A DNA stretch of 64,000 nucleotides from Aquimarina megaterium XH134 (GTDB lineage: Bacteria > Bacteroidota > Bacteroidia > Flavobacteriales > Flavobacteriaceae), in NCBI RefSeq assembly GCF_000520975.1, contig NZ_JACB01000032.1, positions 1 through 64,000 of the forward strand, read 5' to 3'. Shown one piece after another: positions 1-64,000 of the stretch (positions within the stretch are counted from its first letter, which is position 1; every line of letters starts with the position of its first letter). The notes beneath the pieces were generated by a model that did not search any database, was not told the DNA's origin, and saw nothing but the letters and a program-made list of their open reading frames with translations. A program made the translations under genes and the position numbers.

Positions 1-857
1 GGAATCGGAACCCCATCCTTAGACCATTCATAAGTGAAATCAGGATCAGTAACACTAGTGGTTAATATTTTTACATCACTGGGACAAAAGGATTGTGGTG
101 AAGGTTCATTAATACGTACTGTTGTATCATTAAAATCAATAACACCTATACTTGCACGATTAAAAGCGAAATTTCTCGTACAGTCACCAAAATCAATTTC
201 AACAAAATATCTACCTGATCGATTTACATTTTCTAAGGTAGCTCCAGACTCTCCAACGATTACATCTGCATCTTCAATACTAGTATTATTAATATCTGTG
301 TTAAAATACCAAATGTACCTGGAAAAATCTGCAGGCATAATAGTTAACGTTGCTGAATCACCATCGCACAAAGCTACAGAGTTTGCACCAACAACAGGGC
401 CATTTAGAGTAAAGCTATTAGACGAAGAATCAAAATAATAAATAGGGATGTTTTCTTGTACTGTACTTAAAATAGAACTTGCAGGTACATTAACTCGTAA
501 GCCATAATTTTCGCCTTGTAAATCTGTGGGAATAGCAAAAGAAGGAAATTCGATGTCTCCCCCAGGAGGAATACCTATTGGCGTAGTAAATCGTGTTAAA
601 ACTCTTGTAGCATCATTAGAAAAAACACCATTCTCATCGGATAATTCTAAAACAAATTCTGTACCTGTAGCAAATAAAATGTTTGCCTTAGCTATAGCTT
701 CCCGATTAGGTTCTTTCTGATCGACACAAAGCTTTTGTATTAGAAGAGGTGTTCCTTCTAAAGTAAAAATTGGAGGATCAATTTGAGCTTCTGCTCTTAA
801 CGATGAGAGCAGGATAATAGTAGCAATTAATGATAATAAATTGTATTTTTTTATCAT
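1..857 (-). CDS. Secreted surface protein, N-terminal part (cut by window edge)
   Basis: The reading frame is open from the ATG at 857 to the window edge, giving 285 codons without a stop; the 3' end lies outside. Residues 1-25 form a signal peptide ending AEAQ. The mature part is beta-rich and has a segment around residues 145-205 (CDGDSATLTI, then a Trp-Tyr-Phe strand and GRYFVEIDFGDC) that looks like the Ig/PKD-like modules of large flavobacterial adhesins exported by T9SS. No C-terminal sorting signal can be checked because it is missing. Seen: signal peptide, open frame, paired cysteines. Inferred: cell-surface or secreted adhesin-like protein. Specific function unknown. Confidence 0.75.
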   Translation of the reverse strand, partial: MIKKYNLLSLIATIILLSSLRAEAQIDPPIFTLEGTPLLIQKLCVDQKEPNREAIAKANILFATGTEFVLELSDENGVFSNDATRVLTRFTTPIGIPPGGDIEFPSFAIPTDLQGENYGLRVNVPASSILSTVQENIPIYYFDSSSNSFTLNGPVVGANSVALCDGDSATLTIMPADFSRYIWYFNTDINNTSIEDADVIVGESGATLENVNRSGRYFVEIDFGDCTRNFAFNRASIGVIDFNDTTVRINEPSPQSFCPSDVKILTTSVTDPDFTYEWSKDGVPI

Positions 858-1316
858 AATATCACATTTATGATTAATATGATTAAATAATATTAGAATA
901 ATTACAGGTTTGTATACAGAAAATAATGAAGTGCATTTCCTGATTTTTAAAGCACTAGCAGATAGTATTGTAAAACATACAATAACAAAGACTATTCATG
1001 GTTTTAGATTTTAAGATTATTCCTACAAATTTATAAGGAAATTTTTCTTCCAAAAACTATGAAGTGTTAATTTTGTGTTATTTAACAATCTATAATTAAC
1101 TGAATATCAATCAATTAGTCTAATGTATTGTTTTTTATAACAAACACATTATGAGTATCTTAGTCCTCAAATAGTAGGTTAAAAAAACATGTATTTGATC
1201 AATCAAAGTGATAATAATAAAAGCATTTTTGCAACTATGATATCATAAGAAATCTAACTATAAAAAATGATAGATTTACACTCACATATAATACTAAAAT
1301 GAATATTTAGGCATTA
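858..1316. other. AT-rich gene-free stretch
   Basis: No open reading frame of useful length on either strand. It lies upstream of the truncated surface protein and downstream of the OmpH-like gene, so it should carry the surface-protein promoter. I could not pick a convincing promoter element in it. Confidence 0.5.
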
Positions 1317-1350
1317 AAAAACCCTCATTGAGTAGTCAATGAGGGTTTTT
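1317..1350 (-). terminator. Terminator of the OmpH-like gene
   Basis: Perfect inverted repeat with 15-nt arms (1317-1331 and 1336-1350) around a 4-nt loop, GC-rich in the middle (CCCTC/GAGGG) and A/T-rich at the ends, so it gives a U-tract in either direction. It lies 20 nt past the stop codon of the minus-strand gene. Confidence 0.85.
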
Positions 1351-1369
1351 AATATTTTATAAAGAAAAA

Positions 1370-1903
1370 CTATTCTTTTGTTTCAGTAGTGGTAGTATCT
1401 CCTCCATTTAATTCCGTAAGAATCTTATCTGTAAGGTTTAATTCTTCTTTACCATACAGGATATTACTGGTTTCTGTATCTCCGTAGATATAAGTATATC
1501 CATTTTTCTTACCATAATCCTCTATAAAACTCTTCACTTTGCCTATAATAGAGTCTATCTCTGCTTGACTTCCTTGCTGAATCTCTTGCATTTTAGCCTG
1601 CTGCTCTCTTTGTAAACCTTGTTGTTTAACCATTAGCTCTTGCTCTTTCTTTTCTCTATTGGCAGCAGACATAGATTTCATAATATTTTTATATCCTTCT
1701 ACCTCAATCTGAAATTGTTTTGCCTTTTCTTCAAGCTCTGCACGCACTTCATTATTACGTTTAGTCCATTTTTCTTGCGCTGCTTTCATCTCTTTAAAAT
1801 CAGAAACAACTTTGGTGTTATTTACATAACCCGTTTTTTCTATTTGTTGATTACAAGAAGCTAAAATTAATAATGCACTTGCAACCCATACTATTTTTCT
1901 CAT
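1370..1903 (-). CDS. OmpH/Skp-like periplasmic lipoprotein
   Basis: A 177-residue protein with a lipoprotein signal (LLILASC, lipidated Cys17). Most of residues 25-125 is a charged, Gln/Lys/Glu-rich coiled coil, and the C-terminal part has the VKSFIEDYGKKNGYTYIYG type of segment typical of the OmpH family (Skp-like chaperones). Skp-type proteins hold unfolded outer-membrane proteins in the periplasm; whether this lipidated member does so is inference. It is followed by a strong terminator and appears monocistronic. The C-terminus is Thr/Glu-rich. Family assignment is fairly sure, exact client unknown. Confidence 0.75.
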   Translation of the reverse strand: MRKIVWVASALLILASCNQQIEKTGYVNNTKVVSDFKEMKAAQEKWTKRNNEVRAELEEKAKQFQIEVEGYKNIMKSMSAANREKKEQELMVKQQGLQREQQAKMQEIQQGSQAEIDSIIGKVKSFIEDYGKKNGYTYIYGDTETSNILYGKEELNLTDKILTELNGGDTTTTETKE

Positions 1904-2132
1904 TTTTCAAAAATTTAATTCTGAGCAAAAATATCAAAGTTCATGCGATGTTATTCATTATATAGTCGTAAAAAATCATATATAAAAAAAAACAATTGTT
2001 TTAATATTTTTAATATAAAAAAACTATTAAAAACAAACAAAAATAAAGCGCTCTAAGCACTTTTTAAAAAAAAGAGGTATAAATAGATATGGTTTACCTT
2101 AAAAAGAGGAAAAAAGCGTCTAAAAATAAAAA

Positions 2133-2984
2133 TTAGTCGTTTTTAAGAACATAAATATGTGAAGAATACTCACGAGATCGTTTTGCTTTAAGATTAGAAC
2201 GTAATCCAATCCAAAAAGCATTTAAAAAGTTCATTTTACCTCTTTTATATTTTTCTGATAAAAGTGATACATAAAATGAATCAAATTTCATTGGGAGTAC
2301 TTTTTCTAGCTTTAAATTTTCTTCCTCAAAAAGTTTTTGGATAGAAGTTTTAGAAAAATGCCAAAGATGTCTGGGTACATCATATGCCGCCCAAAAAGAA
2401 TTATACTGTTTTGCATCATAGGATTTAAAATTTGGAACAGCTATAATTACAAATCCATTTGGTTTTAAAAGGCGTTTTAATTCTCTAATTTGAAATTGTA
2501 AATCTGGTATATGTTCTAGAACATGCCACATTGTAATAACATCAAAACTTTTTGAATTCAAATTCACCGTTTCTGATTTTAAATCAACTCCTTTTTGTTT
2601 TGCTAATTCTTTTGCTTGATTATTTGGTTCTACTCCTTCGATTCTCCAACCTTTATTTTTTGCAGCACTCAAAAAATCACCTGTTCCTGCCCCAATATCT
2701 AAAAGTACACCTACTTGTTGATTTAATGTAGAAATAAGTTTAACCTTTTTGTTTAAAGAATATGTTTTGACCAAATGGTATAGTTTTTCAAAAAGAGATC
2801 GTTTTGAATCTGTATGAGAAATATAATCTTCGCTCTCATAATATTTACCCAATTGGTTTTCATCTGGTTTTGGAGAAGTAACCAACATATCATATTCTTT
2901 ATCATAAAGCAACTGAAACTTTTCTCCAGAAACCGTATGATCTTTACATTCGATAAAAAAATCTAAGGTTTTTTGTTTATTCAT
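2133..2984 (-). CDS. Class I SAM-dependent methyltransferase
   Basis: A 283-residue protein. Motif I for S-adenosylmethionine is LLDIGAGTGDFL near residues 93-104, and the post-motif segment DVITMWHVLEHIPD near residue 150 is typical of Methyltransf_11/UbiE-like folds. A short N-terminal domain (residues 1-90) precedes the Rossmann fold. The substrate cannot be read from the sequence. It lies 18 nt downstream of a small lipoprotein gene in the same direction, at the end of the mnmG-containing minus-strand block, so it may be cotranscribed. The fold is certain, the substrate unknown. Confidence 0.85.
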   Translation of the reverse strand: MNKQKTLDFFIECKDHTVSGEKFQLLYDKEYDMLVTSPKPDENQLGKYYESEDYISHTDSKRSLFEKLYHLVKTYSLNKKVKLISTLNQQVGVLLDIGAGTGDFLSAAKNKGWRIEGVEPNNQAKELAKQKGVDLKSETVNLNSKSFDVITMWHVLEHIPDLQFQIRELKRLLKPNGFVIIAVPNFKSYDAKQYNSFWAAYDVPRHLWHFSKTSIQKLFEEENLKLEKVLPMKFDSFYVSLLSEKYKRGKMNFLNAFWIGLRSNLKAKRSREYSSHIYVLKND

Positions 2985-3002
2985 TTATATAGATAGAAAA
3001 AT

Positions 3003-3488
3003 TTAAAATAATGGTTCTTTGTTTATATTGTTTTTAATATCAACCAAAAATGACCTGGTTTTATTATAAAACAATGATTTTGTAGAAAGGCAATTATTAC
3101 CATTAGCATCTACAATAATAATTTTTACAAAAGTTTCAGTTTTTCCTATGTGGTCTTCTGGGTTATCTCTATTAATTAAAAGAGGTGTATAATCTGTATA
3201 TTTTTCTCTGTCCACATCAAAACTTATTTTGACATTAAATCTCGTGTCAAAATCATCAAATAGTTTTGTGTCAAAATCTGATAAATTTTGATCCTTTGTT
3301 AAACCAAACTGTTTTCGCAATGAACGCTTCGCTTCTTCTGGATACATGTTGGGTTTAAAAAGAAATGATTCTTCATTGAACATGTTCTCGGTTTCAATTC
3401 TAAAATTATCAATCTGTCTTACTTTGTGTGTTGTGATACACGAATAAAACGAGAATAAAGTAAAAAATAATATAAAAGTATTTTTCAT
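3003..3488 (-). CDS. Small lipoprotein of unknown function
   Basis: A 161-residue protein beginning at the ATG at 3488; the frame extends two codons further but only through TTG. The N-terminus MKNTFILFFTLFSFYSC is a lipoprotein signal. The rest is mixed alpha/beta with no motif I recognise; it has a conserved-looking segment RFNVKISFDVDREKYTDY and one more cysteine near the C-terminus. It sits between a parS-like site and the methyltransferase gene. Function unknown. Confidence 0.7.
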   Translation of the reverse strand: MKNTFILFFTLFSFYSCITTHKVRQIDNFRIETENMFNEESFLFKPNMYPEEAKRSLRKQFGLTKDQNLSDFDTKLFDDFDTRFNVKISFDVDREKYTDYTPLLINRDNPEDHIGKTETFVKIIIVDANGNNCLSTKSLFYNKTRSFLVDIKNNINKEPLF

Positions 3489-3546
3489 CAACAAATTTCT
3501 TGTGTTTTGAAATTAGAAAAACTCATAAACATCTTCTAACAAAAAA

Positions 3547-3562
3547 TGTTCCACGTGGAACT
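3547..3562. other. parS: parS-like centromere site (A)
   Basis: Contains the perfect 14-bp palindrome GTTCCACGTGGAAC (3548-3561) and matches 15 of 16 bases of TGTTCCACGTGGAACA, the ParB-binding sequence known from several bacteria. It begins right at the stop codon of the 3561-4040 gene. Confidence 0.85.
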
Positions 3563-4040
3563 ATTCTTTAGATCTGTCATAAATTTCTACTCCCAAAAGC
3601 TCACTTAACTCATTAGCCTTTTCGGAAGCTTTATCATACTTTTCTGTTTTATAAAGTGTAAAATTCTTATTTCCGGTAAAAAAACGTACTACAATTTTAG
3701 GAGATCTTTCTTTTGTTCCAATTGCACTAACAGCACCCCACTCGTTATCTAAACTAAAAGAAGTTGAAAAAACCGAAATGTAATCTGGATATTCTAAATT
3801 GAGCTTTATTTTAAAAACAGGAAAACCGAAAACCGAAAAAAGTTTTTGATTATCAAAGTCTCCACTAATTTTATAAGAAACAGAATATCCAAATATAATT
3901 AAAGACGAAAGTAAAAAGAGCAATCTAGATAAAATTGACTCTTCTGTATAAAAAAGAAATGACACAGAAACCATCAAAAATACAACAGAAAGAATTCTTA
4001 CTTTTAAAGGTTTTTCTTGTTTACAAAACACACTATCCAT
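3561..4040 (-). CDS. Small membrane protein of unknown function
   Basis: A 159-residue protein with two hydrophobic segments near residues 12-32 and 34-53, then a soluble C-terminal part of about 100 residues with beta character. The fold of this part, a PH-like or DUF-type domain after two membrane helices, cannot be named with confidence. Its ATG overlaps the mnmG stop codon in a TAATG arrangement, which indicates translational coupling to mnmG. Its own stop codon abuts parS site A. Function unknown; location is the inner membrane. Confidence 0.75.
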   Translation of the reverse strand: MDSVFCKQEKPLKVRILSVVFLMVSVSFLFYTEESILSRLLFLLSSLIIFGYSVSYKISGDFDNQKLFSVFGFPVFKIKLNLEYPDYISVFSTSFSLDNEWGAVSAIGTKERSPKIVVRFFTGNKNFTLYKTEKYDKASEKANELSELLGVEIYDRSKE

Positions 4041-5911
4041 TACCTACCCATATAAACTAAAAGCACAGAAATATCACTTGGCGATACTCCACTAATTCGC
4101 GATGCTTGAGAAACGGTTGCCGGTTTAATTTTAGACATTTTCTCTCTTGCTTCAAAAGATAATGATTTCAGTTTTGTGTAATCAAAATTCTTAGGAATTT
4201 TTACATCCTCAAGCCGGTTTAATTTATCTGCATTGTTTTTTTCTTTTTCGATATAGCCAGAATATTTAACCTGGATCTCTGTTTGCTCTAAAACTTCTTT
4301 ATCCAAATTATTCTCCTCTATATAAGTAGAAACTTTTTTAAAGTGTCTTATATCATCCAAAGTAATCTGAGGTCGAGAAAATAATTTAAACATTTTTCCG
4401 CTCTGGTTGATCGGTGATGTTTTCTTTTCTTCTAAAACAGGATTTGCTTCTTCTGGAGAAACACTTGTGTCTTTAAAAAACTGAACAAAAGCACTTGCTT
4501 TTTTTTCCTTCTCTTCCATTCTTCTCATTCGATCATCTGAAGCTAATCCAATCTCATGAGATTTTGGTGTAAGTCTAAAATCTGCATTATCTTGCCTTAA
4601 TAAGGTTCTATACTCTGCACGTGAAGTAAACATTCTGTAAGGCTCTTCTGTTCCTTTGGTTATAAGATCATCTATTAAAACGCCTATATATGCTTCGCTT
4701 CTTTTAAGAATAAAAGATTGTTTTTCTTTTACTTTTAGAGCTGCATTTATTCCTGCCATTAATCCTTGAGATGCTGCTTCTTCATATCCTGTTGTTCCAT
4801 TAATTTGTCCAGCAAAAAACAATCCTGAAATCAATTTTGTTTCTAAAGTATGCGTTAATTGAGTTGGAGGAAAGTAATCATATTCTATAGCATATCCTGG
4901 TCTAAAAAATTTCACATTTTCAAAACCTGCCACAGACTTCAAGGCTTTAAATTGAACATCTTCTGGCAACGATGTAGAGAATCCATTTACATAAACCTCT
5001 ACGGTATTCCATCCTTCAGGTTCAACAAACAATTGATGTCTTTCTTTATCAGCAAATCTATTAATCTTATCTTCTATAGACGGGCAATACCTAGGTCCAA
5101 TACTTTTAATTCTACCATTAAACATTGGAGATCGATCAAAACCTTCTCGTAATAGATCATGTACCTCTAAAGAAGTATAAGTCATATGACATGATCTTTG
5201 TTTAGTAAGTGGTGTCGTTAAATTTGTATAGCTAAATTTTTCAGGATTATCATCTCCCGGTTGCTCAATCATTTTAGAATAATCCAAAGATCTTCCATCT
5301 ACTCTTGGAGGAGTTCCTGTTTTCATTCTACCGGCATCAAAACCAAAATTAATCAACTGTTCTGTTATACCAGTTGCCGCTTTTTCACCAGCTCTACCAC
5401 CACCAAATTGTTTTTCTCCAATATGAATTAATCCATTCAAAAATGTTCCATTTGTTAGCACAACAGTCTTCGCCTTTATTTCTAATCCTAAAGAAGTTTG
5501 AACTCCTTTTATTTTTCCATCCTCGACTAAAAGCCCGCTCACCATCTCCTGATAAAAATCCAAATTAGGGGTTTGTTCTAACAACAATCTCCACTCTTCA
5601 GCAAAACGCATTCTGTCACTTTGAACTCTTGGACTCCACATTGCAGGTCCTTTTGACTTATTCAACATTTTAAACTGTATCGCAGTACGATCACTCACGA
5701 TTCCACTGTATCCACCAAGTGCATCTATCTCTCTTACGATTTGCCCTTTTGCAATTCCTCCCATAGCAGGATTACAACTCATTTGCGCAATGTTTTGCAA
5801 ATTCATTGTAATAAGCAAAGTGCTACATCCTAAATTGGCAGCTGACGCTGCCGCCTCACTTCCGGCATGACCTGCACCCACCACTATAACATCATACTCC
5901 TTATCAAACAT
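4040..5911 (-). CDS. mnmG: tRNA uridine-5-carboxymethylaminomethyl modification enzyme MnmG (GidA)
   Basis: A 623-residue FAD enzyme, the usual length. With MnmE it installs the cmnm5 group on the wobble uridine of tRNAs. The FAD-binding glycine motif VVGAGHAGSEAA lies near residues 10-21. The family cysteine is in SCNPAMGG near residue 47, and the second in GPRYCPSIEDK near residue 276. GGRAGEKAATG and the C-terminal helical domain with SGVSPSDISVLL are also typical. The gene starts 15 nt from a parS-like site and its stop overlaps the start of the next membrane protein. mnmG is often origin-linked in bacteria, which agrees with the parS cluster. Confidence 0.97.
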   Translation of the reverse strand: MFDKEYDVIVVGAGHAGSEAAASAANLGCSTLLITMNLQNIAQMSCNPAMGGIAKGQIVREIDALGGYSGIVSDRTAIQFKMLNKSKGPAMWSPRVQSDRMRFAEEWRLLLEQTPNLDFYQEMVSGLLVEDGKIKGVQTSLGLEIKAKTVVLTNGTFLNGLIHIGEKQFGGGRAGEKAATGITEQLINFGFDAGRMKTGTPPRVDGRSLDYSKMIEQPGDDNPEKFSYTNLTTPLTKQRSCHMTYTSLEVHDLLREGFDRSPMFNGRIKSIGPRYCPSIEDKINRFADKERHQLFVEPEGWNTVEVYVNGFSTSLPEDVQFKALKSVAGFENVKFFRPGYAIEYDYFPPTQLTHTLETKLISGLFFAGQINGTTGYEEAASQGLMAGINAALKVKEKQSFILKRSEAYIGVLIDDLITKGTEEPYRMFTSRAEYRTLLRQDNADFRLTPKSHEIGLASDDRMRRMEEKEKKASAFVQFFKDTSVSPEEANPVLEEKKTSPINQSGKMFKLFSRPQITLDDIRHFKKVSTYIEENNLDKEVLEQTEIQVKYSGYIEKEKNNADKLNRLEDVKIPKNFDYTKLKSLSFEAREKMSKIKPATVSQASRISGVSPSDISVLLVYMGR

Positions 5912-5925
5912 AATTTCTATTCAAT

Positions 5926-5941
5926 TGTTCCACGTGGAACA
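5926..5941. other. parS: parS-like centromere site (B)
   Basis: Exact 16-bp TGTTCCACGTGGAACA palindrome, 15 bp upstream of the mnmG start codon. It is the first of three sites with centres about 41 and 49 bp apart. Confidence 0.9.
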
Positions 5942-5960
5942 CCATTTTATTATTCAAAAA

Positions 5961-5988
5961 AACAGTTGTTCCACGTGGAACAACTGTT
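5961..5988. other. parS: parS-like centromere site (C), extended palindrome
   Basis: Exact TGTTCCACGTGGAACA at 5967-5982. The symmetry continues outward six bases on each side (AACAGT / ACTGTT), giving a perfect 28-bp palindrome. It lies in the non-coding gap between ybeY and mnmG. Confidence 0.9.
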
Positions 5989-6010
5989 GCTTTATTACCA
6001 CTTATTCTAC

Positions 6011-6036
6011 ACTAATGTTCCACGTGGAACATTAGT
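6011..6036. other. parS: parS-like centromere site (D), extended palindrome
   Basis: Exact TGTTCCACGTGGAACA at 6016-6031 inside a perfect 26-bp palindrome. It overlaps the last codons and stop codon of ybeY, so the site itself encodes the C-terminal residues MFHVEH. Confidence 0.9.
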
Positions 6037-6431
6037 AGTTTTTCATTTTCCTTTTGTCTCATAAGCTTTTTCTCTTTTTCCAGCTTATCCTTATAACCGC
6101 AAAAATGCAATATACCATGTATCAAAACCCTTCTCATTTCTTCCTCAACAGAAACCATAAATTCCTTTGCATTCTCTGCTACTCTTTCTTCAGAAATAAA
6201 TATATCACCATTCAATTGATTACCCATTGTGTTATCAAAACTTATAATATCAGTGAATGTATCATGATTCAAAAAATCTTGATTAATTTTAAGTAGATAC
6301 TCATCATCACATAAGATAAAATTTATCTCTCCTTCTATCTTGTTCTCTGACGAAATAACAGCACTAATCCAAGAAGATAATGCAGTCTCATTTGGTAGCT
6401 CTATATTTGTCTCGTAAAAAAAATTAATCAT
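6012..6431 (-). CDS. ybeY: Endoribonuclease YbeY (rRNA maturation factor)
   Basis: A 139-residue metal-dependent RNase needed for 16S rRNA 3'-end maturation and ribosome quality control. The zinc-site motif is HGILHFCGYKD near residues 104-114; the third ligand position is Asp rather than the His of the E. coli motif, as in other Bacteroidota members. The start codon overlaps the end of the upstream DUF4175 gene by 8 nt, so the two are translationally coupled. The last codons are formed by a parS-like palindrome, which fixes the tail as MFHVEH. Length is normal for the family, slightly short. Confidence 0.93.
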   Translation of the reverse strand: MINFFYETNIELPNETALSSWISAVISSENKIEGEINFILCDDEYLLKINQDFLNHDTFTDIISFDNTMGNQLNGDIFISEERVAENAKEFMVSVEEEMRRVLIHGILHFCGYKDKLEKEKKLMRQKENEKLLMFHVEH

Positions 6432-9400
6432 TATCTTTCTTGAAATACTCTTGTACCTTTTGCTTATAATTTTGTCGCAAAGGTAATACTTGTCTGTTTA
6501 ATATTTCAGTAGTATTAAAATATTGTTTTGCCTTCTCTAATTGCTGTGAGTTTTGATTGCCAAACTGTACTTGATTTGTTTTGCTTTCTCTTTTTTCTTC
6601 TTCACCTTGTTCTAAAGTAGCATCTTCTAGTTTCAATAACTCATGTTTTAAATTAAGCATTTTTGACAATGTCCTTTCATTAAATCCTTTTTCCAACAGT
6701 TCCTGCTCAACCTCTTCCATTTTACGCAACAAACTACTTCCTATCTTATTGCCTTTTCCTTCTTTTCTTATCTTATCCTGTAAAGCATTTCTAAGCTGTT
6801 GCTGTTGTTTATATATTTCATATAATTCACCATTCATATCTTCTTTCTGCATCTGCGATTCTCCTTCTCCATTTTTATCATTACCATCCTTTTTATTGCC
6901 TTCTTTCCCTCCCTTTTCATTTCCTTGTTTACCACTACCTTTATTTTCTTTACCTTGTTTTTCTCCTTTTTTGCCTCCTTTTTGTTCTCCTTCCTTATCG
7001 CCTTTCTTCTTTCCTTTTTCTGCCCCCTCTTCCATCTTCTTATTTAATTCTTCTTGTTTCTTTATAATGTCTGGTAATTGAAATTCGTTAGAGCCACTTT
7101 TACCTTTGCTTCCTGATGCTGACATGCTGTTTTGCATCTGATCCAAAGTTCTGCTTAGCAAATATGCTAAATCATTCGAGCCAGTAACGGTATACTGTTG
7201 ATTAGCCGAACCCTGAACAACTTGGTTTTCTGCCAACCTCTCTAATGATTTATCTATATTAAATTCTATATCAGTTAATTTTTGTGTTACCACTTCAGTT
7301 ATCTGCGGAGTACGTAACGCTAAAGCATAAAGACTATCATCTATGTGTATAAAATTCTCTCTTAATATACTTTGCTTTCTTAGCTTAGAAGAATAGCTTG
7401 GGTTATTAATATCTATACCCCTAAACTTCTTCATTAAACCTTCTTGTCCAATAGAAAAATCAACCAGATTGTCTAAAATCTGTCTTAACATCTCCATATC
7501 TTCTTGCTGCTGTTCTCCTCCCGCCATTTGCATTTGCATCATCATACCATTGCTCATCTGTTTCATTTTCTGAGCAGCACTTTTCTGGTTCTTCTTAGCA
7601 TCTGATTTATTTTCTTTTTCCAGATTTTCACTTGCCTTTTGTTGTTCTTTTTTTATTTCATTTTCATCATCCTTTTTCTGATCTAGGCTCATTGGCTTTT
7701 TTAAATCCTCATTTTCCTTCCTAAGTTTTTCCATTTCCTTTTGGAAATTTTCAAACTCTTTATTCAATTCTTCCTGTTTTTCTTTTGTGTTTTCCTCTTC
7801 TTTTTTCTCAGACAATTCTTCTTGTCTTTTGGATAAATCTTCTAACTCTTTAACCAATTTTTCGTGTTTTTCTATTACATAATACCGTTTGGTTAATTCT
7901 AATAATTGTTCCAGGTTTTTCTTCAAGCTTTTATTTTCTTTACCTAGCTCTTCTAGTTTTTTTGTTAGTTCTTCCTTTTTAATTTTATCTGCTAAACGTT
8001 CAATTTCTTCCAGCAGTTTTTCGTTCTTTTTTAGTTTTTCCTCGTTTCTTTCTAGCCTTTCTTTTAATGCATCTTTAAAAGGTTCTTCTTTTTCTTTATT
8101 CTCTAACTGATCAAGATTATCTTTTAATTTTTTAGAAAAATCCTGCATCATTTTCTCCTGCTCTTTTTGTCTTTTCAAAAAATCCTCAAGTTTTTTCTTG
8201 TCATTAAAATCTAAATTCTTTTTCTCTTTTTGCGTTTTACTCAAACTTTTTAATTCCTGTTCCTGCTCCTTAAACTTGTCTAATGACTTATTCAATCCAG
8301 AAATTGTTTCATTCTGTTTTTTTAATAAATCATCTTCTCTCTCTTCTTTTGTGAGCTGTCTAAAATTGAACACCTGGCTTTTTGTACTCTTATAATTATG
8401 AATTACATCGTTATCAAAAACCTCAAAATAAAACTCATAATTATGCCCTTCTATTAAATCAATTCCAGCCGGAAAAGCATAAATAAATTCATCAAAAACA
8501 GCTTTATTAATTGCTATATTTTTAATCTTAATATCGGATGCATTATCCTGGTCGTAATATACCAATCGCAGTTTATTTAATCCATAGTCATCACTTATTC
8601 TACCGAAGAAATAAATGGTTTGATTATCTACAGAATCTTTTTCAGATTTTAAATTCAACTCTGGATATTGATCTTTAATCACATTAAGATTAAACGCCAA
8701 ATTATCATAATCTTTTACATTCTGGTTAGACGTAGTGATTTGGTAATCCAAATTAGAATACACCTGTTTTTGATAAGAAAAATCTGTTCCATTTTTTGCC
8801 AAAGGAATAACAGAATCCTTAGTTTTTAATTCTACCTTATCTGTGTTTCTTGTGTAAACAACCCAATTAACTTTTGTTCCTTCTGGAATAGTTGCATTAC
8901 CCGAACTTTTTAGAATTTCATCTACTTTCTTAGTATAACTCGGATAGTCCAATTTCATTTCAAAATTAAGTAAAGCTGGAATCGGAACCACTGATAAACG
9001 ATATGGTATCGAATTTACTTCGTTCGCACTTATAACAAATTCTAAAGATTCTTTTGGTTGAATAAATCTATATTCAAACTCACCCAAGCCTACATTTTTT
9101 AAAAAATAAATTTCATCATTATATGTAATTGTAGCATTATCAGGAACTATATCACCAGCTGTTTTTACCTTAAGAACAAAATCCTTATTTTCAAAAGCGT
9201 TTAAATTTTTATTAACTATAAAAAATTGAAAAGGTGCAGGTGGCTCGTAAGCAACTTCATAATTTACCACTCTTTTATAACTATCAGAAATCCAACCTGT
9301 TTTATTAAAAAGAAATAATAGTAGGAATATAGCTACAGGAATTGCCGCATATTTAAGATATTTAGCATTCTTTTGTAAGTTAATAGCTAGCTTAAAAGGG

Positions 9401-9813
9401 ATCGGCTTTAGTTCATTTGACTTCTGTTCTATACTTGCTAGCAACAAAGCAGATGAATTTTCGTTTTCACTTAATTGTAACAGGTTTAAAAGTCTATCAC
9501 TTACTTCGGGGAAATGATTTCCAATTATACCAGATGCTTTTTCATAATCAATTCCTCTTGTAAGCTTAAATAGTTTAGCAATTGGTACTAGTATAAACTT
9601 AACAAACAGACCAAACTCTACTGCAATAAACAGCCAAAACAATATAGTTCTTCCTAGTGTACTAAGCCACAAAAAATTCTCAACAAGCAGTGTTATTAAA
9701 AAATATAGAACACCAATAGCGAAAAAAAGAATAATACCTTTTATAAGTTCATTGACATAATATTTTCTTGTAAACTGCTCTAACTTGCTTTTTATGAACT
9801 GAAAATTATCCAT
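6424..9813 (-). CDS. DUF4175 family large membrane-anchored coiled-coil protein
   Basis: A 1129-residue protein. Two hydrophobic helices lie near residues 18-65 and another near 150-168, with the rest probably periplasmic. A beta-rich region (about 180-490) is followed by a long Glu/Lys-rich coiled coil (about 490-760), a Met/Gln-rich stretch, and a Gly/Lys/Glu low-complexity segment around 905-985. This order is typical of the DUF4175 family of Bacteroidota, whose function is not established. The gene is first in a block with ybeY and mnmG and is divergent from the alkane-hydroxylase-like gene. The pseudo-ORFs on the opposite strand, rich in Ser and Phe, are shadows of the Lys/Glu codons. 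Confidence 0.85.
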   Translation of the reverse strand: MDNFQFIKSKLEQFTRKYYVNELIKGIILFFAIGVLYFLITLLVENFLWLSTLGRTILFWLFIAVEFGLFVKFILVPIAKLFKLTRGIDYEKASGIIGNHFPEVSDRLLNLLQLSENENSSALLLASIEQKSNELKPIPFKLAINLQKNAKYLKYAAIPVAIFLLLFLFNKTGWISDSYKRVVNYEVAYEPPAPFQFFIVNKNLNAFENKDFVLKVKTAGDIVPDNATITYNDEIYFLKNVGLGEFEYRFIQPKESLEFVISANEVNSIPYRLSVVPIPALLNFEMKLDYPSYTKKVDEILKSSGNATIPEGTKVNWVVYTRNTDKVELKTKDSVIPLAKNGTDFSYQKQVYSNLDYQITTSNQNVKDYDNLAFNLNVIKDQYPELNLKSEKDSVDNQTIYFFGRISDDYGLNKLRLVYYDQDNASDIKIKNIAINKAVFDEFIYAFPAGIDLIEGHNYEFYFEVFDNDVIHNYKSTKSQVFNFRQLTKEEREDDLLKKQNETISGLNKSLDKFKEQEQELKSLSKTQKEKKNLDFNDKKKLEDFLKRQKEQEKMMQDFSKKLKDNLDQLENKEKEEPFKDALKERLERNEEKLKKNEKLLEEIERLADKIKKEELTKKLEELGKENKSLKKNLEQLLELTKRYYVIEKHEKLVKELEDLSKRQEELSEKKEEENTKEKQEELNKEFENFQKEMEKLRKENEDLKKPMSLDQKKDDENEIKKEQQKASENLEKENKSDAKKNQKSAAQKMKQMSNGMMMQMQMAGGEQQQEDMEMLRQILDNLVDFSIGQEGLMKKFRGIDINNPSYSSKLRKQSILRENFIHIDDSLYALALRTPQITEVVTQKLTDIEFNIDKSLERLAENQVVQGSANQQYTVTGSNDLAYLLSRTLDQMQNSMSASGSKGKSGSNEFQLPDIIKKQEELNKKMEEGAEKGKKKGDKEGEQKGGKKGEKQGKENKGSGKQGNEKGGKEGNKKDGNDKNGEGESQMQKEDMNGELYEIYKQQQQLRNALQDKIRKEGKGNKIGSSLLRKMEEVEQELLEKGFNERTLSKMLNLKHELLKLEDATLEQGEEEKRESKTNQVQFGNQNSQQLEKAKQYFNTTEILNRQVLPLRQNYKQKVQEYFKKDND

Positions 9814-9914
9814 ATTTTATACCTTCCTTTTTCATTAACCACTAAATCTACAATTTTATTTTTAATAGAATTGTTATATTTATGATAATTCAATCGTCTA
9901 GAATATAAGTTGTT

Positions 9915-10955
9915 ATGAAAGATCTTAAATATATTTGTGCATACACAATACCTTTTATGGCAATTATTGGTATTTGGTTACAAGGAATTTATACCTATCT
10001 AACACCTATATACGCCTTTGGATTGATTCCTATACTAGAATTATTTACAAATTCATCAACTAAAAACTTAGACGATAAACACAAAATATTACAATCCAAA
10101 AAAAAGATATTCGACTGGATGCTTTATATCAACTTGCCTATCGTTTATGGTATTTTACTCCTCGGAGTTTTTACCAGTACTACATCTAATCTAGATACTT
10201 ATGAAATTATAGGTATCATTATTTCATTAGGTATTGTTTTGGGATCTAATGGAATAAATGTCGGACACGAATTAGGTCATCGGTATACAAAAGAAAGATA
10301 TATTGGCAAAGCTCTTCTTCTCCCATCCCTGTATATGCATTTTTATATAGAGCATAATTTTGGTCATCACTTAAACGTGGCTACTAAAGAAGATCCCGCC
10401 ACAGCTAGATATAATCAACCCGTCTACTTTTTCTGGATAACTTCGACTATACGGCAATACATAAATGCCTGGAAAATACAATTCAAATTGCTAAAACAAA
10501 ATAATCAAGCTTTCCTCTCTGTAAAAAATGATATGCTTTGCTATTTTGTTATTACTCTTTTATATCTAACAATACTTACATATTTCTTTGGTTTTTTAGG
10601 ATTGCTAGTTGCATTTTTAAGTGGAGTTACAGGCTTCTTATTGCTTGAAACTATTAACTATATCGAGCATTATGGTTTAGTGAGAAGAAAAACCAGCTCT
10701 GGTCGCTATGAACGTGTAAGAGAAATTCATTCATGGAATTCGAACCATACTTTGGGAAGAATTATGTTGTATGAACTAACACGACATAGTGATCATCATC
10801 ACAGAGCATCAAAAAAATATCAAATTTTAGACCATCATGACAAAAGCCCTCAATTACCTTTTGGTTATCCTACATCTATGGTATTATCATTACTCCCTCC
10901 CCTATGGTTTTTGATTATGAATAAACGCGTTCCACGTGAAATGAAAAGTATTTAA
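9915..10955 (+). CDS. AlkB-type membrane non-haem di-iron monooxygenase (alkane 1-monooxygenase family)
   Basis: A 346-residue integral membrane protein with about six hydrophobic helices. All histidine boxes of the alkane hydroxylase family are present: HELGHR near residue 117, EHNFGHH near 146, NYIEHYGL near 245 and RHSDHHHR near 290. The family hydroxylates the terminal carbon of medium-chain alkanes using rubredoxin electrons; no rubredoxin gene is adjacent. In marine flavobacteria the substrate of such stand-alone members is not known, and a fatty-acid or lipid hydroxylase role is possible. The C-terminal box GYPTSMVLSLLPPLWF is also typical. It is divergent from the DUF4175 gene. Confidence 0.88.
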   Translation: MKDLKYICAYTIPFMAIIGIWLQGIYTYLTPIYAFGLIPILELFTNSSTKNLDDKHKILQSKKKIFDWMLYINLPIVYGILLLGVFTSTTSNLDTYEIIGIIISLGIVLGSNGINVGHELGHRYTKERYIGKALLLPSLYMHFYIEHNFGHHLNVATKEDPATARYNQPVYFFWITSTIRQYINAWKIQFKLLKQNNQAFLSVKNDMLCYFVITLLYLTILTYFFGFLGLLVAFLSGVTGFLLLETINYIEHYGLVRRKTSSGRYERVREIHSWNSNHTLGRIMLYELTRHSDHHHRASKKYQILDHHDKSPQLPFGYPTSMVLSLLPPLWFLIMNKRVPREMKSI

Positions 10956-11017
10956 AAAGGTAATAAGAATTTCATCGCTTATCCCGAAAAATCATTTCCA
11001 TAGCATATTTAAGATTG

Positions 11018-11025
11018 TATCTTTG
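11018..11025 (+). promoter_or_regulatory. Probable -7 element of gltX promoter
   Basis: TATCTTTG matches the Bacteroidota -7 consensus TAnnTTTG, 42 bp before the gltX start codon. A clear -33 TTTG is not visible. Confidence 0.5.
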
Positions 11026-11067
11026 CTATTTATTTATAAGACTTTTTAAAGTTTAAAAAACACAATC

Positions 11068-12579
11068 ATGACAAAAGACATTAGGGTACGATTTGCACCA
11101 AGTCCTACCGGACCCTTACATATAGGGGGTGTGAGAACTGCATTATTTAATTATCTCTTCGCCAAGCAACATAATGGAACCTTTGTTCTTAGAATAGAAG
11201 ACACCGATCAAAACAGATACGTTCCTGGAGCTGAAGATTATATTAAAGAAGCGCTCGATTGGTGTAGTATTCCATTCGATGAAGGACCCGGAAAAGATGG
11301 AGGATTTGGCCCATATAGACAAAGTGAACGTAAACATTTATACAAGCAATATGCGGATCAATTAATAAAAGATGGCCACGCATATTTTGCTTTTGATACT
11401 ACAGAAGCTCTTGATGGTCATAGAAAAGATCACGAAGCTAATGGTAAGACATTTATTTATAATTGGCATAATAGAGAAAAACTTACTAATTCTTTATCCT
11501 TATCTGAAGATGAAGTATCTGCAAAAATTAACTCTGGAGAACCCTACGTTATTAGGTTTAAATCTCCTAAAGATGAGATTTTAAAATTTACAGATGAAAT
11601 TCGTGGAGACATAAGTATAGACACTAATATTCTAGATGATAAAATCTTATTTAAAAGTGATGGGATGCCTACATATCATCTTGCCAATATTGTAGATGAT
11701 CACTTAATGAAAATTACACATGTGATTCGAGGAGAAGAATGGTTACCATCCTTAGCTCTTCATGTTCTTTTGTATCGTTCATTTAATTGGGAAGCTCCAA
11801 GTTTTGCACATTTACCTCTCATTCTTAAACCTGTAGGTAAAGGGAAACTAAGCAAAAGAGATGGTGATAAAATGGGATTTCCGGTATTCCCGTTGCAATG
11901 GGTAGATCCAAAAAGTCAAAGTATCTCTTCTGGATATCGTGAAGATGGTTACTTACCCGAAGCTGTTGTTAATATGCTTGCCTTTTTAGGGTGGAATCCA
12001 GGTACAGAACAAGAATTATTTTCTTTACAGGAGTTAATTAAAGAATTTGACTTAAAACGCGTTAATAAAGCAGGTGCCAAATTCGATCCAGAAAAAACCA
12101 AATGGTTTCAACAACAACAGTTACAAAAAATCGATAGTACTATATTGTCTCAACAATTTGAAGACATTTTATCTAAAAAAAACATTTCTACAACCTTAGA
12201 TCTTAATGTTATTATAGATACAATAAAAGAACGGGCTACATTCACCAAAGATTTTTGGGACCTTAGTCATTTTTATTTTTTATCACCCAGTGAATATGAC
12301 GAAAAAGCCATTAAAAAAGCCTGGAAACAAGATACGCCAGGTTTAATGCACGAGTTAACAAGAATATTAAATGACATTTCGGATTTCTCGGAAGATAATG
12401 TTTCAACCATTGTAAAAGGGTGGATTACAGGAAAAGAAATTGGTTTTGGTAAAATCATGATGCCACTTCGTATAGCTTTAGTAGGCTCACTTCAAGGGCC
12501 CGATTTATTTCAAATTGCATCTATGATTGGTAAAAAAGAAACCATAAAAAGAATAGAAAACGCCATTGAGAAAAACTAG
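11068..12579 (+). CDS. gltX: Glutamate--tRNA ligase
   Basis: A 503-residue class I aminoacyl-tRNA synthetase that charges tRNA-Glu (and in many bacteria tRNA-Gln; here a separate glnS is present). The HIGH-type signature is PSPTGPLHIGG at residues 9-19, and the KMSKS-type loop is KLSKRDGDKMGFP near residue 266. The C-terminal helical anticodon-binding domain contains RVNKAGAKFDPEKTKWF. Length and order are normal. It is transcribed alone: a promoter element precedes it and a hairpin terminator shared with the convergent lipoprotein gene follows. Confidence 0.97.
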   Translation: MTKDIRVRFAPSPTGPLHIGGVRTALFNYLFAKQHNGTFVLRIEDTDQNRYVPGAEDYIKEALDWCSIPFDEGPGKDGGFGPYRQSERKHLYKQYADQLIKDGHAYFAFDTTEALDGHRKDHEANGKTFIYNWHNREKLTNSLSLSEDEVSAKINSGEPYVIRFKSPKDEILKFTDEIRGDISIDTNILDDKILFKSDGMPTYHLANIVDDHLMKITHVIRGEEWLPSLALHVLLYRSFNWEAPSFAHLPLILKPVGKGKLSKRDGDKMGFPVFPLQWVDPKSQSISSGYREDGYLPEAVVNMLAFLGWNPGTEQELFSLQELIKEFDLKRVNKAGAKFDPEKTKWFQQQQLQKIDSTILSQQFEDILSKKNISTTLDLNVIIDTIKERATFTKDFWDLSHFYFLSPSEYDEKAIKKAWKQDTPGLMHELTRILNDISDFSEDNVSTIVKGWITGKEIGFGKIMMPLRIALVGSLQGPDLFQIASMIGKKETIKRIENAIEKN

Positions 12580-12585
12580 AAAAAA

Positions 12586-12620
12586 TACAGGTCACTATTG
12601 ATATGAAGTAGTGACCTGTA
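12586..12620. terminator. Bidirectional terminator between gltX and the convergent lipoprotein
   Basis: 12-bp perfect stem TACAGGTCACTA / TAGTGACCTGTA with an 11-nt loop, 6 nt after the gltX stop. It lies between two convergent genes. Confidence 0.75.
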
Positions 12621-12637
12621 TATATTACCAGTTACTT

Positions 12638-13195
12638 TTAATAATCGAACTTTTCTAATGTTCCATCCAAATTATAAACGAAAGTAAAATCAGTTCCTCC
12701 ATTTTCTGGTTTTAATTGAATAAAATAATTCATCTTTGACTTGTCTCCATCATCAGGTGCCATGATAGAAGCAATACTTAAAACAGCTGCACTAATATCT
12801 TTCTCTTCTTTAAGTTTTTTTATAGAACTTTCTATAAGTTCTCCCAGTTTACTTAAGTCTACTTCTTCATTTAAATTAAACATAAAATCTTGAGCCTTAC
12901 CGCCAGATAATTCGAGAGTAACATCTGCTGTTTGCGACCATGAGCTGTTACTAAAATTCCAACTCCCCATTTTTAATGATGACGGATCTTTAGTTACTGT
13001 TGTAGTAATTATTGTTCCTACTTGCTTAACATATGTAATTGATAATTCGGTATAAAAAGCATCATCTCCAAATTTATTTTTTAAGTTCTCCTCTACTCCT
13101 TTAAATCCTTTTGCATCGAACGAAAGCTTACTGTTACAAGAAGAAATAAGAGTTGTTATTAATACTACAAGTAATAATTTTTTTATTTTTTTCAT
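12638..13195 (-). CDS. Lipoprotein of unknown function
   Basis: A 185-residue protein with a lipoprotein signal (LITTLISSC, Cys20). The remainder alternates beta strands and a helix around residues 110-140, and ends with FTFVYNLDGTLEKFDY. It resembles small flavobacterial surface or periplasmic lipoproteins, but I recognise no named domain. It is transcribed alone, convergent with gltX and ending at the shared hairpin. Function unknown. Confidence 0.7.
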   Translation of the reverse strand: MKKIKKLLLVVLITTLISSCNSKLSFDAKGFKGVEENLKNKFGDDAFYTELSITYVKQVGTIITTTVTKDPSSLKMGSWNFSNSSWSQTADVTLELSGGKAQDFMFNLNEEVDLSKLGELIESSIKKLKEEKDISAAVLSIASIMAPDDGDKSKMNYFIQLKPENGGTDFTFVYNLDGTLEKFDY

Positions 13196-13386
13196 TATTT
13201 TACCTTTTTAAATTAAAGGGTGCTAACATACCAGAATCATAAAACAAATTAGTATTCTAAAAAAAGATTGTGATGATTATGCCCAAAAAAGTGACGGTTT
13301 ACTTATCTATAATTCTTTTCTCCGAAAATGTAACATATATCAAAATTACTATACTGATATAGTAACTGCACTAAAACTATTCAACT

Positions 13387-13554
13387 ATGGGGAAACAATA
13401 TAAAGTTATACGTATATCAGAAAATTGGTCTTCAGAAAAACTTAGAGAAAAGGTAGAAAACGCTATGAATAAGTTCTCTAAAGAAGGCTGGGAAGTTGTA
13501 GATATTTCTTTTTTAGCAAATACATATATCGCTATGATAACAATTTCAAAATAA
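13387..13554 (+). CDS. DUF4177-like small protein
   Basis: A 55-residue frame starting at the ATG at 13387. It begins MGKQYKVIRISENW and has an Asn/Lys-rich helix followed by FSKEGWEVVDI, then a final strand. This is the pattern of DUF4177, a one-domain family of about 50-60 residues with unknown function. It is just upstream of, and probably cotranscribed with, the SPFH-domain gene 70 nt downstream. Its small size means it is easily missed in automatic annotation. Codon use and the clean family match support it as a real gene. Confidence 0.75.
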   Translation: MGKQYKVIRISENWSSEKLREKVENAMNKFSKEGWEVVDISFLANTYIAMITISK

Positions 13555-13624
13555 CAATCAATCATTTACAATTTATTAGTACATTGATTTTCAGAAAAAC
13601 TTTTAACTCTTAATATATAAAACA

Positions 13625-14569
13625 ATGGGGCTATATTTAATTCCAATAGTAATTCTCGGATTTATCATTCTGTTTTCAGGGATATTTACTGTAAAACAAC
13701 AAACCTCTGCAGTGGTTGAGCGATTTGGTAAGTTTTTAAGTATAAGAAACTCAGGATTACATTTTAAAATTCCGATTTTTGATAGAATCGCTGGGCGAAT
13801 CAATCTAAAAATCCAACAGCTTGATGTTCTTGTTGAAACCAAAACAAAAGATGATGTATTTGTACGTCTTAAAATCTCTGTTCAATTTCAGGTAATTAAA
13901 GAAAAAGTATATGATGCTTTTTATAAATTAGAAAATCCACATGATCAAATTACATCTTATGTTTTTGATGTGGTTCGTGCCGAAGTACCAAAAATGAAAC
14001 TAGACGATGTTTTTGAACGTAAAGATGATATTGCTATAGCAGTAAAACAAGAACTTAATGAGGCAATGGTAAATTATGGATACGATATCATTAAAACGCT
14101 GGTAACCGATATTGATCCGGATATGCAAGTTAAAGAAGCGATGAACAGGATTAATGCTGCCGAACGTGAAAAAGTTGCCGCAGAATATGAAGCTGAAGCT
14201 GAAAGAATTAAAATTGTGGCAAAAGCGCGTGCCGAAGCTGAAAGTAAAAGATTACAAGGGCAAGGTATTGCAGATCAACGTAGAGAAATTGCCAGAGGTC
14301 TAGAAGAGAGTGTTGATGTTTTAAATAATGTAGGTATTAATTCTCAGGAAGCTTCTGCATTAATTGTAGTAACACAACATTATGATACTTTACAATCTAT
14401 TGGAGAGGAAACCAATAGTAATTTAATTTTACTACCTAATTCTCCACAAGCGGGAAGTGATATGTTAAATAATATGATTGCATCATTTACTGCTTCAAAT
14501 CAAATAGGAGAAGAAATGAAAAAACAAAATGCTAAAAAAGGCCTTGGCAAAAAACCAGACAACAAGTAA
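13625..14569 (+). CDS. SPFH/Band 7 (stomatin/QmcA-like) membrane protein
   Basis: A 314-residue protein with one N-terminal hydrophobic anchor (residues 3-23), then a Band 7/SPFH domain (about 25-190) with VVERFGKF and the ETKTKDDVFVRLKISVQF strand pair. A helical, Ala/Glu-rich region (about 175-240, AEREKVAAEYEAEAERIKIVA) follows, as in stomatin and prohibitin oligomers. Such proteins form membrane rings or microdomains and some regulate FtsH-type proteolysis. The usual NfeD partner is not next door; the neighbour is a DUF4177 gene. A strong terminator follows. Confidence 0.92.
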   Translation: MGLYLIPIVILGFIILFSGIFTVKQQTSAVVERFGKFLSIRNSGLHFKIPIFDRIAGRINLKIQQLDVLVETKTKDDVFVRLKISVQFQVIKEKVYDAFYKLENPHDQITSYVFDVVRAEVPKMKLDDVFERKDDIAIAVKQELNEAMVNYGYDIIKTLVTDIDPDMQVKEAMNRINAAEREKVAAEYEAEAERIKIVAKARAEAESKRLQGQGIADQRREIARGLEESVDVLNNVGINSQEASALIVVTQHYDTLQSIGEETNSNLILLPNSPQAGSDMLNNMIASFTASNQIGEEMKKQNAKKGLGKKPDNK

Positions 14570-14590
14570 TAAGAATATAATTTTAATTCC

Positions 14591-14628
14591 CAAACCCGAT
14601 CATAAAATTTGATCGGGTTTGTTTTTTT
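14591..14628 (+). terminator. Terminator of the SPFH gene
   Basis: 11-bp perfect stem CAAACCCGATC / GATCGGGTTTG (14591-14601 and 14611-14621) followed by a run of T. A classic intrinsic terminator 22 nt after the stop. Confidence 0.92.
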
Positions 14629-14852
14629 CTACAATGATTTAAAATTATTGCTATTTTTCTAAAAAACTTAAAATAACGCGTTTTTATACAACCAACACAT
14701 AAAAGTGATAATATTATATTACCTCTTTTTTTTCTCCTCTTATATCATTTTATATTAAGCTATTTTTAATAAGAAAAATTAATGATTTCTTAAAAACTAT
14801 AAAAATTACTTATACCACAAAAAATTATTATCTTTATAAAAAATTTTCCCCC

Positions 14853-15362
14853 ATGAAAAATTACTTATTTATTTTCCTTCTTATTTCCGGAAGTGTTTTT
14901 TGTCAAAACATGACTACACTAAAAGAATTTGCATTACGAGATGCAAAAGCAACTTCTAAAGCATCAATGGATAGAAATTTAAGTACCATACTCAAATATA
15001 CTCATCCAGAAGTTTACAAAGCGTATGGGGAAAAACAACTAATGGATACTATGGATGAAATTTACAGAACCATGGATGCTCAAAAAATAAAAATCCTTAG
15101 TTCTGAAGTAGATGAAGTAACAGAGATAAAAAAAGAAAACAGAGAATATCATTGTTTAGTTAAAAACACAGTGAAAATGGACTTTAATGGTAGATTAATT
15201 ACCTTAAAAAGTTCATTATTTGGTTTTTATAACAAGAAAAAATCTCAATGGTATTTTGTAGAATCTAATAAACTTCTTGATGATCCACAAACCAAAAAGC
15301 TCTTCCCAAATTTTAAAACAGATATCGAAATTCCTTTAGATGAGCACATTGCAGATAATTAA
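14853..15362 (+). CDS. Secreted protein of unknown function
   Basis: A 169-residue protein with a cleavable signal peptide (residues 1-18, ending SVFCQ). The mature part starts with a helix (about 22-80, TLKEFALRDAKATSKASM) and then a set of beta strands, an arrangement like NTF2/SnoaL-type folds, although no diagnostic motif is visible. It is a single gene between the SPFH gene and convergent glnS. Upstream DNA is very A/T-rich and contains TATCTTTA, close to the -7 consensus. Function unknown. Confidence 0.7.
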   Translation: MKNYLFIFLLISGSVFCQNMTTLKEFALRDAKATSKASMDRNLSTILKYTHPEVYKAYGEKQLMDTMDEIYRTMDAQKIKILSSEVDEVTEIKKENREYHCLVKNTVKMDFNGRLITLKSSLFGFYNKKKSQWYFVESNKLLDDPQTKKLFPNFKTDIEIPLDEHIADN

Positions 15363-15415
15363 AAATTAAAAAACTTATAGACACAAAACATTTTCTGTAT
15401 CTACAAGTTTTTCCT

Positions 15416-17458
15416 TTATATATCATAGTCAGAAGCCACTTTTTGGGCTTCTAATTGCAATAATTCATTCTTATCCTCAAGAGCTTTGGTAACAAAATCT
15501 TTTGCTAACTGATCAGGTTGAATTCCTTTATTTCTAAGGATTTCGCTCAAGGCAATCATGGTAGCAATACGAGTTCCTGCTTTTTTTACAGCTGTTTCAT
15601 AAAGAGGTACAAGCTCTTCTATTTCTACAGTTTTGGCAGCTTCTATAATTTTGATTTTAAGCCCTTCTCTTTTAATATCTGGTACATTTGTATACTTCTT
15701 CCCTGCTCTTTTTATTTCTTCGATTGGAAGTATCGCTTTTTGCTGATTCTGAGGTTGTTTTTTAATATTTTGATTTGTAGGAACTGGTTTTACCTTTGCC
15801 CACGTATCTCGTAAACCAACTGTTTTGTTAAATACCAAAGCACCAGGGGCACTATCAATATCCACATTAAAATACCCCAATCTTTGAAACTGAAACTGGT
15901 CTAATGGTTTAACATCCTTTAGACTAGGTTCTATATAACCTGTTATTATTTTTAAAGAATCTGGGTTTAAAAACTCAACAAAATCTTTGTCTTTATGACT
16001 ATCTGGAGCTTCATCATTAAATAATCGATCATAAATCCTAACTTCTGAAGGAATAGCATGACTTATTGATACCCAATGTAACGTACCTTTTACATTACGT
16101 TTTGATTCTTCGGTACCACTTCCCGACTTGCTCTTTGGATCATATGTACATTGGATTTCTGTAATATTTCCTTCGGCATCTTTTATCACCCGTTCTCCTT
16201 TGATGATATATGCATTTTTAAGGCGTACCTCTTTTCCTAAAGTCAACCTAAAAAACTTTCTACCTGCCTCTTCTTTAAAATCTTCTCTTTCAATATATAA
16301 TTCGCCAGAAAATGGTATTTTTCTAGAACCCGCAGCTTCATCTTCTGGATTGTTTTCTGCTTCTAACCACTCTTCTTCTCCTTTTGGGTAATTGGTAATA
16401 ACAAGCTTAACAGGGTCCAAAACTGCCATTACTCTTGGTGCTGTTTTATTAAGATCTTCTCGTACACAGAACTCTAATAATGATACATCAATTACATTTT
16501 CACGTTTTGCAACACCAACAGTTTCGACAAACTTTCGTATTGATGCCGGAGTATATCCACGTCTTCTTAATGCCGAGATTGTAGGCATCCTGGGGTCATC
16601 CCATCCAGATACTACTCCTTCTTCTACAAGCTTGAGTAATTTACGCTTACTCATGATCGTATAACTTAAATTAAGTCTTGCAAACTCTCTTTGTTTTGGA
16701 CGTATATTGGTACTATATACTTGATCAAGGAACCAGTCATACAATTTTCTATGTGGCTTAAATTCTAAGGAACATAAAGAATGTGAGATGTTTTCTATAT
16801 AATCACTTTCGCCATGTGTCCAGTCATACATTGGATAAATACACCAATCATCACCGGTTCTATGATGTGATTTTTTTAATATTCTATACATCAAAGGATC
16901 TCGCATTAGCATATTTGGGTCTGCCATATCGATCTTTGCTCTCACTACATGATCGCCTTCATCAAACTTACCTTCTTTCATTTTCTGAAAAAGCTCTAAA
17001 TTTTCTTCAACAGAACGATCTCTGTATGGACTATTGGTTCCTGGTTCTGTGGTAGTTCCTTTTTGAGAAGCAATAGTTTCTGCAGATTGAGAATCTACAT
17101 AGGCTTTACCATCTTTAATAAGTTCAACAGTCCAATTGTATAACTGCTGAAAATAGTCAGACGAATAACATTCTTTATCCCATTGATATCCTAACCATGT
17201 TATATCTTCTTTAATTGCATCTACATATTCCTGTTCTTCTTTGGCAGGATTAGTATCATCAAAACGTAGGTTTACCGGTGCATTATACTTAAGACCAAGA
17301 CCAAAACTAATACCTATTGCTTTGGTATGTCCTATATGCAAATACCCATTGGGCTCTGGAGGGAAACGAAAACGTAAATTTTCTTTACTCATTCCGGTTG
17401 TAAGGTCCTCCTCTACAATATGCTCTATAAAATTAAGCGGTTTTTTTTCTTCTGACAT
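15416..17458 (-). CDS. glnS: Glutamine--tRNA ligase with C-terminal extension
   Basis: A 680-residue class I synthetase charging tRNA-Gln. HIGH motif: PEPNGYLHIGHTKAI near residue 37; KMSKS-type motif: IMSKRKL near residue 265. The two beta-barrel anticodon-binding domains end near residue 555 with FNKTVGLRDTWAK. A further 125 residues follow, beginning Pro/Gln/Lys-rich and then helical. Such tails occur in some GlnRS (for example YqeY fusions), but this one does not clearly look like YqeY. I chose the ATG at 17458; the frame runs seven codons further upstream but without family similarity. Convergent with the 14853 gene. Confidence 0.95.
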   Translation of the reverse strand: MSEEKKPLNFIEHIVEEDLTTGMSKENLRFRFPPEPNGYLHIGHTKAIGISFGLGLKYNAPVNLRFDDTNPAKEEQEYVDAIKEDITWLGYQWDKECYSSDYFQQLYNWTVELIKDGKAYVDSQSAETIASQKGTTTEPGTNSPYRDRSVEENLELFQKMKEGKFDEGDHVVRAKIDMADPNMLMRDPLMYRILKKSHHRTGDDWCIYPMYDWTHGESDYIENISHSLCSLEFKPHRKLYDWFLDQVYSTNIRPKQREFARLNLSYTIMSKRKLLKLVEEGVVSGWDDPRMPTISALRRRGYTPASIRKFVETVGVAKRENVIDVSLLEFCVREDLNKTAPRVMAVLDPVKLVITNYPKGEEEWLEAENNPEDEAAGSRKIPFSGELYIEREDFKEEAGRKFFRLTLGKEVRLKNAYIIKGERVIKDAEGNITEIQCTYDPKSKSGSGTEESKRNVKGTLHWVSISHAIPSEVRIYDRLFNDEAPDSHKDKDFVEFLNPDSLKIITGYIEPSLKDVKPLDQFQFQRLGYFNVDIDSAPGALVFNKTVGLRDTWAKVKPVPTNQNIKKQPQNQQKAILPIEEIKRAGKKYTNVPDIKREGLKIKIIEAAKTVEIEELVPLYETAVKKAGTRIATMIALSEILRNKGIQPDQLAKDFVTKALEDKNELLQLEAQKVASDYDI

Positions 17459-17599
17459 CTGTAATCTAATAAAACACAAAACTACAAATTCTAATCCTGC
17501 CTTGCTATTGTATAAAAATCTTTAATGCAATTATTTTATTAATATCAAAATTCATTAGAAAAGGGGTATTCTCCCTACTCAAATCATAAAGATTCTTTT

Positions 17600-17607
17600 T
17601 ACATTTG
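17600..17607 (+). promoter_or_regulatory. Probable -7 element of folB promoter
   Basis: TACATTTG fits TAnnTTTG and lies 12 bp before the GTG start of folB. It overlaps a TTG that could be misread as an upstream start, which argues for the downstream GTG. Confidence 0.55.
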
Positions 17608-17619
17608 CTTAAAAACCCC

Positions 17620-17976
17620 GTGGGACTAATAAAGTTAAAAAATATCAAGGTTTATGCTTATCATGGATGCCTTGTCGAAGAGAAAAAAATAGGATCGGAT
17701 TACAGAGTAGATCTAAAGATTAAGGCCGATTTATCAAAATCTGCAATATCTGATCGTTTAGCAGAAACTGTAGATTATGTTCATCTTAATCATATTGTAA
17801 AAGAAGAGATGGCTATTCGTTCTAAATTATTAGAACATGCCGCAGAGCGAATTTTAGTTCGTATATTAGATGAATTACCATTGGTTGATAAAGTTGTTGT
17901 AGATGTTTCTAAAATTAACCCACCTATTGGTGGAAATGTAGAAATGGTTACTATCACAAGAAGCAAAAACCGATAA
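17620..17976 (+). CDS. folB: Dihydroneopterin aldolase
   Basis: A 118-residue enzyme of folate synthesis that converts 7,8-dihydroneopterin to 6-hydroxymethyl-dihydropterin and glycolaldehyde. The N-terminus GLIKLKNIKVYAYHGCLVEEKKIG holds the family YHG motif with the pterin-site region; DTVDY-like ETVDYVHLNHIV and LLEHAAERI follow, and NPPIGG is near the end. The length is normal for the family. The start is a GTG at 17620; a longer TTG start would lie inside the promoter element. It is followed directly by the tRNA-Cys gene. Confidence 0.92.
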   Translation: MGLIKLKNIKVYAYHGCLVEEKKIGSDYRVDLKIKADLSKSAISDRLAETVDYVHLNHIVKEEMAIRSKLLEHAAERILVRILDELPLVDKVVVDVSKINPPIGGNVEMVTITRSKNR

Positions 17977-18071
17977 CTATAGTGTTAAAATTGTATGAAA
18001 AGCGTTTTATTGTAAAATCATTTAAGAAGTAATCATAAATTTTTTTACATTTGCCTTCCAACCAAAAATTG

Positions 18072-18142
18072 GGTGTCGTGGCCGAGTGGCTAGGCAGTGG
18101 TCTGCAACACCATCTACAGCGGTTCGAATCCGCTCGACACCT
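18072..18142 (+). tRNA. tRNA-Cys (GCA)
   Basis: 71-nt cloverleaf: acceptor stem GGTGTCG / CGACACC, D stem GCC/GGC, anticodon loop CTGCAAC with anticodon GCA at 18104-18106, and T arm GCGG-TTCGAAT-CCGC. The discriminator is T, as expected for tRNA-Cys. CCA is not encoded. Confidence 0.97.
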
Positions 18143-18143
18143 C

Positions 18144-18173
18144 AAAAATCCTGTACTTACGTGCAGGATTTTT
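18144..18173. terminator. Terminator after tRNA-Cys and the convergent LysE-type gene
   Basis: 10-bp stem AAAAATCCTG / CAGGATTTTT with a 10-nt loop, directly after the tRNA and touching the stop codon of the minus-strand gene. It should act in both directions. Confidence 0.85.
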
Positions 18174-18868
18174 TATTTAAATCTGGATTCTGGTGTTATT
18201 TTTTCAATTTCGTCCTGAATTCGTTTCTCCATTGTATCTGGTAAAACACCTTTTAAAATAAGAAATACACCAAATACAATCATAATAATACTAATGACCC
18301 TTTTGATAATATAGGTTCTTTTTGGAGTTAATTTTCTCTTCAATCTCTTTGCTAGCAACATTTTAAAGAAATCAATAAAAAGATATGTACCTAAAACTAT
18401 TGTAAAAAAACGTAGAATTCTATTGGTATTCATATCTAACTGTGGTCCTATAACAATAATAACACTTAACCAAAATCCCAATACTCCAATATTTATAAAA
18501 TTGAGCAAAAAACCTTTTATAAATAACATAAAGTAGTTATGCTTATTGATAATTTCTACCGTAGTATCTCTAAGTTTATTATAGTTTTTTCTTTCCTGAA
18601 TAAAAGAAATTACACCATAAGTAGATAATAACATCCCTCCAAATATAAATAAGGCAGGATCATCTTTTATTTTTTCTAAAATCTGATTGGTACTAAAATA
18701 AGCGATAAGAATAAATACTATATCTGCAAAGATAACTCCTAAATCTACAGCTAAAGCTGCTCTAAACCCTTTAATAGCTGCTGTTTCCAGAAGTACAAAA
18801 AAAACGGGTCCAATTAGAAAGGCTAATAAAAAACCTAATGGTATAGCTGCTTGAGCATCTTGAAGCAT
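18173..18868 (-). CDS. LysE/RhtB family amino-acid exporter
   Basis: A 231-residue membrane protein with about six hydrophobic helices. The N-terminal GFLLAFLIGPVFFVLLETAAIKG is the characteristic first-helix signature of LysE-type exporters (Pro in the GPVFF turn), followed by AALAVDLGVIFADIVFI. The family exports amino acids or related small molecules; substrate unknown. The C-terminal 20 residues are hydrophilic. Its promoter likely includes TAACTTTG just upstream, and it ends at the shared hairpin. Confidence 0.88.
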   Translation of the reverse strand: MLQDAQAAIPLGFLLAFLIGPVFFVLLETAAIKGFRAALAVDLGVIFADIVFILIAYFSTNQILEKIKDDPALFIFGGMLLSTYGVISFIQERKNYNKLRDTTVEIINKHNYFMLFIKGFLLNFINIGVLGFWLSVIIVIGPQLDMNTNRILRFFTIVLGTYLFIDFFKMLLAKRLKRKLTPKRTYIIKRVISIIMIVFGVFLILKGVLPDTMEKRIQDEIEKITPESRFK

Positions 18869-18889
18869 AGGGTCTAAGCGTATTTATTA

Positions 18890-18897
18890 CAAAGTTA
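18890..18897 (-). promoter_or_regulatory. Probable -7 element for the LysE-type gene
   Basis: On the minus strand TAACTTTG matches TAnnTTTG, 21 bp before the ATG. A TTG lies 19 nt upstream at the expected -33 position. Confidence 0.5.
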
Positions 18898-18905
18898 AAA
18901 ACTAC

Positions 18906-19583
18906 TTAGTTAACTTCAACAATTTTTCCGCCTAAAAATTTTTTAGTATCCTTTTGTTTCGGATCTCCATAAATCCTTATACTCCCTCCTGCATTAGTAT
19001 TTGCTTTGATATAATCTTTAGCATTTACTTCTGCTACTCCGCCAGCACTAATTTTTACTTGTGTTCTTTTTGTTTCAAGTTCACTACCAAAATACTTTCC
19101 TCCAGAATTAATAACGACTTCCTGTTCTTTAGCTATACCTTCTAAATGTACTTCTCCGCCTGTGACTGCTTTAATAAATAATGTTTCTGTTTCAGCTTTT
19201 GCTTGTATAACTGCTCCTTCCTGAGCTCTAAGATCCAGTTTATTTCTGTTAAGAACATCTTTTACTTCTACTGTTGATCCTTCATTAGCATCAATTTTTC
19301 TAAGCTCTTCATAATGAACTAAAACTTCGGTATTACTTTTATCCCACAGATTATCCAAAGACATTCTAATTTTTAAAATAAGACCTTCTTGAATAATTTC
19401 TACATCGTATCTTTTATAACCAGTGATTATAACTTTATGTTTATCACTTTTAACAAGAGTTACTTTTATTTTATCAAAAACTTTTACTTCTGTAAAATAA
19501 TCTAGATTTTTAGTTTTAACGTCTTCTTGAGCTTGCCCTAATGCAACCCATAAAAACATAAAAAGAAATATCAATTTTTTCAT
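18906..19583 (-). CDS. DUF2807 (head GIN domain) secreted protein
   Basis: A 225-residue protein with a signal peptide (residues 1-18, ending GQA). The mature part begins YFTEVKVFDKIKVTLVKSDKHKVIITG, typical of the DUF2807 or autotransporter head GIN fold, a right-handed beta-solenoid with repeated strand-turn units (around residues 90-210, including VTGGEVHLEGIAKEQEVVINSGGKY). Members are periplasmic or cell-surface proteins of Bacteroidota with no assigned reaction. It lies between rnr and the LysE-type exporter in the same direction. Confidence 0.88.
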   Translation of the reverse strand: MKKLIFLFMFLWVALGQAQEDVKTKNLDYFTEVKVFDKIKVTLVKSDKHKVIITGYKRYDVEIIQEGLILKIRMSLDNLWDKSNTEVLVHYEELRKIDANEGSTVEVKDVLNRNKLDLRAQEGAVIQAKAETETLFIKAVTGGEVHLEGIAKEQEVVINSGGKYFGSELETKRTQVKISAGGVAEVNAKDYIKANTNAGGSIRIYGDPKQKDTKKFLGGKIVEVN

Positions 19584-19650
19584 CGCCCTGTTTTTAAGAT
19601 TTATATTTCAACTCTGATCTTACAAAAAATAAACGACACTAATTTTTTGA

Positions 19651-21852
19651 TTATTCTATTTCTTCCTTGTTTCCTAACAAGGTAAAATCTAAGTGTCGTT
19701 TTATCAGATCAGCATTTTTTACTTTTACATATACCTCATCTCCTAATTGGTATACTTTTTTGGTTTGTTCTCCTATAATGGCATATTCATCTTGATCAAA
19801 AACATAGTGATCATCACTCATGTCTCGTAGACGAATCATACCTTCGCATTTATTATTAATTATTTCTACATAAATCCCCCACTCGGTAACTCCAGAGATG
19901 ACTCCCAAAAACTGTTCATCTTCGTGATCTTTCATAAATTTTATCTGCATAAACTTTATAGAATCACGTTCTGCACTGGCAGCTAGATTTTCCATACTGC
20001 TACTATGATTACATTTTTCTTCATATTCATCTTCTGCAACAGATTTTCCTTTATCTAAATAATGCTGTAACAAACGGTGTGCCATAACATCTGGATATCT
20101 TCGTATTGGCGAAGTAAAATGTGAATAATAATCAAATGCTAATCCATAATGACCAATATTATGAGTAGTATATTCTGCCTTACTCATACTACGTATAGCT
20201 AAAGTATCAACTAAATTTTGTTCTTTTTTACCTTGAACATCTTTTAATAATCCATTTAATGATTTGGTAGTTGTCTTTCGATCTCTAAGATCTAATTTAT
20301 ATCCAAATCTTCCAATAATATTTTGTAGTGCAGCTAATTTTTCGTCATTAGGTTCATCATGAACCCGATAAATAAATGTTTTTTTAGGATTTTGCTTTCC
20401 TATGAATTCTGCGACCTTTTTATTAGCTAATAACATAAATTCCTCAATAAGTTTATTAGCGTCTTTAGAAGTCTTAAAAAACACTCCTACGGGTTCGTTA
20501 TTTTCGTTTAGACTAAATTTCACTTCTACTTTATCAAAAGAAATAGCTCCTTCACCCATTCGTTTACCTCGCATAACTTTGGCAAGCTCATCTAATTTAA
20601 GTATTGCATCGGCTATTTTTTGATCAGCCTTATACTCTTTTCTGGTAAGTGAGATCTCTACAGGAATTACATTATCACGAGTTTCTATAATATGCTGTGC
20701 TTCTTCATATGCAAATCTTGCATCAGAATAGGTTACTGTTCTTCCAAACCATTGGTTTTTAATTTCTGCTTTATTATTTAATTCAAACACTGCAGAAAAT
20801 GTATATTTCTCTTCGTTTGGTCTTAATGAACAGGCATTATTAGATAAAACCTCGGGTAACATAGGTACTACTCTATCTACCAGATATACAGATGTTGCTC
20901 TTTCATAAGCTTCATCATCAAGTATTGTTCCTGGTTTTACATAATGTGATACATCTGCAATATGAATTCCGATTTCGTAATTACCATTTTCTAAAACCTG
21001 AAATGATAATGCATCATCAAAGTCCTTGGCATCTTTAGGATCAATAGTAAACGTAAGAATTTTTCTCATATCCCTACGACTCTTGATTTCTGATTCCTGA
21101 ATAGATGTATCTAAAGTATTAGCATAATTCTCTACCTCCTCAGGAAACTCATAGGGCAAACCATACTGAGCCAAAATAGCATGTATCTCGGTATTGTGTT
21201 CTCCTGGTTTTCCTAATACTTTAATTATTTTTCCAAAAGGTGAATCTGCTTTTTCTGGCCAGTCTTCTAGTTTTACTAAGACCTTATCTCCGTTCTCTGC
21301 ATCGGCTATTTTATTCTTAGGAATAAAAATATCGGTATACATTTTGCCATCTTGCATATTTACAAAGGCATAATTTTTTTGAATATCTATTACACCAACA
21401 AACTCACTCCTTTTACGAGAAATAATTCTAGAAATCTCCCCTTCACTCTTTCCTCTTCGTTTTCTACGATACACATAAACTTCTACCTCATCTCCATTCA
21501 GTGCTTTATTAAGATTATTATTTGGGACAAAAATATCATCTTCAAGATCTTTTACAATTACATATCCTGTACCTTTTGAAGTGATTTCTAAAATACCTGT
21601 ATAGGTATTAATATTAGGTATGATTTTAAATTTCCCTCTATCTACCTCTTCTATCTGTTTTTTAGCAGCGAGCTGAGATAATTTTTTTATAATCTGGTTT
21701 CTACTACTTGCATCATCTACTCCTAGTTTTGATGCAATTTGCTTATAATTAAAACTTTTATTTGATTCAGCTTTTAATATTTTGAGTATTTCCTGGGTAA
21801 TATTTTCTATTTTTGGTGACTTCTTTTTTCTTCTTCTACTCTTTCTTTTCAT
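19651..21852 (-). CDS. rnr: Ribonuclease R (3'-5' exoribonuclease)
   Basis: A 733-residue processive exoribonuclease of the RNB family that degrades structured RNA. A basic N-terminus (KRKSRRRKKKSPK) leads to a winged-helix region (about 15-75), cold-shock domains (about 75-235), then the RNB catalytic domain (about 250-580). Visible RNB motifs are DPKDAKDFDDALS with the metal-binding Asp cluster, IGIHIADVSHYV, NNACSLRPNE and TSPIRRYPDVMAHR. A C-terminal S1 domain follows (about 640-725, GVISGVTEWGIYVEI). Complete; the first gene of a minus-strand run followed by DUF2807 and LysE-type genes. Confidence 0.96.
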   Translation of the reverse strand: MKRKSRRRKKKSPKIENITQEILKILKAESNKSFNYKQIASKLGVDDASSRNQIIKKLSQLAAKKQIEEVDRGKFKIIPNINTYTGILEITSKGTGYVIVKDLEDDIFVPNNNLNKALNGDEVEVYVYRRKRRGKSEGEISRIISRKRSEFVGVIDIQKNYAFVNMQDGKMYTDIFIPKNKIADAENGDKVLVKLEDWPEKADSPFGKIIKVLGKPGEHNTEIHAILAQYGLPYEFPEEVENYANTLDTSIQESEIKSRRDMRKILTFTIDPKDAKDFDDALSFQVLENGNYEIGIHIADVSHYVKPGTILDDEAYERATSVYLVDRVVPMLPEVLSNNACSLRPNEEKYTFSAVFELNNKAEIKNQWFGRTVTYSDARFAYEEAQHIIETRDNVIPVEISLTRKEYKADQKIADAILKLDELAKVMRGKRMGEGAISFDKVEVKFSLNENNEPVGVFFKTSKDANKLIEEFMLLANKKVAEFIGKQNPKKTFIYRVHDEPNDEKLAALQNIIGRFGYKLDLRDRKTTTKSLNGLLKDVQGKKEQNLVDTLAIRSMSKAEYTTHNIGHYGLAFDYYSHFTSPIRRYPDVMAHRLLQHYLDKGKSVAEDEYEEKCNHSSSMENLAASAERDSIKFMQIKFMKDHEDEQFLGVISGVTEWGIYVEIINNKCEGMIRLRDMSDDHYVFDQDEYAIIGEQTKKVYQLGDEVYVKVKNADLIKRHLDFTLLGNKEEIE

Positions 21853-22091
21853 TAATGTCTATTCTATATATTTATGATAAAAGTACAGCTTATCTTTTAA
21901 CATCTATAATTTTAACTTTAAACTTTTATTAATACTTAAATCATATTATCATCAAATAGCTCTAAAATCCATTATCTGTAAATCAAGATATTACATCAAA
22001 AAAAAGTAAATAATTACAGCTATTTTTCTTAAAATTTACTTAATTTTAGTACACTAGGATTCGATTTTATTCGTTTAGTATTTAATTCGAT

Positions 22092-22271
22092 ATGCACAAA
22101 ATCAAAAAAATACATAAGATCATATTACTCTTCATACTCATATTTCTATTGGGCATATATGCGTTTACCCTATACATTAATAATACAATAGATCATAAAC
22201 AAGATACTTTAGAAGGCTCAGAAATAAATAGTTCTGTAAAAACAGATCGTGAAGCCAGTCAAATCAATTAA
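22092..22271 (+). CDS. Small single-pass membrane protein
   Basis: A 59-residue frame starting at ATG 22092: a short basic N-terminus (MHKIKKIHK), one strongly hydrophobic helix (about residues 10-29, IILLFILIFLLGIYAF) and a polar C-terminal tail of 30 residues. The topology suggests an N-in, C-out single-pass protein. There is no family I recognise. Support is the clean hydrophobic profile, an ATG start and a position in a gap divergent from rnr; it could still be chance. Confidence 0.45.
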   Translation: MHKIKKIHKIILLFILIFLLGIYAFTLYINNTIDHKQDTLEGSEINSSVKTDREASQIN

Positions 22272-22399
22272 CCTTTTACTATAAAAAATTATTTATCAAT
22301 CTAGGAGAAATTGATATTCATTTTAATTAGTATCAATTTGATTGTTACGCTTATTTTGTATCTTGTAGAAATAAGATTATCAAGGAATAATTTTAAGAA

Positions 22400-22639
22400 A
22401 TGAAAGATTTTATTACTATTAAAACATATACATATCCTTTTGAGTATGCTATACTTAAACTACTTCTAGATCAAGAAGGTATTTCTTATTTCTTCGAAAA
22501 TGAAACAATGGTCGGTGTTTTTCCTTTCTACTCAAACGCACTGGGAGGTATTAATTTAAAAGTTCATCAAAAAGACAAAAACAAAGTACTTCAGATCATA
22601 AGTGATCTCAACACTAATTCTCATCTTAGAATTGTATAA
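22400..22639 (+). CDS. DUF2007-like small protein (putative signal-transducing protein)
   Basis: A 79-residue protein. The sequence KDFITIKTYTYPFEYAILKLLLDQEGISYFFENE, followed by a short loop and GGINLKVHQKDKNKVLQII, fits the DUF2007 family, a ferredoxin-like fold of 65-80 residues with unknown biochemical role, once described as a putative signal-transducing domain. No membrane segment. It stands alone between the small membrane protein and the long gene-free region upstream of rpiB. Confidence 0.75.
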   Translation: MKDFITIKTYTYPFEYAILKLLLDQEGISYFFENETMVGVFPFYSNALGGINLKVHQKDKNKVLQIISDLNTNSHLRIV

Positions 22640-23131
22640 TCTAGTATTCATATTTTCTTTATAGTTTTCAACATATATTAAATATATCTTTTTCTTTTTT
22701 TTAAATTTAAAATTAATAATGATGATTATAATATAGTGTGGATAGCGGTATAACTTTTTTAAGTTTTATTTGTTTTTTAAGTTAAACTGAATTTTGAAAA
22801 ATATATGAACAGGATATCATTATTCTAATTGCTTGAAAATGTTCTAAAAATGAAATTTAATTAACAACTGTTAATAGTTAATCAACAGCTTAATTTTTTA
22901 ATATTATTACGGCAAAACCGTAGTTTATAACATTAACTTAATACTTGAAAACTTAGCCAAAAAAAGAGAGTTTAAAATTTTGATTTCTTACTACTATACT
23001 TGTATTCTAATAAAAATCAAAACCACCAAAAAAACTTTATGAATTTTAAGAACTGTTTATTCACACTCAGTGTTAACAGAAGGTTATGAGTTATTAACAT
23101 TACCGTAATATTGGGTTAAATTATTGGTTTT
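22640..23131. other. Gene-free AT-rich region; weak origin candidate
   Basis: No open reading frame. An A/T run (22681-22735) is followed by TGTGGATAG (22736-22744, one mismatch to a DnaA box), TACGG-CAAAA-CCGTA hairpin (22908-22922) and TTATTCACA at 23057-23065, which fits TTATnCACA. TTATTAACA at 23091-23099 is a weaker match. The cluster is suggestive, not conclusive; it may only be a long leader or promoter region. Confidence 0.3.
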
Positions 23132-23158
23132 TTGGAGTTTACTTTTTTTAGATTAAAT

Positions 23159-23166
23159 TATCTTTG
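23159..23166 (+). promoter_or_regulatory. Probable -7 element of the rpiB operon
   Basis: TATCTTTG (TAnnTTTG) with a TTTG 24 nt upstream (23131-23134). It lies 25 bp before the ATG at 23192 and downstream of an alternative start at 23132, so the 23192 start is favoured. Confidence 0.55.
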
Positions 23167-23191
23167 CTTAACTAATGAAACGAACAAAAAA

Positions 23192-23626
23192 ATGAAAATA
23201 GCTATTGGAAATGATCACGCAGGAACTGAATACAAATTTGCAATTGCAGAATATTTAGAATCTGAAGGTATTGAAATTACTAACTACGGCACTAATGAAA
23301 ACAATAGTGTTGATTATCCTGATTTTGTACATCCTGTAGCAAAAGATGTAAATACTGAAAAAGTTAGTTTTGGGATTTTGGTTTGCGGAAGCGGAAATGG
23401 TGTTGCTATGACAGCTAATAAATACAGTAATGTTAGGGCTGGACTTTGCTGGACAAAAGAAATTACAGAATTAACCAGACTTCATAATGATGCTAATATC
23501 ATATGTATTCCTGCAAGATTTACATCTCTACCTCAAGCTGTTGAAATGGTAAAAACATTCTTAGCAACAAAATTTGAAGGAGGCAGACATTTAAACAGAG
23601 TACATAAGATACCAATGTGTATTTAG
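23192..23626 (+). CDS. rpiB: Ribose-5-phosphate isomerase B
   Basis: A 144-residue enzyme of the non-oxidative pentose phosphate pathway that interconverts ribose-5-phosphate and ribulose-5-phosphate. Starts MKIAIGNDHAGTEYK; the ATG at 23192 is chosen because a promoter element lies between it and the next upstream start. The active-site cysteine is in GILVCGSGNGVAMTANK near residue 68, with the DYPDFVHPVA segment before it and a His-containing RLHNDANII after it. Length is normal. It is the first gene of a tight operon with the CDF transporter (3 nt gap) and ElaA. Confidence 0.93.
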   Translation: MKIAIGNDHAGTEYKFAIAEYLESEGIEITNYGTNENNSVDYPDFVHPVAKDVNTEKVSFGILVCGSGNGVAMTANKYSNVRAGLCWTKEITELTRLHNDANIICIPARFTSLPQAVEMVKTFLATKFEGGRHLNRVHKIPMCI

Positions 23627-23629
23627 CCT

Positions 23630-24547
23630 ATGGTAAAAATTCACGCTCATAATCATTCATATTCTCATGATAAACTTACTGGGCGTAATTTGTTATTTTC
23701 TATTCTCTTAAATATTGGAATTACAGCTGCCCAGGTAGTTGGTGGTTTGATTTCTGGTAGTCTTTCTCTATTATCAGATGCATTACATAATTTTAGTGAT
23801 GTACTTTCTTTGATAGTTAGCTTTTTTGCTAATCGATTAGCAAAAAGAGAAGCTTCTATTAAAAGAACTTTTGGTTTCAAAAGAGCAGAAATCATGGCAG
23901 CGTTTATAAATGCTATTTCATTAGTTATAATAGCATTTATTCTTGTGTTTGAAGCCATAGAGCGATTACTAAATCCACAGGAAATAAGTGCACGTGTTGT
24001 AATTATTCTTTCTGTAGTAGCAATTTTTGGAAATGGACTAAGCGTTTTGCTTTTAAGAAGAGATAGTAAGGTAAATATGAATATGAGGTCGGCATATTTG
24101 CACTTGGTAACAGACTTAATGGCATCTTTTGCAGTTTTGATAGGGGGATTGTTAATGAAATTTTATAAACTATTTTGGGTAGATAGCCTGTTAACTTTTG
24201 TAATTGCAATCTATCTGATTATTGTAGGTTATGATCTCTTAAAAAAATCATTCAAAGTATTAATGTTGTATACTCCCGATACTATTGAGTTAAAAAAAAT
24301 AGTAAGAGTAATTAATGCTTTACCAAAAGTTAAAAGTATACATCACATACATGTGTGGCAACTTAACGAAGAAGAAACACATTTAGAAGCGCATGTAGAT
24401 TTTGATAGTGATATTTTGGTTTCAGAATTTGGAGAAATACTCAACACTATTGAAAACATACTTCATAAAGAATTTAAAATCAACCATGTTACGCTACAGC
24501 CAGAATATGGAAATAAGGATAATAAAGATATTATTGTACAGGATTAA
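23630..24547 (+). CDS. CDF family divalent metal cation exporter
   Basis: A 305-residue inner-membrane protein of the cation diffusion facilitator (CzcD/ZitB-type) family, exporting Zn2+ or similar ions by proton antiport. A His-rich N-terminus (HAHNHSYSHD, residues 4-13) precedes six helices. Helix II carries the LLSDALHNFSDVLSL motif with the two metal-site Asp residues (DALHN and FSDV); helix V has AYLHLVTDLMASF with the HxxxD pair. The C-terminal cytoplasmic domain begins near residue 212 (VKSIHHIHVWQLNEEETHLEAHVDF). It starts 3 nt after rpiB. Confidence 0.93.
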   Translation: MVKIHAHNHSYSHDKLTGRNLLFSILLNIGITAAQVVGGLISGSLSLLSDALHNFSDVLSLIVSFFANRLAKREASIKRTFGFKRAEIMAAFINAISLVIIAFILVFEAIERLLNPQEISARVVIILSVVAIFGNGLSVLLLRRDSKVNMNMRSAYLHLVTDLMASFAVLIGGLLMKFYKLFWVDSLLTFVIAIYLIIVGYDLLKKSFKVLMLYTPDTIELKKIVRVINALPKVKSIHHIHVWQLNEEETHLEAHVDFDSDILVSEFGEILNTIENILHKEFKINHVTLQPEYGNKDNKDIIVQD

Positions 24548-24552
24548 AAAAT

Positions 24553-24999
24553 ATGGATATCAAATTTAAAGTTAAACGTTTTGACGAGCTCTCTGCATTA
24601 GAAGTATATAAAATTTTGCGCTTACGCGCAGAGGTCTTTATAGTAGAACAGGAGTGTATCTATCAAGATATTGATGATAAAGATCAAAAAGCACTTCATG
24701 TAATAGGATACAAAAATGAAGAAATTGTTGCTTATACACGATTATTCGATGCAGGTGATTATTTTAAGGATACTAGCTTTGGAAGAGTGGTCATACCTAA
24801 AAAAGAAAGGCAATATGGATATGGTCACAAACTAATTAAAGAATGTGTAAATGCTATAGAAACATTTTTTAAAACTAAAGCAATTAAAATATCTGCCCAG
24901 ACATATTTAAAAAAATTCTATGAAACACACGGTTTTACGCAAATAGGAGAGGAGTACCTCGAAGATGGTATTCCTCATATTGGTATGATTAAAGAATAA
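24553..24999 (+). CDS. elaA: GNAT N-acetyltransferase, ElaA type
   Basis: A 148-residue acetyl-CoA-dependent acetyltransferase. The N-terminal LRLRAEVFIVEQECIYQDIDDKDQKALH is diagnostic of ElaA-like GNATs, followed by the FGRVVIPKKERQYGYGHKLI acetyl-CoA loop (near residues 78-97). The substrate is unknown. It is 5 nt downstream of the CDF gene and cotranscribed with rpiB, ending at a hairpin terminator. Confidence 0.85.
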   Translation: MDIKFKVKRFDELSALEVYKILRLRAEVFIVEQECIYQDIDDKDQKALHVIGYKNEEIVAYTRLFDAGDYFKDTSFGRVVIPKKERQYGYGHKLIKECVNAIETFFKTKAIKISAQTYLKKFYETHGFTQIGEEYLEDGIPHIGMIKE

Positions 25000-25001
25000 A
25001 A

Positions 25002-25030
25002 AAAGACTCATTAAATCTTAATGAGTCTTT
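25002..25030. terminator. Terminator of the rpiB operon and the convergent ctpA-like gene
   Basis: Perfect stem AAGACTCATT / AATGAGTCTT with a short A/T loop and flanking A and T runs; between convergent genes. Confidence 0.85.
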
Positions 25031-25034
25031 CGTT

Positions 25035-26657
25035 TTATTTTAAAAGCTCTTCGTACTTATTTTTATTACCTAGTATTTCCTGACTTTTAGCTACTTCTGG
25101 GTTATGTGTTACATAATAATTATATAATCCTTCGCGATAGAAATAACGTTTAATAATCTCATCTGTTAGTAAATTAACAATTTCGGTCTTATAGGTATCT
25201 AAAGCTGCTTGTTTAGAAGTGTTTATCGAAGCAACAAGAGTATTATAAGTAGAGATTATATCTTTATCGAACTTTTCCTTTTTTGCTATTTCTAATGATT
25301 TTTTAAATGATTTTTCGGTTTCGGTCTCAAAATTAAACTCACTTTGTTTTACAAAATTTTTAAAATCTTCATAATCTTTATCTGTAAATTTAAAATCAGA
25401 GGATTTTTTTAATTGATGAGAATAATAATATTTTGTTCCATACTCAAAAATAGCATCAGATCGTAATAAAGCGGTAGTAATTTTACTGAATTTAGAGGTC
25501 TCTAATTCAATATCAGGCTGTATACCACCACCATCGTATACTGTTCTTCCGTTTTTGGTTTTAAAGGCTTTAAAATCTTGTTCATTGATGCGTACAGCAT
25601 TATTATTTTTATCACGATTCCAATAATCTAATGCCTGAATACATCTTCCGCTTGGAGTATAATATCTAGAAATAGTAATTTTTAATTGAGTACCATAAGT
25701 TAGTTTTTTTGGTCGCTGTACTAATCCCTTGCCAAAACTTCTGGCACCAATAACTACTCCTCTATCTAGATCTTGAATACTACCTGCAACAATTTCACTT
25801 GCAGATGCACTTCTTCCGTTTACTAATACGACCAAGGGAATCTGGATATCTATAGGTTCTCTCTTTGTAAAATATTCTTTATTATATTTTTTTACCACCG
25901 ATTTTGTAGTAGTGATTAACTCTCCTTTTGGCACAAAAATATTAGTAACGTTTATAGCTTCACTTAATAAACCACCAGGGTTACCTCTTAGATCTAAAAT
26001 TACTTTATTAGCTCCTTTGGCTTTTAAATCTTTTAAAGCATCAATAGTTTCACTAGAGGCTTTGTTATTAAATTTTGATAATACAATATATCCGGTATTA
26101 TCGTCTAGCAATGTATAAAAAGGAACAGCATCTACTTCTATTTCTTCTCGCGTTAACACTGTAGTTTTAGTTGCTCCCTGTCTTTTATAGGTAATGTCAA
26201 CTTTAGTTCCGCTGGCTCCTTTAAGAAGTTCTCCCGCATCATCTTTAAAATCGGCTACTTTTACATCACCTATTTGTATAATTTCATCACCAGCTTTAAG
26301 ACCAGCTTTATCTGCAGGATAACCTTTATAAGGTTCTATGATAATAATTTTATCTTTTATTGTTTTTACAGAAGATCCAATACCTGTGTATTCTCCTGCG
26401 TTACGTATTTTTGAAGCTTCAACATCCTGCTCGTTCCAATATTTAGTATAGGGATCCAAATCATCTAACATGGCTTTGATTGCCGTATCCATTAATTCTG
26501 CTGGATTTGTTTCATCTACATAATTCATATTTAATTCTTTGAACATAGTAGTGAAAATTTCAATCTGCTTAGCGATTTCAAAAAAATCTGACTTAAAACT
26601 TACTGTAGATAGTAAGATAATCACGGCAGCTACGGGGTAGATAATTCTCTTCTTCAT
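25035..26657 (-). CDS. S41 carboxyl-terminal processing protease (CtpA-like)
   Basis: A 540-residue periplasmic serine protease. The ATG at 26657 begins MKKRIIYPVAAVIILLSTVSF, a signal anchor; the frame continues eight codons upstream to a TTG. A helical region (about 25-80) precedes a PDZ domain (about 80-165, GYPADKAGLKAGDEIIQIG). The catalytic S41 domain follows, with the serine in NGRSASASEIVAGSIQDLD near residue 285 and the general-base lysine in GARSFGKGLVQ near 310. The C-terminal 190 residues are helical. Family members cut protein C-termini, e.g. lipoproteins or cell-wall enzymes. Near rnpA; separate transcript likely. Confidence 0.93.
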   Translation of the reverse strand: MKKRIIYPVAAVIILLSTVSFKSDFFEIAKQIEIFTTMFKELNMNYVDETNPAELMDTAIKAMLDDLDPYTKYWNEQDVEASKIRNAGEYTGIGSSVKTIKDKIIIIEPYKGYPADKAGLKAGDEIIQIGDVKVADFKDDAGELLKGASGTKVDITYKRQGATKTTVLTREEIEVDAVPFYTLLDDNTGYIVLSKFNNKASSETIDALKDLKAKGANKVILDLRGNPGGLLSEAINVTNIFVPKGELITTTKSVVKKYNKEYFTKREPIDIQIPLVVLVNGRSASASEIVAGSIQDLDRGVVIGARSFGKGLVQRPKKLTYGTQLKITISRYYTPSGRCIQALDYWNRDKNNNAVRINEQDFKAFKTKNGRTVYDGGGIQPDIELETSKFSKITTALLRSDAIFEYGTKYYYSHQLKKSSDFKFTDKDYEDFKNFVKQSEFNFETETEKSFKKSLEIAKKEKFDKDIISTYNTLVASINTSKQAALDTYKTEIVNLLTDEIIKRYFYREGLYNYYVTHNPEVAKSQEILGNKNKYEELLK

Positions 26658-26703
26658 TGATGTTTTCTTTAAATATTGCAAATCAAGTAAACATGTGATG
26701 TTG

Positions 26704-27087
26704 TTATTTTGATTTTATTTCTTGTTCGACAAATTTTTGTAATATTCCTTTTATTTTAGATTCTATTAATGAATATTCAGGTATTTCTTTACCTGAAAAT
26801 AAAAACATAAAAGTGAATTGATGAGTAGTGTTGGGTACAATATACTTATTTTTTCTATAACTTTCACGCATTAAACGCTTTATACAATTACGGTCTACTG
26901 CTTTTTTGAAGTTACGTTTGCTAACCGATACGCCAGCTCTAATTATAATACGCTCTCCAAAATTTGATTTTCTATATACTAATCTAACGGGATATTTGGA
27001 TATAGATTTTCCTTCAGAAAAAAGTAATTCTATTTCCTTTTTGCTTTTTAATCTTTCTTTTTTATTAAAAGTAGCATTCATTGGCAT
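26704..27087 (-). CDS. rnpA: Ribonuclease P protein component
   Basis: A 127-residue basic protein that supports the RNA subunit in 5' processing of tRNA precursors. The RNR signature KKAVDRNCIKRLMRE (about residues 60-75) and the FxxGK-like FSEGKSISKYPVRLVY near the start are typical. Two in-frame ATGs (27087 and 27081) are possible. Unusually for bacteria, rpmH does not lie beside it in this window; it instead neighbours the ctpA-like gene, 46 nt downstream. Confidence 0.93.
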   Translation of the reverse strand: MPMNATFNKKERLKSKKEIELLFSEGKSISKYPVRLVYRKSNFGERIIIRAGVSVSKRNFKKAVDRNCIKRLMRESYRKNKYIVPNTTHQFTFMFLFSGKEIPEYSLIESKIKGILQKFVEQEIKSK

Positions 27088-27123
27088 TAAATGTAGTGAA
27101 TAGATTTTTTATAGAAGCAATAA

Positions 27124-27149
27124 AAAAACCGGTACTAAAACCGGTTTTT
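27124..27149 (-). terminator. Terminator of the MBL-subtilase-M1 operon
   Basis: 10-bp stem AAAAACCGGT / ACCGGTTTTT with a 6-nt loop, 43 nt past the M1 peptidase stop on the minus strand. Confidence 0.9.
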
Positions 27150-27191
27150 AATAAGACTTTAGTCTATGTGATTTATTCTTGTTAATAACAA

Positions 27192-29021
27192 TTATTCTGA
27201 AAAACTATTATTTTTAGGGTTTATATCAGCCATAGTATTTGTAATATCAATTCCAATCGATTTTATTTCAGATTTTGGTTTAGAAAGATCTAAAGAATAA
27301 GTTGGGTTTGTCCAAGGCCAATCAGGTAATATAGTTCTTTTCATTGATGGGATTGGGTTTTCCTTTTCATTACGCATCACTCTTAAAGGAATATAAAATG
27401 ACTCTATAGTACTATCTTTATATTCTACATAAAGATCAATAGGCATTGGCATTAATCCAATACGTTCTAAAGTGACTTTGGTAGTGTTATTATCTTCAAC
27501 AACATCTTTAATTCCGTAATCTATTGTATTTGTTGTTTGCGTCCAATCTGTTAGATACCAATCTAATTGTATTCCAGACACTTTTTCTGCTACCCTTTTA
27601 AAATCATTAGGAGTAGGGTGCTTAAATTTCCATTCATCAAAATATCTTTTAATCGTTTTTGCAAGATTATCTTCTCCAATAATATATCCTAATTGTGAGA
27701 GAAAAACAGCTCCCTTCGTATACGCAGAAGCTCCATAAGCAGCATTATGCGAATAGTGATCTGCTTGAGTTGTCTGTGGTTGTTCTATACCAGAAGTAGC
27801 TAATTGGTAATATCCCTGGTACATACCTCTTAGCGAATTAGGATTATTCTGTTTCATTACATCATTCATCGCCAGAGTAGAAATATAGCTGGTAAACCCT
27901 TCATCCATCCACTCGTGTTTAGCTTCGTTAGTAGCGAGAATATGTTGAAACCATGAATGTGCCATTTCGTGTGCTGTAACGCCAACAAGGCTACCAAAAT
28001 TTCTTTCTCCTGTGATTAGAGTCGACATGGCATATTCCATACCACCATCACCCCCTTGTAATACAGAGTATTGATCATATGGGTACTTTCCTATTTTTTC
28101 ACTAAAATACTTCATCAACTCTACAGTTTTGGGCTGTAGATCTTTCCAGTTTTCTATAATTTCTTTCTTGTTTTTATACAAAAAATGAAGCGTTGGGCCA
28201 TTAGGAACCTTTACAGTATCGTGCAAATATTCTGGATCTGCAACCCATGCAAAATCATGTACATTAGGAGCTTTAAAGTGCCATGAAAGCTTCTTGCCTT
28301 TTCTACTTACTTTTGTACCGGGCTCTTCATATCCATGCCCTATTTCTTGCGGGTTTTGCAAATATCCAGTACCACCCAAAATATAATCTTTATCAATAGT
28401 TATGGTTACATCAAAATCACCCCATACTCCGTGAAACTCTCTTGCGATATAAGGGTCTGCATGCCACCCTTCAAAGTCATATTCTGCAATTTTTGGATAC
28501 CACTGTGTCATTGATAATGCAACACCCTCTTTGTTATTTCTTCCTGAACGGCGTATTTGTACAGGTACCTGACCGTTAAATTTCATAGAAAAAGTAACCT
28601 TTTCTCCTGGAGCAATAGGCTTATCTAGTGATACTTCTAAAACAGTCCCTGCAGTTTTATATGTTAATGGTTTTCCGTTCTGTGTTAGGGAAGAAACCTT
28701 TAAATACCCAATTTCTTCGGGAGTAAGTTTACTTATTCTGTTTCCAACTCTGGGGTCAGGATCAGGAAGATTACGAGAACGTATGTCCATTTCACTTCCT
28801 GGTTGAAATGCATTAAAATATAAGTGATAAAATACTTGATATAACGTATCAGGAGAATTGTTAGAATAGATGAGTTCTTGTGTCCCTTCATATTGAAAAT
28901 TTTCAACATTCATATCCACATTCATCGTATAATCTACCTGTTGTTGCCAATACGAAGTATTGTTTTGTGCTGTAACGCAAAAAACACCAACTAAAAAGCC
29001 AAAACCAATTTTTTTAAACAT
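27192..29021 (-). CDS. M1 family zinc aminopeptidase, secreted
   Basis: A 609-residue gluzincin. The signal peptide is residues 1-18 (MFKKIGFGFLVGVFCVTA), which fixes the start at 29021 rather than the upstream frame. The zinc site is HEMAHSW with the third ligand in WMDEGF 19 residues on (around residues 330-355), preceded by the exopeptidase motif GGMEYA. The Tyr of AYGASAYTKGAVF is the usual catalytic tyrosine. It removes N-terminal residues from peptides in the periplasm or outside. Last gene of a three-gene operon; the gap to the subtilase gene is 10 nt. Confidence 0.93.
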   Translation of the reverse strand: MFKKIGFGFLVGVFCVTAQNNTSYWQQQVDYTMNVDMNVENFQYEGTQELIYSNNSPDTLYQVFYHLYFNAFQPGSEMDIRSRNLPDPDPRVGNRISKLTPEEIGYLKVSSLTQNGKPLTYKTAGTVLEVSLDKPIAPGEKVTFSMKFNGQVPVQIRRSGRNNKEGVALSMTQWYPKIAEYDFEGWHADPYIAREFHGVWGDFDVTITIDKDYILGGTGYLQNPQEIGHGYEEPGTKVSRKGKKLSWHFKAPNVHDFAWVADPEYLHDTVKVPNGPTLHFLYKNKKEIIENWKDLQPKTVELMKYFSEKIGKYPYDQYSVLQGGDGGMEYAMSTLITGERNFGSLVGVTAHEMAHSWFQHILATNEAKHEWMDEGFTSYISTLAMNDVMKQNNPNSLRGMYQGYYQLATSGIEQPQTTQADHYSHNAAYGASAYTKGAVFLSQLGYIIGEDNLAKTIKRYFDEWKFKHPTPNDFKRVAEKVSGIQLDWYLTDWTQTTNTIDYGIKDVVEDNNTTKVTLERIGLMPMPIDLYVEYKDSTIESFYIPLRVMRNEKENPIPSMKRTILPDWPWTNPTYSLDLSKPKSEIKSIGIDITNTMADINPKNNSFSE

Positions 29022-29031
29022 AATAAATGAA

Positions 29032-30708
29032 TTATTTAGACAATTTATCTGCCATAATAAGGGCATTATACAAATTAACCATTTTACCCGATTTAGATAA
29101 CCCAGAAAAGCTTCCTACATTAGTTTGCTCCCCACCAATAACTACAGAGGATTTAGTACTTAATCCACTATCCATAAGTATCTTTTTTACCTGAGGAGCT
29201 TTTAAATTAGGGTAATACGATCTAATTAACGCAGCAACTCCTGCTACAGCCGGAGCTGCCATAGAGGTTCCTTGCAGATATTCGTATGAATTATTGGGTG
29301 TTGTTGACCATATTTTAACTCCAGGAGCAAATGCATCAACATTGTTTTTACCATAATTAGAGAAATCTGCTACCAAATTAGAGCCATAAGCATAATTTAA
29401 AGCACCAATGGTAATAAAATTATCAGCAATTTCAGAACCATTATTAGTTTGATCATTAGGGTATACTGCTTTTTTATCTAAATCTGTTCCTTCATTTCCT
29501 GCTGCATTTACAATCAATACATCTTTTGAGGCCGCATAGGTAATAGCTTCCCTAACCCATTCTGGATGTGTACTGTAGTACTTACCAAAACTAGTGTTAA
29601 TTACTTTGGCTCCGTTATCTACAACATATCGTATTGCAAGTGCAATATCTTTGTCGTATTCGTCTCCATTAGGAACCGCTCTAACTGCCATTATTTTTAC
29701 ATTTTGTGCTATACCATTCATTCCTTTTCCATTATTTCTCTCTGCAGCGATTATACCAGCAACGTGGGTCCCGTGTTTTATACCTTCTTTTTTTGGATCT
29801 GGTCCCATTACATTATTATTCCCATATTTGACATCTGTGATATCATCTACGTTATCACCCACTACAGTTCTACCATCAAATTCGGGATTTAAATTATAAT
29901 TTAACTGATCAGTGAAATGATCAACACCTTCTTTAAGGTTTTTGATAAAGTCTGGTATCGTATCACCTGGATCCATAAATCCAAACATTTGAGCAAGAAA
30001 AGCGACATGTTGTTGCATCTCTTGAGTCTTTGCTTCTACTTTTAAAAGTTCGTCTCGAGAATAGTCTTCTTTTCCCAGTGCATCTGTAATTGCTTTGTGC
30101 GAAACCTTAGATTGCTGAAGTATTTGTTCGTATTGTACTTTTTGAGCAGAGTTTTCCTGATATTCTTTTTCGAATTCTGCTTTGGCTGCAATATAATTTT
30201 GGTATTCACCTCGATCATTTTCTGGTATAGAAGCAAGAGTTTTACCAGCATATTTTGGTTTAAACTTTTTTATGATTCTCACATATTCAAGATTTTCGTC
30301 TTCAGAATCCCCTAAAAAATTCCAGCCGTGAATATCATCAATATAACCATTGTTATCATCATCTTTTCCATTCCCCTTAATCTCTTTTGGATTTGTCCAG
30401 ATCACCCCATCCAGATCCTCATGCTCAATATCTACACCACTATCGATAACACCAACAATAACAGTCTTACCTTTTTTGTTTTTAATAAGAGTATTATAAG
30501 CTTTATTTACGCTCATCCCGGGAACCGTATCAGAAACCAAATCAAGCGAATTCCAACCTTTAAGTTGAGCATCGGTAAGATCTATATTTTTTAAAGGAAT
30601 TGTATCGATATTCTCTATAGGTGTAGAAACAATGGTTGGAGCACCACAACTCACCAAAATCATAGATGAGGCAATAGTAGCAATAATTTTATTAGATGAG
30701 GGAATCAT
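29032..30708 (-). CDS. S8 subtilisin-like lipoprotein protease
   Basis: A 558-residue serine protease. The start chosen is ATG 30708, giving the lipoprotein signal MIPSSNKIIATIASSMILVSC; an ATG ten codons upstream (30738) would overlap the MBL gene by 17 nt and is also possible. Catalytic triad: Asp in VIGVIDSGVDIEHEDL (about residue 85), His in KHGTHVAGIIAAERNN (about 300), Ser in LQGTSMAAPAVAGVAAL (about 490). A long insertion of about 200 residues separates Asp and His. It lies between the MBL and M1 genes, so the two peptidases may act on the same extracellular peptides. Confidence 0.93.
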   Translation of the reverse strand: MIPSSNKIIATIASSMILVSCGAPTIVSTPIENIDTIPLKNIDLTDAQLKGWNSLDLVSDTVPGMSVNKAYNTLIKNKKGKTVIVGVIDSGVDIEHEDLDGVIWTNPKEIKGNGKDDDNNGYIDDIHGWNFLGDSEDENLEYVRIIKKFKPKYAGKTLASIPENDRGEYQNYIAAKAEFEKEYQENSAQKVQYEQILQQSKVSHKAITDALGKEDYSRDELLKVEAKTQEMQQHVAFLAQMFGFMDPGDTIPDFIKNLKEGVDHFTDQLNYNLNPEFDGRTVVGDNVDDITDVKYGNNNVMGPDPKKEGIKHGTHVAGIIAAERNNGKGMNGIAQNVKIMAVRAVPNGDEYDKDIALAIRYVVDNGAKVINTSFGKYYSTHPEWVREAITYAASKDVLIVNAAGNEGTDLDKKAVYPNDQTNNGSEIADNFITIGALNYAYGSNLVADFSNYGKNNVDAFAPGVKIWSTTPNNSYEYLQGTSMAAPAVAGVAALIRSYYPNLKAPQVKKILMDSGLSTKSSVVIGGEQTNVGSFSGLSKSGKMVNLYNALIMADKLSK

Positions 30709-30721
30709 TTGATCTTTTATT

Positions 30722-31582
30722 TTAATTAAATATTTCATGACAAGTAAAGACTTCTTTTAATCGCACCCCTTTTTGGGTGTGTTGTACTGTTATTATTTCA
30801 TTATGGGCATCATGTTGCAGGAATAAATACCATCCATTAGTAGCGGCATTATCAAGAAACAGTTTTTTTTCATCCAAGGTTAATAAGGGCCTGGTGTCAT
30901 AACCCATTACATATGGTAAAGGAACATGACCGGCTGTAGGCAGAAGATCTGCCATAAACACAATCGTTTTACCTTTATATTCTATATGCGGAATCATTTG
31001 TTTTTCAGTATGTCCATTAACAAATAGTACGCCAAAACCTAATTCAGTGTTTTTTTGGAACGATGTACCTGACCTGGAAATAAAATTTAATTGACCACTT
31101 TCTTGTATCGGTATGATGTTTTCACTTAAAAAAGAAGCTTTTTCTCGAGCATTAGGCTGTGTAGCCCATTGCCAATGTTCTTCATTGCTCCATATTCGAG
31201 CATTTTTAAAAGCTAATTCATATCCTGTTTGGGCTTTATTCCATTGCACTACACCACCACAATGATCAAAGTGAAGATGAGTAATAAAAACATCGGTAAC
31301 ATCATCTCTGTGAAATCCTTTTGCTTTTAGAGAGGTATCTAAGCTATCATTTCCCCAAAGTGAATAATGACTGAAAAATTTTTCGGACTGCTTATCTCCC
31401 ATTCCAGAGTCAATAAGAATTAACCTATCACCCTCTTCAATTAGTAAGCATCTTGCTGCAATATCAATTAGGTTTTTTTCATCTGCAGGGTTGGTTTTGT
31501 TCCATAAAACTTTTGGAACCACTCCAAACATAGCGCCTCCATCAAGTTTAAAATTTCCTGCTTTTATGGGATGTAGATTCAT
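30722..31582 (-). CDS. MBL-fold metallo-hydrolase
   Basis: A 286-residue metallo-beta-lactamase-fold hydrolase. The zinc motif is FITHLHFDHCGGVV (HxHxDH, near residue 93), then the second His region in FVNGHTEKQMIPHI, and the final Asp/His in VFMADLLPTAGH. The start at 31582 (MNLHPIKAGNF) is chosen; the frame extends upstream through a Lys-rich stretch. The closest families are lactonases of the AttM type and related proteins; the substrate is unknown. It is the first gene of the operon with the subtilase and M1 peptidase. Confidence 0.88.
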   Translation of the reverse strand: MNLHPIKAGNFKLDGGAMFGVVPKVLWNKTNPADEKNLIDIAARCLLIEEGDRLILIDSGMGDKQSEKFFSHYSLWGNDSLDTSLKAKGFHRDDVTDVFITHLHFDHCGGVVQWNKAQTGYELAFKNARIWSNEEHWQWATQPNAREKASFLSENIIPIQESGQLNFISRSGTSFQKNTELGFGVLFVNGHTEKQMIPHIEYKGKTIVFMADLLPTAGHVPLPYVMGYDTRPLLTLDEKKLFLDNAATNGWYLFLQHDAHNEIITVQHTQKGVRLKEVFTCHEIFN

Positions 31583-31769
31583 TTGTTTATTTTTAATTCT
31601 GTCTTTAATTAATATGATTGTCGCCAAAAGTTATTTAGATCTACACGTCTAAAGCACAAATTATTTTCTGGGGTCAAAAATGTTTTTAAGACATTTTCTA
31701 TATATCTGATCCAATGGCTTATTTCGGTACTAATTAAAAATCTTTGCAAAATAGAAAAAATGGCAGGGA

Positions 31770-34034
31770 TCAAGATTTAATTTTTGGACTTTTTAACAAT
31801 AATTCATCATATTGTATACTTGTTATCACTTTTTCTAAGCGAGTTCCGTAATCTAATAAAGCTTTGATCTCTTTAATACTAGCCAAACGTTCTTTTCTCA
31901 TCACCAACAAAGAGTTACCATTACATTCAATATGATAATATGGATTACTCTCTAAAAACAGTACTAATTCATCAGTAAAGAACAACTTAATTTTTTTTGG
32001 TTTTTCTCCTAAAAGGAAGAACCGTTTAGAAAAATCGGGATGGCCAGAAATTAAAATATCTTTAAACCCCGAGAACTTATATATAAACTCAAGTAACCCC
32101 TCTTTGTCTAAAGTAAATTTAGGAACTTCAGTTTTTAATTTTATAGTCATGATCGTGGTTCTCACCAAAGTACGGGCAATAAACTCACCTTCAGAAAATT
32201 CGGTATCAGAAATTCTAAAAATAGACTTTGAGTCATAAATAGAATTATTTAGATAATTGATTTTTTTAGTTTTAAAGAACACAAAATCATGCAAACCAGA
32301 GACATCATGACCTTTTTTAGGGGCATATTGCCAGGAAAAGTCATTTGCAATATTTTGTAAATCTTTTTGTCTTTTGGTAAGATTCGATTTTGCTCCTATT
32401 TTAATTTTTTTAGAAAAAGGAATCAAACTTCTTATGGCTAAAGGGTGTTCTGAAGAAGTACCATGAATATCTAGTCCTGTAATCTCAAAAGATCCTCCTT
32501 TTCTCTTAAAAGTTTCCTGATATCCTAATAAACTCTCCTGTACAGTATAATCTACAAAATCACAAAGAGAAAAATCTATTATAGTATCCTGATTCTCAGG
32601 AATTGTATCTAATTTTCTTTTTAATCGAGAATAATTAAGAAAGCTCGAAAAACTCTTTACACTAACAAAATAAGTATCGTTGAAACCTTCTTTAAACATA
32701 AGCACATTAGGTTTAAAAAGATTTCTGATAAAAAAGAGTACACTTTTATTAAGGATAAAATGTATAATAATCGTTGTTAGGATTCCGATAAGGATTCCTG
32801 TGATTAAGTTTGTTGTTATCGTTGCTATAATTGTGGCAAAGAAAATAATAAGTTGTTCTTTACCAATTTTGGCAACAATTTTTAAGTTTCTTGGAGCTGC
32901 CAGCTTATATCCTGTATACACCAAAATAGCAGCCAGTGCTGTAAGTGGAATTCTTTTAAGTTGATCTTGAAATAAAACTACAAATAATATTAAGAAGACA
33001 GAGTGAAAGAAATTAGAAGATCGGTTGGTACCTCCATTATTAACATTTACAGAACTACGGGCGATTACAGTAACTACATTAAGTCCTCCTATAAAACCAC
33101 TAACAATCGATGCAATACCTAATGCAGTAAGATCTTTGTTAATATTTGACCTTCTTTTTAACGGGTCTAGCTTATCTACGGCCTTAATACTTAATAGAGA
33201 TTCAATACTCGAAATTAAAGTTATTGCAATAACTACTCCTATAAATTTAAAGTCAAGAATTAATGAAAAATCTGGAGTAGGGAAGTTTGAAAAAACATCA
33301 TTGGGTATTTGTACCAATAAGGAGTCATCTATAGGGTAAGGAGCACTTGAAAAGAATTCGTAATAATAGCTTAAACCAACAGCAATAAGAACGATCCACA
33401 TGGGAGCTGGTACCAATTGAAAATATTTATTTCTGATTTTACCATAAAAAAACATAATCAATAAGCTCAAAACTCCAACTAATGCAGCAATAGCAATGGC
33501 ACTATATTCAGGTTTAAATAGTAACGAAATACTATGAGGAATATCTGTTAACAAGGAAATAGTATCTCCTTTAATACTTGTATTAGCAAGCATAACATGA
33601 AACTGTTTTGCAAAAATACTTATTCCTATAGCGGCAAGCATTCCCTGAATTGCCGAAGAAGGGAAAAAGTCACTCAGAATCCCCAATCGCAATTGGCCAA
33701 TAATGATCATTAATGCTCCCGAGCATATGATGGCAGCTAATGTAAAGATATAACCTTGATAAAGATCTCCATTAGCAAGTGTTGTTATTGCTCCTAATAA
33801 AACAACAACCAATCCATTACCGGGACCTGTAATTGTAACTTTAGATCCTCCAAAAATGCTTACAATGATCCCTCCAACAACAGAAGCAATTACTCCAGAG
33901 ATAGGTGGAGCTTCTGAAGCTAAAGCCAATCCTAAACCCAATGGTAATGCAATTAGTGAAACCACAAAACCCGAAAAAATATTCTTAGGCAGTTGAGATA
34001 AAAATTCAGATGTAGCGTTATTCGTTTTCTTCAT
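31770..34034 (-). CDS. SulP family inorganic anion transporter
   Basis: A 754-residue membrane protein. Residues 20-440 hold about 12-14 hydrophobic helices with the family signature near the start (GFVVSLIALPLGLGLALASEAPPISG) and GPGNGLVVVLLGAIT. A STAS-like domain follows (about 455-550, DFSLCDFVDYTVQESLLG). Roughly 190 further residues at the C-terminus have no clear match and are longer than usual. SulP proteins move sulfate or bicarbonate, often with Na+. The USP gene abuts it with zero spacing (TAA then ATG), so the two are coupled. Substrate is unproven; bicarbonate is plausible in a marine bacterium. Confidence 0.9.
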   Translation of the reverse strand: MKKTNNATSEFLSQLPKNIFSGFVVSLIALPLGLGLALASEAPPISGVIASVVGGIIVSIFGGSKVTITGPGNGLVVVLLGAITTLANGDLYQGYIFTLAAIICSGALMIIIGQLRLGILSDFFPSSAIQGMLAAIGISIFAKQFHVMLANTSIKGDTISLLTDIPHSISLLFKPEYSAIAIAALVGVLSLLIMFFYGKIRNKYFQLVPAPMWIVLIAVGLSYYYEFFSSAPYPIDDSLLVQIPNDVFSNFPTPDFSLILDFKFIGVVIAITLISSIESLLSIKAVDKLDPLKRRSNINKDLTALGIASIVSGFIGGLNVVTVIARSSVNVNNGGTNRSSNFFHSVFLILFVVLFQDQLKRIPLTALAAILVYTGYKLAAPRNLKIVAKIGKEQLIIFFATIIATITTNLITGILIGILTTIIIHFILNKSVLFFIRNLFKPNVLMFKEGFNDTYFVSVKSFSSFLNYSRLKRKLDTIPENQDTIIDFSLCDFVDYTVQESLLGYQETFKRKGGSFEITGLDIHGTSSEHPLAIRSLIPFSKKIKIGAKSNLTKRQKDLQNIANDFSWQYAPKKGHDVSGLHDFVFFKTKKINYLNNSIYDSKSIFRISDTEFSEGEFIARTLVRTTIMTIKLKTEVPKFTLDKEGLLEFIYKFSGFKDILISGHPDFSKRFFLLGEKPKKIKLFFTDELVLFLESNPYYHIECNGNSLLVMRKERLASIKEIKALLDYGTRLEKVITSIQYDELLLKSPKIKS

Positions 34035-34892
34035 TTATCTCATAATTAAAACATCTGTTGGTAATTCTGATAAAATATGCTCAAGATCATGAAGAAAAAT
34101 ACGATCTAAGAACGTAGTTCTTTTAGGAGCATTCATAATAAGAAGGTCTGCGGCGACCACTTTTGCGTAATGACCAATAGAATATCCTCTTTTTCCAAAT
34201 ATAGATTGTGTTTTTATTAAAATACCAGTTTTAAGATCTTCAGGAACATCGCTTAAGATATGCTGTACTCTAAGATCTTCTTTTTGAGCTAATTGTTCTT
34301 TTATTAATGTGTCTTTAAGCAAAGATTGATCGTCTTCTACAATAACCTTAACTTCTTGACGAGAAATCTCTTCTACAATAGTGAGTTTTTGTGCACCAAG
34401 ATTCTGGGCTACTTCAAACGAATCAAGAATTGTTTGCCTGGTTTTTTCATCTTTAAGACCATTTACTACAATATGATTACAAGGGCGTAAATCTTCTGAT
34501 GGTTTTATTAACAGCAAAACAGAACAATGTGCATTTCTGGTGATTTTTCGTGCAATTGACCCAATATAAAATTTAAGAAAATCTTCTCTGGGGATAGCAC
34601 CAAGCATAATAAGATCAGCATTATTTTCTCTGGCTGTTTCAATAATTACTGTAACGGGATCCCCTTGTTTCCAAATAACATTTACTTTTTCATCATCGTC
34701 AGAAAATCCTGAAATTAGCTTTTTTATATTATCTTCTTTCTCATTCGTTTTTTCGCCTACATGAACAATGATCATTTTAGAATCGAAAAAATCGACCATT
34801 CGCATAGCCTCAAAAATATTATTTTTAAGGTTTGGAGAAAAAGCTACACCAATAAGGATAGTATTAAATTTATGATTAGGTAATTCGTTCAA
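34035..34892 (-). CDS. Universal stress protein, two USP domains
   Basis: A 285-residue protein with two UspA-like domains: residues 8-135 (NTILIGVAFSPNLKNNIFEAM, ending GAIPREDFLKFYIGSIARKITRNAHCSVLLL) and about 140-285 (NHIVVNGLKDEKTRQTILDSF). The first shows the G-2X-G-9X-G(S) ATP-site pattern only in part. No ATG exists near the N-terminus; the best start is a TTG at 34892. It is directly upstream of SulP and probably modulates or accompanies it, as USP-SulP pairs do elsewhere. The adjacent antiporter is divergent. Confidence 0.85.
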   Translation of the reverse strand: MNELPNHKFNTILIGVAFSPNLKNNIFEAMRMVDFFDSKMIIVHVGEKTNEKEDNIKKLISGFSDDDEKVNVIWKQGDPVTVIIETARENNADLIMLGAIPREDFLKFYIGSIARKITRNAHCSVLLLIKPSEDLRPCNHIVVNGLKDEKTRQTILDSFEVAQNLGAQKLTIVEEISRQEVKVIVEDDQSLLKDTLIKEQLAQKEDLRVQHILSDVPEDLKTGILIKTQSIFGKRGYSIGHYAKVVAADLLIMNAPKRTTFLDRIFLHDLEHILSELPTDVLIMR

Positions 34893-35024
34893 AGATTTAT
34901 TTTGTAATAATTTTAAATCGCGAAATATAAACTTAATTTTTTAAAATCAGAAAACAGCACTTATTTCTGTTATTTTTAAAAAAATCCCGATCTTTCTCAC
35001 ATTAATCTGATTTAAGAACAAAAC

Positions 35025-36860
35025 ATGTTAGAACTTGCAGGAATAATTATATTAGGGATTTTGGCCCAATGGGTGGCATGGAAATTTAAAATACCCGCAA
35101 TTTTACCGTTAATTCTTATAGGACTTTTGGTTGGTCCTTTCGCTACATTATTTACTAGTGACGGCACTAAATTGATACAACCTATCTGGAATGGGACAGA
35201 AGGTCTTTTTCCTGGTGAGAGTTTATTTTATTTTGTTTCTTTAGCGATAAGTATTATTCTTTTTGAAGGTGGCCTTACCTTAAGAAGAAGTGAAATTCTT
35301 AATGTAGGCCCAGTGATTATAAAATTAATTACGATTGCTGTTATTGTTACTTTTTTTGGTGCAGGATTGGCAGCACACTATATTTTTGATCTAAGCTGGC
35401 CCATCTCGTTCTTATTTTCTTCATTGATTATTGTAACTGGCCCTACAGTAATAACTCCAATTCTTAGAAATATTCCTCTTAAAAAAGATGTATCTGCTGT
35501 ATTAAAATGGGAGGGTATTTTGATTGATCCTATTGGTGCTTTGGTAGCCGTTTTGGTATTTGAGTTTATAAGAGTAGGTGGTGGCGAAGAATTTACACTA
35601 ACAGCTTTAATCGAATTTGGAAAAATTATACTTGTTGGTTTTACATTTGGTTTTACATTTGCTCATGCGTTGGCATTTTCTCTAAAGAAAAAAATTATCC
35701 CGCATTACTTACTTAATGTAGTAACCCTTGCATTGGTATTAGGTGTTTTTGTATTATCAGATACTTTTGCTCATGAATCTGGATTACTTTCTGTAGTAAT
35801 TATGGGTATGGTATTAGGAAACATAAATCTTCCTCATATTGATGAGATTCTATATTTTAAAGAATCTCTAAGTGTACTTTTGATCTCGATATTATTTATC
35901 CTTCTGGCAGCAAATATCAATATCGAGGATTTACAACTAATCTATAATTGGCAAGCTGTTTTACTTTTTGTTATTGTTGTTTTTATAGTAAGACCGGTAG
36001 GTGTGTTCTTGAGTTCTCTTAATTCTGGACTTAAAACCAACGAAAAATTATTTATTAGCTGGGTAGGACCAAGAGGGATCGTAGCAGCAGGTATTGCATC
36101 ATTATTTGGATTAAAGCTATATAAAGAAGGAATTCCGGGGGCAGAGTATATTACACCTCTTGTGTTTATGATTGTATTGGGTACTGTTTTACTTAATGCT
36201 ACAACAGCACGTCTTTTTGCCAAATTGGTAGGTGTATTTCTTAAAAAATCTGAAGGAATCTTGATTATTGGCGCTTCCAAAATTTCGAGATTGATTGCAG
36301 CGTATATAAAAAATAACAATCGTCATGTCGTTTTGGTAGATAGTAATAGAGATAACATCAATAAAGCCAAAGATCTTGGCCTAGAAGCGATCGAAGGCAA
36401 TATTTATGGTGATCAGCTTAAAGACAATATCGAATTAAATGATATAGGGTATTTAATGGCGCTTACCGGTAACAATGATATAAATAAATACGTAATTGAT
36501 AAGTTTAAAGATCAATTTGGGGAACATGGAGCTTTTAGACTAATTACTTCTGAAGAAATGTTAGACCCCAAAAAAACTCCTCATGAAGGATTATTTTCTC
36601 ATACCGATGATTACTATAAACTTATTGAACTTGCCGAAAAATATCCGGGAATACAGGAAATAAAAATTAAGGATAAAAAGCAGTATAGAGCATTAATCGA
36701 GTTAACCAAAGAGGATAAAGATATTATTCCACTGTTTATAAAAGACACACATAAAAATATTAGAATCATATCCTCGTTTAGTGAGGAAATAGAACAAGTA
36801 GAAGAAGGAAGTTTTCTGGCCTATATTGGTAAGCCTATAGATATCGAAGAGGTAAAATAA
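35025..36860 (+). CDS. CPA family Na+(K+)/H+ antiporter with TrkA-type domain
   Basis: A 611-residue protein. About 12 hydrophobic helices fill residues 1-395, with FLFSSLIIVTGPTVITPILRNIPL and the conserved acidic residue in ILIDPIGALVAV, features of the CPA1/NhaP-like fold. A Rossmann-type TrkA-N domain begins near residue 405 (GILIIGASKISRLIAAYIKNNNRHVVLVDSNRDN) and a C-terminal regulatory part follows. It exchanges cations for protons across the inner membrane, regulated by a nucleotide. It is divergent from the USP-SulP operon, forming an ion-homeostasis cluster. Confidence 0.9.
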   Translation: MLELAGIIILGILAQWVAWKFKIPAILPLILIGLLVGPFATLFTSDGTKLIQPIWNGTEGLFPGESLFYFVSLAISIILFEGGLTLRRSEILNVGPVIIKLITIAVIVTFFGAGLAAHYIFDLSWPISFLFSSLIIVTGPTVITPILRNIPLKKDVSAVLKWEGILIDPIGALVAVLVFEFIRVGGGEEFTLTALIEFGKIILVGFTFGFTFAHALAFSLKKKIIPHYLLNVVTLALVLGVFVLSDTFAHESGLLSVVIMGMVLGNINLPHIDEILYFKESLSVLLISILFILLAANINIEDLQLIYNWQAVLLFVIVVFIVRPVGVFLSSLNSGLKTNEKLFISWVGPRGIVAAGIASLFGLKLYKEGIPGAEYITPLVFMIVLGTVLLNATTARLFAKLVGVFLKKSEGILIIGASKISRLIAAYIKNNNRHVVLVDSNRDNINKAKDLGLEAIEGNIYGDQLKDNIELNDIGYLMALTGNNDINKYVIDKFKDQFGEHGAFRLITSEEMLDPKKTPHEGLFSHTDDYYKLIELAEKYPGIQEIKIKDKKQYRALIELTKEDKDIIPLFIKDTHKNIRIISSFSEEIEQVEEGSFLAYIGKPIDIEEVK

Positions 36861-36939
36861 TTACTTGCTATTGCATATTTATAAGGTAGTAACACGACTT
36901 GATTATATAGTGATATTACAGAGTCCAGTTTAATTTTCT

Positions 36940-36947
36940 TATTTTTG
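36940..36947 (+). promoter_or_regulatory. Probable -7 element for the Cys-rich lipoprotein gene
   Basis: TATTTTTG matches TAnnTTTG, 31 bp before the ATG at 36979, in a short gap after the antiporter gene. Confidence 0.45.
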
Positions 36948-36978
36948 AACTCACTTAACCTAAAAATCAAGAATCGAA

Positions 36979-37407
36979 ATGAAAAAACTGGTGTATGTCG
37001 TTGCCTATATCCTTGCCCTGGGATTTGCAGCATGTGGAAGCGATGATGATGTAGATTGTGTTAAAGCTAATGTCGATTTATCAGAAGCTGCAGCTACATA
37101 TAGTCAAAACATTGGTTCTACAGAAGCTTGTACTGCATATAAAACAGCAATAGAAGTAGTTTTAAATAATGGTTGCGCTGCCGATGATGAAACCATTAAA
37201 GTGTATGAAGAGCAATTAAAAATATTAGGAGATTGTAAGTTTGGAGGACAAACTTGCCTGAATTGTACTAATAATGATATTACTCTGCGGGTATGTAGAG
37301 GAGAAAACGGAAATGCATTTATACAAGAATTTCGTCAAGGAGTATTAACTCCTAGAGATACTGGTGTTCCTTTTGACAAATATGTAGAACTTTCAGATTG
37401 TAAATAA
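36979..37407 (+). CDS. Small cysteine-rich lipoprotein
   Basis: A 142-residue protein with a lipoprotein signal (ILALGFAAC, Cys19) followed by an Asp-rich stretch (GSDDDVDC) typical of surface-exposed Bacteroidota lipoproteins. It has eight further cysteines (27, 51, 66, 86, 92, 95, 106 and 141), including CLNC, so several disulfides are likely. The central part is helical. No known family. It is transcribed alone and ends at a terminator shared with the convergent EEP gene. Confidence 0.75.
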   Translation: MKKLVYVVAYILALGFAACGSDDDVDCVKANVDLSEAAATYSQNIGSTEACTAYKTAIEVVLNNGCAADDETIKVYEEQLKILGDCKFGGQTCLNCTNNDITLRVCRGENGNAFIQEFRQGVLTPRDTGVPFDKYVELSDCK

Positions 37408-37436
37408 TTTGATAGTATCTTTATAAAAGAACAGAT

Positions 37437-37467
37437 AAAAAGGTGATCATTTTTGATCATCTTTTTT
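37437..37467. terminator. Bidirectional terminator between lipoprotein and EEP genes
   Basis: Stem AAAAGGTGATCA / TGATCATCTTTT with one G-T pair and a 4-nt loop, with A and T runs at each side, between convergent genes; it overlaps the stop end of the minus-strand EEP gene. Confidence 0.8.
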
Positions 37468-38512
37468 GTTTAATAAGATATATGTATACCGGAAAATGAT
37501 CACTATACCCTCCTGTATATGTATTATTGGTATAACTACGAAAAGGATATCCCTTATACTTGCCAGTTGGTGTAATCAAATATTCTGGATTAAATACTCC
37601 TGCTTTATAATACCGATAAGAAGAATAATCGGTGTCTAAAAAACTTTTAGAAATAATAATTTGATCAAACAGACTCCATTGGTCTCTCCATGCAAGAGAC
37701 CCCAACCCTTTTTTTGCCAATTTTGCCATAGGATTGTAAAGTCCTTTAATTTCAATATTTTTTCTATGTTGTTTTGCTTTCAGTATTTTTTTTACACTCG
37801 AGTCATTAGGGTTATCATTAAGATCACCCATTGTGATAATTTTTGCATACGGATCTGTAGCGAATATAGAATCCATTATCTTTTTATTTAATGCTGCTGC
37901 TTTTTCTCTCTTATATCTACTTCTAGCTTCTCCTCCTCTTCTTGATGGCCAATGGTTTACAATAATATGAATTAGATCCCCATCCAGATAACCACTTACC
38001 AATAACTGATCTCTTGTAAACACTCGTTTAGCAGTATCTTTGTCGTAAATTATCAATTCATGCTTATTGTAGTTTTTCACTTTAAACAATGCATTTTGAT
38101 AGAGTAAAGCCACATCTATACCTCTTCTATCCGGTGAGTCAAAATGTACAATACTATAATCTTTAGATCTAAGATTTGGATCATTAACAAGATCTTCGAG
38201 CACTTTTCTATTTTCTATTTCTGCAACACCTAAAATGGCAGGAGAGTTGATAGCTAAACCTTTGCCTATTTCAGAGATTGTTCTGGCCATATTTTTCACT
38301 TTATGAGTATATAATTTATAGGTCCAATGATCTTTTCCCTTAGGAGTTCTGTCATCATCAAAAGTTATAGGGTCATCTTCGGGATCAAAGAGATTTTCGA
38401 GATTATAAAATGCTATAGTATGGATCACATACTCCTTTTTTTCTTGTGCACAAAGAAATGAGGTGAATAATAATATGAAAGCGAGTGTTACGAAGATGTC
38501 TTTTGAAAACAT
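37457..38512 (-). CDS. Secreted endonuclease/exonuclease/phosphatase (EEP) family protein
   Basis: A 351-residue EEP-fold (DNase I-like) hydrolase with a signal peptide (residues 1-22, ending LCAQ). Catalytic motifs: FYNLENLFDPEDDP (metal Asn/Glu), GVAEIENRKVL (catalytic Glu), VNHWPSRRGGEARSR, GDLNDNPND (Asp/Asn pair) and GGYSDHFPVYIYL (terminal Asp-His). It hydrolyses phosphodiester bonds, probably nucleic acid, outside the cytoplasm. A paralogue without signal peptide lies at 56034-57017. It is divergent from the TonB-dependent receptor gene, a pairing common in Flavobacteriia with DUF5689 proteins. Confidence 0.9.
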   Translation of the reverse strand: MFSKDIFVTLAFILLFTSFLCAQEKKEYVIHTIAFYNLENLFDPEDDPITFDDDRTPKGKDHWTYKLYTHKVKNMARTISEIGKGLAINSPAILGVAEIENRKVLEDLVNDPNLRSKDYSIVHFDSPDRRGIDVALLYQNALFKVKNYNKHELIIYDKDTAKRVFTRDQLLVSGYLDGDLIHIIVNHWPSRRGGEARSRYKREKAAALNKKIMDSIFATDPYAKIITMGDLNDNPNDSSVKKILKAKQHRKNIEIKGLYNPMAKLAKKGLGSLAWRDQWSLFDQIIISKSFLDTDYSSYRYYKAGVFNPEYLITPTGKYKGYPFRSYTNNTYTGGYSDHFPVYIYLIKQKR

Positions 38513-38528
38513 AAGATTGCTTTTTGTG

Positions 38529-38560
38529 AGACTTCATAGATTTTAGAACCTGTGAGGTCT
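38529..38560. repeat. Degenerate REP-like palindrome
   Basis: Right arm AGAACCTGTGAGGTCT (38545-38560) resembles the REP arms found at 41640, 43138 and 43773; the left arm (38529-38544) matches in about 12 of 16 positions. It lies upstream of the TonB-dependent receptor gene. Confidence 0.5.
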
Positions 38561-38750
38561 AGGATTAATGCCCTCGGCATACACTCGATTTGAATCTCGA
38601 GATTATCCTGGAGCTAATATTATTTATAAATCAATTACAAATATTGGTTTTTCCAGTTTCGAAAAATGAAACTGGGATATTATATACTTGCCTTTATTAA
38701 CCTATAAATCAGTATGGTTTCGAGTTGTTTAACCTCACACATCTAATAAA

Positions 38751-41636
38751 ATGACATATTATTCTTTTGATCCAAAATATATACTATTGATTTTCTTTTG
38801 TAGTATCTCTAGTGTTAATGCACAACAAACTGAGTTAAAAGGAAAAATTATTGACGCCATTTCTGGTGCAAATCTTGAAAAAGTTACAGTATCCATTAAA
38901 AAAACAAAAGTTAGTGTGCTTACTACTACTTTTGGTGAATTTGATTTTAGAGACACCAAACTTCCTTTGGGGGAGCAAGTATTAATAATATCTAAGGACG
39001 GATATGTAACTAAGCGTTTTCCTATTACAATTAATGAAGGAAATGTCCTGGACCTTAAGAAAATAGACTTACAATTTGATTTTAATACCGAACAACAACA
39101 AATAGGTACGATTAGCCTTTCGGATCATGAATTGGATGAAGATAATGATATATCTTTTAGTGTTTCGGGATTACTTCAATCTACCCGAGATGTATTTCTT
39201 ACTGCAGCAGCATTTGATTTTAGCTCAACTTTTTTTCGTCCCAGAGGTTTAGGAAATGAGAACGGAAAAATCCTGATCAATGGGATTGAAATGAACAAAT
39301 TTTCTAATGGAAGACCACAATGGAGCAATTGGGGAGGATTAAATGATGTACAACGTAATCAGGAATTTTCATTAGGAATTTCAGAAAACGACTATACATT
39401 TGGAGATCTTTTAGGAACTTCTAACATCATTATGAGAGCTTCTAAGTACCGCAAAGGAGGCAAAATATCTTATGCCTTTTCTAACCGTAGTTATCAGGGG
39501 AGAGTAATAGGAACGTATAATTCTGGAGTTACCGAAAAAGGATGGGCTTTCTCTGTGTCTTTATCCAGAAGATATGGAAAAGAAGGTTTTGTTGAAGGAA
39601 CCTTATACGACTCAAATTCATTTTTTGTTTCGATTGAAAAAAAATTAGGGAAGAAACACAGCTTAAATCTAACGGGTTTTTATACTCCAAATCGTAGAGG
39701 AAGATCTACAGCAATTACCGATGAAGTATTTAATCTTAAAGGAAACAATTATAATCCTAACTGGGGATACCTGAACGGAGAAATAAGGAACTCTAAAGAG
39801 CGAAAAATAGAAGAACCAGTCTTTATGTTAAACCACTATTGGAGCATATCAAAGAAAACTCATTTACAAACTAATATTGCTTTTCAAACTGGTAAAATTG
39901 CTAATAGTAGAATAGATAATGGAGGAAGTGATTTAATAATTGGTCCAAATGCGCAACAAACTTATATTGGAGGAGGAAGAAGCGCAAACACCAACCCTGT
40001 GCATCCGGATAATATGCCAAGTTCTTTTTTAGAAGGTCCTAATCCAACTCCTCTAGATTATCAAAATGCTTTTTTGGCACAACAAAATCTCATCAATAAT
40101 GGGCAATTAAACTGGCGTGATATATTACAAACCAATCAACAAAATGCGCAAAAAGGTAATAACTCAACATATATCTTATATGAGGATAGAACAGATGACG
40201 CCTTGTTGAGTGGCAATATGATATTAAATAGTCAATTCAATACATACATTACATTAAATGCGGCGATTGGGTACAAGAATTTAAAGAGTCAAAATTTTGC
40301 TGAGGTAACAGATCTTTTGGGTGGTACAGGTTTTCTGGATGTTGATGTATTTGCGTTATCTTCAACAGAGTTAACTTCTTCCGAATTAACTAGTAGAGCG
40401 CAGAGTGATTTACGCAACCCGAATCGTATTGTGGGAGTAGGAGATCGCTATGATTATAATTATGAGATTGAGGCCTCTGCGATTAATGGATTTCTTCAAG
40501 GACAATTTAAGTTGAAAAGAGTTAATTTCTTTTTAGGTGGAACAATTTCGCAAACAATATATCAAAGAAATGGTTTGTTTGAAAATGGATATTTTCCTGG
40601 AAACGATTCCTTTGGAAAAAGTGAAGCTTTAAATTTTATGAATTATGGAGTAAAAGGAGGGGCTACCATTGCGATCAACGGGCATCATTTTATTAAACTA
40701 CAAAGTGTCTATTTCAATAAACCACCTACAATTCGTAACGCTTTTGCAAATGCAAGATATAATAATAGCACCATAGCAAAATTAATAGGAGAAGATCAGG
40801 AAAGTGAAAAAATCCAATCTGTAGATGGTAGTTATATATTTCGTTCTCCCAAGATCAAAGCCAGATTAACAGGATATTATTCTAAGATTTTGGATGCTAC
40901 GAATATTTCTTTCTTTTTTACCGAAGCTATTTCAGGATCAGATGTGGGGTTTGTTCAGGAAATACTTACCGACATAGATAAACGGTATATCGGAGGAGAA
41001 TTTGGGGTCGAATACCAGATCACCCCCACTATTAAAATTAAAGGAGCAGCGGCAGTTGGTAGTTTTGTGTTTGATAATGATCTAGACCTGGTCTTAACCA
41101 GTACTAGTGAAGCATTTTCAGATATTGAAGGGATACAAAGTTTCGGAAAATCAGCATTAAAAGGATATCATATTGCAGGAGGACCTCAACGGGCAGGACA
41201 ATTAGGTTTTGAGTACCGTGACCCAGATTTTTGGTGGTTTGGAGCTACCACCAATTATTTTTCTAACGCCTATATCAACATAAGTCCTTTTGCAAGAACC
41301 GCGAATTTTTATCGAGATACAGATGGACTACCTTTTAATGATTATGATGAGGATGTTGCAAAACAACTTTTACGACAAGAGCAGTTTAAAGACTACTTCC
41401 TTGTAAATGCTATTGGTGGTAAATCCTGGAGAATCAAGAAATATTACATTGGTTTTTTTGCCTCTATAAATAATATTCTTGATCAAGGATATAAAACAGG
41501 AGGATTCGAACAAGCCAGAAATGCAAATTACCGATTAGCTTTAGAAGAATCACAACGTGATACTCCTGTTTATGGATCAAAGTACTTTTATGGGTATGGC
41601 ACTTCCTACTATCTAAATGTATATATAAGATTTTAG
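38751..41636 (+). CDS. TonB-dependent receptor with carboxypeptidase-like N-terminal domain
   Basis: A 961-residue outer-membrane protein. Signal peptide residues 1-24 (FFCSISSVNAQ), then a carboxypeptidase-regulatory-like domain (about 26-105, LKGKIIDAISGANLEKVTVSI), a plug domain (about 125-240, with GNENGKILINGIEMNKFSNG) and a 22-strand barrel up to the terminal aromatic residue (YLNVYIRF). Such receptors import large substrates using the TonB energy. The ligand cannot be read; neighbours suggest products of nucleic acid or phosphoester breakdown. It is followed by a REP palindrome and then the DUF5689 lipoprotein gene. Confidence 0.92.
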   Translation: MTYYSFDPKYILLIFFCSISSVNAQQTELKGKIIDAISGANLEKVTVSIKKTKVSVLTTTFGEFDFRDTKLPLGEQVLIISKDGYVTKRFPITINEGNVLDLKKIDLQFDFNTEQQQIGTISLSDHELDEDNDISFSVSGLLQSTRDVFLTAAAFDFSSTFFRPRGLGNENGKILINGIEMNKFSNGRPQWSNWGGLNDVQRNQEFSLGISENDYTFGDLLGTSNIIMRASKYRKGGKISYAFSNRSYQGRVIGTYNSGVTEKGWAFSVSLSRRYGKEGFVEGTLYDSNSFFVSIEKKLGKKHSLNLTGFYTPNRRGRSTAITDEVFNLKGNNYNPNWGYLNGEIRNSKERKIEEPVFMLNHYWSISKKTHLQTNIAFQTGKIANSRIDNGGSDLIIGPNAQQTYIGGGRSANTNPVHPDNMPSSFLEGPNPTPLDYQNAFLAQQNLINNGQLNWRDILQTNQQNAQKGNNSTYILYEDRTDDALLSGNMILNSQFNTYITLNAAIGYKNLKSQNFAEVTDLLGGTGFLDVDVFALSSTELTSSELTSRAQSDLRNPNRIVGVGDRYDYNYEIEASAINGFLQGQFKLKRVNFFLGGTISQTIYQRNGLFENGYFPGNDSFGKSEALNFMNYGVKGGATIAINGHHFIKLQSVYFNKPPTIRNAFANARYNNSTIAKLIGEDQESEKIQSVDGSYIFRSPKIKARLTGYYSKILDATNISFFFTEAISGSDVGFVQEILTDIDKRYIGGEFGVEYQITPTIKIKGAAAVGSFVFDNDLDLVLTSTSEAFSDIEGIQSFGKSALKGYHIAGGPQRAGQLGFEYRDPDFWWFGATTNYFSNAYINISPFARTANFYRDTDGLPFNDYDEDVAKQLLRQEQFKDYFLVNAIGGKSWRIKKYYIGFFASINNILDQGYKTGGFEQARNANYRLALEESQRDTPVYGSKYFYGYGTSYYLNVYIRF

Positions 41637-41639
41637 TAC

Positions 41640-41674
41640 TAGACCTCACAGGTCTTAGAGACCTGTGAGGTCTA
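41640..41674. repeat. REP-like palindrome, copy 1 (loop TAG)
   Basis: Perfect 16-bp stem with 3-nt loop: arms AGACCTCACAGGTCT / AGACCTGTGAGGTCT (41641-41655, 41659-41673) plus an extra T/A pair. The loop is TAG, opposite to the CTA of the other copies, so it is inverted in orientation. It starts 4 nt after the TonB receptor stop. Confidence 0.9.
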
Positions 41675-41719
41675 CTTTCATAATAAGAACAATAAACACA
41701 ACAAAAAATATAATATAAA

Positions 41720-43114
41720 ATGAACACAAAGAATTTTTTTTGGATTTTAATTGTATCATGTACAATTATGGCTTGCTCACCAGAAGATGAATTTAAAATA
41801 TCTCCGGTTACCATAGACGAACCACAAATTGAAGGTACACTAATTACAATTGACGCAATACTCGGTATTCTGGGACAAAAACTTGTAGAAGATGGAGAAA
41901 ATGCTAAAGTAGTTTTTGAAGATACTAACAATTTTATCCAGGGTTACGTAGTATCCAGTGATAAAGCCAGTAATTTTTATAAAGAATTGGTGCTTCAGGA
42001 TAAACATACTAATCCTTCTGCAGGTATTCGGGTATTAATAGATGATAATCCATTATTTACTACCTATGAATTTGGACGTAAAGTATATATCAAACTAGAT
42101 GGTTTGTCTCTTGGGATAGAAAATGGGATTCCAACTCTTGGAATTTCAGAAGGAAATACTATTGGTGCAATCCCTTCTTTTTTTATAGAAGAAGTTGTGA
42201 TAAGGTCTACAGAAACGGCTGCCATAACTCCGCTAGAAATCACAATTGAAGATTTTACTGATAAACTAGTAAACGTATACATCAAAGTAAACAATATTCA
42301 GTTTACTAAAAATCTGGTTTTAGAAGATAACACCTTTACTTTTGCAGCAGAAAATTATGATAAGTTTGATGGAGAACGTATTGTAGAGAGTTGTGCAACA
42401 GGAAGAAACACGATAATTAGCACGAGTACTTTTTCAGACTTTAAAGGCCTTAAACTACCAAGTCAACAAGGAAGTTTTGAAGGAATATTAACTAAAAACT
42501 TTTTAGGAAACACATATAACTTAGTACTTAATGATCCGCGAGGGTTAGTATTTGATAATGAAACGAGATGTGACCCTACAGTTTTAGAATGCCCGGCAAT
42601 TTCTGAAGGAGTTATGATATTATTTGAAGAAGATTTTACAGATCTCAAAATTGGTGACCTAGAAGATTCTGGATGGATGAATAGTAATATCACAGGAGGA
42701 AAGTTAAAATATAAGATAGGTAATTTTGGTGAAAATCAATATGCACAAATAACAGGATATAGGTCAAAAGAAAGTTTCTATGAAGTATGGTTTATTACTC
42801 CTGATATTGATATAAGCACCTCACTAGATGAGGTTTTATATTTTGATCTTCAGGCGGGATATGATAACGGAAATATCCTTGAGGTTTTTGCGGCCGATAA
42901 TTTTACAGGAGACCCTACAACTACATCGTGGACAAAGCTTGATGCTATGATCCCAAGAGGGCCATTAAACGCTTTTGGCAATTCTACACCTGCAGGGCCT
43001 ATTGGGTTATCTTGTTTGGAGGGAACCATTCGTATAGGTTTTCGATATATTGGTGGTGACCCCAGAGCCACTACACGATACCATATTGATGATATAAAAA
43101 TTACCGGAAAATAA
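41720..43114 (+). CDS. DUF5689 lipoprotein with choice-of-anchor J-like domain
   Basis: A 464-residue protein with a lipoprotein signal (IVSCTIMAC, Cys16 as the likely lipidation site, then SPEDE). The N-terminal half (about 30-250) is a DUF5689 domain: OB-fold-like strands such as NNFIQGYVVSSDKASNFYKELVLQD and FGRKVYIKLDGLSLGIENG. The C-terminal part (about 285-464) is a jelly-roll choice-of-anchor J type domain (ILFEEDFTDLKIGDLEDSGW, ending HIDDIKITGK). DUF5689 proteins are surface or periplasmic partners of TonB receptors and EEP nucleases; precise role unknown. Flanked by REP copies 1 and 2. Confidence 0.85.
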   Translation: MNTKNFFWILIVSCTIMACSPEDEFKISPVTIDEPQIEGTLITIDAILGILGQKLVEDGENAKVVFEDTNNFIQGYVVSSDKASNFYKELVLQDKHTNPSAGIRVLIDDNPLFTTYEFGRKVYIKLDGLSLGIENGIPTLGISEGNTIGAIPSFFIEEVVIRSTETAAITPLEITIEDFTDKLVNVYIKVNNIQFTKNLVLEDNTFTFAAENYDKFDGERIVESCATGRNTIISTSTFSDFKGLKLPSQQGSFEGILTKNFLGNTYNLVLNDPRGLVFDNETRCDPTVLECPAISEGVMILFEEDFTDLKIGDLEDSGWMNSNITGGKLKYKIGNFGENQYAQITGYRSKESFYEVWFITPDIDISTSLDEVLYFDLQAGYDNGNILEVFAADNFTGDPTTTSWTKLDAMIPRGPLNAFGNSTPAGPIGLSCLEGTIRIGFRYIGGDPRATTRYHIDDIKITGK

Positions 43115-43137
43115 GATGTAATGATCAAAACCTAATC

Positions 43138-43170
43138 AGACCTCACAGGTCTCTAAGACCAGTGAGGTCT
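43138..43170. repeat. REP-like palindrome, copy 2 (loop CTA)
   Basis: AGACCTCACAGGTCT (43138-43152), loop CTA, AGACCAGTGAGGTCT (43156-43170) with one mismatch. It sits 18 nt before the start of the RAYT gene. Confidence 0.88.
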
Positions 43171-43188
43171 AAATTAAAAAATAGAAAA

Positions 43189-43758
43189 ATGAAATACGAA
43201 CCATTAGTACCTGATACTTATTTTCATATATACAATAGAGGAAACAATAAAGAAGATATTTTTAAAGAAGAGCGCAACTATAAGTACTTTTTGAGCCTTC
43301 TTGAGAAGTATTGTAACGATATCTGCGAAGTTTATGCATATTGCTTACTGAAGAATCATTTTCATTTAGTAATTAAGACAAATACAGATGTTGAAGGAAG
43401 GCTGATTTCACAGAAATTTTCGAATATGTTTAATACCTATGCTAAAGCGATCAACAAAGCTTATGATAGAAATGGAAGTTTGTTCAAAGATAGATTTTCA
43501 AGAAAGAAAATAGATAATGAAATATATTTGAAACAACTTATCATCTATGTACATTTAAATCCAGAACACCACAGGATGGCTTCAGATTTCAGAGCATATC
43601 CATTCTCTTCATATCAAAGTTTTTTATCTTCTAAACATTCCAAGCTCAGTAGAGAGTTTATACTCTCTTTGTTTGGTGACATATCTAATTTTGAGTATGC
43701 ACACTTAAATGGAAAAGTAAAAATTGAAGAACGTTATACTTTAGAATTGATTAGTTAG
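43189..43758 (+). CDS. IS200/IS605-like REP-associated tyrosine transposase (RAYT)
   Basis: A 189-residue Y1-type transposase. The HUH motif is NHFHLVI (near residue 66), preceded by YCLLK; RGNNKEDIFKEERNYKYFLSLL and YVHLNPEHHRM are the other family blocks. Such enzymes act on REP palindromes, cutting single-stranded DNA via a tyrosine. It is a complete, uninterrupted frame. The start is ATG 43189; a longer frame begins with GTG inside REP copy 2. The gene is bracketed by REP copies 2 and 3 (18 nt before the start, 14 nt after the stop), the expected layout for a RAYT and its REPs. Host-borne rather than a plain IS because no second ORF or classic insertion-sequence ends are present. Confidence 0.9.
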   Translation: MKYEPLVPDTYFHIYNRGNNKEDIFKEERNYKYFLSLLEKYCNDICEVYAYCLLKNHFHLVIKTNTDVEGRLISQKFSNMFNTYAKAINKAYDRNGSLFKDRFSRKKIDNEIYLKQLIIYVHLNPEHHRMASDFRAYPFSSYQSFLSSKHSKLSREFILSLFGDISNFEYAHLNGKVKIEERYTLELIS

Positions 43759-43771
43759 AATATAGTTATTA

Positions 43772-43806
43772 CAGACCTCACAGGTCTCTAAGACCTGTGA
43801 GGTCTG
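43772..43806. repeat. REP-like palindrome, copy 3 (loop CTA)
   Basis: AGACCTCACAGGTCT (43773-43787), loop CTA, AGACCTGTGAGGTCT (43791-43805), plus an outer C/G pair. It begins 14 nt after the RAYT stop codon. Confidence 0.9.
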
Positions 43807-43925
43807 ATTAAAGATAATTTTTGTAAACGGTTGAATTCTATTCAGGTACCCTATTATTTTTTTTCATATTCTTTTGTCGTTGGCTTTTAGCAAAGCATTG
43901 TATTTTGCATAAAAAAGCAGAAATA

Positions 43926-45005
43926 ATGGCTAGTATAGAAATCCGTCATTTAAAACTTATTGATACTGTTGCAGAAGTAGGAACCTTAAAAAATGCAGCA
44001 GAAAAACTTTTTCTTACACAATCGGCATTAAGTCATCAACTTAAAGAATTAGAGTCTCGTCTAGGTACCCAAATCTTTTATAGAGTTAATAATCAATTGG
44101 TGTTTACTACGTCTGGTAAAGAGCTACGAGATGCCAGTAAAGAAATACTCGAACGCTTGAAACAGGCAGAAAGTACTATCCAGGAAATAAGTCAAGATCA
44201 TATGAAAAATTATATCCATGGATATTCTCAGGAAGAAACAACTCGATTAAATGATCAGGCTAATTCTATTGCAGAGCTTTTGCACTGGGACTCAAAATGG
44301 AAAGAAGGCTCTCTAATTCTTGAGGCTGGTTGTGGCGTTGGGGCACAAACCAAAATTATAGCAAAAAAGAACTTAGATTCGACTTTTGTTTCTGTAGACC
44401 TGTCTACTGCCTCATTAGAAAAAGCAGAGGAATCAATCAAAGAGCACGACATCAAGAATGTAGAATTTAAGGTTGCAGATTTGTTAAACTTACCTTTTAA
44501 AGATGATCATTTTGATCACATTTTTGTTTGCTTTGTTTTAGAACATATGTCCCACCCAAAAGAAGCTATGCAGGAACTAAAGAGAGTTCTTAAACCCGGG
44601 GGAACACTTATGATAATTGAAGGAGATCATGGTTCTGCATATTTTTACCCAGATAGTCTATGTGCGCAAAAAGTGGTCCAGGCACAAGTAACTTTACAAC
44701 AACAAAAAGGAGGGAATGCTAATATTGGTAGAGCGCTATATCCGTTGTTACTTGATTCGGGATTTAAGAATATCACTATTTCTCCCAGGCAGGTATATGT
44801 TGATGATTCTAAACCTGAATTACTAGATGGGTTTATTAAAAATACCTTTACCGCAATGGTCAGAGGGATTACAGAAGAAGCATTAGCAAAAAAAATTATT
44901 AGCAAAGAAGAAATGAACAGAGGTATTAATGATTTGTATAAGACTGCCGAAGGAGGAGGCACATTTTGTTATACTTTTTTTAAAGGAATAGCGATTAAAG
45001 ATTAG
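43926..45005 (+). CDS. MetR-like (LysR) DNA-binding domain fused to SAM-dependent methyltransferase
   Basis: A 359-residue protein in one uninterrupted frame. Residues 5-65 are a LysR-type winged helix (EIRHLKLIDTVAEVGTLKNA, then QSALSHQLKELESRLG), closest in pattern to MetR. A short helix (about 66-90) leads not to the usual effector domain but, from near residue 93 (MKNYIHGY), to a class I methyltransferase with SAM motif I ILEAGCGVGAQTK (about 130-142), VSVDLS and HIFVCFVLEHMSHPKEAM. The ATG at 43926 is preferred; a TTG-type start upstream is also in frame. A transcription factor that senses or uses SAM is the obvious reading, but unproven. No second gene is cotranscribed. Confidence 0.85.
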   Translation: MASIEIRHLKLIDTVAEVGTLKNAAEKLFLTQSALSHQLKELESRLGTQIFYRVNNQLVFTTSGKELRDASKEILERLKQAESTIQEISQDHMKNYIHGYSQEETTRLNDQANSIAELLHWDSKWKEGSLILEAGCGVGAQTKIIAKKNLDSTFVSVDLSTASLEKAEESIKEHDIKNVEFKVADLLNLPFKDDHFDHIFVCFVLEHMSHPKEAMQELKRVLKPGGTLMIIEGDHGSAYFYPDSLCAQKVVQAQVTLQQQKGGNANIGRALYPLLLDSGFKNITISPRQVYVDDSKPELLDGFIKNTFTAMVRGITEEALAKKIISKEEMNRGINDLYKTAEGGGTFCYTFFKGIAIKD

Positions 45006-45052
45006 TGTTTTAGGTCATTAAACTTCTTATCTATTCAGATAGAATTAGTAGT

Positions 45053-45155
45053 TAAGCTATAATCTTGGTGTTAGATAGGAGCCGAATCTAAAATCCTTCA
45101 TAATGGATTTGTTTATATGTTTTACCTCGACTCTTCTGTGCCAGATTATAGCTTA
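45053..45155. repeat. Long imperfect inverted repeat
   Basis: Left arm TAAGCTATAATCTTGG (45053-45068) pairs with CCAGATTATAGCTTA (45141-45155) with one bulge. Inside lies a second hairpin AAATCC / GGATTT (45091-45096 and 45105-45110). It lies between the convergent MetR-methyltransferase and HEIGH protease genes. It could be a folded mRNA end or a small MITE-like element. Confidence 0.55.
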
Positions 45156-45183
45156 TTATTTTTCGGTCATAAGAATATTCTCA

Positions 45184-46023
45184 TTAGTATAATATATTTA
45201 ATGCCAGAATATCAGTAGCTGTTAATTCACCATCTGCAGAAGCACTAAAACAGGCTAACATAACCGAATCTGTATATGGAGACCAAGGAGTTCCCGGTAT
45301 CCAAATAGGTGCAGGTCCGGCAGGCACAGGACCAGTATACCCGCAACTCTGAAGGTTATACCAATCTTGATGAGCTAGTCCTATAGCATGTCCTATTTCA
45401 TGAGTCATTACATGCTCTACCACATTAGTACTAAAACTATTTGTGCCGGCATTAATTTGGATATACTTACCGGGTCTACCCGCTGGGTTAGGGGTTGAAG
45501 CGGCTCCACCACCACCTGGTTGATTATTATTATAAACTACCATATCTGCCGAACTAAAATCAGTACCAAAGGTTAATCTGAAACGTAGTGAATTACCTAA
45601 GCTATTATAGTTATTTACAGCCCATCGCAAACCTGTTTGCATTTTACTAGTGAGAGCATATCCAGAACCCGTATACCCAAGAATATCAATAACCCTATAA
45701 GGTGGTGATACTATGTGCGGAAATCTGAATTGCTTTTGGTTAGTTGTTTTAGGTTTTAATTTGCTATAATTTTTTAAATCAAGTACAGGGATTAAAATAT
45801 CTCCTGAAACCAAATACTTTTTTTTGATTCCGTCTAAGGTGGTAATATCTTTAATAACAACATTATCTGTGTTTATAAACATGGCAGATAACTTATCAAG
45901 TTGTGCTTTTGTAGGCTTCAAAGTTACATGTTCGGGTATTTCATTAGCAACCTCATCTTTATCACAAGACCAAAAAAATCCAGCAATAATAATGCAAAGT
46001 ACTAATAGTTTAAACTTTTCCAT
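45184..46023 (-). CDS. Lipoprotein metalloprotease with HEIGH motif (copy 1)
   Basis: A 279-residue protein with a lipoprotein signal (IIAGFFWSC, Cys20). The C-terminal half carries the zinc site HEIGHAIGLAH (near residue 203), an HEXXHXXGXXH metzincin motif of the type named dual-action HEIGH metallopeptidase. Before it lies a region (about 25-85) ending LVSGDILIPVLDL that resembles a propeptide. Two cysteines in LQSCGYTG and SVMLAC may form a disulfide. It cuts proteins at the cell surface; substrate unknown. A close paralogue is directly upstream in the same direction, a tandem duplication. Confidence 0.88.
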   Translation of the reverse strand: MEKFKLLVLCIIIAGFFWSCDKDEVANEIPEHVTLKPTKAQLDKLSAMFINTDNVVIKDITTLDGIKKKYLVSGDILIPVLDLKNYSKLKPKTTNQKQFRFPHIVSPPYRVIDILGYTGSGYALTSKMQTGLRWAVNNYNSLGNSLRFRLTFGTDFSSADMVVYNNNQPGGGGAASTPNPAGRPGKYIQINAGTNSFSTNVVEHVMTHEIGHAIGLAHQDWYNLQSCGYTGPVPAGPAPIWIPGTPWSPYTDSVMLACFSASADGELTATDILALNILY

Positions 46024-46092
46024 TTTGTTTTAGTTTTAAGAATATTTAAGTCGTTTAATTTTTCAAAATTTCTGAATGGTATCTGTTATGAA

Positions 46093-46121
46093 AAATCTCC
46101 AGAGTTTTGCTCTGGAGATTT
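46093..46121 (-). terminator. Terminator of HEIGH protease copy 2
   Basis: Perfect 12-bp stem AAATCTCCAGAG / CTCTGGAGATTT with a 5-nt loop, 26 nt past the stop on the minus strand. It separates the two copies, so they are probably transcribed separately. Confidence 0.85.
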
Positions 46122-46146
46122 ATTGTTATCTCTCAAAAGGATATCA

Positions 46147-46983
46147 TTAGTATAGTATATTTAATGCTGTTTTATCTGTAGGAGTTAATTCTCCATCTTC
46201 TCCAGCACCAAAACATGCCAACATAATAGAATCTGCATTGGGAGACCAAGGAGTTCCCGGTATCCAAATAGCAGTAGACTCGGCAGGTAGAGTGCCAGTA
46301 TATCCGCAACTTTGACGGTTATACCAATCTTGATGTCTAAATCCAATGCAGTGTCCAATCTCATGACCGATTACATGTTCATTTACATTAGTACTATATG
46401 CATCTGTTCCTGCTCTGATTCTAACCCATTTGTATGGTTTTCCTGCGGGAGTAGGAAATCCAGCTATTCCACCTGCAGCTCCTGCGATTTTATAAACTAC
46501 AATATCTGCAGCCGCAACATTAGTACCATAACTAAGCGTAAAATTAAGGGTGTTGGGTAACACATTATAGTTGAAAACCGCCCATGATAAAGCTGTTTTC
46601 ATCTTAGGAGTTAATGCAAAACCACCTCCGGTATACCCAAGAATTTTAATATTTCTATTAGGTGGAGATACTAGGTTTGGTGTTCGGTATTGTTTACTAT
46701 CATCATCACGAGACTCTAGTTCCGGATATTTGTTTAAATCTGCTATAGGAACTGTAATATCTCCTGAAACCAAGTGTTTTGCAGAAGAGCCGTCTAAAAA
46801 GGTAAAATCTTCAATCGTAACATTATCAGTATTCACCCCCATATTGTGCAACTTCTCGAGTTGTGCTTTTGTGGGCTCTATTTTTACCTGTTCTGGTGCT
46901 TCATTTGTAACTTCATCTTTTTGGCAAGACGAAATAAATCCAGTAATAATAGCGCAAAGCGCTAATAATTTCCATTTTTTCAT
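46147..46983 (-). CDS. Lipoprotein metalloprotease with HEIGH motif (copy 2)
   Basis: A 278-residue paralogue of the preceding gene, similar over its whole length: lipoprotein signal (FISSC, Cys20), shared propeptide-like segment (PTKAQLEKLHNMGVNTDNV; the partner has PTKAQLDKL), zinc site HEIGHCIGFRH (near residue 203), GTPWSPNADSIMLAC at the C-terminus. Differences in the site (CIGFRH against AIGLAH) suggest some divergence of function. Same inferred role: surface-attached metalloprotease. A hairpin terminator follows it. Confidence 0.88.
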   Translation of the reverse strand: MKKWKLLALCAIITGFISSCQKDEVTNEAPEQVKIEPTKAQLEKLHNMGVNTDNVTIEDFTFLDGSSAKHLVSGDITVPIADLNKYPELESRDDDSKQYRTPNLVSPPNRNIKILGYTGGGFALTPKMKTALSWAVFNYNVLPNTLNFTLSYGTNVAAADIVVYKIAGAAGGIAGFPTPAGKPYKWVRIRAGTDAYSTNVNEHVIGHEIGHCIGFRHQDWYNRQSCGYTGTLPAESTAIWIPGTPWSPNADSIMLACFGAGEDGELTPTDKTALNILY

Positions 46984-47519
46984 TTTGATTTAGTTTTAAG
47001 ATTATTAAATAAGTTAGCTTTTGAAGCCTACAAGGATTCATGAGATCATTCTTTTAGAAACAGTTACTTTCGGCGCCAGATATATTTTTGTTTCTTACCT
47101 ATTGGATGGTTTTGTCCTAATGATACTATAATCATTGTGGGATTCTAACCATTAGAGTGGAGTAGTATCAAATAAAGAAATATTTAATCTCTATTGATTT
47201 CAATTTTAAAAGTATTCAAATCTATCTACCTATAAAAACACATAATAGCATTCTTAATGTTGTTAAATTATAGTTTGTTGATTATCAATTGCTTAGATTC
47301 GGTTTTCGGGAAAATCACTATATAAAAATGGGTTAATTAACTATATATAGACTAGTCATAAACTCTGGATAAAAACAGGTATTTGGATGTTTTTTTTTGA
47401 GGAGAATCCGTAATGTTATATTGCTGAAAAACAATATGTTACATATGTTTTGAGAAAAAAAGGTAAATAATAAAAAGACCGAATCTAATAATTAAGCTTT
47501 TTTGATCTATTATAATTTC

Positions 47520-47543
47520 AGGAGGTTTTCTAGAAAACCTCCT
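47520..47543. repeat. Perfect 24-bp palindrome
   Basis: AGGAGGTTTTCT followed immediately by AGAAAACCTCCT, no spacer. It is non-coding and gene-free on both sides. Confidence 0.8.
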
Positions 47544-47581
47544 TCTAATTAAATTATTTTCTTTACATTTAGATAAAATTG

Positions 47582-47623
47582 CCTCATAATCAAGATTTTA
47601 CAGAATTTTGTTATGAGGTTTTT
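47582..47623 (+). terminator. Possible terminator of an unannotated transcript
   Basis: Stem CCTCATAA / TTATGAGG with a partly paired AT-rich upper stem, followed by TTTTTAT. There is no gene upstream on the plus strand, so either an sRNA ends here or it is an isolated hairpin. Confidence 0.45.
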
Positions 47624-47798
47624 ATAGTAGAAAACTACTTGATACTACTCTGTAACAATATCTGGTGAGCACCTCTCTTGATCAGATGTTTTAGTATTTG
47701 AATATCTCATATTATACCTCGTTAAACCCTGATTAGATTTTTAGTATCTCTTCTGGGTTATTAAACTTTTCATTAATACTATCTAAAACAAAACTAAA

Positions 47799-49196
47799 AT
47801 GGAATCTTCACAAAAAACATTAGAACAGATCCAAAAAGAATTGCAAGAGGCCGTACAAAAAGGAGTTGTAGTAGAAACTCATTTCTGGGTTACTTTTCAG
47901 AAATCAGAAGACCTTCTTATTCAATTAATGAACACTGAAACACCACCTCCGCCGCTACCTCCTGGCGCCGACGAGAGTATTGAATTTGGATGGGTCTTGT
48001 ATTATCTAAACAACAAGGCGCCTTCTTGGTTAAAGCCTATTTTGAAATTTTTAAAAATGCCTCCTTCAAAAATCACAACTAATGAATGGGATGATTGGTG
48101 GACAATTTGGGAAGGCGAAGGCAAATTAACAGGCGATGGTTCTCTGGTCTCTACAGCCAAGTATGCCGAATTGGATATGGGCGACCCAAAAGGAACAGGG
48201 TGGCCCTTGGCAATACTCAATTTTTTATACTATAAGCTTTTCCCTAAAAAAATACATCCATTTGTTCATAATGATCCTCCAACTACAATTAAAATAACTC
48301 CTTCTTCCCAACCGTCATTAAAAATTGCATTATTTGGAGATTGGGGAACAGGAAAATACAAGGATGGAAATTTACCAGATAGCCCATCGCAAATGGTGAT
48401 GCAACAGATTACGAAACAGAATCCGGATATTATGATTCATCTGGGAGATGTATATTATGCCGGTCTTGAATCTGAAGAACAAAATAATTTACTAAACTGT
48501 TGGAAACCTGCTCCTCTTGGCAACTTTACTCTTAATTCTAATCACGAAATGTATGATGGTGCAAATGGCTTATATAAAACAGCACTTGCATCTCCAGTTT
48601 TTGAGAAGCAAAAAGGAGCAACCTATTTTTCTATTACCTATGGGGATTGGGTAATTATAGGTCTGGATTCTGCTTATAATGCAACAGATATGTATATGGA
48701 TGGAGTAATCAATGATACATATCAATCGGGACCAGAAGGATTTATAGCTACACAGTCTAAGGGTAAAAAAATAATACTGCTTACTCACCATAACCCAATG
48801 GATGTACAAGGAAAGTATACAAATTCGTTATGGAATGATGTTGTTAAAGATTCTCTTATGGGAAGACATCCCGAAGTGTGGTATTGGGGTCATATTCATA
48901 ATGGAGTCGTATATAACAATACTGCGGCAAGCCGCTCTACTTTAGCTAGGTGCCTAGGACATTCTGGCATTCCATTTGGTAATGCAGAATGGTTAGAGGG
49001 TAACCATAATGGAAATATTAGTACTATTGATTATTATGCCCATACTCTATTAGAGAACCCTTCTCCAAATAACAAATTAAGAGTGAAAAATGGATTTGCT
49101 ATTTTAGAGATAAAAGATGGAAAATTAACAGAAACCTGGTATGATCAGGATGGAACTCTATCATGGACATCAAAGGCTCCAGAATTATCATATTAG
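47799..49196 (+). CDS. Metallophosphoesterase (calcineurin-like)
   Basis: A 465-residue protein. The dinuclear-metal motifs are KIALFGDWGTG (Asp), MIHLGDVYYAG (GD), NSNHEMYD (GNHE-like, with Ser in place of Gly), LLTHHNP and YWGHIHNG (GHxH), between residues about 175 and 370. The N-terminal 160 residues are separate, with a Pro-rich stretch (ETPPPPLPPG). No signal peptide is visible, which suggests a cytoplasmic protein, or export by a route not readable here. It removes phosphate from phosphoesters; substrate unknown. It lies among secreted nucleases, so a role in phosphate salvage is possible. Confidence 0.85.
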   Translation: MESSQKTLEQIQKELQEAVQKGVVVETHFWVTFQKSEDLLIQLMNTETPPPPLPPGADESIEFGWVLYYLNNKAPSWLKPILKFLKMPPSKITTNEWDDWWTIWEGEGKLTGDGSLVSTAKYAELDMGDPKGTGWPLAILNFLYYKLFPKKIHPFVHNDPPTTIKITPSSQPSLKIALFGDWGTGKYKDGNLPDSPSQMVMQQITKQNPDIMIHLGDVYYAGLESEEQNNLLNCWKPAPLGNFTLNSNHEMYDGANGLYKTALASPVFEKQKGATYFSITYGDWVIIGLDSAYNATDMYMDGVINDTYQSGPEGFIATQSKGKKIILLTHHNPMDVQGKYTNSLWNDVVKDSLMGRHPEVWYWGHIHNGVVYNNTAASRSTLARCLGHSGIPFGNAEWLEGNHNGNISTIDYYAHTLLENPSPNNKLRVKNGFAILEIKDGKLTETWYDQDGTLSWTSKAPELSY

Positions 49197-49227
49197 ACGA
49201 TATATGTTTTGACTCTTATAAATGAAA

Positions 49228-49256
49228 AACCCTGCAAAGATGACTTCGCAGGGTTG
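49228..49256. terminator. Terminator between the phosphoesterase and nuclease genes
   Basis: Stem AACCCTGC / GCAGGGTT with an extended partial stem toward the loop. It is between convergent genes and flanked by A/T runs. Confidence 0.8.
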
Positions 49257-49274
49257 ATATTTTGTATTTAACAA

Positions 49275-52200
49275 TTATTTTTTAATTATCTTTTTAGTTA
49301 TATTAAGTTTTCCATTTGTACCAGAAGCATGTAGAACATAAAACCCTTTTGGGTAACGATTCATATCAATAGATAATTTGGATTGCCCGGCATTAAGCCG
49401 TATCGTTTGAGTATATACAGTTTTACCAGTTACATCAGTAATTATAACATCTACATTTCCTTCAACAAGAGTATTAAAATCTATAGATAACTGATTTTTA
49501 AATGGATTTGGAGAAACAAAAACACTTGTTTCTTCTAATCCAAAATCTTCGGGGAGTAACTCACTTTCTAAAGCAGTAGGGTTTTCTGCATAGACCATGG
49601 TATTTTTTGTAGCTATACGCTCACCATTTTCAAGGCATACAATAGCATCCAGATCATAACCATCTGCAAACCAAGGAAAACTAGCTTTATCACTTGTATC
49701 CACAACTTTGATATATTTTGCAGAACGCAAGTTACCCGTTGCAAGATCAAATTCACCATCCTGGCAAGTTGTTCCTAAAGAAACAAACTCGATACCATCT
49801 TGTGAAGCAAAGACTTCTGCCGATTCTGGATAGTAATTACAAGGGATGTTATCAAAGAATCCTGTAGATTCGAATACTGCAAATTCATTAGTATCAACGT
49901 TATCAAAAATTTCGTTGTTTAATTCTATAGTGATCGATCCACCAAACCCTAAACTCACAAAATTAAAATACCTTTTTTCTCTAGGAGTTCCTAAGGCACG
50001 TTTAGTCTTACTTCTAAGTCGGGATATTCTTCCACCATCTTTTCTCTTACCTTGATTAAAGGCTACAACAGATGCACCCGAACAATCATTGTTTACAAAT
50101 TCTGGTTCTAGTAAGAATCGTGCAGAAACAGGTAAATGATCAGACGTGGTGAATGCATAATCATTATCATATACGTCGTAATGAACAGTTACAGAATTCT
50201 CGATATAGGCCTCATTAAGTTCATTGGTTACCATAATATGATCAATCATATTTTCTCTAAAAACGAATGATCGCAATCCCGCTTCGCTTAATGCAGAAGA
50301 TACAATCGTGTAATTAGCAGTGTCATCTACATATTCCTGAAAACTAGAAATGGTTGATGGGATGTCTGCTACAGTTTCATCTACATCGTCATTATAATCT
50401 CCCAAAAGAATAACCTTATTGTTTACAAAATTAGCATCTAGCGAATCTTTTAATACTTCTACATCATATTTACGCATATCATATCGATTTTGAGGACCAT
50501 TGCTACTATTTGCTCTGGCATGTAATGCGATCAAATCAATACGTTCTGTAACTCCATTAATAGTTACATCTGCGGTCATTAAAAAAGGCAATCTTCCACT
50601 AGCGTAGAAACGATCTGTTTCGCTAGGGTAATCTACAAGTGCAGATGCATCACCACCGTTGTATAGCGGATGAATAGATGTAAACATTGCTCTTGTTTCT
50701 ACCACAGAAACGGTTTCAGTATTATAAATAAATCCTACTTTTTGTGATACTCCTCCAGAACCGGGGCGAGAAACAGCATCAGATAAAATATACTCATAAC
50801 CTGGTAACAGATTTACTAATTCTTCAAACAATACATCATCGGCAATTTCTTCTACAGCATATACATCTGCTTTTAGTTTTTTAAGTACCGTAGCGGTACT
50901 ATCTCTTTGAATTTCATCAGACATTGGGTTTTGACCTACAGGCGAGTTGTTTTCATCACCAAACCATTCGATATTCCAGGTTACTACATCAAAAGTATCT
51001 TCTTTAGGAAAGCCTACTGTGTCTCCTGGTGGAATAAATTCTTCTGCACAAGGAATATCTGAAGCTTGCCTTGGAAGTAACTGGAAGAATTCTCTAAAAC
51101 GACCTATCACACCTGTGATTTCTGTGCAAGTAACAGGCTGTGCTTTACCTACTATAGAAGCTACATCATTATCAACACGCAGTTCTCCATTTCCACTAGC
51201 ATCGGTAAGAGTGAAGTTAGAGTTACCAAATAAAAGATCTCCCGGATTAGGGAATGTGGTATTAAGTACTCGAACCAATTCTCCTGGATGATCTGCAAGT
51301 TCTGCAAGTGTAATATCTAGAGGTGTAATTGGATTTTGAGGCAGACCATTATTTACTACATCTGTTACAGAACTGATCTGTATTTGATCGTTAAAAGCAG
51401 CTCTGATCCCTGTTATGGTAATAGAATCACCAACTTTTAAAGCAGCATTAGCTTGCACCTGATCATCAAAAACAGCGATACCACCAGTGGCATCTTGTAT
51501 AAATGCAGGACCATTAAAACTATCGGTAACGGTTAATACTCCGGCAATAGTAACTGGTGTACCCTCGGCGGTTGCCCTTGCTTCTGCAATACTGATTGGA
51601 TCACCAGGTGTTACTATTACACCATCGTTATCTGCTCCTGGTGTTGGAGCTTTAGCAACATACGAAGTAGTATTTCGAGCCCCTCCTTGTCCATTAGGAC
51701 TTCGTTGTAAGGATTCTCCGTCTTTGTTTCCGTTTGAGTTTTCGTTTACCTGTGGCTGATCTGTATTTAGAAGCACCAATAATTCTACATCATCTGCATC
51801 ATCAGTATCATATACAATAGCATCAATGATGTTTTCGGTAGTAACTGCTGTTCCGTTAGGGAAACTTGTCGCATCACCAAAATATAAGACTACAGCATCA
51901 GCACCATTCTGGAATGTATTTCCGGGAACAACAAGATCTACATTGGCAACATCTGCATTACCAATAACAAAATATCCTTCTGCATTGGTAGTAAAACCAT
52001 CTAAATCAAAGGCATTGTAACTGGTATTATTACTTCCGTTATAATTTACCAAAACGTAACCATTAAGTGAGGTGTTTCCGGCTCCACCATCATAGAGTTC
52101 GACAAATTCTAAAGCATCAGAACCTTGAGTATCTGCATCCAGTTCGTTAATAATAAGGTTAACTATTTCTGTTGCATTTGTATTTGCACTTCCTGGTGTA

Positions 52201-53885
52201 GGAATTGCCTGCGTATATGTTGAGGTATTTCTTAATCCTCCAGATCCATTAGGAAAACGTTGTAAGGAATGGAAGTTCTTATCATTTTTTTCGTCTTCAT
52301 TTATTTGTGACTCACCACTATTTAGTAACACCAATAATTCTGCATCATCACTATCATTGGTATCGTATACAATTGCATCTACCAGATTTTCTGTTGTAAC
52401 AGCACTTCCGTTAGGAAAATTAGAGGCAGCAGTTTTATAAAGTGCTACGGCATCGGCTCCATTTTGTAACCCATTACCAGGAAATGTAATCCCGACATTA
52501 GCAACATCTGCATTACCAATAACAAAATATCCATTAGTATTTGTGGTAGAACCTGTTAAATCATAGGCAGCATAACTTTGATTATTAGATCCGTTAAAGA
52601 ATACTAATGTGTATCCATCCAGAGATGTGTTTCCTGTTCCACCATCAAACAGCTCTACAAACTCTAAAACATCAGATCCATCGGTATCTGCATCAATTTC
52701 ATTAATTACTATTACCGCTGTTGGATTAGTATCATCGATAACTACATTTTCTCGATTAGGCGTATTAACAGCTTCTCCCGGTTCTGCTATAACTGTAGGG
52801 AAACTTGGTAATCCACTTCCATCAAAATCGTTTCTTTTCCAATCGGTGACAGCATCGGTATCTTGACCATTCGGAAATCTTGATGCTCCTCCTACAGTAA
52901 ATGAGCTTCCATCAAAAGATTGTAGTAAGGTAACATTGGCATAGTTAAGATCAGATGCACCACCATCGTTAACCCCAACATCATCAATACGTTCTTCCCA
53001 GGGAGTGATATCAAAAACACCATCATCATTGGTGTCAAGGTCTTGCCCTAAGCTACCCGTAAAATTCTTTACCAAGAGGAGAGTGACTGTACCATTTTCG
53101 TATACATTACTACCAAAAGTAGTAGTGAAATACCCATTAACATCTGTAGTACCTAATTGTATTACCTCGTCAATAACTCCAGATGCATTGCTATCTCCTT
53201 CAATTTCTAGTAACCAATATTCGCTTAAATCTGTTTCTATACCAGCTAATATTTCTACAAATTCATCTGTATCAGATCCGGTATGATTAAATACAAATTC
53301 GTTAATCATGGGTATGATAACGGGTGTTCCCAAAATCTGATTAATATTTACGGCACCATATGAGTTGGTTGTAGATATTTCCCATGTAAATTCTGTTGCC
53401 GATGTTCCTGTTCCTGATAGCTGTAAAGAAGCTCCAACGGGAGTGCTACTGGATTCTGACACGCCTATATCGGTACTTGTTAATCCAGATGCAGGGCCAT
53501 TTGTTGCTGTAATAACACCTTCATAGCTTAAAAACTGAACAACTGCATTGTTGTTATCAATTAATGCTATCCCATCGGGGGCACCATTTTGTAATCCATT
53601 GGTAGGAAGAATTTCTACTATTGTTCCGAAACCATTTTGTTGATCAGGAATCACTCCCGAAATAGAAATTGTATTATAAACGGTACCATTTGATCCGTTA
53701 TATAAAACAATACTCCAACCAGAAAGATCGGTTCCTGCTGTTCCAGCAATTTCAACAGCTTCTTCTACATCTGTACTTGCATTATCATAGTGTATTTCAT
53801 TAATAAATACGGATTGAGTAAATCCATTCTGAGCCCCTAAAAGGCAGGAAATGACGAATGGAATTAAGAGTAATTTTAATTTCAT
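49275..53885 (-). CDS. Large T9SS-secreted multidomain nuclease with lamin-tail repeats
   Basis: A 1536-residue protein. Signal peptide 1-23 (ending GFTQ). Four lamin-tail-type (LTD) units follow: about 24-185, 190-385, 388-570 and 573-757, each starting with an INE strand; the last two are near-identical in plan (INEIDADT and INELDADT). An OB-fold-like domain spans about 765-930. An EEP nuclease domain spans about 960-1260 (DVVTWNIEWFGDENNS, LGDYNDD, SDHLPVSARF). Then a jelly-roll-like region, and finally the T9SS sorting tail (about 1460-1536, VSPNPFKNQLSIDF, ending ITKKIIKK). It resembles ExeM/NucH-type extracellular nucleases. Confidence 0.9.
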   Translation of the reverse strand: MKLKLLLIPFVISCLLGAQNGFTQSVFINEIHYDNASTDVEEAVEIAGTAGTDLSGWSIVLYNGSNGTVYNTISISGVIPDQQNGFGTIVEILPTNGLQNGAPDGIALIDNNNAVVQFLSYEGVITATNGPASGLTSTDIGVSESSSTPVGASLQLSGTGTSATEFTWEISTTNSYGAVNINQILGTPVIIPMINEFVFNHTGSDTDEFVEILAGIETDLSEYWLLEIEGDSNASGVIDEVIQLGTTDVNGYFTTTFGSNVYENGTVTLLLVKNFTGSLGQDLDTNDDGVFDITPWEERIDDVGVNDGGASDLNYANVTLLQSFDGSSFTVGGASRFPNGQDTDAVTDWKRNDFDGSGLPSFPTVIAEPGEAVNTPNRENVVIDDTNPTAVIVINEIDADTDGSDVLEFVELFDGGTGNTSLDGYTLVFFNGSNNQSYAAYDLTGSTTNTNGYFVIGNADVANVGITFPGNGLQNGADAVALYKTAASNFPNGSAVTTENLVDAIVYDTNDSDDAELLVLLNSGESQINEDEKNDKNFHSLQRFPNGSGGLRNTSTYTQAIPTPGSANTNATEIVNLIINELDADTQGSDALEFVELYDGGAGNTSLNGYVLVNYNGSNNTSYNAFDLDGFTTNAEGYFVIGNADVANVDLVVPGNTFQNGADAVVLYFGDATSFPNGTAVTTENIIDAIVYDTDDADDVELLVLLNTDQPQVNENSNGNKDGESLQRSPNGQGGARNTTSYVAKAPTPGADNDGVIVTPGDPISIAEARATAEGTPVTIAGVLTVTDSFNGPAFIQDATGGIAVFDDQVQANAALKVGDSITITGIRAAFNDQIQISSVTDVVNNGLPQNPITPLDITLAELADHPGELVRVLNTTFPNPGDLLFGNSNFTLTDASGNGELRVDNDVASIVGKAQPVTCTEITGVIGRFREFFQLLPRQASDIPCAEEFIPPGDTVGFPKEDTFDVVTWNIEWFGDENNSPVGQNPMSDEIQRDSTATVLKKLKADVYAVEEIADDVLFEELVNLLPGYEYILSDAVSRPGSGGVSQKVGFIYNTETVSVVETRAMFTSIHPLYNGGDASALVDYPSETDRFYASGRLPFLMTADVTINGVTERIDLIALHARANSSNGPQNRYDMRKYDVEVLKDSLDANFVNNKVILLGDYNDDVDETVADIPSTISSFQEYVDDTANYTIVSSALSEAGLRSFVFRENMIDHIMVTNELNEAYIENSVTVHYDVYDNDYAFTTSDHLPVSARFLLEPEFVNNDCSGASVVAFNQGKRKDGGRISRLRSKTKRALGTPREKRYFNFVSLGFGGSITIELNNEIFDNVDTNEFAVFESTGFFDNIPCNYYPESAEVFASQDGIEFVSLGTTCQDGEFDLATGNLRSAKYIKVVDTSDKASFPWFADGYDLDAIVCLENGERIATKNTMVYAENPTALESELLPEDFGLEETSVFVSPNPFKNQLSIDFNTLVEGNVDVIITDVTGKTVYTQTIRLNAGQSKLSIDMNRYPKGFYVLHASGTNGKLNITKKIIKK

Positions 53886-53978
53886 GACTATTAGTTTATT
53901 TGTGTGATTTTTTTGCGTAATGCAAGTTAGGGGATTAGAATGATTATTGTTGAGCAGAGATGTTAAAAAAAGTTTAAC

Positions 53979-53994
53979 AAAAACACGTGTTTTT
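53979..53994. promoter_or_regulatory. Perfect 16-bp palindrome, possible operator
   Basis: AAAAACACGTGTTTTT lies between the divergent nuclease and PLAT-like lipoprotein genes. It does not match parS. It could bind a dimeric regulator. Confidence 0.35.
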
Positions 53995-54119
53995 TTATAA
54001 TAACCTATTAGCCAATGTTTTGTTTAAGAGTGTTATAGCATTATCAAGAGAAACGTATGATCCATCAATCCCCAATGGTGTTCTATATATTCATTATCAC
54101 AAAACAATATTTCAGCACA

Positions 54120-54127
54120 TACATTTG
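54120..54127 (+). promoter_or_regulatory. Probable -7 element, PLAT-like lipoprotein copy 1
   Basis: TACATTTG, TAnnTTTG consensus, 28 bp before the ATG at 54155. Confidence 0.5.
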
Positions 54128-54154
54128 ATAATTAATTCTAAAATTAAAATAACA

Positions 54155-54904
54155 ATGAAAAATTTAAAAAAGAATGTAGTGCTAGCATTATGTATTCTGG
54201 GGATTGTATCATGTGAAAAAGCAGAAACAGATACCGAGATACAAAACATAGAAAAGCAAGAAAATTTTATGAGTACTACAGGAAATAGTGATACTACTGT
54301 AGCAGATGATCAATCAAAAGTAATACAACCAATGTTTCATATGCATTTTGGACCAGAAGTAAGTGAAGAAGAAGGACATGCAAAATTTGATAAAGCAATT
54401 GCCAAATACTTTAATAATAACTCAAAATTAGATGTAGATGGGACTGGTACAACATTTTTGAATTATATAGTTCAAACAAGAACCGGTACTTACGAAGATT
54501 CTGGCTCACACCATTGTGGTACAGATGGTTCGGTAAGAATTCATATAGATTTTCGAACTGATTTAGGGTATATTCATCAAAATAATATTGTATTAAATAA
54601 TCCAGGTAATGATAGAGAAGGAGGTTGGGATGTTTATTACCTAAGATTAAAACCAACAAAAAATGGAAATCTAGTTAATTGGATAGAGATCCCATCAGCC
54701 GGGATTAGTTTAAAAGGTAAGGATGGTTGGTATTTAAGAACAGTTAATGTATTTCTTGGAAGTTATATTAATTCAAGCAGTAATTTTGCAGCTTTGCATT
54801 CAAGACCCGAAATGTGGTTAGATAATAACACAAATAATGGATGGGATTTTTTCTATACTAATTCATCTGATACTACCGTGGAAACGGGAAGATATAATCT
54901 TTAA
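54155..54904 (+). CDS. Lipoprotein with PLAT/LH2-like domain (copy 1)
   Basis: A 249-residue protein. The ATG at 54155 gives a lipoprotein signal (LALCILGIVSC, Cys20) and follows a promoter element; a longer frame starts far upstream. Residues 45-60 hold the shared FMSTTGNSDT segment. From about 105, TGTYEDSGSHHCGTDGSVRIHI, VLNNPGNDREGGWDVYYLRL and GKDGWYLRTVNVF fit the order of strands in PLAT/LH2 domains, which bind lipids or carbohydrates. Assignment is by pattern only. A strong terminator follows, then the paralogue. Confidence 0.75.
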   Translation: MKNLKKNVVLALCILGIVSCEKAETDTEIQNIEKQENFMSTTGNSDTTVADDQSKVIQPMFHMHFGPEVSEEEGHAKFDKAIAKYFNNNSKLDVDGTGTTFLNYIVQTRTGTYEDSGSHHCGTDGSVRIHIDFRTDLGYIHQNNIVLNNPGNDREGGWDVYYLRLKPTKNGNLVNWIEIPSAGISLKGKDGWYLRTVNVFLGSYINSSSNFAALHSRPEMWLDNNTNNGWDFFYTNSSDTTVETGRYNL

Positions 54905-54913
54905 TTAATCTAC

Positions 54914-54955
54914 AAAAACCCTTGATAGCTTTGCCCAGAGCTATCGAGGGTTTTT
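54914..54955 (+). terminator. Terminator of PLAT-like lipoprotein copy 1
   Basis: Stem of about 17 bp (AAAAACCCTTGATAGCT / AGCTATCGAGGGTTTTT, one mismatch pair) with an 8-nt loop and T tail. Confidence 0.9.
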
Positions 54956-55195
54956 ATTATATAGAATCTAACCAAGAGAAAACTATAGATGAGTTGAGTA
55001 ATAATAAATTTTTTTATTAATCAATGGTTTGTTCGAAAACATTATAGCTCACTTAGTTATAGAGTATCGCTTAGACTCTATGATTTTGCCGTAAATGAGT
55101 AGGTAAAGATTACAAACTATCAATTGAAATTTATTTTTGATCAATTCAAAATTACGGATCATCAACTACAAGTTATTATATAAGGTACTTGAGTT

Positions 55196-55203
55196 TACAT
55201 TTG
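55196..55203 (+). promoter_or_regulatory. Probable -7 element, PLAT-like lipoprotein copy 2
   Basis: TACATTTG (TAnnTTTG), 46 bp before the ATG at 55249. Confidence 0.45.
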
Positions 55204-55248
55204 CTGCATAATAGATAAATATTTTATAACTAAACTTTTAAAAGCAAA

Positions 55249-55986
55249 ATGAAAACAGTAATAAAACTTAAAAAATACATGTTTGTAGCAGCATGTATTT
55301 TGATGACCGCTTCTTGCGAAAAATCTACAGTAGATGCCGAGGCCATAAATGCTAATGAGAAAGAAGGTTTTATGAGTACTACAGGTAATAGTAACACTAT
55401 AATAGATGATACTCAACCAATAATAAAGCCTATTATGCATATGAAGTTTGGAGCTGATGTGAGTAAAGATGAAGCTTCTATCAAATTTGATGAAGCTATT
55501 GCAAAATATCATAGTAAAAGGGGACCAATTTTATCAGGTAGGATTACAAAATGGTATTACAAAGTGACTACTATAACAGGTACATATGAAGATTCTGGCT
55601 CAAATCATTGTGGTACTAATGGATCTGTAAGACTTGATGTTAGTTTTCTAACTGATTTAGGAATAATAACTAAACATAATATTGTATTAGACAACCCAGG
55701 AAATGATAGAGAAGAAGGTTCTTGGGATATCTATTATCTAGAATTGGATTTACCCAATCCTTTAACTATTGATTGGATAGAGGTTGATTCAGCTTTAATT
55801 AAATTAAAAGGAACAGATGGTTGGTTCTTAAAAGAGGTTGCTATAGCTTCTACTTCGGGCGAGGATTATACAGCTTTGAGTTCACAGCCCAAATTATGGT
55901 TAGACAGCAGTGCGAATAATCTTTGGGATAGTTTCGATACTAATGGTCATGAAACTACAAACAAATCAGGGAGATACGATTTTTAA
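55249..55986 (+). CDS. Lipoprotein with PLAT/LH2-like domain (copy 2)
   Basis: A 245-residue paralogue of the upstream gene, similar along the full length: lipoprotein signal (CILMTASC, Cys23), FMSTTGNSNT, then TGTYEDSGSNHCGTNGSVRLDV, IVLDNPGNDREEGSWDIYYLEL and GTDGWFLKEVAIA. The GSWD and DGWFL blocks are the closest match to the PLAT/LH2 pattern. Cys in the NHCGTNG loop is conserved with copy 1. It is the more divergent member in the middle region. Likely surface-exposed; ligand unknown. The downstream palindrome serves as terminator. Confidence 0.75.
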   Translation: MKTVIKLKKYMFVAACILMTASCEKSTVDAEAINANEKEGFMSTTGNSNTIIDDTQPIIKPIMHMKFGADVSKDEASIKFDEAIAKYHSKRGPILSGRITKWYYKVTTITGTYEDSGSNHCGTNGSVRLDVSFLTDLGIITKHNIVLDNPGNDREEGSWDIYYLELDLPNPLTIDWIEVDSALIKLKGTDGWFLKEVAIASTSGEDYTALSSQPKLWLDSSANNLWDSFDTNGHETTNKSGRYDF

Positions 55987-56014
55987 TCCGTTATCAAATA
56001 GATAAGTTGTCATT

Positions 56015-56050
56015 AAAAGGCAGAAAAATAATATTATTTTTCTGCCTTTT
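56015..56050. terminator. Bidirectional terminator, perfect 36-bp palindrome overlapping an EEP stop codon
   Basis: 18-nt arms AAAAGGCAGAAAAATAAT and its complement with no spacer. The right half includes the stop and the last codons of the minus-strand EEP gene. Confidence 0.85.
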
Positions 56051-57017
56051 CGTTTAGCTTTAATCGTACCGATACAGGAAAATGATCACTGTATCCTCCT
56101 TTATATTTTCCTCTTGCGTAGGTTCTAAAAGGAGTTCCTTTATACCGACCTTTATATATTTTTAAAAAATCCGGATCAAAAATAGCTGCATCAGAAAAAC
56201 TATGCTTTCCTTTTTCATATTGATGAAAGTTATGACTAAAGATTATTTGGTCAAACAGATTCCACTGGCTTCTGTAGCTGGTACTACCTCTATATCTGGT
56301 ATGGAGACGTTCCATTGGATTAAAAAGATCTTGCCGTACCAAGTTTTTTATGCTTTCGCTAGAGGGGTCGTCATTAAAGTCTCCCATAATGATAATTTTC
56401 GCATTAGGGTTTTGATCAGTAATCTGGTTAATAATCTCACGGTTTTTTTCTGCTGCTGCAATACGTTTATAAGCTGTACTTTCTGCACCATCTCTTCTCG
56501 ACGGCCAATGATTTATTAAGATATGCACTTCTTCTTGATTTAAAGCACCGGTCACCCATAGAATATCGCGAGTATAATCTCGCTCTCCCATTTCATTATT
56601 CACCAAAACAGTAATAGTTTTAGAGTTTTTTACTTCAAAATATTGTTTTTGATATAGTAACCCTACATCAATACCTCGTTCATCTGGAGAATCATAATGC
56701 ACAAGACCGTACTCTTTTTGTTTTAAGTGTTTAGAGTTAATAAGGTCTTTGAGAACTGTTTTATTTTCTACTTCTGCAACACCAACCAAAACAGGAGCTT
56801 TTCTTGTTTTTGAAAATCCAATATTTGAAATGGCAGTACCAAGTTTGAATATTTTTTTTTCATATCGTTTTCGATTCCATTTTTTTTCAGAATCAGGTAA
56901 GAAATCATTGTCTAAGGTTTTTGGATCATCTTTGGTGTCGAATAAATTCTCTAGATTATAAAATGCTATGGTAAAGTGATTTGTGTTTTTTTTGCTGAAA
57001 TAAAATTTATTGGCCAT
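56034..57017 (-). CDS. EEP family nuclease/phosphatase (paralogue)
   Basis: A 327-residue EEP-fold hydrolase similar to the 37457-38512 protein: FYNLENLFDTKDDP, LVGVAEVENKTVL, LINHWPSRRDGAES, IMGDFNDDPSS and GGYSDHFPVSVRL. It lacks the signal peptide of its paralogue; MANKFYFSKKNTNHFTIAFYNLE leads straight into the fold. It may be cytoplasmic. It is divergent from hflX. The C-terminal residues EKAEK and the stop lie in a terminator palindrome. Substrate unknown, probably nucleic acid. Confidence 0.88.
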   Translation of the reverse strand: MANKFYFSKKNTNHFTIAFYNLENLFDTKDDPKTLDNDFLPDSEKKWNRKRYEKKIFKLGTAISNIGFSKTRKAPVLVGVAEVENKTVLKDLINSKHLKQKEYGLVHYDSPDERGIDVGLLYQKQYFEVKNSKTITVLVNNEMGERDYTRDILWVTGALNQEEVHILINHWPSRRDGAESTAYKRIAAAEKNREIINQITDQNPNAKIIIMGDFNDDPSSESIKNLVRQDLFNPMERLHTRYRGSTSYRSQWNLFDQIIFSHNFHQYEKGKHSFSDAAIFDPDFLKIYKGRYKGTPFRTYARGKYKGGYSDHFPVSVRLKLNEKAEK

Positions 57018-57075
57018 CGCATTTAATTTTATAAGAAACCAGCTATAATGTTGGTTCCCGAGTACATAAATGTTG

Positions 57076-57091
57076 TACTTTTGTACATTTG
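57076..57091 (+). promoter_or_regulatory. Tandem -7 elements of the hflX promoter
   Basis: TACTTTTG (57076-57083) immediately followed by TACATTTG (57084-57091), both TAnnTTTG. A TTGG at 57051 lies 21 bp upstream of the first, a suitable -33 element. Confidence 0.6.
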
Positions 57092-57139
57092 TTTAAAAGC
57101 ACAATATAATAAATTAAGATATAGAAGATTAGGTAGCTA

Positions 57140-58348
57140 ATGTTAGAAAGAGAAAAAATAGCATACGAGAAAACGGTTTTGATAGGAATCATAACCAAGA
57201 ACCAGGATGAAGAGAAGCTCGAAGAGTTTTTGGATGAATTAGAATTTCTTACGTATACAGCTGGAGGTGAAGTGGTAAAACGATTTACCCAAAAGATGGA
57301 TATGCCTAATTCTAAAACGTTTATAGGATCTGGAAAAATGGAGGATGTACGAATTTATGTAGAACAACATGATATAGGTACTGTCATTTTTGATGATGAA
57401 TTATCACCAGGGCAACTACGTAATATAGAGCGTATTTTGAAGGCTAAAATTATAGATCGAACGAATCTGATCCTTGATATTTTTGCCCAACGCGCTCAAA
57501 CCAGCTATGCCCGTACCCAGGTAGAATTAGCACAGTATCAGTATTTATTGCCTAGATTAACAGGATTGTGGACTCACTTAGAAAGACAACGTGGGGGTAT
57601 CGGGATGAGAGGTCCGGGAGAAACAGAGATCGAGACAGACCGTCGTATTGTTAGAGATCGGATTTCTTTGCTTAAAAAGAAACTGCTTACCATCGATAAG
57701 CAAATGGCAACACAGCGCGGTAATCGTGGAAAACTGGTTAGAGTAGCTTTAGTAGGATATACCAATGTAGGTAAATCTACATTGATGAATGTTATTGCCA
57801 AAAGTGAGGTTTTTGCAGAAAATAAACTTTTTGCTACCTTGGATACTACAGTAAGAAAAGTAGTTATTGGTAACCTTCCATTTTTACTTAGTGACACTGT
57901 AGGTTTTATTAGAAAACTACCTACCCAACTTGTAGAGAGCTTTAAAAGTACATTAGACGAAGTAAGAGAAGCCGATTTATTATTACATGTCGTAGATATT
58001 TCTCATCCACAGTTCGAAGATCATATCGAATCGGTGAATAAAATTCTTGATGAAATTGATTGTAGAGATAAACCTACTATGATGGTTTTTAATAAAATTG
58101 ATGCTTATCAACATGAAACAATAGATAGTGATGATTTAACTACAGAAAGAACCAAAGCTCATTATACTCTAGAAGAATGGAAACAAACCTGGATGAGTAG
58201 AATAGGAGATAATGCCTTATTTATTTCTGCTATCAAGAAAGAGAATATTGATGATTTTAGAAAACGAGTATATAAAGAAACACGAAATATACATGTAACT
58301 CGTTTCCCTTATAATAACTTTTTATATCCTGAGATTATCGAAGAATAA
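57140..58348 (+). CDS. hflX: GTPase HflX
   Basis: A 402-residue ribosome-associated GTPase that rescues or splits stalled ribosomes. The N-terminal domain (about 1-180) includes DELSPGQLRNIER and GPGETEIETDRR, then the glycine-rich GMRGPGETE. The G domain has the P-loop VGYTNVGKSTLMN (near 205), the switch FATLDTTVR, DTVG and NKID (near 315). Length is normal for the family. It is transcribed alone with a tandem -7 element; convergent with the DUF3078 gene. Confidence 0.95.
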   Translation: MLEREKIAYEKTVLIGIITKNQDEEKLEEFLDELEFLTYTAGGEVVKRFTQKMDMPNSKTFIGSGKMEDVRIYVEQHDIGTVIFDDELSPGQLRNIERILKAKIIDRTNLILDIFAQRAQTSYARTQVELAQYQYLLPRLTGLWTHLERQRGGIGMRGPGETEIETDRRIVRDRISLLKKKLLTIDKQMATQRGNRGKLVRVALVGYTNVGKSTLMNVIAKSEVFAENKLFATLDTTVRKVVIGNLPFLLSDTVGFIRKLPTQLVESFKSTLDEVREADLLLHVVDISHPQFEDHIESVNKILDEIDCRDKPTMMVFNKIDAYQHETIDSDDLTTERTKAHYTLEEWKQTWMSRIGDNALFISAIKKENIDDFRKRVYKETRNIHVTRFPYNNFLYPEIIEE

Positions 58349-58350
58349 GC

Positions 58351-59376
58351 TTAAAACTTATATTTAAGCCCTAATCCAATTACCTCACGTATCTGAAATC
58401 CACTGGTAGCATTGTCATCATAAATTGCTTGAAACACAAAACTACCCGTAATGTATTTGTTTACAAGTAAGTTAATATTTAGTGTATAATCAATATCTAC
58501 ATTGGCCGGATCTTCAATATAGTTAGAGTACAGGTTTAAGAGTTGCTCTAGAGTTATATTTTTTGCCAAAGTGTATTTAGAATAAGCTGCAAGAGATCCA
58601 CCAAACTCAAATCGAGAGCTTTCACCAGCATCTACACCAAAATAATCACCATCTACATAATCTGCAACATTGGTAAATTCTTTGTCTACAAATATCATAC
58701 GAGATGTGACTGGAGCTATATTTATGTGCAGGTTATCACTTTTTTTCCATAACAATCCTGGTCCGATCTGTATAAAAGCCGGAGAAAAGAAATGAGTTTC
58801 TTCTGTACGAATGGTCTCTTCTGTATCAGGATCTTTGGTAAATCTATATCCTTTATCAAATTGAGATCTAAAATTGATAAACAAAGAATAATTCCAGAAA
58901 CCTTGACCAATTTTTTGCCCTAATCGAGTATTAAATTCAATCCTGTCATTGGTTTTACGAGGAAAATCTTCTCCTCTTAAAAAAGTAAGTCCGTAATCTG
59001 CAATAATTTTATTATCCCAGGTTAAACTATTTTTTTTGTAGTTAAATTCATAGTTTAACGTAACATTTCCTGCAATGTTAGATGTTCCTCCACCTTGCCA
59101 GTCGTAATTAAATGCAGATTGATTAAAAAGCAAGGCAAAGTTTGCCTTATCTTTCCACCCGATATGTTCTTTTTTTTGTTTTTTGGGAGTAATTTCTTTT
59201 AGCTTCTGTTTTAAAACTATGATATTTAGGTCATTTGTGGTGTTTTTTAAAATACTATCAAGAGAACGTTTTAAATTAACTTGAATTGAATCCAGATATT
59301 TTGTTTTTTCTTTTTCCTGACCTGAAATTTTTGTTACTAACAAAAGCAGAAAAATAGCTAAAAAAAATCTACTCAT
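58351..59376 (-). CDS. DUF3078 outer-membrane protein
   Basis: A 341-residue protein. The ATG at 59376 gives signal peptide MSRFFLAIFLLLLVTKISGQ. After a short helical stretch (about 20-65) the protein becomes beta-rich with alternating strands, ending REVIGLGLKYKF, with the terminal aromatic residue typical of outer-membrane beta-barrels. DUF3078 is a Bacteroidota family with no assigned function. A truncated paralogue lies at the right edge of the window. It has a matching promoter on the minus strand. Confidence 0.88.
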   Translation of the reverse strand: MSRFFLAIFLLLLVTKISGQEKEKTKYLDSIQVNLKRSLDSILKNTTNDLNIIVLKQKLKEITPKKQKKEHIGWKDKANFALLFNQSAFNYDWQGGGTSNIAGNVTLNYEFNYKKNSLTWDNKIIADYGLTFLRGEDFPRKTNDRIEFNTRLGQKIGQGFWNYSLFINFRSQFDKGYRFTKDPDTEETIRTEETHFFSPAFIQIGPGLLWKKSDNLHINIAPVTSRMIFVDKEFTNVADYVDGDYFGVDAGESSRFEFGGSLAAYSKYTLAKNITLEQLLNLYSNYIEDPANVDIDYTLNINLLVNKYITGSFVFQAIYDDNATSGFQIREVIGLGLKYKF

Positions 59377-59749
59377 TTGATCTTTTGTTGCAAGGGTAGA
59401 ATACAAAGATACGGTATGCCTTTAGTTTTTTCAAATCAATGATATTTCTATCAAAAAACAACTTGTAGAAGATTACTTCCTCATTAGTCTTATACCGGTT
59501 TTAATTTGCATTTACTGATCTATTAACATAGATAAGTCAAGCCCTTATTATTTGATAATTACATACTATATTAACGTTAACAGTAGGTTAATGTGTCAAA
59601 ATCATATAAAAAGAAAAGTCATTTAGAATACTTTTGATATCATGACACGTGAATAAATCAAGTAAATAATTAGATCATTTGATGTAACATATTAAATACT
59701 CATAGGTCATAGTAAAAACAACATATATCAATCAAAAAACTTTTATGTC
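59377..59749. other. Divergent intergenic region, DUF3078 and tricorn-like genes
   Basis: No coding frame. It holds the DUF3078 promoter at the left and TACTTTTG (59629-59636) as a possible -7 element for the tricorn gene, and the short palindrome TTAACGTTAA near 59572. Confidence 0.5.
59404..59435 (-). promoter_or_regulatory. Promoter of the DUF3078 gene
   Basis: On the minus strand TTTG (complement of 59432-59435), 20 nt, then TATCTTTG (complement of 59404-59411). This matches the Bacteroidota TTTG / TAnnTTTG layout best of all promoters in the window; the -7 element is 28 bp before the ATG. Confidence 0.65.
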
Positions 59750-62700
59750 ATGAAAAATCTCACAAAGATTATTACACTGTTTTTATTGTATTGGCTGCCA
59801 AACATAAATTATGGCCAACTACCTGCAAAAATGATTCAATATCCCGATGTTTCCGATTCTAATATCTGTTTTACTTATGCAGATGATTTATGGATTGTAA
59901 ATAAGCGGGGAGGCACTGCACATCGATTAACAACTAAGCCCGGTCGAGAAACAATGGGGAAATTTTCTCCAGATGGAAAAACTATCGCGTTTAATGCTAA
60001 TTATGATGGAAACCATGATATATATACAATCCCGGTAACCGGAGGTATTCCTAAACGGATTACAACTCACGGAATGTCTGATAATATTAAAGCATGGACC
60101 AAAGACGGAAAATTTTTAATCTACACCTCTAGAATGGAAAGCGGTAAACAACGTTTTTCTAAAGCATTTAAGATATCTGTTAATGGAGGATTACCAATAA
60201 GAATACCGATAAGCAAAGTCGAAGAATTAGATCTGCATGTAAACGGTGATCTTGTTGCTATGACAGATAAATCAAGGCTAAGCAGAAACTGGAAACGGTA
60301 TCGAGGGGGAATGGCGTCTGACATCTATCTTTTTAACCTTAAAACCTTAACTTCTGAAAACATTACCAATAACGATGGTAATGATGAACTACCCATGTGG
60401 AATAATGATGACCTTTATTATCTTTCGGATAAAGACGCTTCAAAAAAGTTCAATATCTGGAAATATAACTTACAATCGAAAGAACACGAGCAAATTACAT
60501 TTTTTAAAGAATTTGATATTGAACGCCCATCTATAGGAAAATCTGAAATTGTTTTTGAAGCTGGAGGAACATTATATCTTTTAGATGTAGCAACAAAAAC
60601 AACAAAAGAAATATCCATAAGTGCTATTGGTGATTTTACTGGATTAAAACCTCAGGTAAAGAAAGCAGAAAAATACATTCATAGTGTTGGTATTGCCCCA
60701 GATGGCAATAGGATTATTGTAGGTGCCAGAGGAGATATTTTTTCTGTACCTAAAAAAGATGGGATTACTAAAAACCTAACACGTACGAGTGGCATTGCAG
60801 AGCGTTATCCCAGTTGGTCACCAGATGGAAGATATATTGCATATTGGAGTGATAAAACAGGCGAATATGAATTAATGGTGAGAGATCTTAAAAATAATTC
60901 AGAGAAACAAATCTCAAAGCAAGGTCCGGGATTTAGATACCAGTTATTTTGGTCTCCTGATAGTAAAAAGTTAATTTTTGTAGATCAGAAAATGCATATA
61001 AAACTGGCAAATATTACTAACAATACGATTACCAAAATAGATCAGGAAATACAATTGTTTCAAGGAGGGTTATCTGGTTTTTCTGTGAGTTGGTCAAATG
61101 ACAGTAAATATATTACCTATGCAAATTCTCATGAAAATGGAAATCAGCATATCATTATTTATGATATAGATAAAAAGAGAAAACACACTATCACTTCTGC
61201 TTTTTATGATGATGGCAGCCCTGTTTTTTCTGTCAACAATAAGTATATCTATTGTACGACGAATAGAACCTTTGATCCGGTATATAGTGATTATGATAAT
61301 AGCTGGACATACCCTAATGCCACTAAAATAGGAATCATTCCACTTACAAAAGATGCAGTACATCCTATTGAATTAAAAAATGATAAAGTATCCATAAATG
61401 AAGGTGATAATAAGAAAGAGGATACCAAAGACAAGAAGAAAGAAGAAGAAAAGGAAGATCAGAAGATAAAACCAATACGCATAGATTTTGATGGTATAGA
61501 ATCCAGAATGATTATTTTACCTGTAGAACTAGGGAATACAGGAGGAATAAGTGCAGCCAAGGGTAAAGTCATTTTCTTGAAACACCCCAGAACAGGATCA
61601 AAAGACGAAAAATCGGTTTTAAAATATTATGATTTTGAAGAAGATGAAGAAAATACAATCCTTGAAAATGTAGATGATTATAAACTTTCGTTTGATAACA
61701 ATAATATTTTAGTATTTAGCGAAGAAAAAATGGGAATTATAGAAGTCGCAAAAGATCAATCACTAGAAGATCATATAGACACTTCTAAAATGGAAATGAC
61801 CGTTAACCCAAAAGAAGAATGGAGACAAATCTTTACAGATATATGGCGTTTAGAAAGAGATTTCTTCTATGATAAAAATCTACACGGATTGGATTGGGAA
61901 GCTATGAAAAAGAAATATGAGCCATTGATCGAATATGCAGCAAGTAGAAATGACCTAAATAAAATTACCGGAGCATTAATTGCAGAACTAAATGCTTCTC
62001 ATACATATAGAGGTGGTGGAGACGTAGTATCAAGCTCTAATAAAGCTACAGGCTATCTGGGTGTTGACTGGGAGATACACCAGGGAAAATACAGAATAAA
62101 AAAAATCATTACACCAGCTCCCTGGGATACAGAGGTTAAATCTCCTCTTAGAAAGCCAGGAGTTGTAGTTGAAGAAGGTGATTATATATTACGTATTAAT
62201 GGAATCGAATTAACAGAATATGCAGATCCTTATGTAGCATTAGAAGGAAAAGCAAATGAAACAATAGAAATTACAGTTAGCAAAACTCCTGATGGCAAAA
62301 ATAGCAAGCAATATCTTGTACAACCTATAAGAAGTGAAGCGAGGCTGAGAAATCTTGCCTGGATTGAAAAAATGCGAAAATATGTAGATGAAAAATCTGG
62401 AGGAAGAATAGGATATATTTATGTACCAAGTACAGGAATAGATGGGCAAGAAGAATTAGTTAGAATGTTTTATGCTCAACATCATAAAGATGGATTAATC
62501 ATTGATGAAAGATTTAATAATGGAGGACAAATACCTGATAGATTTGTAGAATTATTAAACAGACCATTATTGAGCTATTACAAAGTAAGAGAAGGAAAAG
62601 ACTGGGCTTGGCCTCCAAGAGGGCATTATGGTCCTAAAGCGATGCTTATCAATGGATGGAGTGGTAGTGGAGGTGATGCTTTTCCCGATTATTTTAAGAA

Positions 62701-63010
62701 AAGAAAAATAGGGCCGCTTATCGGTACAAGAACCTGGGGAGGACTAATAGGAATTTCGGGATCACCAGAATTAATAGACGGTGGATATGTAACAGTACCT
62801 ACATTTAGGATGTATAACCCCGATGGAACCTGGTTTGCAGAAGGGCATGGTGTAGAACCGGATATCCATGTTCCAGAGAACCCAGGAAAAGATGCTCAAG
62901 GTATAGATGTGCAACTGGATCGAGCTATCAATGAAGTGCTGAAAACACTTAAAGAAAGTGATAAAAATCCAAAGAATAAAGTGCCTGCGGCAGAGGATCG
63001 TTCTAAGTAA
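59750..63010 (+). CDS. Tricorn-like S41 peptidase
   Basis: A 1086-residue secreted protein. Signal peptide about 1-23. A beta-propeller follows (about 35-540) with repeated strands of the WSPDGRYIAYWSD and FSPDGKTIAFNANYDGNHDIY type. A Lys/Glu-rich linker (about 550-580) leads to the C-terminal part: a helical C1-like domain (about 690-760, RLERDFFYDKNLHGLDWEAM), PDZ (about 770-850), and S41 catalytic core with the serine in NGWSGSGGDAFPDYF near residue 970. Tricorn-type proteases degrade peptides released by other proteases. Full length and intact. A hairpin terminator follows. Confidence 0.93.
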   Translation: MKNLTKIITLFLLYWLPNINYGQLPAKMIQYPDVSDSNICFTYADDLWIVNKRGGTAHRLTTKPGRETMGKFSPDGKTIAFNANYDGNHDIYTIPVTGGIPKRITTHGMSDNIKAWTKDGKFLIYTSRMESGKQRFSKAFKISVNGGLPIRIPISKVEELDLHVNGDLVAMTDKSRLSRNWKRYRGGMASDIYLFNLKTLTSENITNNDGNDELPMWNNDDLYYLSDKDASKKFNIWKYNLQSKEHEQITFFKEFDIERPSIGKSEIVFEAGGTLYLLDVATKTTKEISISAIGDFTGLKPQVKKAEKYIHSVGIAPDGNRIIVGARGDIFSVPKKDGITKNLTRTSGIAERYPSWSPDGRYIAYWSDKTGEYELMVRDLKNNSEKQISKQGPGFRYQLFWSPDSKKLIFVDQKMHIKLANITNNTITKIDQEIQLFQGGLSGFSVSWSNDSKYITYANSHENGNQHIIIYDIDKKRKHTITSAFYDDGSPVFSVNNKYIYCTTNRTFDPVYSDYDNSWTYPNATKIGIIPLTKDAVHPIELKNDKVSINEGDNKKEDTKDKKKEEEKEDQKIKPIRIDFDGIESRMIILPVELGNTGGISAAKGKVIFLKHPRTGSKDEKSVLKYYDFEEDEENTILENVDDYKLSFDNNNILVFSEEKMGIIEVAKDQSLEDHIDTSKMEMTVNPKEEWRQIFTDIWRLERDFFYDKNLHGLDWEAMKKKYEPLIEYAASRNDLNKITGALIAELNASHTYRGGGDVVSSSNKATGYLGVDWEIHQGKYRIKKIITPAPWDTEVKSPLRKPGVVVEEGDYILRINGIELTEYADPYVALEGKANETIEITVSKTPDGKNSKQYLVQPIRSEARLRNLAWIEKMRKYVDEKSGGRIGYIYVPSTGIDGQEELVRMFYAQHHKDGLIIDERFNNGGQIPDRFVELLNRPLLSYYKVREGKDWAWPPRGHYGPKAMLINGWSGSGGDAFPDYFKKRKIGPLIGTRTWGGLIGISGSPELIDGGYVTVPTFRMYNPDGTWFAEGHGVEPDIHVPENPGKDAQGIDVQLDRAINEVLKTLKESDKNPKNKVPAAEDRSK

Positions 63011-63036
63011 TTTGCTTGCAAAAGAGATACATAATC

Positions 63037-63067
63037 AAAGCGAGAGTATTTTCTTTACTCTCGCTTT
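63037..63067 (+). terminator. Terminator of the tricorn-like gene
   Basis: 12-bp perfect stem AAAGCGAGAGTA / TACTCTCGCTTT with 7-nt loop and T-rich tail, 27 nt after the stop. Confidence 0.9.
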
Positions 63068-63153
63068 TATTTTTTATATGATATGTATTGTATTATCAAA
63101 AATGTGTTTCATAAATTAAAGTATATTCGTGATATTGTATTATATGATTTGCT

Positions 63154-63597
63154 ATGGAAAAATTAGAATTGATTAAAGCACAAGAATCGGATAAGGATTT
63201 CTTATTTAAATTAAGAAAAGCGACAATGGTCGAACACTTAGAGGAAATGGGAATTTTCTTGTCAGATGAAGAACATTTATCCAGAATAGATTTTCAATAT
63301 GATAATGCTTATGTGATATTAAAATCTAATCAAAGAGCAGGTGTATTGAAATATATTGAAACAGAACATGCAATAGAAATACTACAAATACAAGTATTAC
63401 CCGAATATCAAGGTCATGGAATAGGGAAATATGTGATTAAAGACCTAATAGAGACTGCCAAAGCTTCAAATAAAGATATGGTACTAAAAGTATTAAAAGA
63501 AAACCCAGCGAGATATTTATACGAACGTATGGGTTTTAAGACAGTTGATGAGGATAAATATGAGTTTCATATGCAATTAGCATCTAATAAAGGATAA
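63154..63597 (+). CDS. GNAT N-acetyltransferase
   Basis: A 147-residue GNAT acetyltransferase. The acetyl-CoA loop is VLPEYQGHGIGKYVIKDLI (near residues 93-111) and the C-terminal RYLYERMGFKTVDEDKYEFHM is the usual final helix and strand. No fused domain. The substrate is unknown. It is transcribed alone, and a terminator shared with the convergent DUF3078 copy follows. Confidence 0.85.
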   Translation: MEKLELIKAQESDKDFLFKLRKATMVEHLEEMGIFLSDEEHLSRIDFQYDNAYVILKSNQRAGVLKYIETEHAIEILQIQVLPEYQGHGIGKYVIKDLIETAKASNKDMVLKVLKENPARYLYERMGFKTVDEDKYEFHMQLASNKG

Positions 63598-63620
63598 AAA
63601 TAGTAGACTTACTAAAGAAA

Positions 63621-63653
63621 AAAAGCATCTTTTATCAAATAAAAGATGCTTTT
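63621..63653. terminator. Terminator between the GNAT and DUF3078 genes
   Basis: 15-nt arms AAAAGCATCTTTTAT / ATAAAAGATGCTTTT with a 3-nt loop; between convergent genes. Confidence 0.88.
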
Positions 63654-63677
63654 TTAAAGAACTATAGTTTCTTGTTT

Positions 63678-64000
63678 CTAGAACCCGTAATTTACTCCTA
63701 GACCAAACACTTCTCTAATCTGAAAAGCACCAACAGCATTATCATCATAGATGGCCTGAAAAGTTAGATTAGTAGATAAATATTTGTTAATCGTCATAAC
63801 AATGTTTGCAGTATAATCTATATCTACATTTTGTGGATCTTCTAAGTAGTTAGAATACAAATTTAAAATGTTTTCCATAGATACATTCTTCATGATCTCA
63901 AATTTAGCATACCCATTAAGTGCAGCACCAAATTCAAAACGAAACGTATCGTTTGCTTCTACTCCAAAGTAACCTCCGGCATCGTTAAAAGCATCTATTG
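63678..64000 (-). CDS. DUF3078 outer-membrane protein, C-terminal part (cut by window edge)
   Basis: Only the C-terminal 107 codons are present; the frame is open to the window edge, so the true start is outside and the ATG inside (63893) is not the start. It closely matches the end of the 58351-59376 protein: YFGVEANDTFRFEFGAALNG, NLYSNYLEDPQNVDIDY and REVFGLGVNYGF. The protein should be an outer-membrane beta-barrel of the same DUF3078 family. It points the same way as its paralogue, about 4.3 kb further on. Confidence 0.85.
   Translation of the reverse strand, partial: IDAFNDAGGYFGVEANDTFRFEFGAALNGYAKFEIMKNVSMENILNLYSNYLEDPQNVDIDYTANIVMTINKYLSTNLTFQAIYDDNAVGAFQIREVFGLGVNYGF

Follow-up and report, generated by a model that had tools for sequence, protein, structure and literature searches.

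The window, a 64-kb (64,000-nucleotide) stretch of DNA from Aquimarina megaterium XH134, carries four copies of a short palindrome around mnmG. Three lie between ybeY and mnmG, and the fourth lies beyond mnmG and a 159-codon ORF. The relevant features are as follows.

3547..3562, no strand assigned: parS site A; the core's end base doubles as the final base of the TAG stop codon closing the minus-strand 159-codon ORF
3561..4040, minus strand: predicted 159-codon ORF between mnmG and site A
4040..5911, minus strand: mnmG (gidA), TIGR00136, 860.9 bits against a cut-off of 524.85
5926..5941, no strand assigned: parS site B, exact, without arm extension, used as a control site
5956..5988, minus strand: terminator-like element around site C, a 28-bp palindrome (5961-5988) plus a run of seven T, downstream of ybeY
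5967..5982, no strand assigned: parS site C, exact
6011..6036, minus strand: 26-bp palindrome around site D, with one arm in ybeY coding sequence and the other carrying the ybeY stop codon
6012..6431, minus strand: ybeY, rRNA maturation RNase, TIGR00043, 105.9 bits against a cut-off of 45
6016..6031, no strand assigned: parS site D, exact; overlaps the 3' end of ybeY
22655..23150, no strand assigned: candidate oriC, a non-coding, AT-rich block (21% GC) within the rnr-rpiB gap, ~16.6 kb from site D

Site B ends ~15 nt before the mnmG ATG, with the start of its core 29 nt upstream of the ATG, and site D encodes MFHVEH, the final residues of YbeY (...LLMFHVEH*). The 159-codon ORF has no NCBIfam match at E 0.001. 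A scan for sigma-70-type promoters gave 13 sites, no excess over the 11.4 in shuffled sequence, and scanning the window for tRNAs and Rfam families returned one tRNA-Cys and nothing besides.

The window contains exactly four matches to TGTTCCACGTGGAACA at up to three mismatches. The matches at 5926-5941, 5967-5982 and 6016-6031 are exact; that at 3547-3562 has one mismatch, which affects the outermost base only, leaving the 14-bp core GTTCCACGTGGAAC unaltered at every site. Dinucleotide shuffles of the window (n = 100) gave a mean of 0.11 matches and a maximum of 2, and none reached four, which rules out chance as the source of the cluster. A scan of the whole genome (6,206,047 bases in 161 contigs, up to two mismatches) revealed one further match, a two-mismatch site on contig C14. 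All four core sites of the 6.2-Mb genome fit within 2.5 kb, and a single cluster genome-wide rules out a reading of the sites as scattered repeats. A sequence-only reading had described three exact sites and one single-mismatch site around mnmG, had considered chance negligible, and had identified the sites as parS. The scans agree with it on the sites, their placement and the role of chance, and show no even scatter across the genome. Judged by consensus match, context and a resident ParB, the four palindromes are chromosomal parS, with ParB binding predicted.

ParB (TIGR00180) scored above cut-off in all 14 genomes searched. The ParB of this genome scores 173.5 bits against a cut-off of 58.45, contains the motifs GERRFRA and ENIQR, and matches the solved ParB 7bnk at E 6.3e-55; its best-scoring NCBIfam model is nucleoid_noc, yet this match is under the cut-off (244.3 of 315). 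A KGGVGKTT ATPase adjoins parB. The genome thus encodes ParB together with a predicted ParA, the latter named from its motif and from matches below curated cut-offs. The SMC model TIGR02168 had no match over cut-off in any of eight genomes.

The sites are conserved well beyond this genome. All 33 genomes examined in the genus, that of the window included, contain GTTCCACGTGGAAC, in 1-5 copies, and in each a parS site or cluster adjoins mnmG. Of 246 genomes in the order, 170 contain GTTYCACGTGRAAC, and of 198 in the phylum, 184 contain parS. Elsewhere in the Bacteroidota a genome typically has two sites, unlike the four in the window: this holds for 47 of the 51 family f5 genomes and, in the window's family, for 24 of the 27 genomes that fall outside genera g1 and g21. 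Genus g21 has 3-10. Ten relatives outside the genus have one site on either side of mnmG. Among loci in Bacteroidota with a tandem parS pair, mnmG lies within 200 bp in 30 of 36, and the remaining six have no mnmG in the stretch; one locus scan covered at least 117 loci. The proximity of mnmG and parS is therefore shared with other Bacteroidota, and the parS cluster by itself is ordinary, as expected. The position of site B directly upstream of mnmG could suit a repressor, which raises the prospect that the palindromes are operators or a similar motif unrelated to ParB. Such a reading is scarcely credible given the exact parS consensus, its presence throughout most of the phylum, the resident ParB, and the position of the sites at a skew switch.

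This switch was seen in relatives, as the genome of the window is in 161 contigs. In four of four relatives sampled (G005, G019 and G025, each a single contig, and G010, two contigs), third-position GC skew changes from minus to plus at the cluster, resolved to 0.1-0.5 Mb, and the opposite switch lies ~2.5-3 Mb from the cluster. Single sampled stretches in G005 (at 1.26 Mb) and G025 (at 4.35 Mb) run against the trend, and skew in G019 is near zero at 1.2 Mb. On the window's own contig the change is gradual, with negative skew giving way to positive over the stretch from ~22 to ~47 kb. This comparison of position with GC skew supports the earlier proposal that the window is near oriC, and the parS cluster is probably located in the origin region.

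The rnr-rpiB block at 22655-23150 is a likely candidate for oriC. In 15 genomes, 86 of its 496 columns are invariant, compared to 9 of 240 in an adjacent small ORF, and mean identity is 0.78 in the block and 0.75 in the ORF. The block contains one TTATNCACA, and the rnr-rpiB gaps of the 15 genomes hold 37 copies of TATTAACA, compared to 5.8 in base-shuffled sequence. Perfect TTATCCACA does not occur in the block; the two copies on the contig are at 70484 and 118605. Searching for DnaA boxes by the E. coli consensus revealed no clustering close to the skew switch, so the candidate rests on conservation and position.

Neither dnaA nor parB lies beside parS. In five genomes, dnaA is 29-41% and parB 28-32% of the chromosome away, and both placements were rejected; for the four skew-sampled relatives, the dnaA distance is 33-41%. 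Hence dnaA is not a marker of the origin in this group, and the parS cluster points to an origin that a third of the chromosome separates from dnaA. A study of gut bacteria (PMC10197239) likewise reports that origin and dnaA do not always coincide. The P. aeruginosa chromosome, according to PMC4368675, has a cluster of four parS nearest oriC, and both the 16-bp palindrome and the four-site cluster are shared with the window. As in other ParABS bacteria, ParB occurs together with a ParA-like ATPase. Unlike in P. aeruginosa and other ParABS bacteria, the window's sites lie on both sides of mnmG, one of them within the 3' end of ybeY; parB and dnaA are distant, and two sites bear species-specific complementary arms.

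The sequence-only reading did not describe palindromes extending beyond the 16-bp parS at C and D, nor the location of site D in the end of ybeY, nor how close site B comes to the mnmG start. The palindromes around C (28 bp) and D (26 bp) are perfect. Folded as RNA, C gives -18.5 kcal/mol (z -4.4) and D -15.7 kcal/mol (z -5.3), compared to z of -1.5 and -1.9 at the control sites B and A, so that stable hairpins are predicted at a gene 3' end for both C and D. At C, the run of T occupies 5962-5956 on the minus strand, its first two T inside the arm. Site D has no run of T on the ybeY strand, and AGTTTTTCAT follows it on the plus strand. A stable stem, a short loop and a gene 3' end are properties of intrinsic (Rho-independent) terminators, as is the gene-strand T-run at C. 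Unlike such terminators, these hairpins have a conserved centromere site, at which protein binding is predicted, as their loop and apical half-stem.

The arms covary across species. Site sets comprised 32 D, 32 C, 32 B and 31 A sites from 33 genomes, with G030 absent from the D set. Over the first 12 arm positions, Watson-Crick pairs averaged 8.16 with a site's own arms and 6.38 with arms swapped between species at D, and 6.78 and 5.22 at C (0/5000 permutations each). The corresponding values were 4.25 and 4.39 at B (3764/5000) and 4.03 and 4.12 at A (3398/5000). Compensatory double changes inferred on a tree numbered 30 at D and 26 at C, with A and B equal to controls. On the mnmG tree, which omits G020 (mnmG cut) and takes C once per genome (28 genomes), double changes at positions 4-16 numbered 21 at D versus 1-6 with partners slid, 20 versus 6-11 at C, 8 versus 6-12 at B, and 7 versus 3-8 at A. 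The covariation score at D was 0.191 compared to 0.086 when shuffled (0/500) and 0.048-0.100 when slid, and 56 cells had changed on both sides compared to 24.2 (0/500). Pairs changed on both sides (8 versus 7.8; 307/500) and pair types (27 versus 25.4; 152/500) showed no excess over shuffles. Thus three of five covariation measures at D support arm pairing and two do not exceed the shuffles. Pairing is kept by compensatory change, a result that fold-back mutation could also yield.

According to the fold-back explanation, the cluster is plain parS bound by ParB only, and the arms at D and C arose when a nascent strand folded back and copied its own arm, with no role in transcription. The arms are often perfect and longer than a terminator needs: D reaches 18 pairs in each of G009, G025 and G032, and G030 has 24 or more at the mnmG end. 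The right arm is an exact mirror of coding sequence. The preference for G-U over A-C is also weak (18 and 13 at D, 42 and 11 at C; ratios of ~1.1 and 2.6 with arms swapped). However, the same core at A and B shows no such excess: arms of at least six pairs occur at 30 of 64 C and D sites versus 1 of 63 A and B sites, the single A-class palindrome being that of G030, though the mnmG start also constrains B. The extended palindromes could instead be DNA cruciforms or enlarged ParB sites of the partition complex, as exact palindromy on both strands and location in a centromere would allow. This seems very improbable. Arm sequence varies freely, the 32 D sites having 28 different left arms over 12 nt, which speaks against recognition by sequence; neither A nor B has arms, and the P. 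aeruginosa parS tested was 16 bp (PMC4368675).

Flanking tracts bear on fold-back in both directions. Of 32 C sites, 21 have TTTT within 24 nt 3' on the ybeY strand and 4 have it on the opposite strand, an asymmetry that counts against copying. For D, the counts are 15 of 32 on the ybeY strand and 32 of 32 on the other, where they reflect coding A-runs. The tracts themselves are symmetric, with means of 5.8 T of 11 after the stem and 5.7 A of 11 before it at C, and 5.3 T and 7.0 A of 11 at D. Symmetric A and T tracts suit fold-back, and fit bidirectional terminators as well as one-way terminators, or neither. Arms of at least five pairs are missing from all eight genomes in which fewer than 60 nt separate ybeY and mnmG but occur in 22 of the 34 with wider gaps (p 0.001, genomes treated as independent; G030, with ybeY outside the stretch, omitted). 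The hairpin is absent from 12 of the 34 long-gap genomes and is thus not required. Taken together with sites outside the genus described below, the evidence makes fold-back the less likely source of the arms, though it is the main rival and a serious one.

The best reading is that parS palindromes have repeatedly been turned into the apical stem-loop of intrinsic terminators. ParABS systems separate origin regions after replication by means of ParA, while ParB loads at parS as a CTP-dependent clamp and spreads. Here, the four palindromes would serve as the centromere of such a system. ParB from the parAB operon on another contig would load on the four sites and spread, and ParA would then part the origin region after replication. 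The cluster would lie ~17 kb from the likely oriC in the rnr-rpiB gap, away from dnaA. Sites C and D, downstream of ybeY, would have been taken into intrinsic terminators in which the parS palindrome forms the apical stem and loop and lineage-specific complementary arms lengthen the stem. With a T-rich tract on the ybeY strand in many genomes, ybeY transcripts may stop inside the partition site, before mnmG, and halting transcription there may be of benefit. We assign a probability of roughly 0.7 to this whole reading, a ParABS centromere near a likely oriC with C and D built into intrinsic terminators. Hairpin-embedded parS would be a natural case of RNA polymerase sharing DNA with a ParB clamp that slides along it. 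Because the arms can be broken and restored with the 16-bp parS untouched, it is a directly testable one. The open-access literature, searched at the level of titles and abstract openings, gave no report of parS inside terminators, and Livny et al. 2007 may cover part of the subject.

A broader proposal, which we hold tentatively and at slightly less than even odds, is that parS sites are ready-made terminator seeds. Gene-end sites in many lineages of Bacteroidota would have become hairpins with arms rewritten in each species, serving in DNA as a clamp-loading site and in RNA as a stop that keeps transcription off the partition complex. A set of 462 distinct sites was drawn almost entirely from beyond the genus; two of its loci, L331 and L334, carry the title Aquimarina and probably belong to the window's own genus. 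Arms of at least six pairs occur in 22 of the 462, L331 included, versus 1.1 expected with arms swapped, a ~20-fold excess. With gene ends called by a simple ORF script, 18 of these 22 extended sites are at a gene 3' end versus 183 of the remaining 440 (Fisher p 2.5e-4), a preference that supports the terminator reading and argues against fold-back mutation as the origin of the arms.

The parS cluster around mnmG is an ordinary, well-placed putative centromere. A search with TGTTCCACGTGGAACA allowing up to three mismatches returned exactly the four sites that the sequence-only reading had claimed, against 0.11 expected in shuffled sequence, and the 14-bp core is unbroken in all four. A genome-wide scan (up to two mismatches) gave, beyond the cluster, a single two-mismatch match in 6.2 Mb. 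Chance does not account for the sites, and, judged from sequence, the earlier observation and interpretation both hold. The features involved are as follows.

6431-6012, minus strand: ybeY, first of the three relevant genes
5911-4040, minus strand: mnmG, second of the three, after ybeY
4040-3561, minus strand: 159-codon ORF, after mnmG
6016-6031: site D, overlapping the ybeY end and coding for its last residues, MFHVEH
5967-5982: site C, in the ybeY-mnmG gap
5926-5941: site B, ending about 15 nt ahead of the mnmG start
3547-3562: site A, one base of which also belongs to the stop codon (TAG) of the 159-codon ORF
21853-23191: rnr-rpiB gap, whose non-coding part (22655-23150) is a candidate oriC

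The 159-codon ORF, which lies between mnmG and site A, had no match in an NCBIfam search. Within the genus, 18 of 33 genomes have exactly 2350 bp between site A and the mnmG ATG.

The core had been taken for a ParB-binding site, and the palindrome equals the perfect parS described for P. aeruginosa, where four sites likewise lie near the origin (PMC4368675). The genome encodes one ParB family protein (TIGR00180, 173.5 bits, cut-off 58.45), with the motifs GERRFRA and ENIQR; among solved structures, a ParB family member comes nearest to it. It scores higher with the Noc model (244.3 bits), yet under the Noc cut-off of 315. A ParA-like ATPase with KGGVGKTT adjoins parB, its matches falling below curated cut-offs. 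The SMC profile TIGR02168 reached its curated cut-off in none of eight genomes (this one and seven relatives), which leaves room for a diverged SMC; the parS sites may therefore work without the usual SMC partner. Two gut Bacteroidetes are described as having no known condensin (PMC10197239).

All 33 genomes of the genus (this one and 32 relatives) contain GTTCCACGTGGAAC in one to five copies adjoining mnmG, and class D and class B sites are each represented in 32. Two loci titled uncultured Aquimarina have an mnmG 93% and 83% identical to that of the window, with parS and ybeY adjoining. Within the order, GTTYCACGTGRAAC occurs in 170 of 246 genomes, and those lacking it belong chiefly to two families (f11 and f16). 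The usual number is two in family f5 (47/51) and in the window's own family outside genera g1 and g21 (24/27); genus g21 has 3-10. In ten fetched relatives outside the genus, mnmG is flanked by one site per side. Across the phylum, 184 of 198 genomes match. Among the matches listed, 36 Bacteroidota loci have tandem sites, 30 of them with mnmG within 200 bp; of the other 81 loci, 9 have it that near.

The proposed origin proximity was borne out by third-position GC skew, computed separately for the genes of each strand in sampled 20-kb stretches of four relatives: G005, G019 and G025, each a single contig, and G010, in two contigs. In each, parS lies at the minus-to-plus switch, which in G005 falls between 3.50 and 3.58 Mb (parS 3.48), in G025 between 4.85 and 4.98 (4.83), in G019 between 0.44 and 0.80 (0.815), and in G010 between 1.22 and 1.73 (1.75). 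Some 2.5-3 Mb lie between this switch and the opposite one. Single stretches run off trend in G005 (1.26 Mb) and G025 (4.35 Mb), and one in G019 is near zero (1.2 Mb). On the contig of the window itself, the change of skew is gradual, extending from about 22 to 47 kb. Because the skew switches at parS and dnaA lies 29-41% of the chromosome away (these four and G002, which had no skew sampling), the origin of the group is marked by parS and mnmG, not dnaA. Some gut bacteria are reported to have an origin apart from dnaA (PMC10197239). The distance from parB to parS is near-constant in the same five genomes, at 28-32% of the chromosome. The G010 assembly (contig C1) starts at dnaA (position 25), its skew origin being between 1.22 and 1.73 Mb. 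In other bacteria, rnpA is the usual neighbour of dnaA and oriC; here it (TIGR00188, 26704-27087) is about 21 kb from mnmG. It is as if the ancestral origin neighbourhood had partly stayed, with rnpA, and dnaA and parAB had moved away.

The gene order at the rnr-rpiB gap is the same in 12 of 12 sampled relatives of the genus, 15-17 kb from ybeY where one stretch held both, and also in two g21 genomes; in six other fetched relatives, rnr and rpiB were not both inside the 20 kb examined. The non-coding block is 21% GC, contains GTGTGGATAGCGGTATAA and TTATTCACA, and has 86 of 496 columns invariant in 15 genomes, compared to 9 of 240 in the adjoining small ORF; mean identity differs little (0.78 vs 0.75). 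Counted over the full gaps in all 15 genomes, TATTAACA has 37 copies vs 5.8 in base-shuffled sequence; two copies are in the window's own block. Its single TTATNCACA box is why the block is termed no more than a candidate oriC.

Sites C and D lie inside perfect palindromes longer than parS, of 28 bp (5961-5988) and 26 bp (6011-6036). As ybeY RNA, both are predicted to fold far better than shuffles (C, -18.5 kcal/mol, z -4.4; D, -15.7 kcal/mol, z -5.3); B and A are not. Arm sequence varies within the genus (at D, 28 distinct left arms in 32 sites) with complementarity kept; 14 of the 32 D sites have at least eight extra pairs, and three genomes have 18. Arm pairing at D and C is higher within genomes than with arms swapped between genomes (0/5000 permutations each), which is not so at B and A. 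On the mnmG tree, Watson-Crick-to-Watson-Crick double changes number 30 at D and 26 at C. At positions 4-16 there are 21 at D (slid controls, 1-6) and 20 at C (6-11), with B and A inside the control range. Three of five pair-count measures agree for D (covariation 0.191 vs 0.086 shuffled and 0.048-0.100 slid); two, the numbers of double-changed pairs and of pair types, are neutral.

These putative terminator-embedded parS sites appear to be new as far as the open-access literature searched goes, a scope outside which the main comparative parS survey falls. Where a gene ends, a perfect palindrome would be a near-terminator from the outset, and stem lengthening with gain of a T-tract could make it a terminator. 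Stopping transcription there would shield ParB clamps as well as the expression of mnmG against read-through. In line with this proposal, arms of at least 5 are confined to longer ybeY-mnmG gaps (22/34 genomes, vs 0/8 with gaps under 60 nt; relatedness uncorrected). Its main rival invokes mutation, with fold-back copying at palindromes yielding perfect arms without selection. The lack of arms at A and B argues for termination instead, as does TTTT near C, found on the ybeY strand in 21 of 32 and on the other strand in 4 of 32. In the window itself, a T-run comes after C on the ybeY strand; D has none next on that strand and one on the other. That site D, the symmetric A and T tracts beside the stems, the weak G-U preference and the 12 of 34 longer-gap genomes lacking such arms keep fold-back copying alive, or point to C and D being two-way terminators.

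Termination is also favored over fold-back copying by the bias of extended sites to gene ends. A set of 462 distinct sites from other loci, including two loci titled Aquimarina, has 22 with arms of at least 6 and 12 with arms of at least 8, vs 1.1 and 0.11 expected with arms swapped. A predicted-ORF stop codon adjoins 18 of the 22 and 183 of the 440 others. Examples with A-tract, stem and T-tract occur in Chitinophaga and Rikenellaceae. In genome G030 (89% complete; contig C308, locus L176), the only parS found is the center of a palindrome that is perfect over at least 62 bp and lies about 30 bp beyond mnmG.
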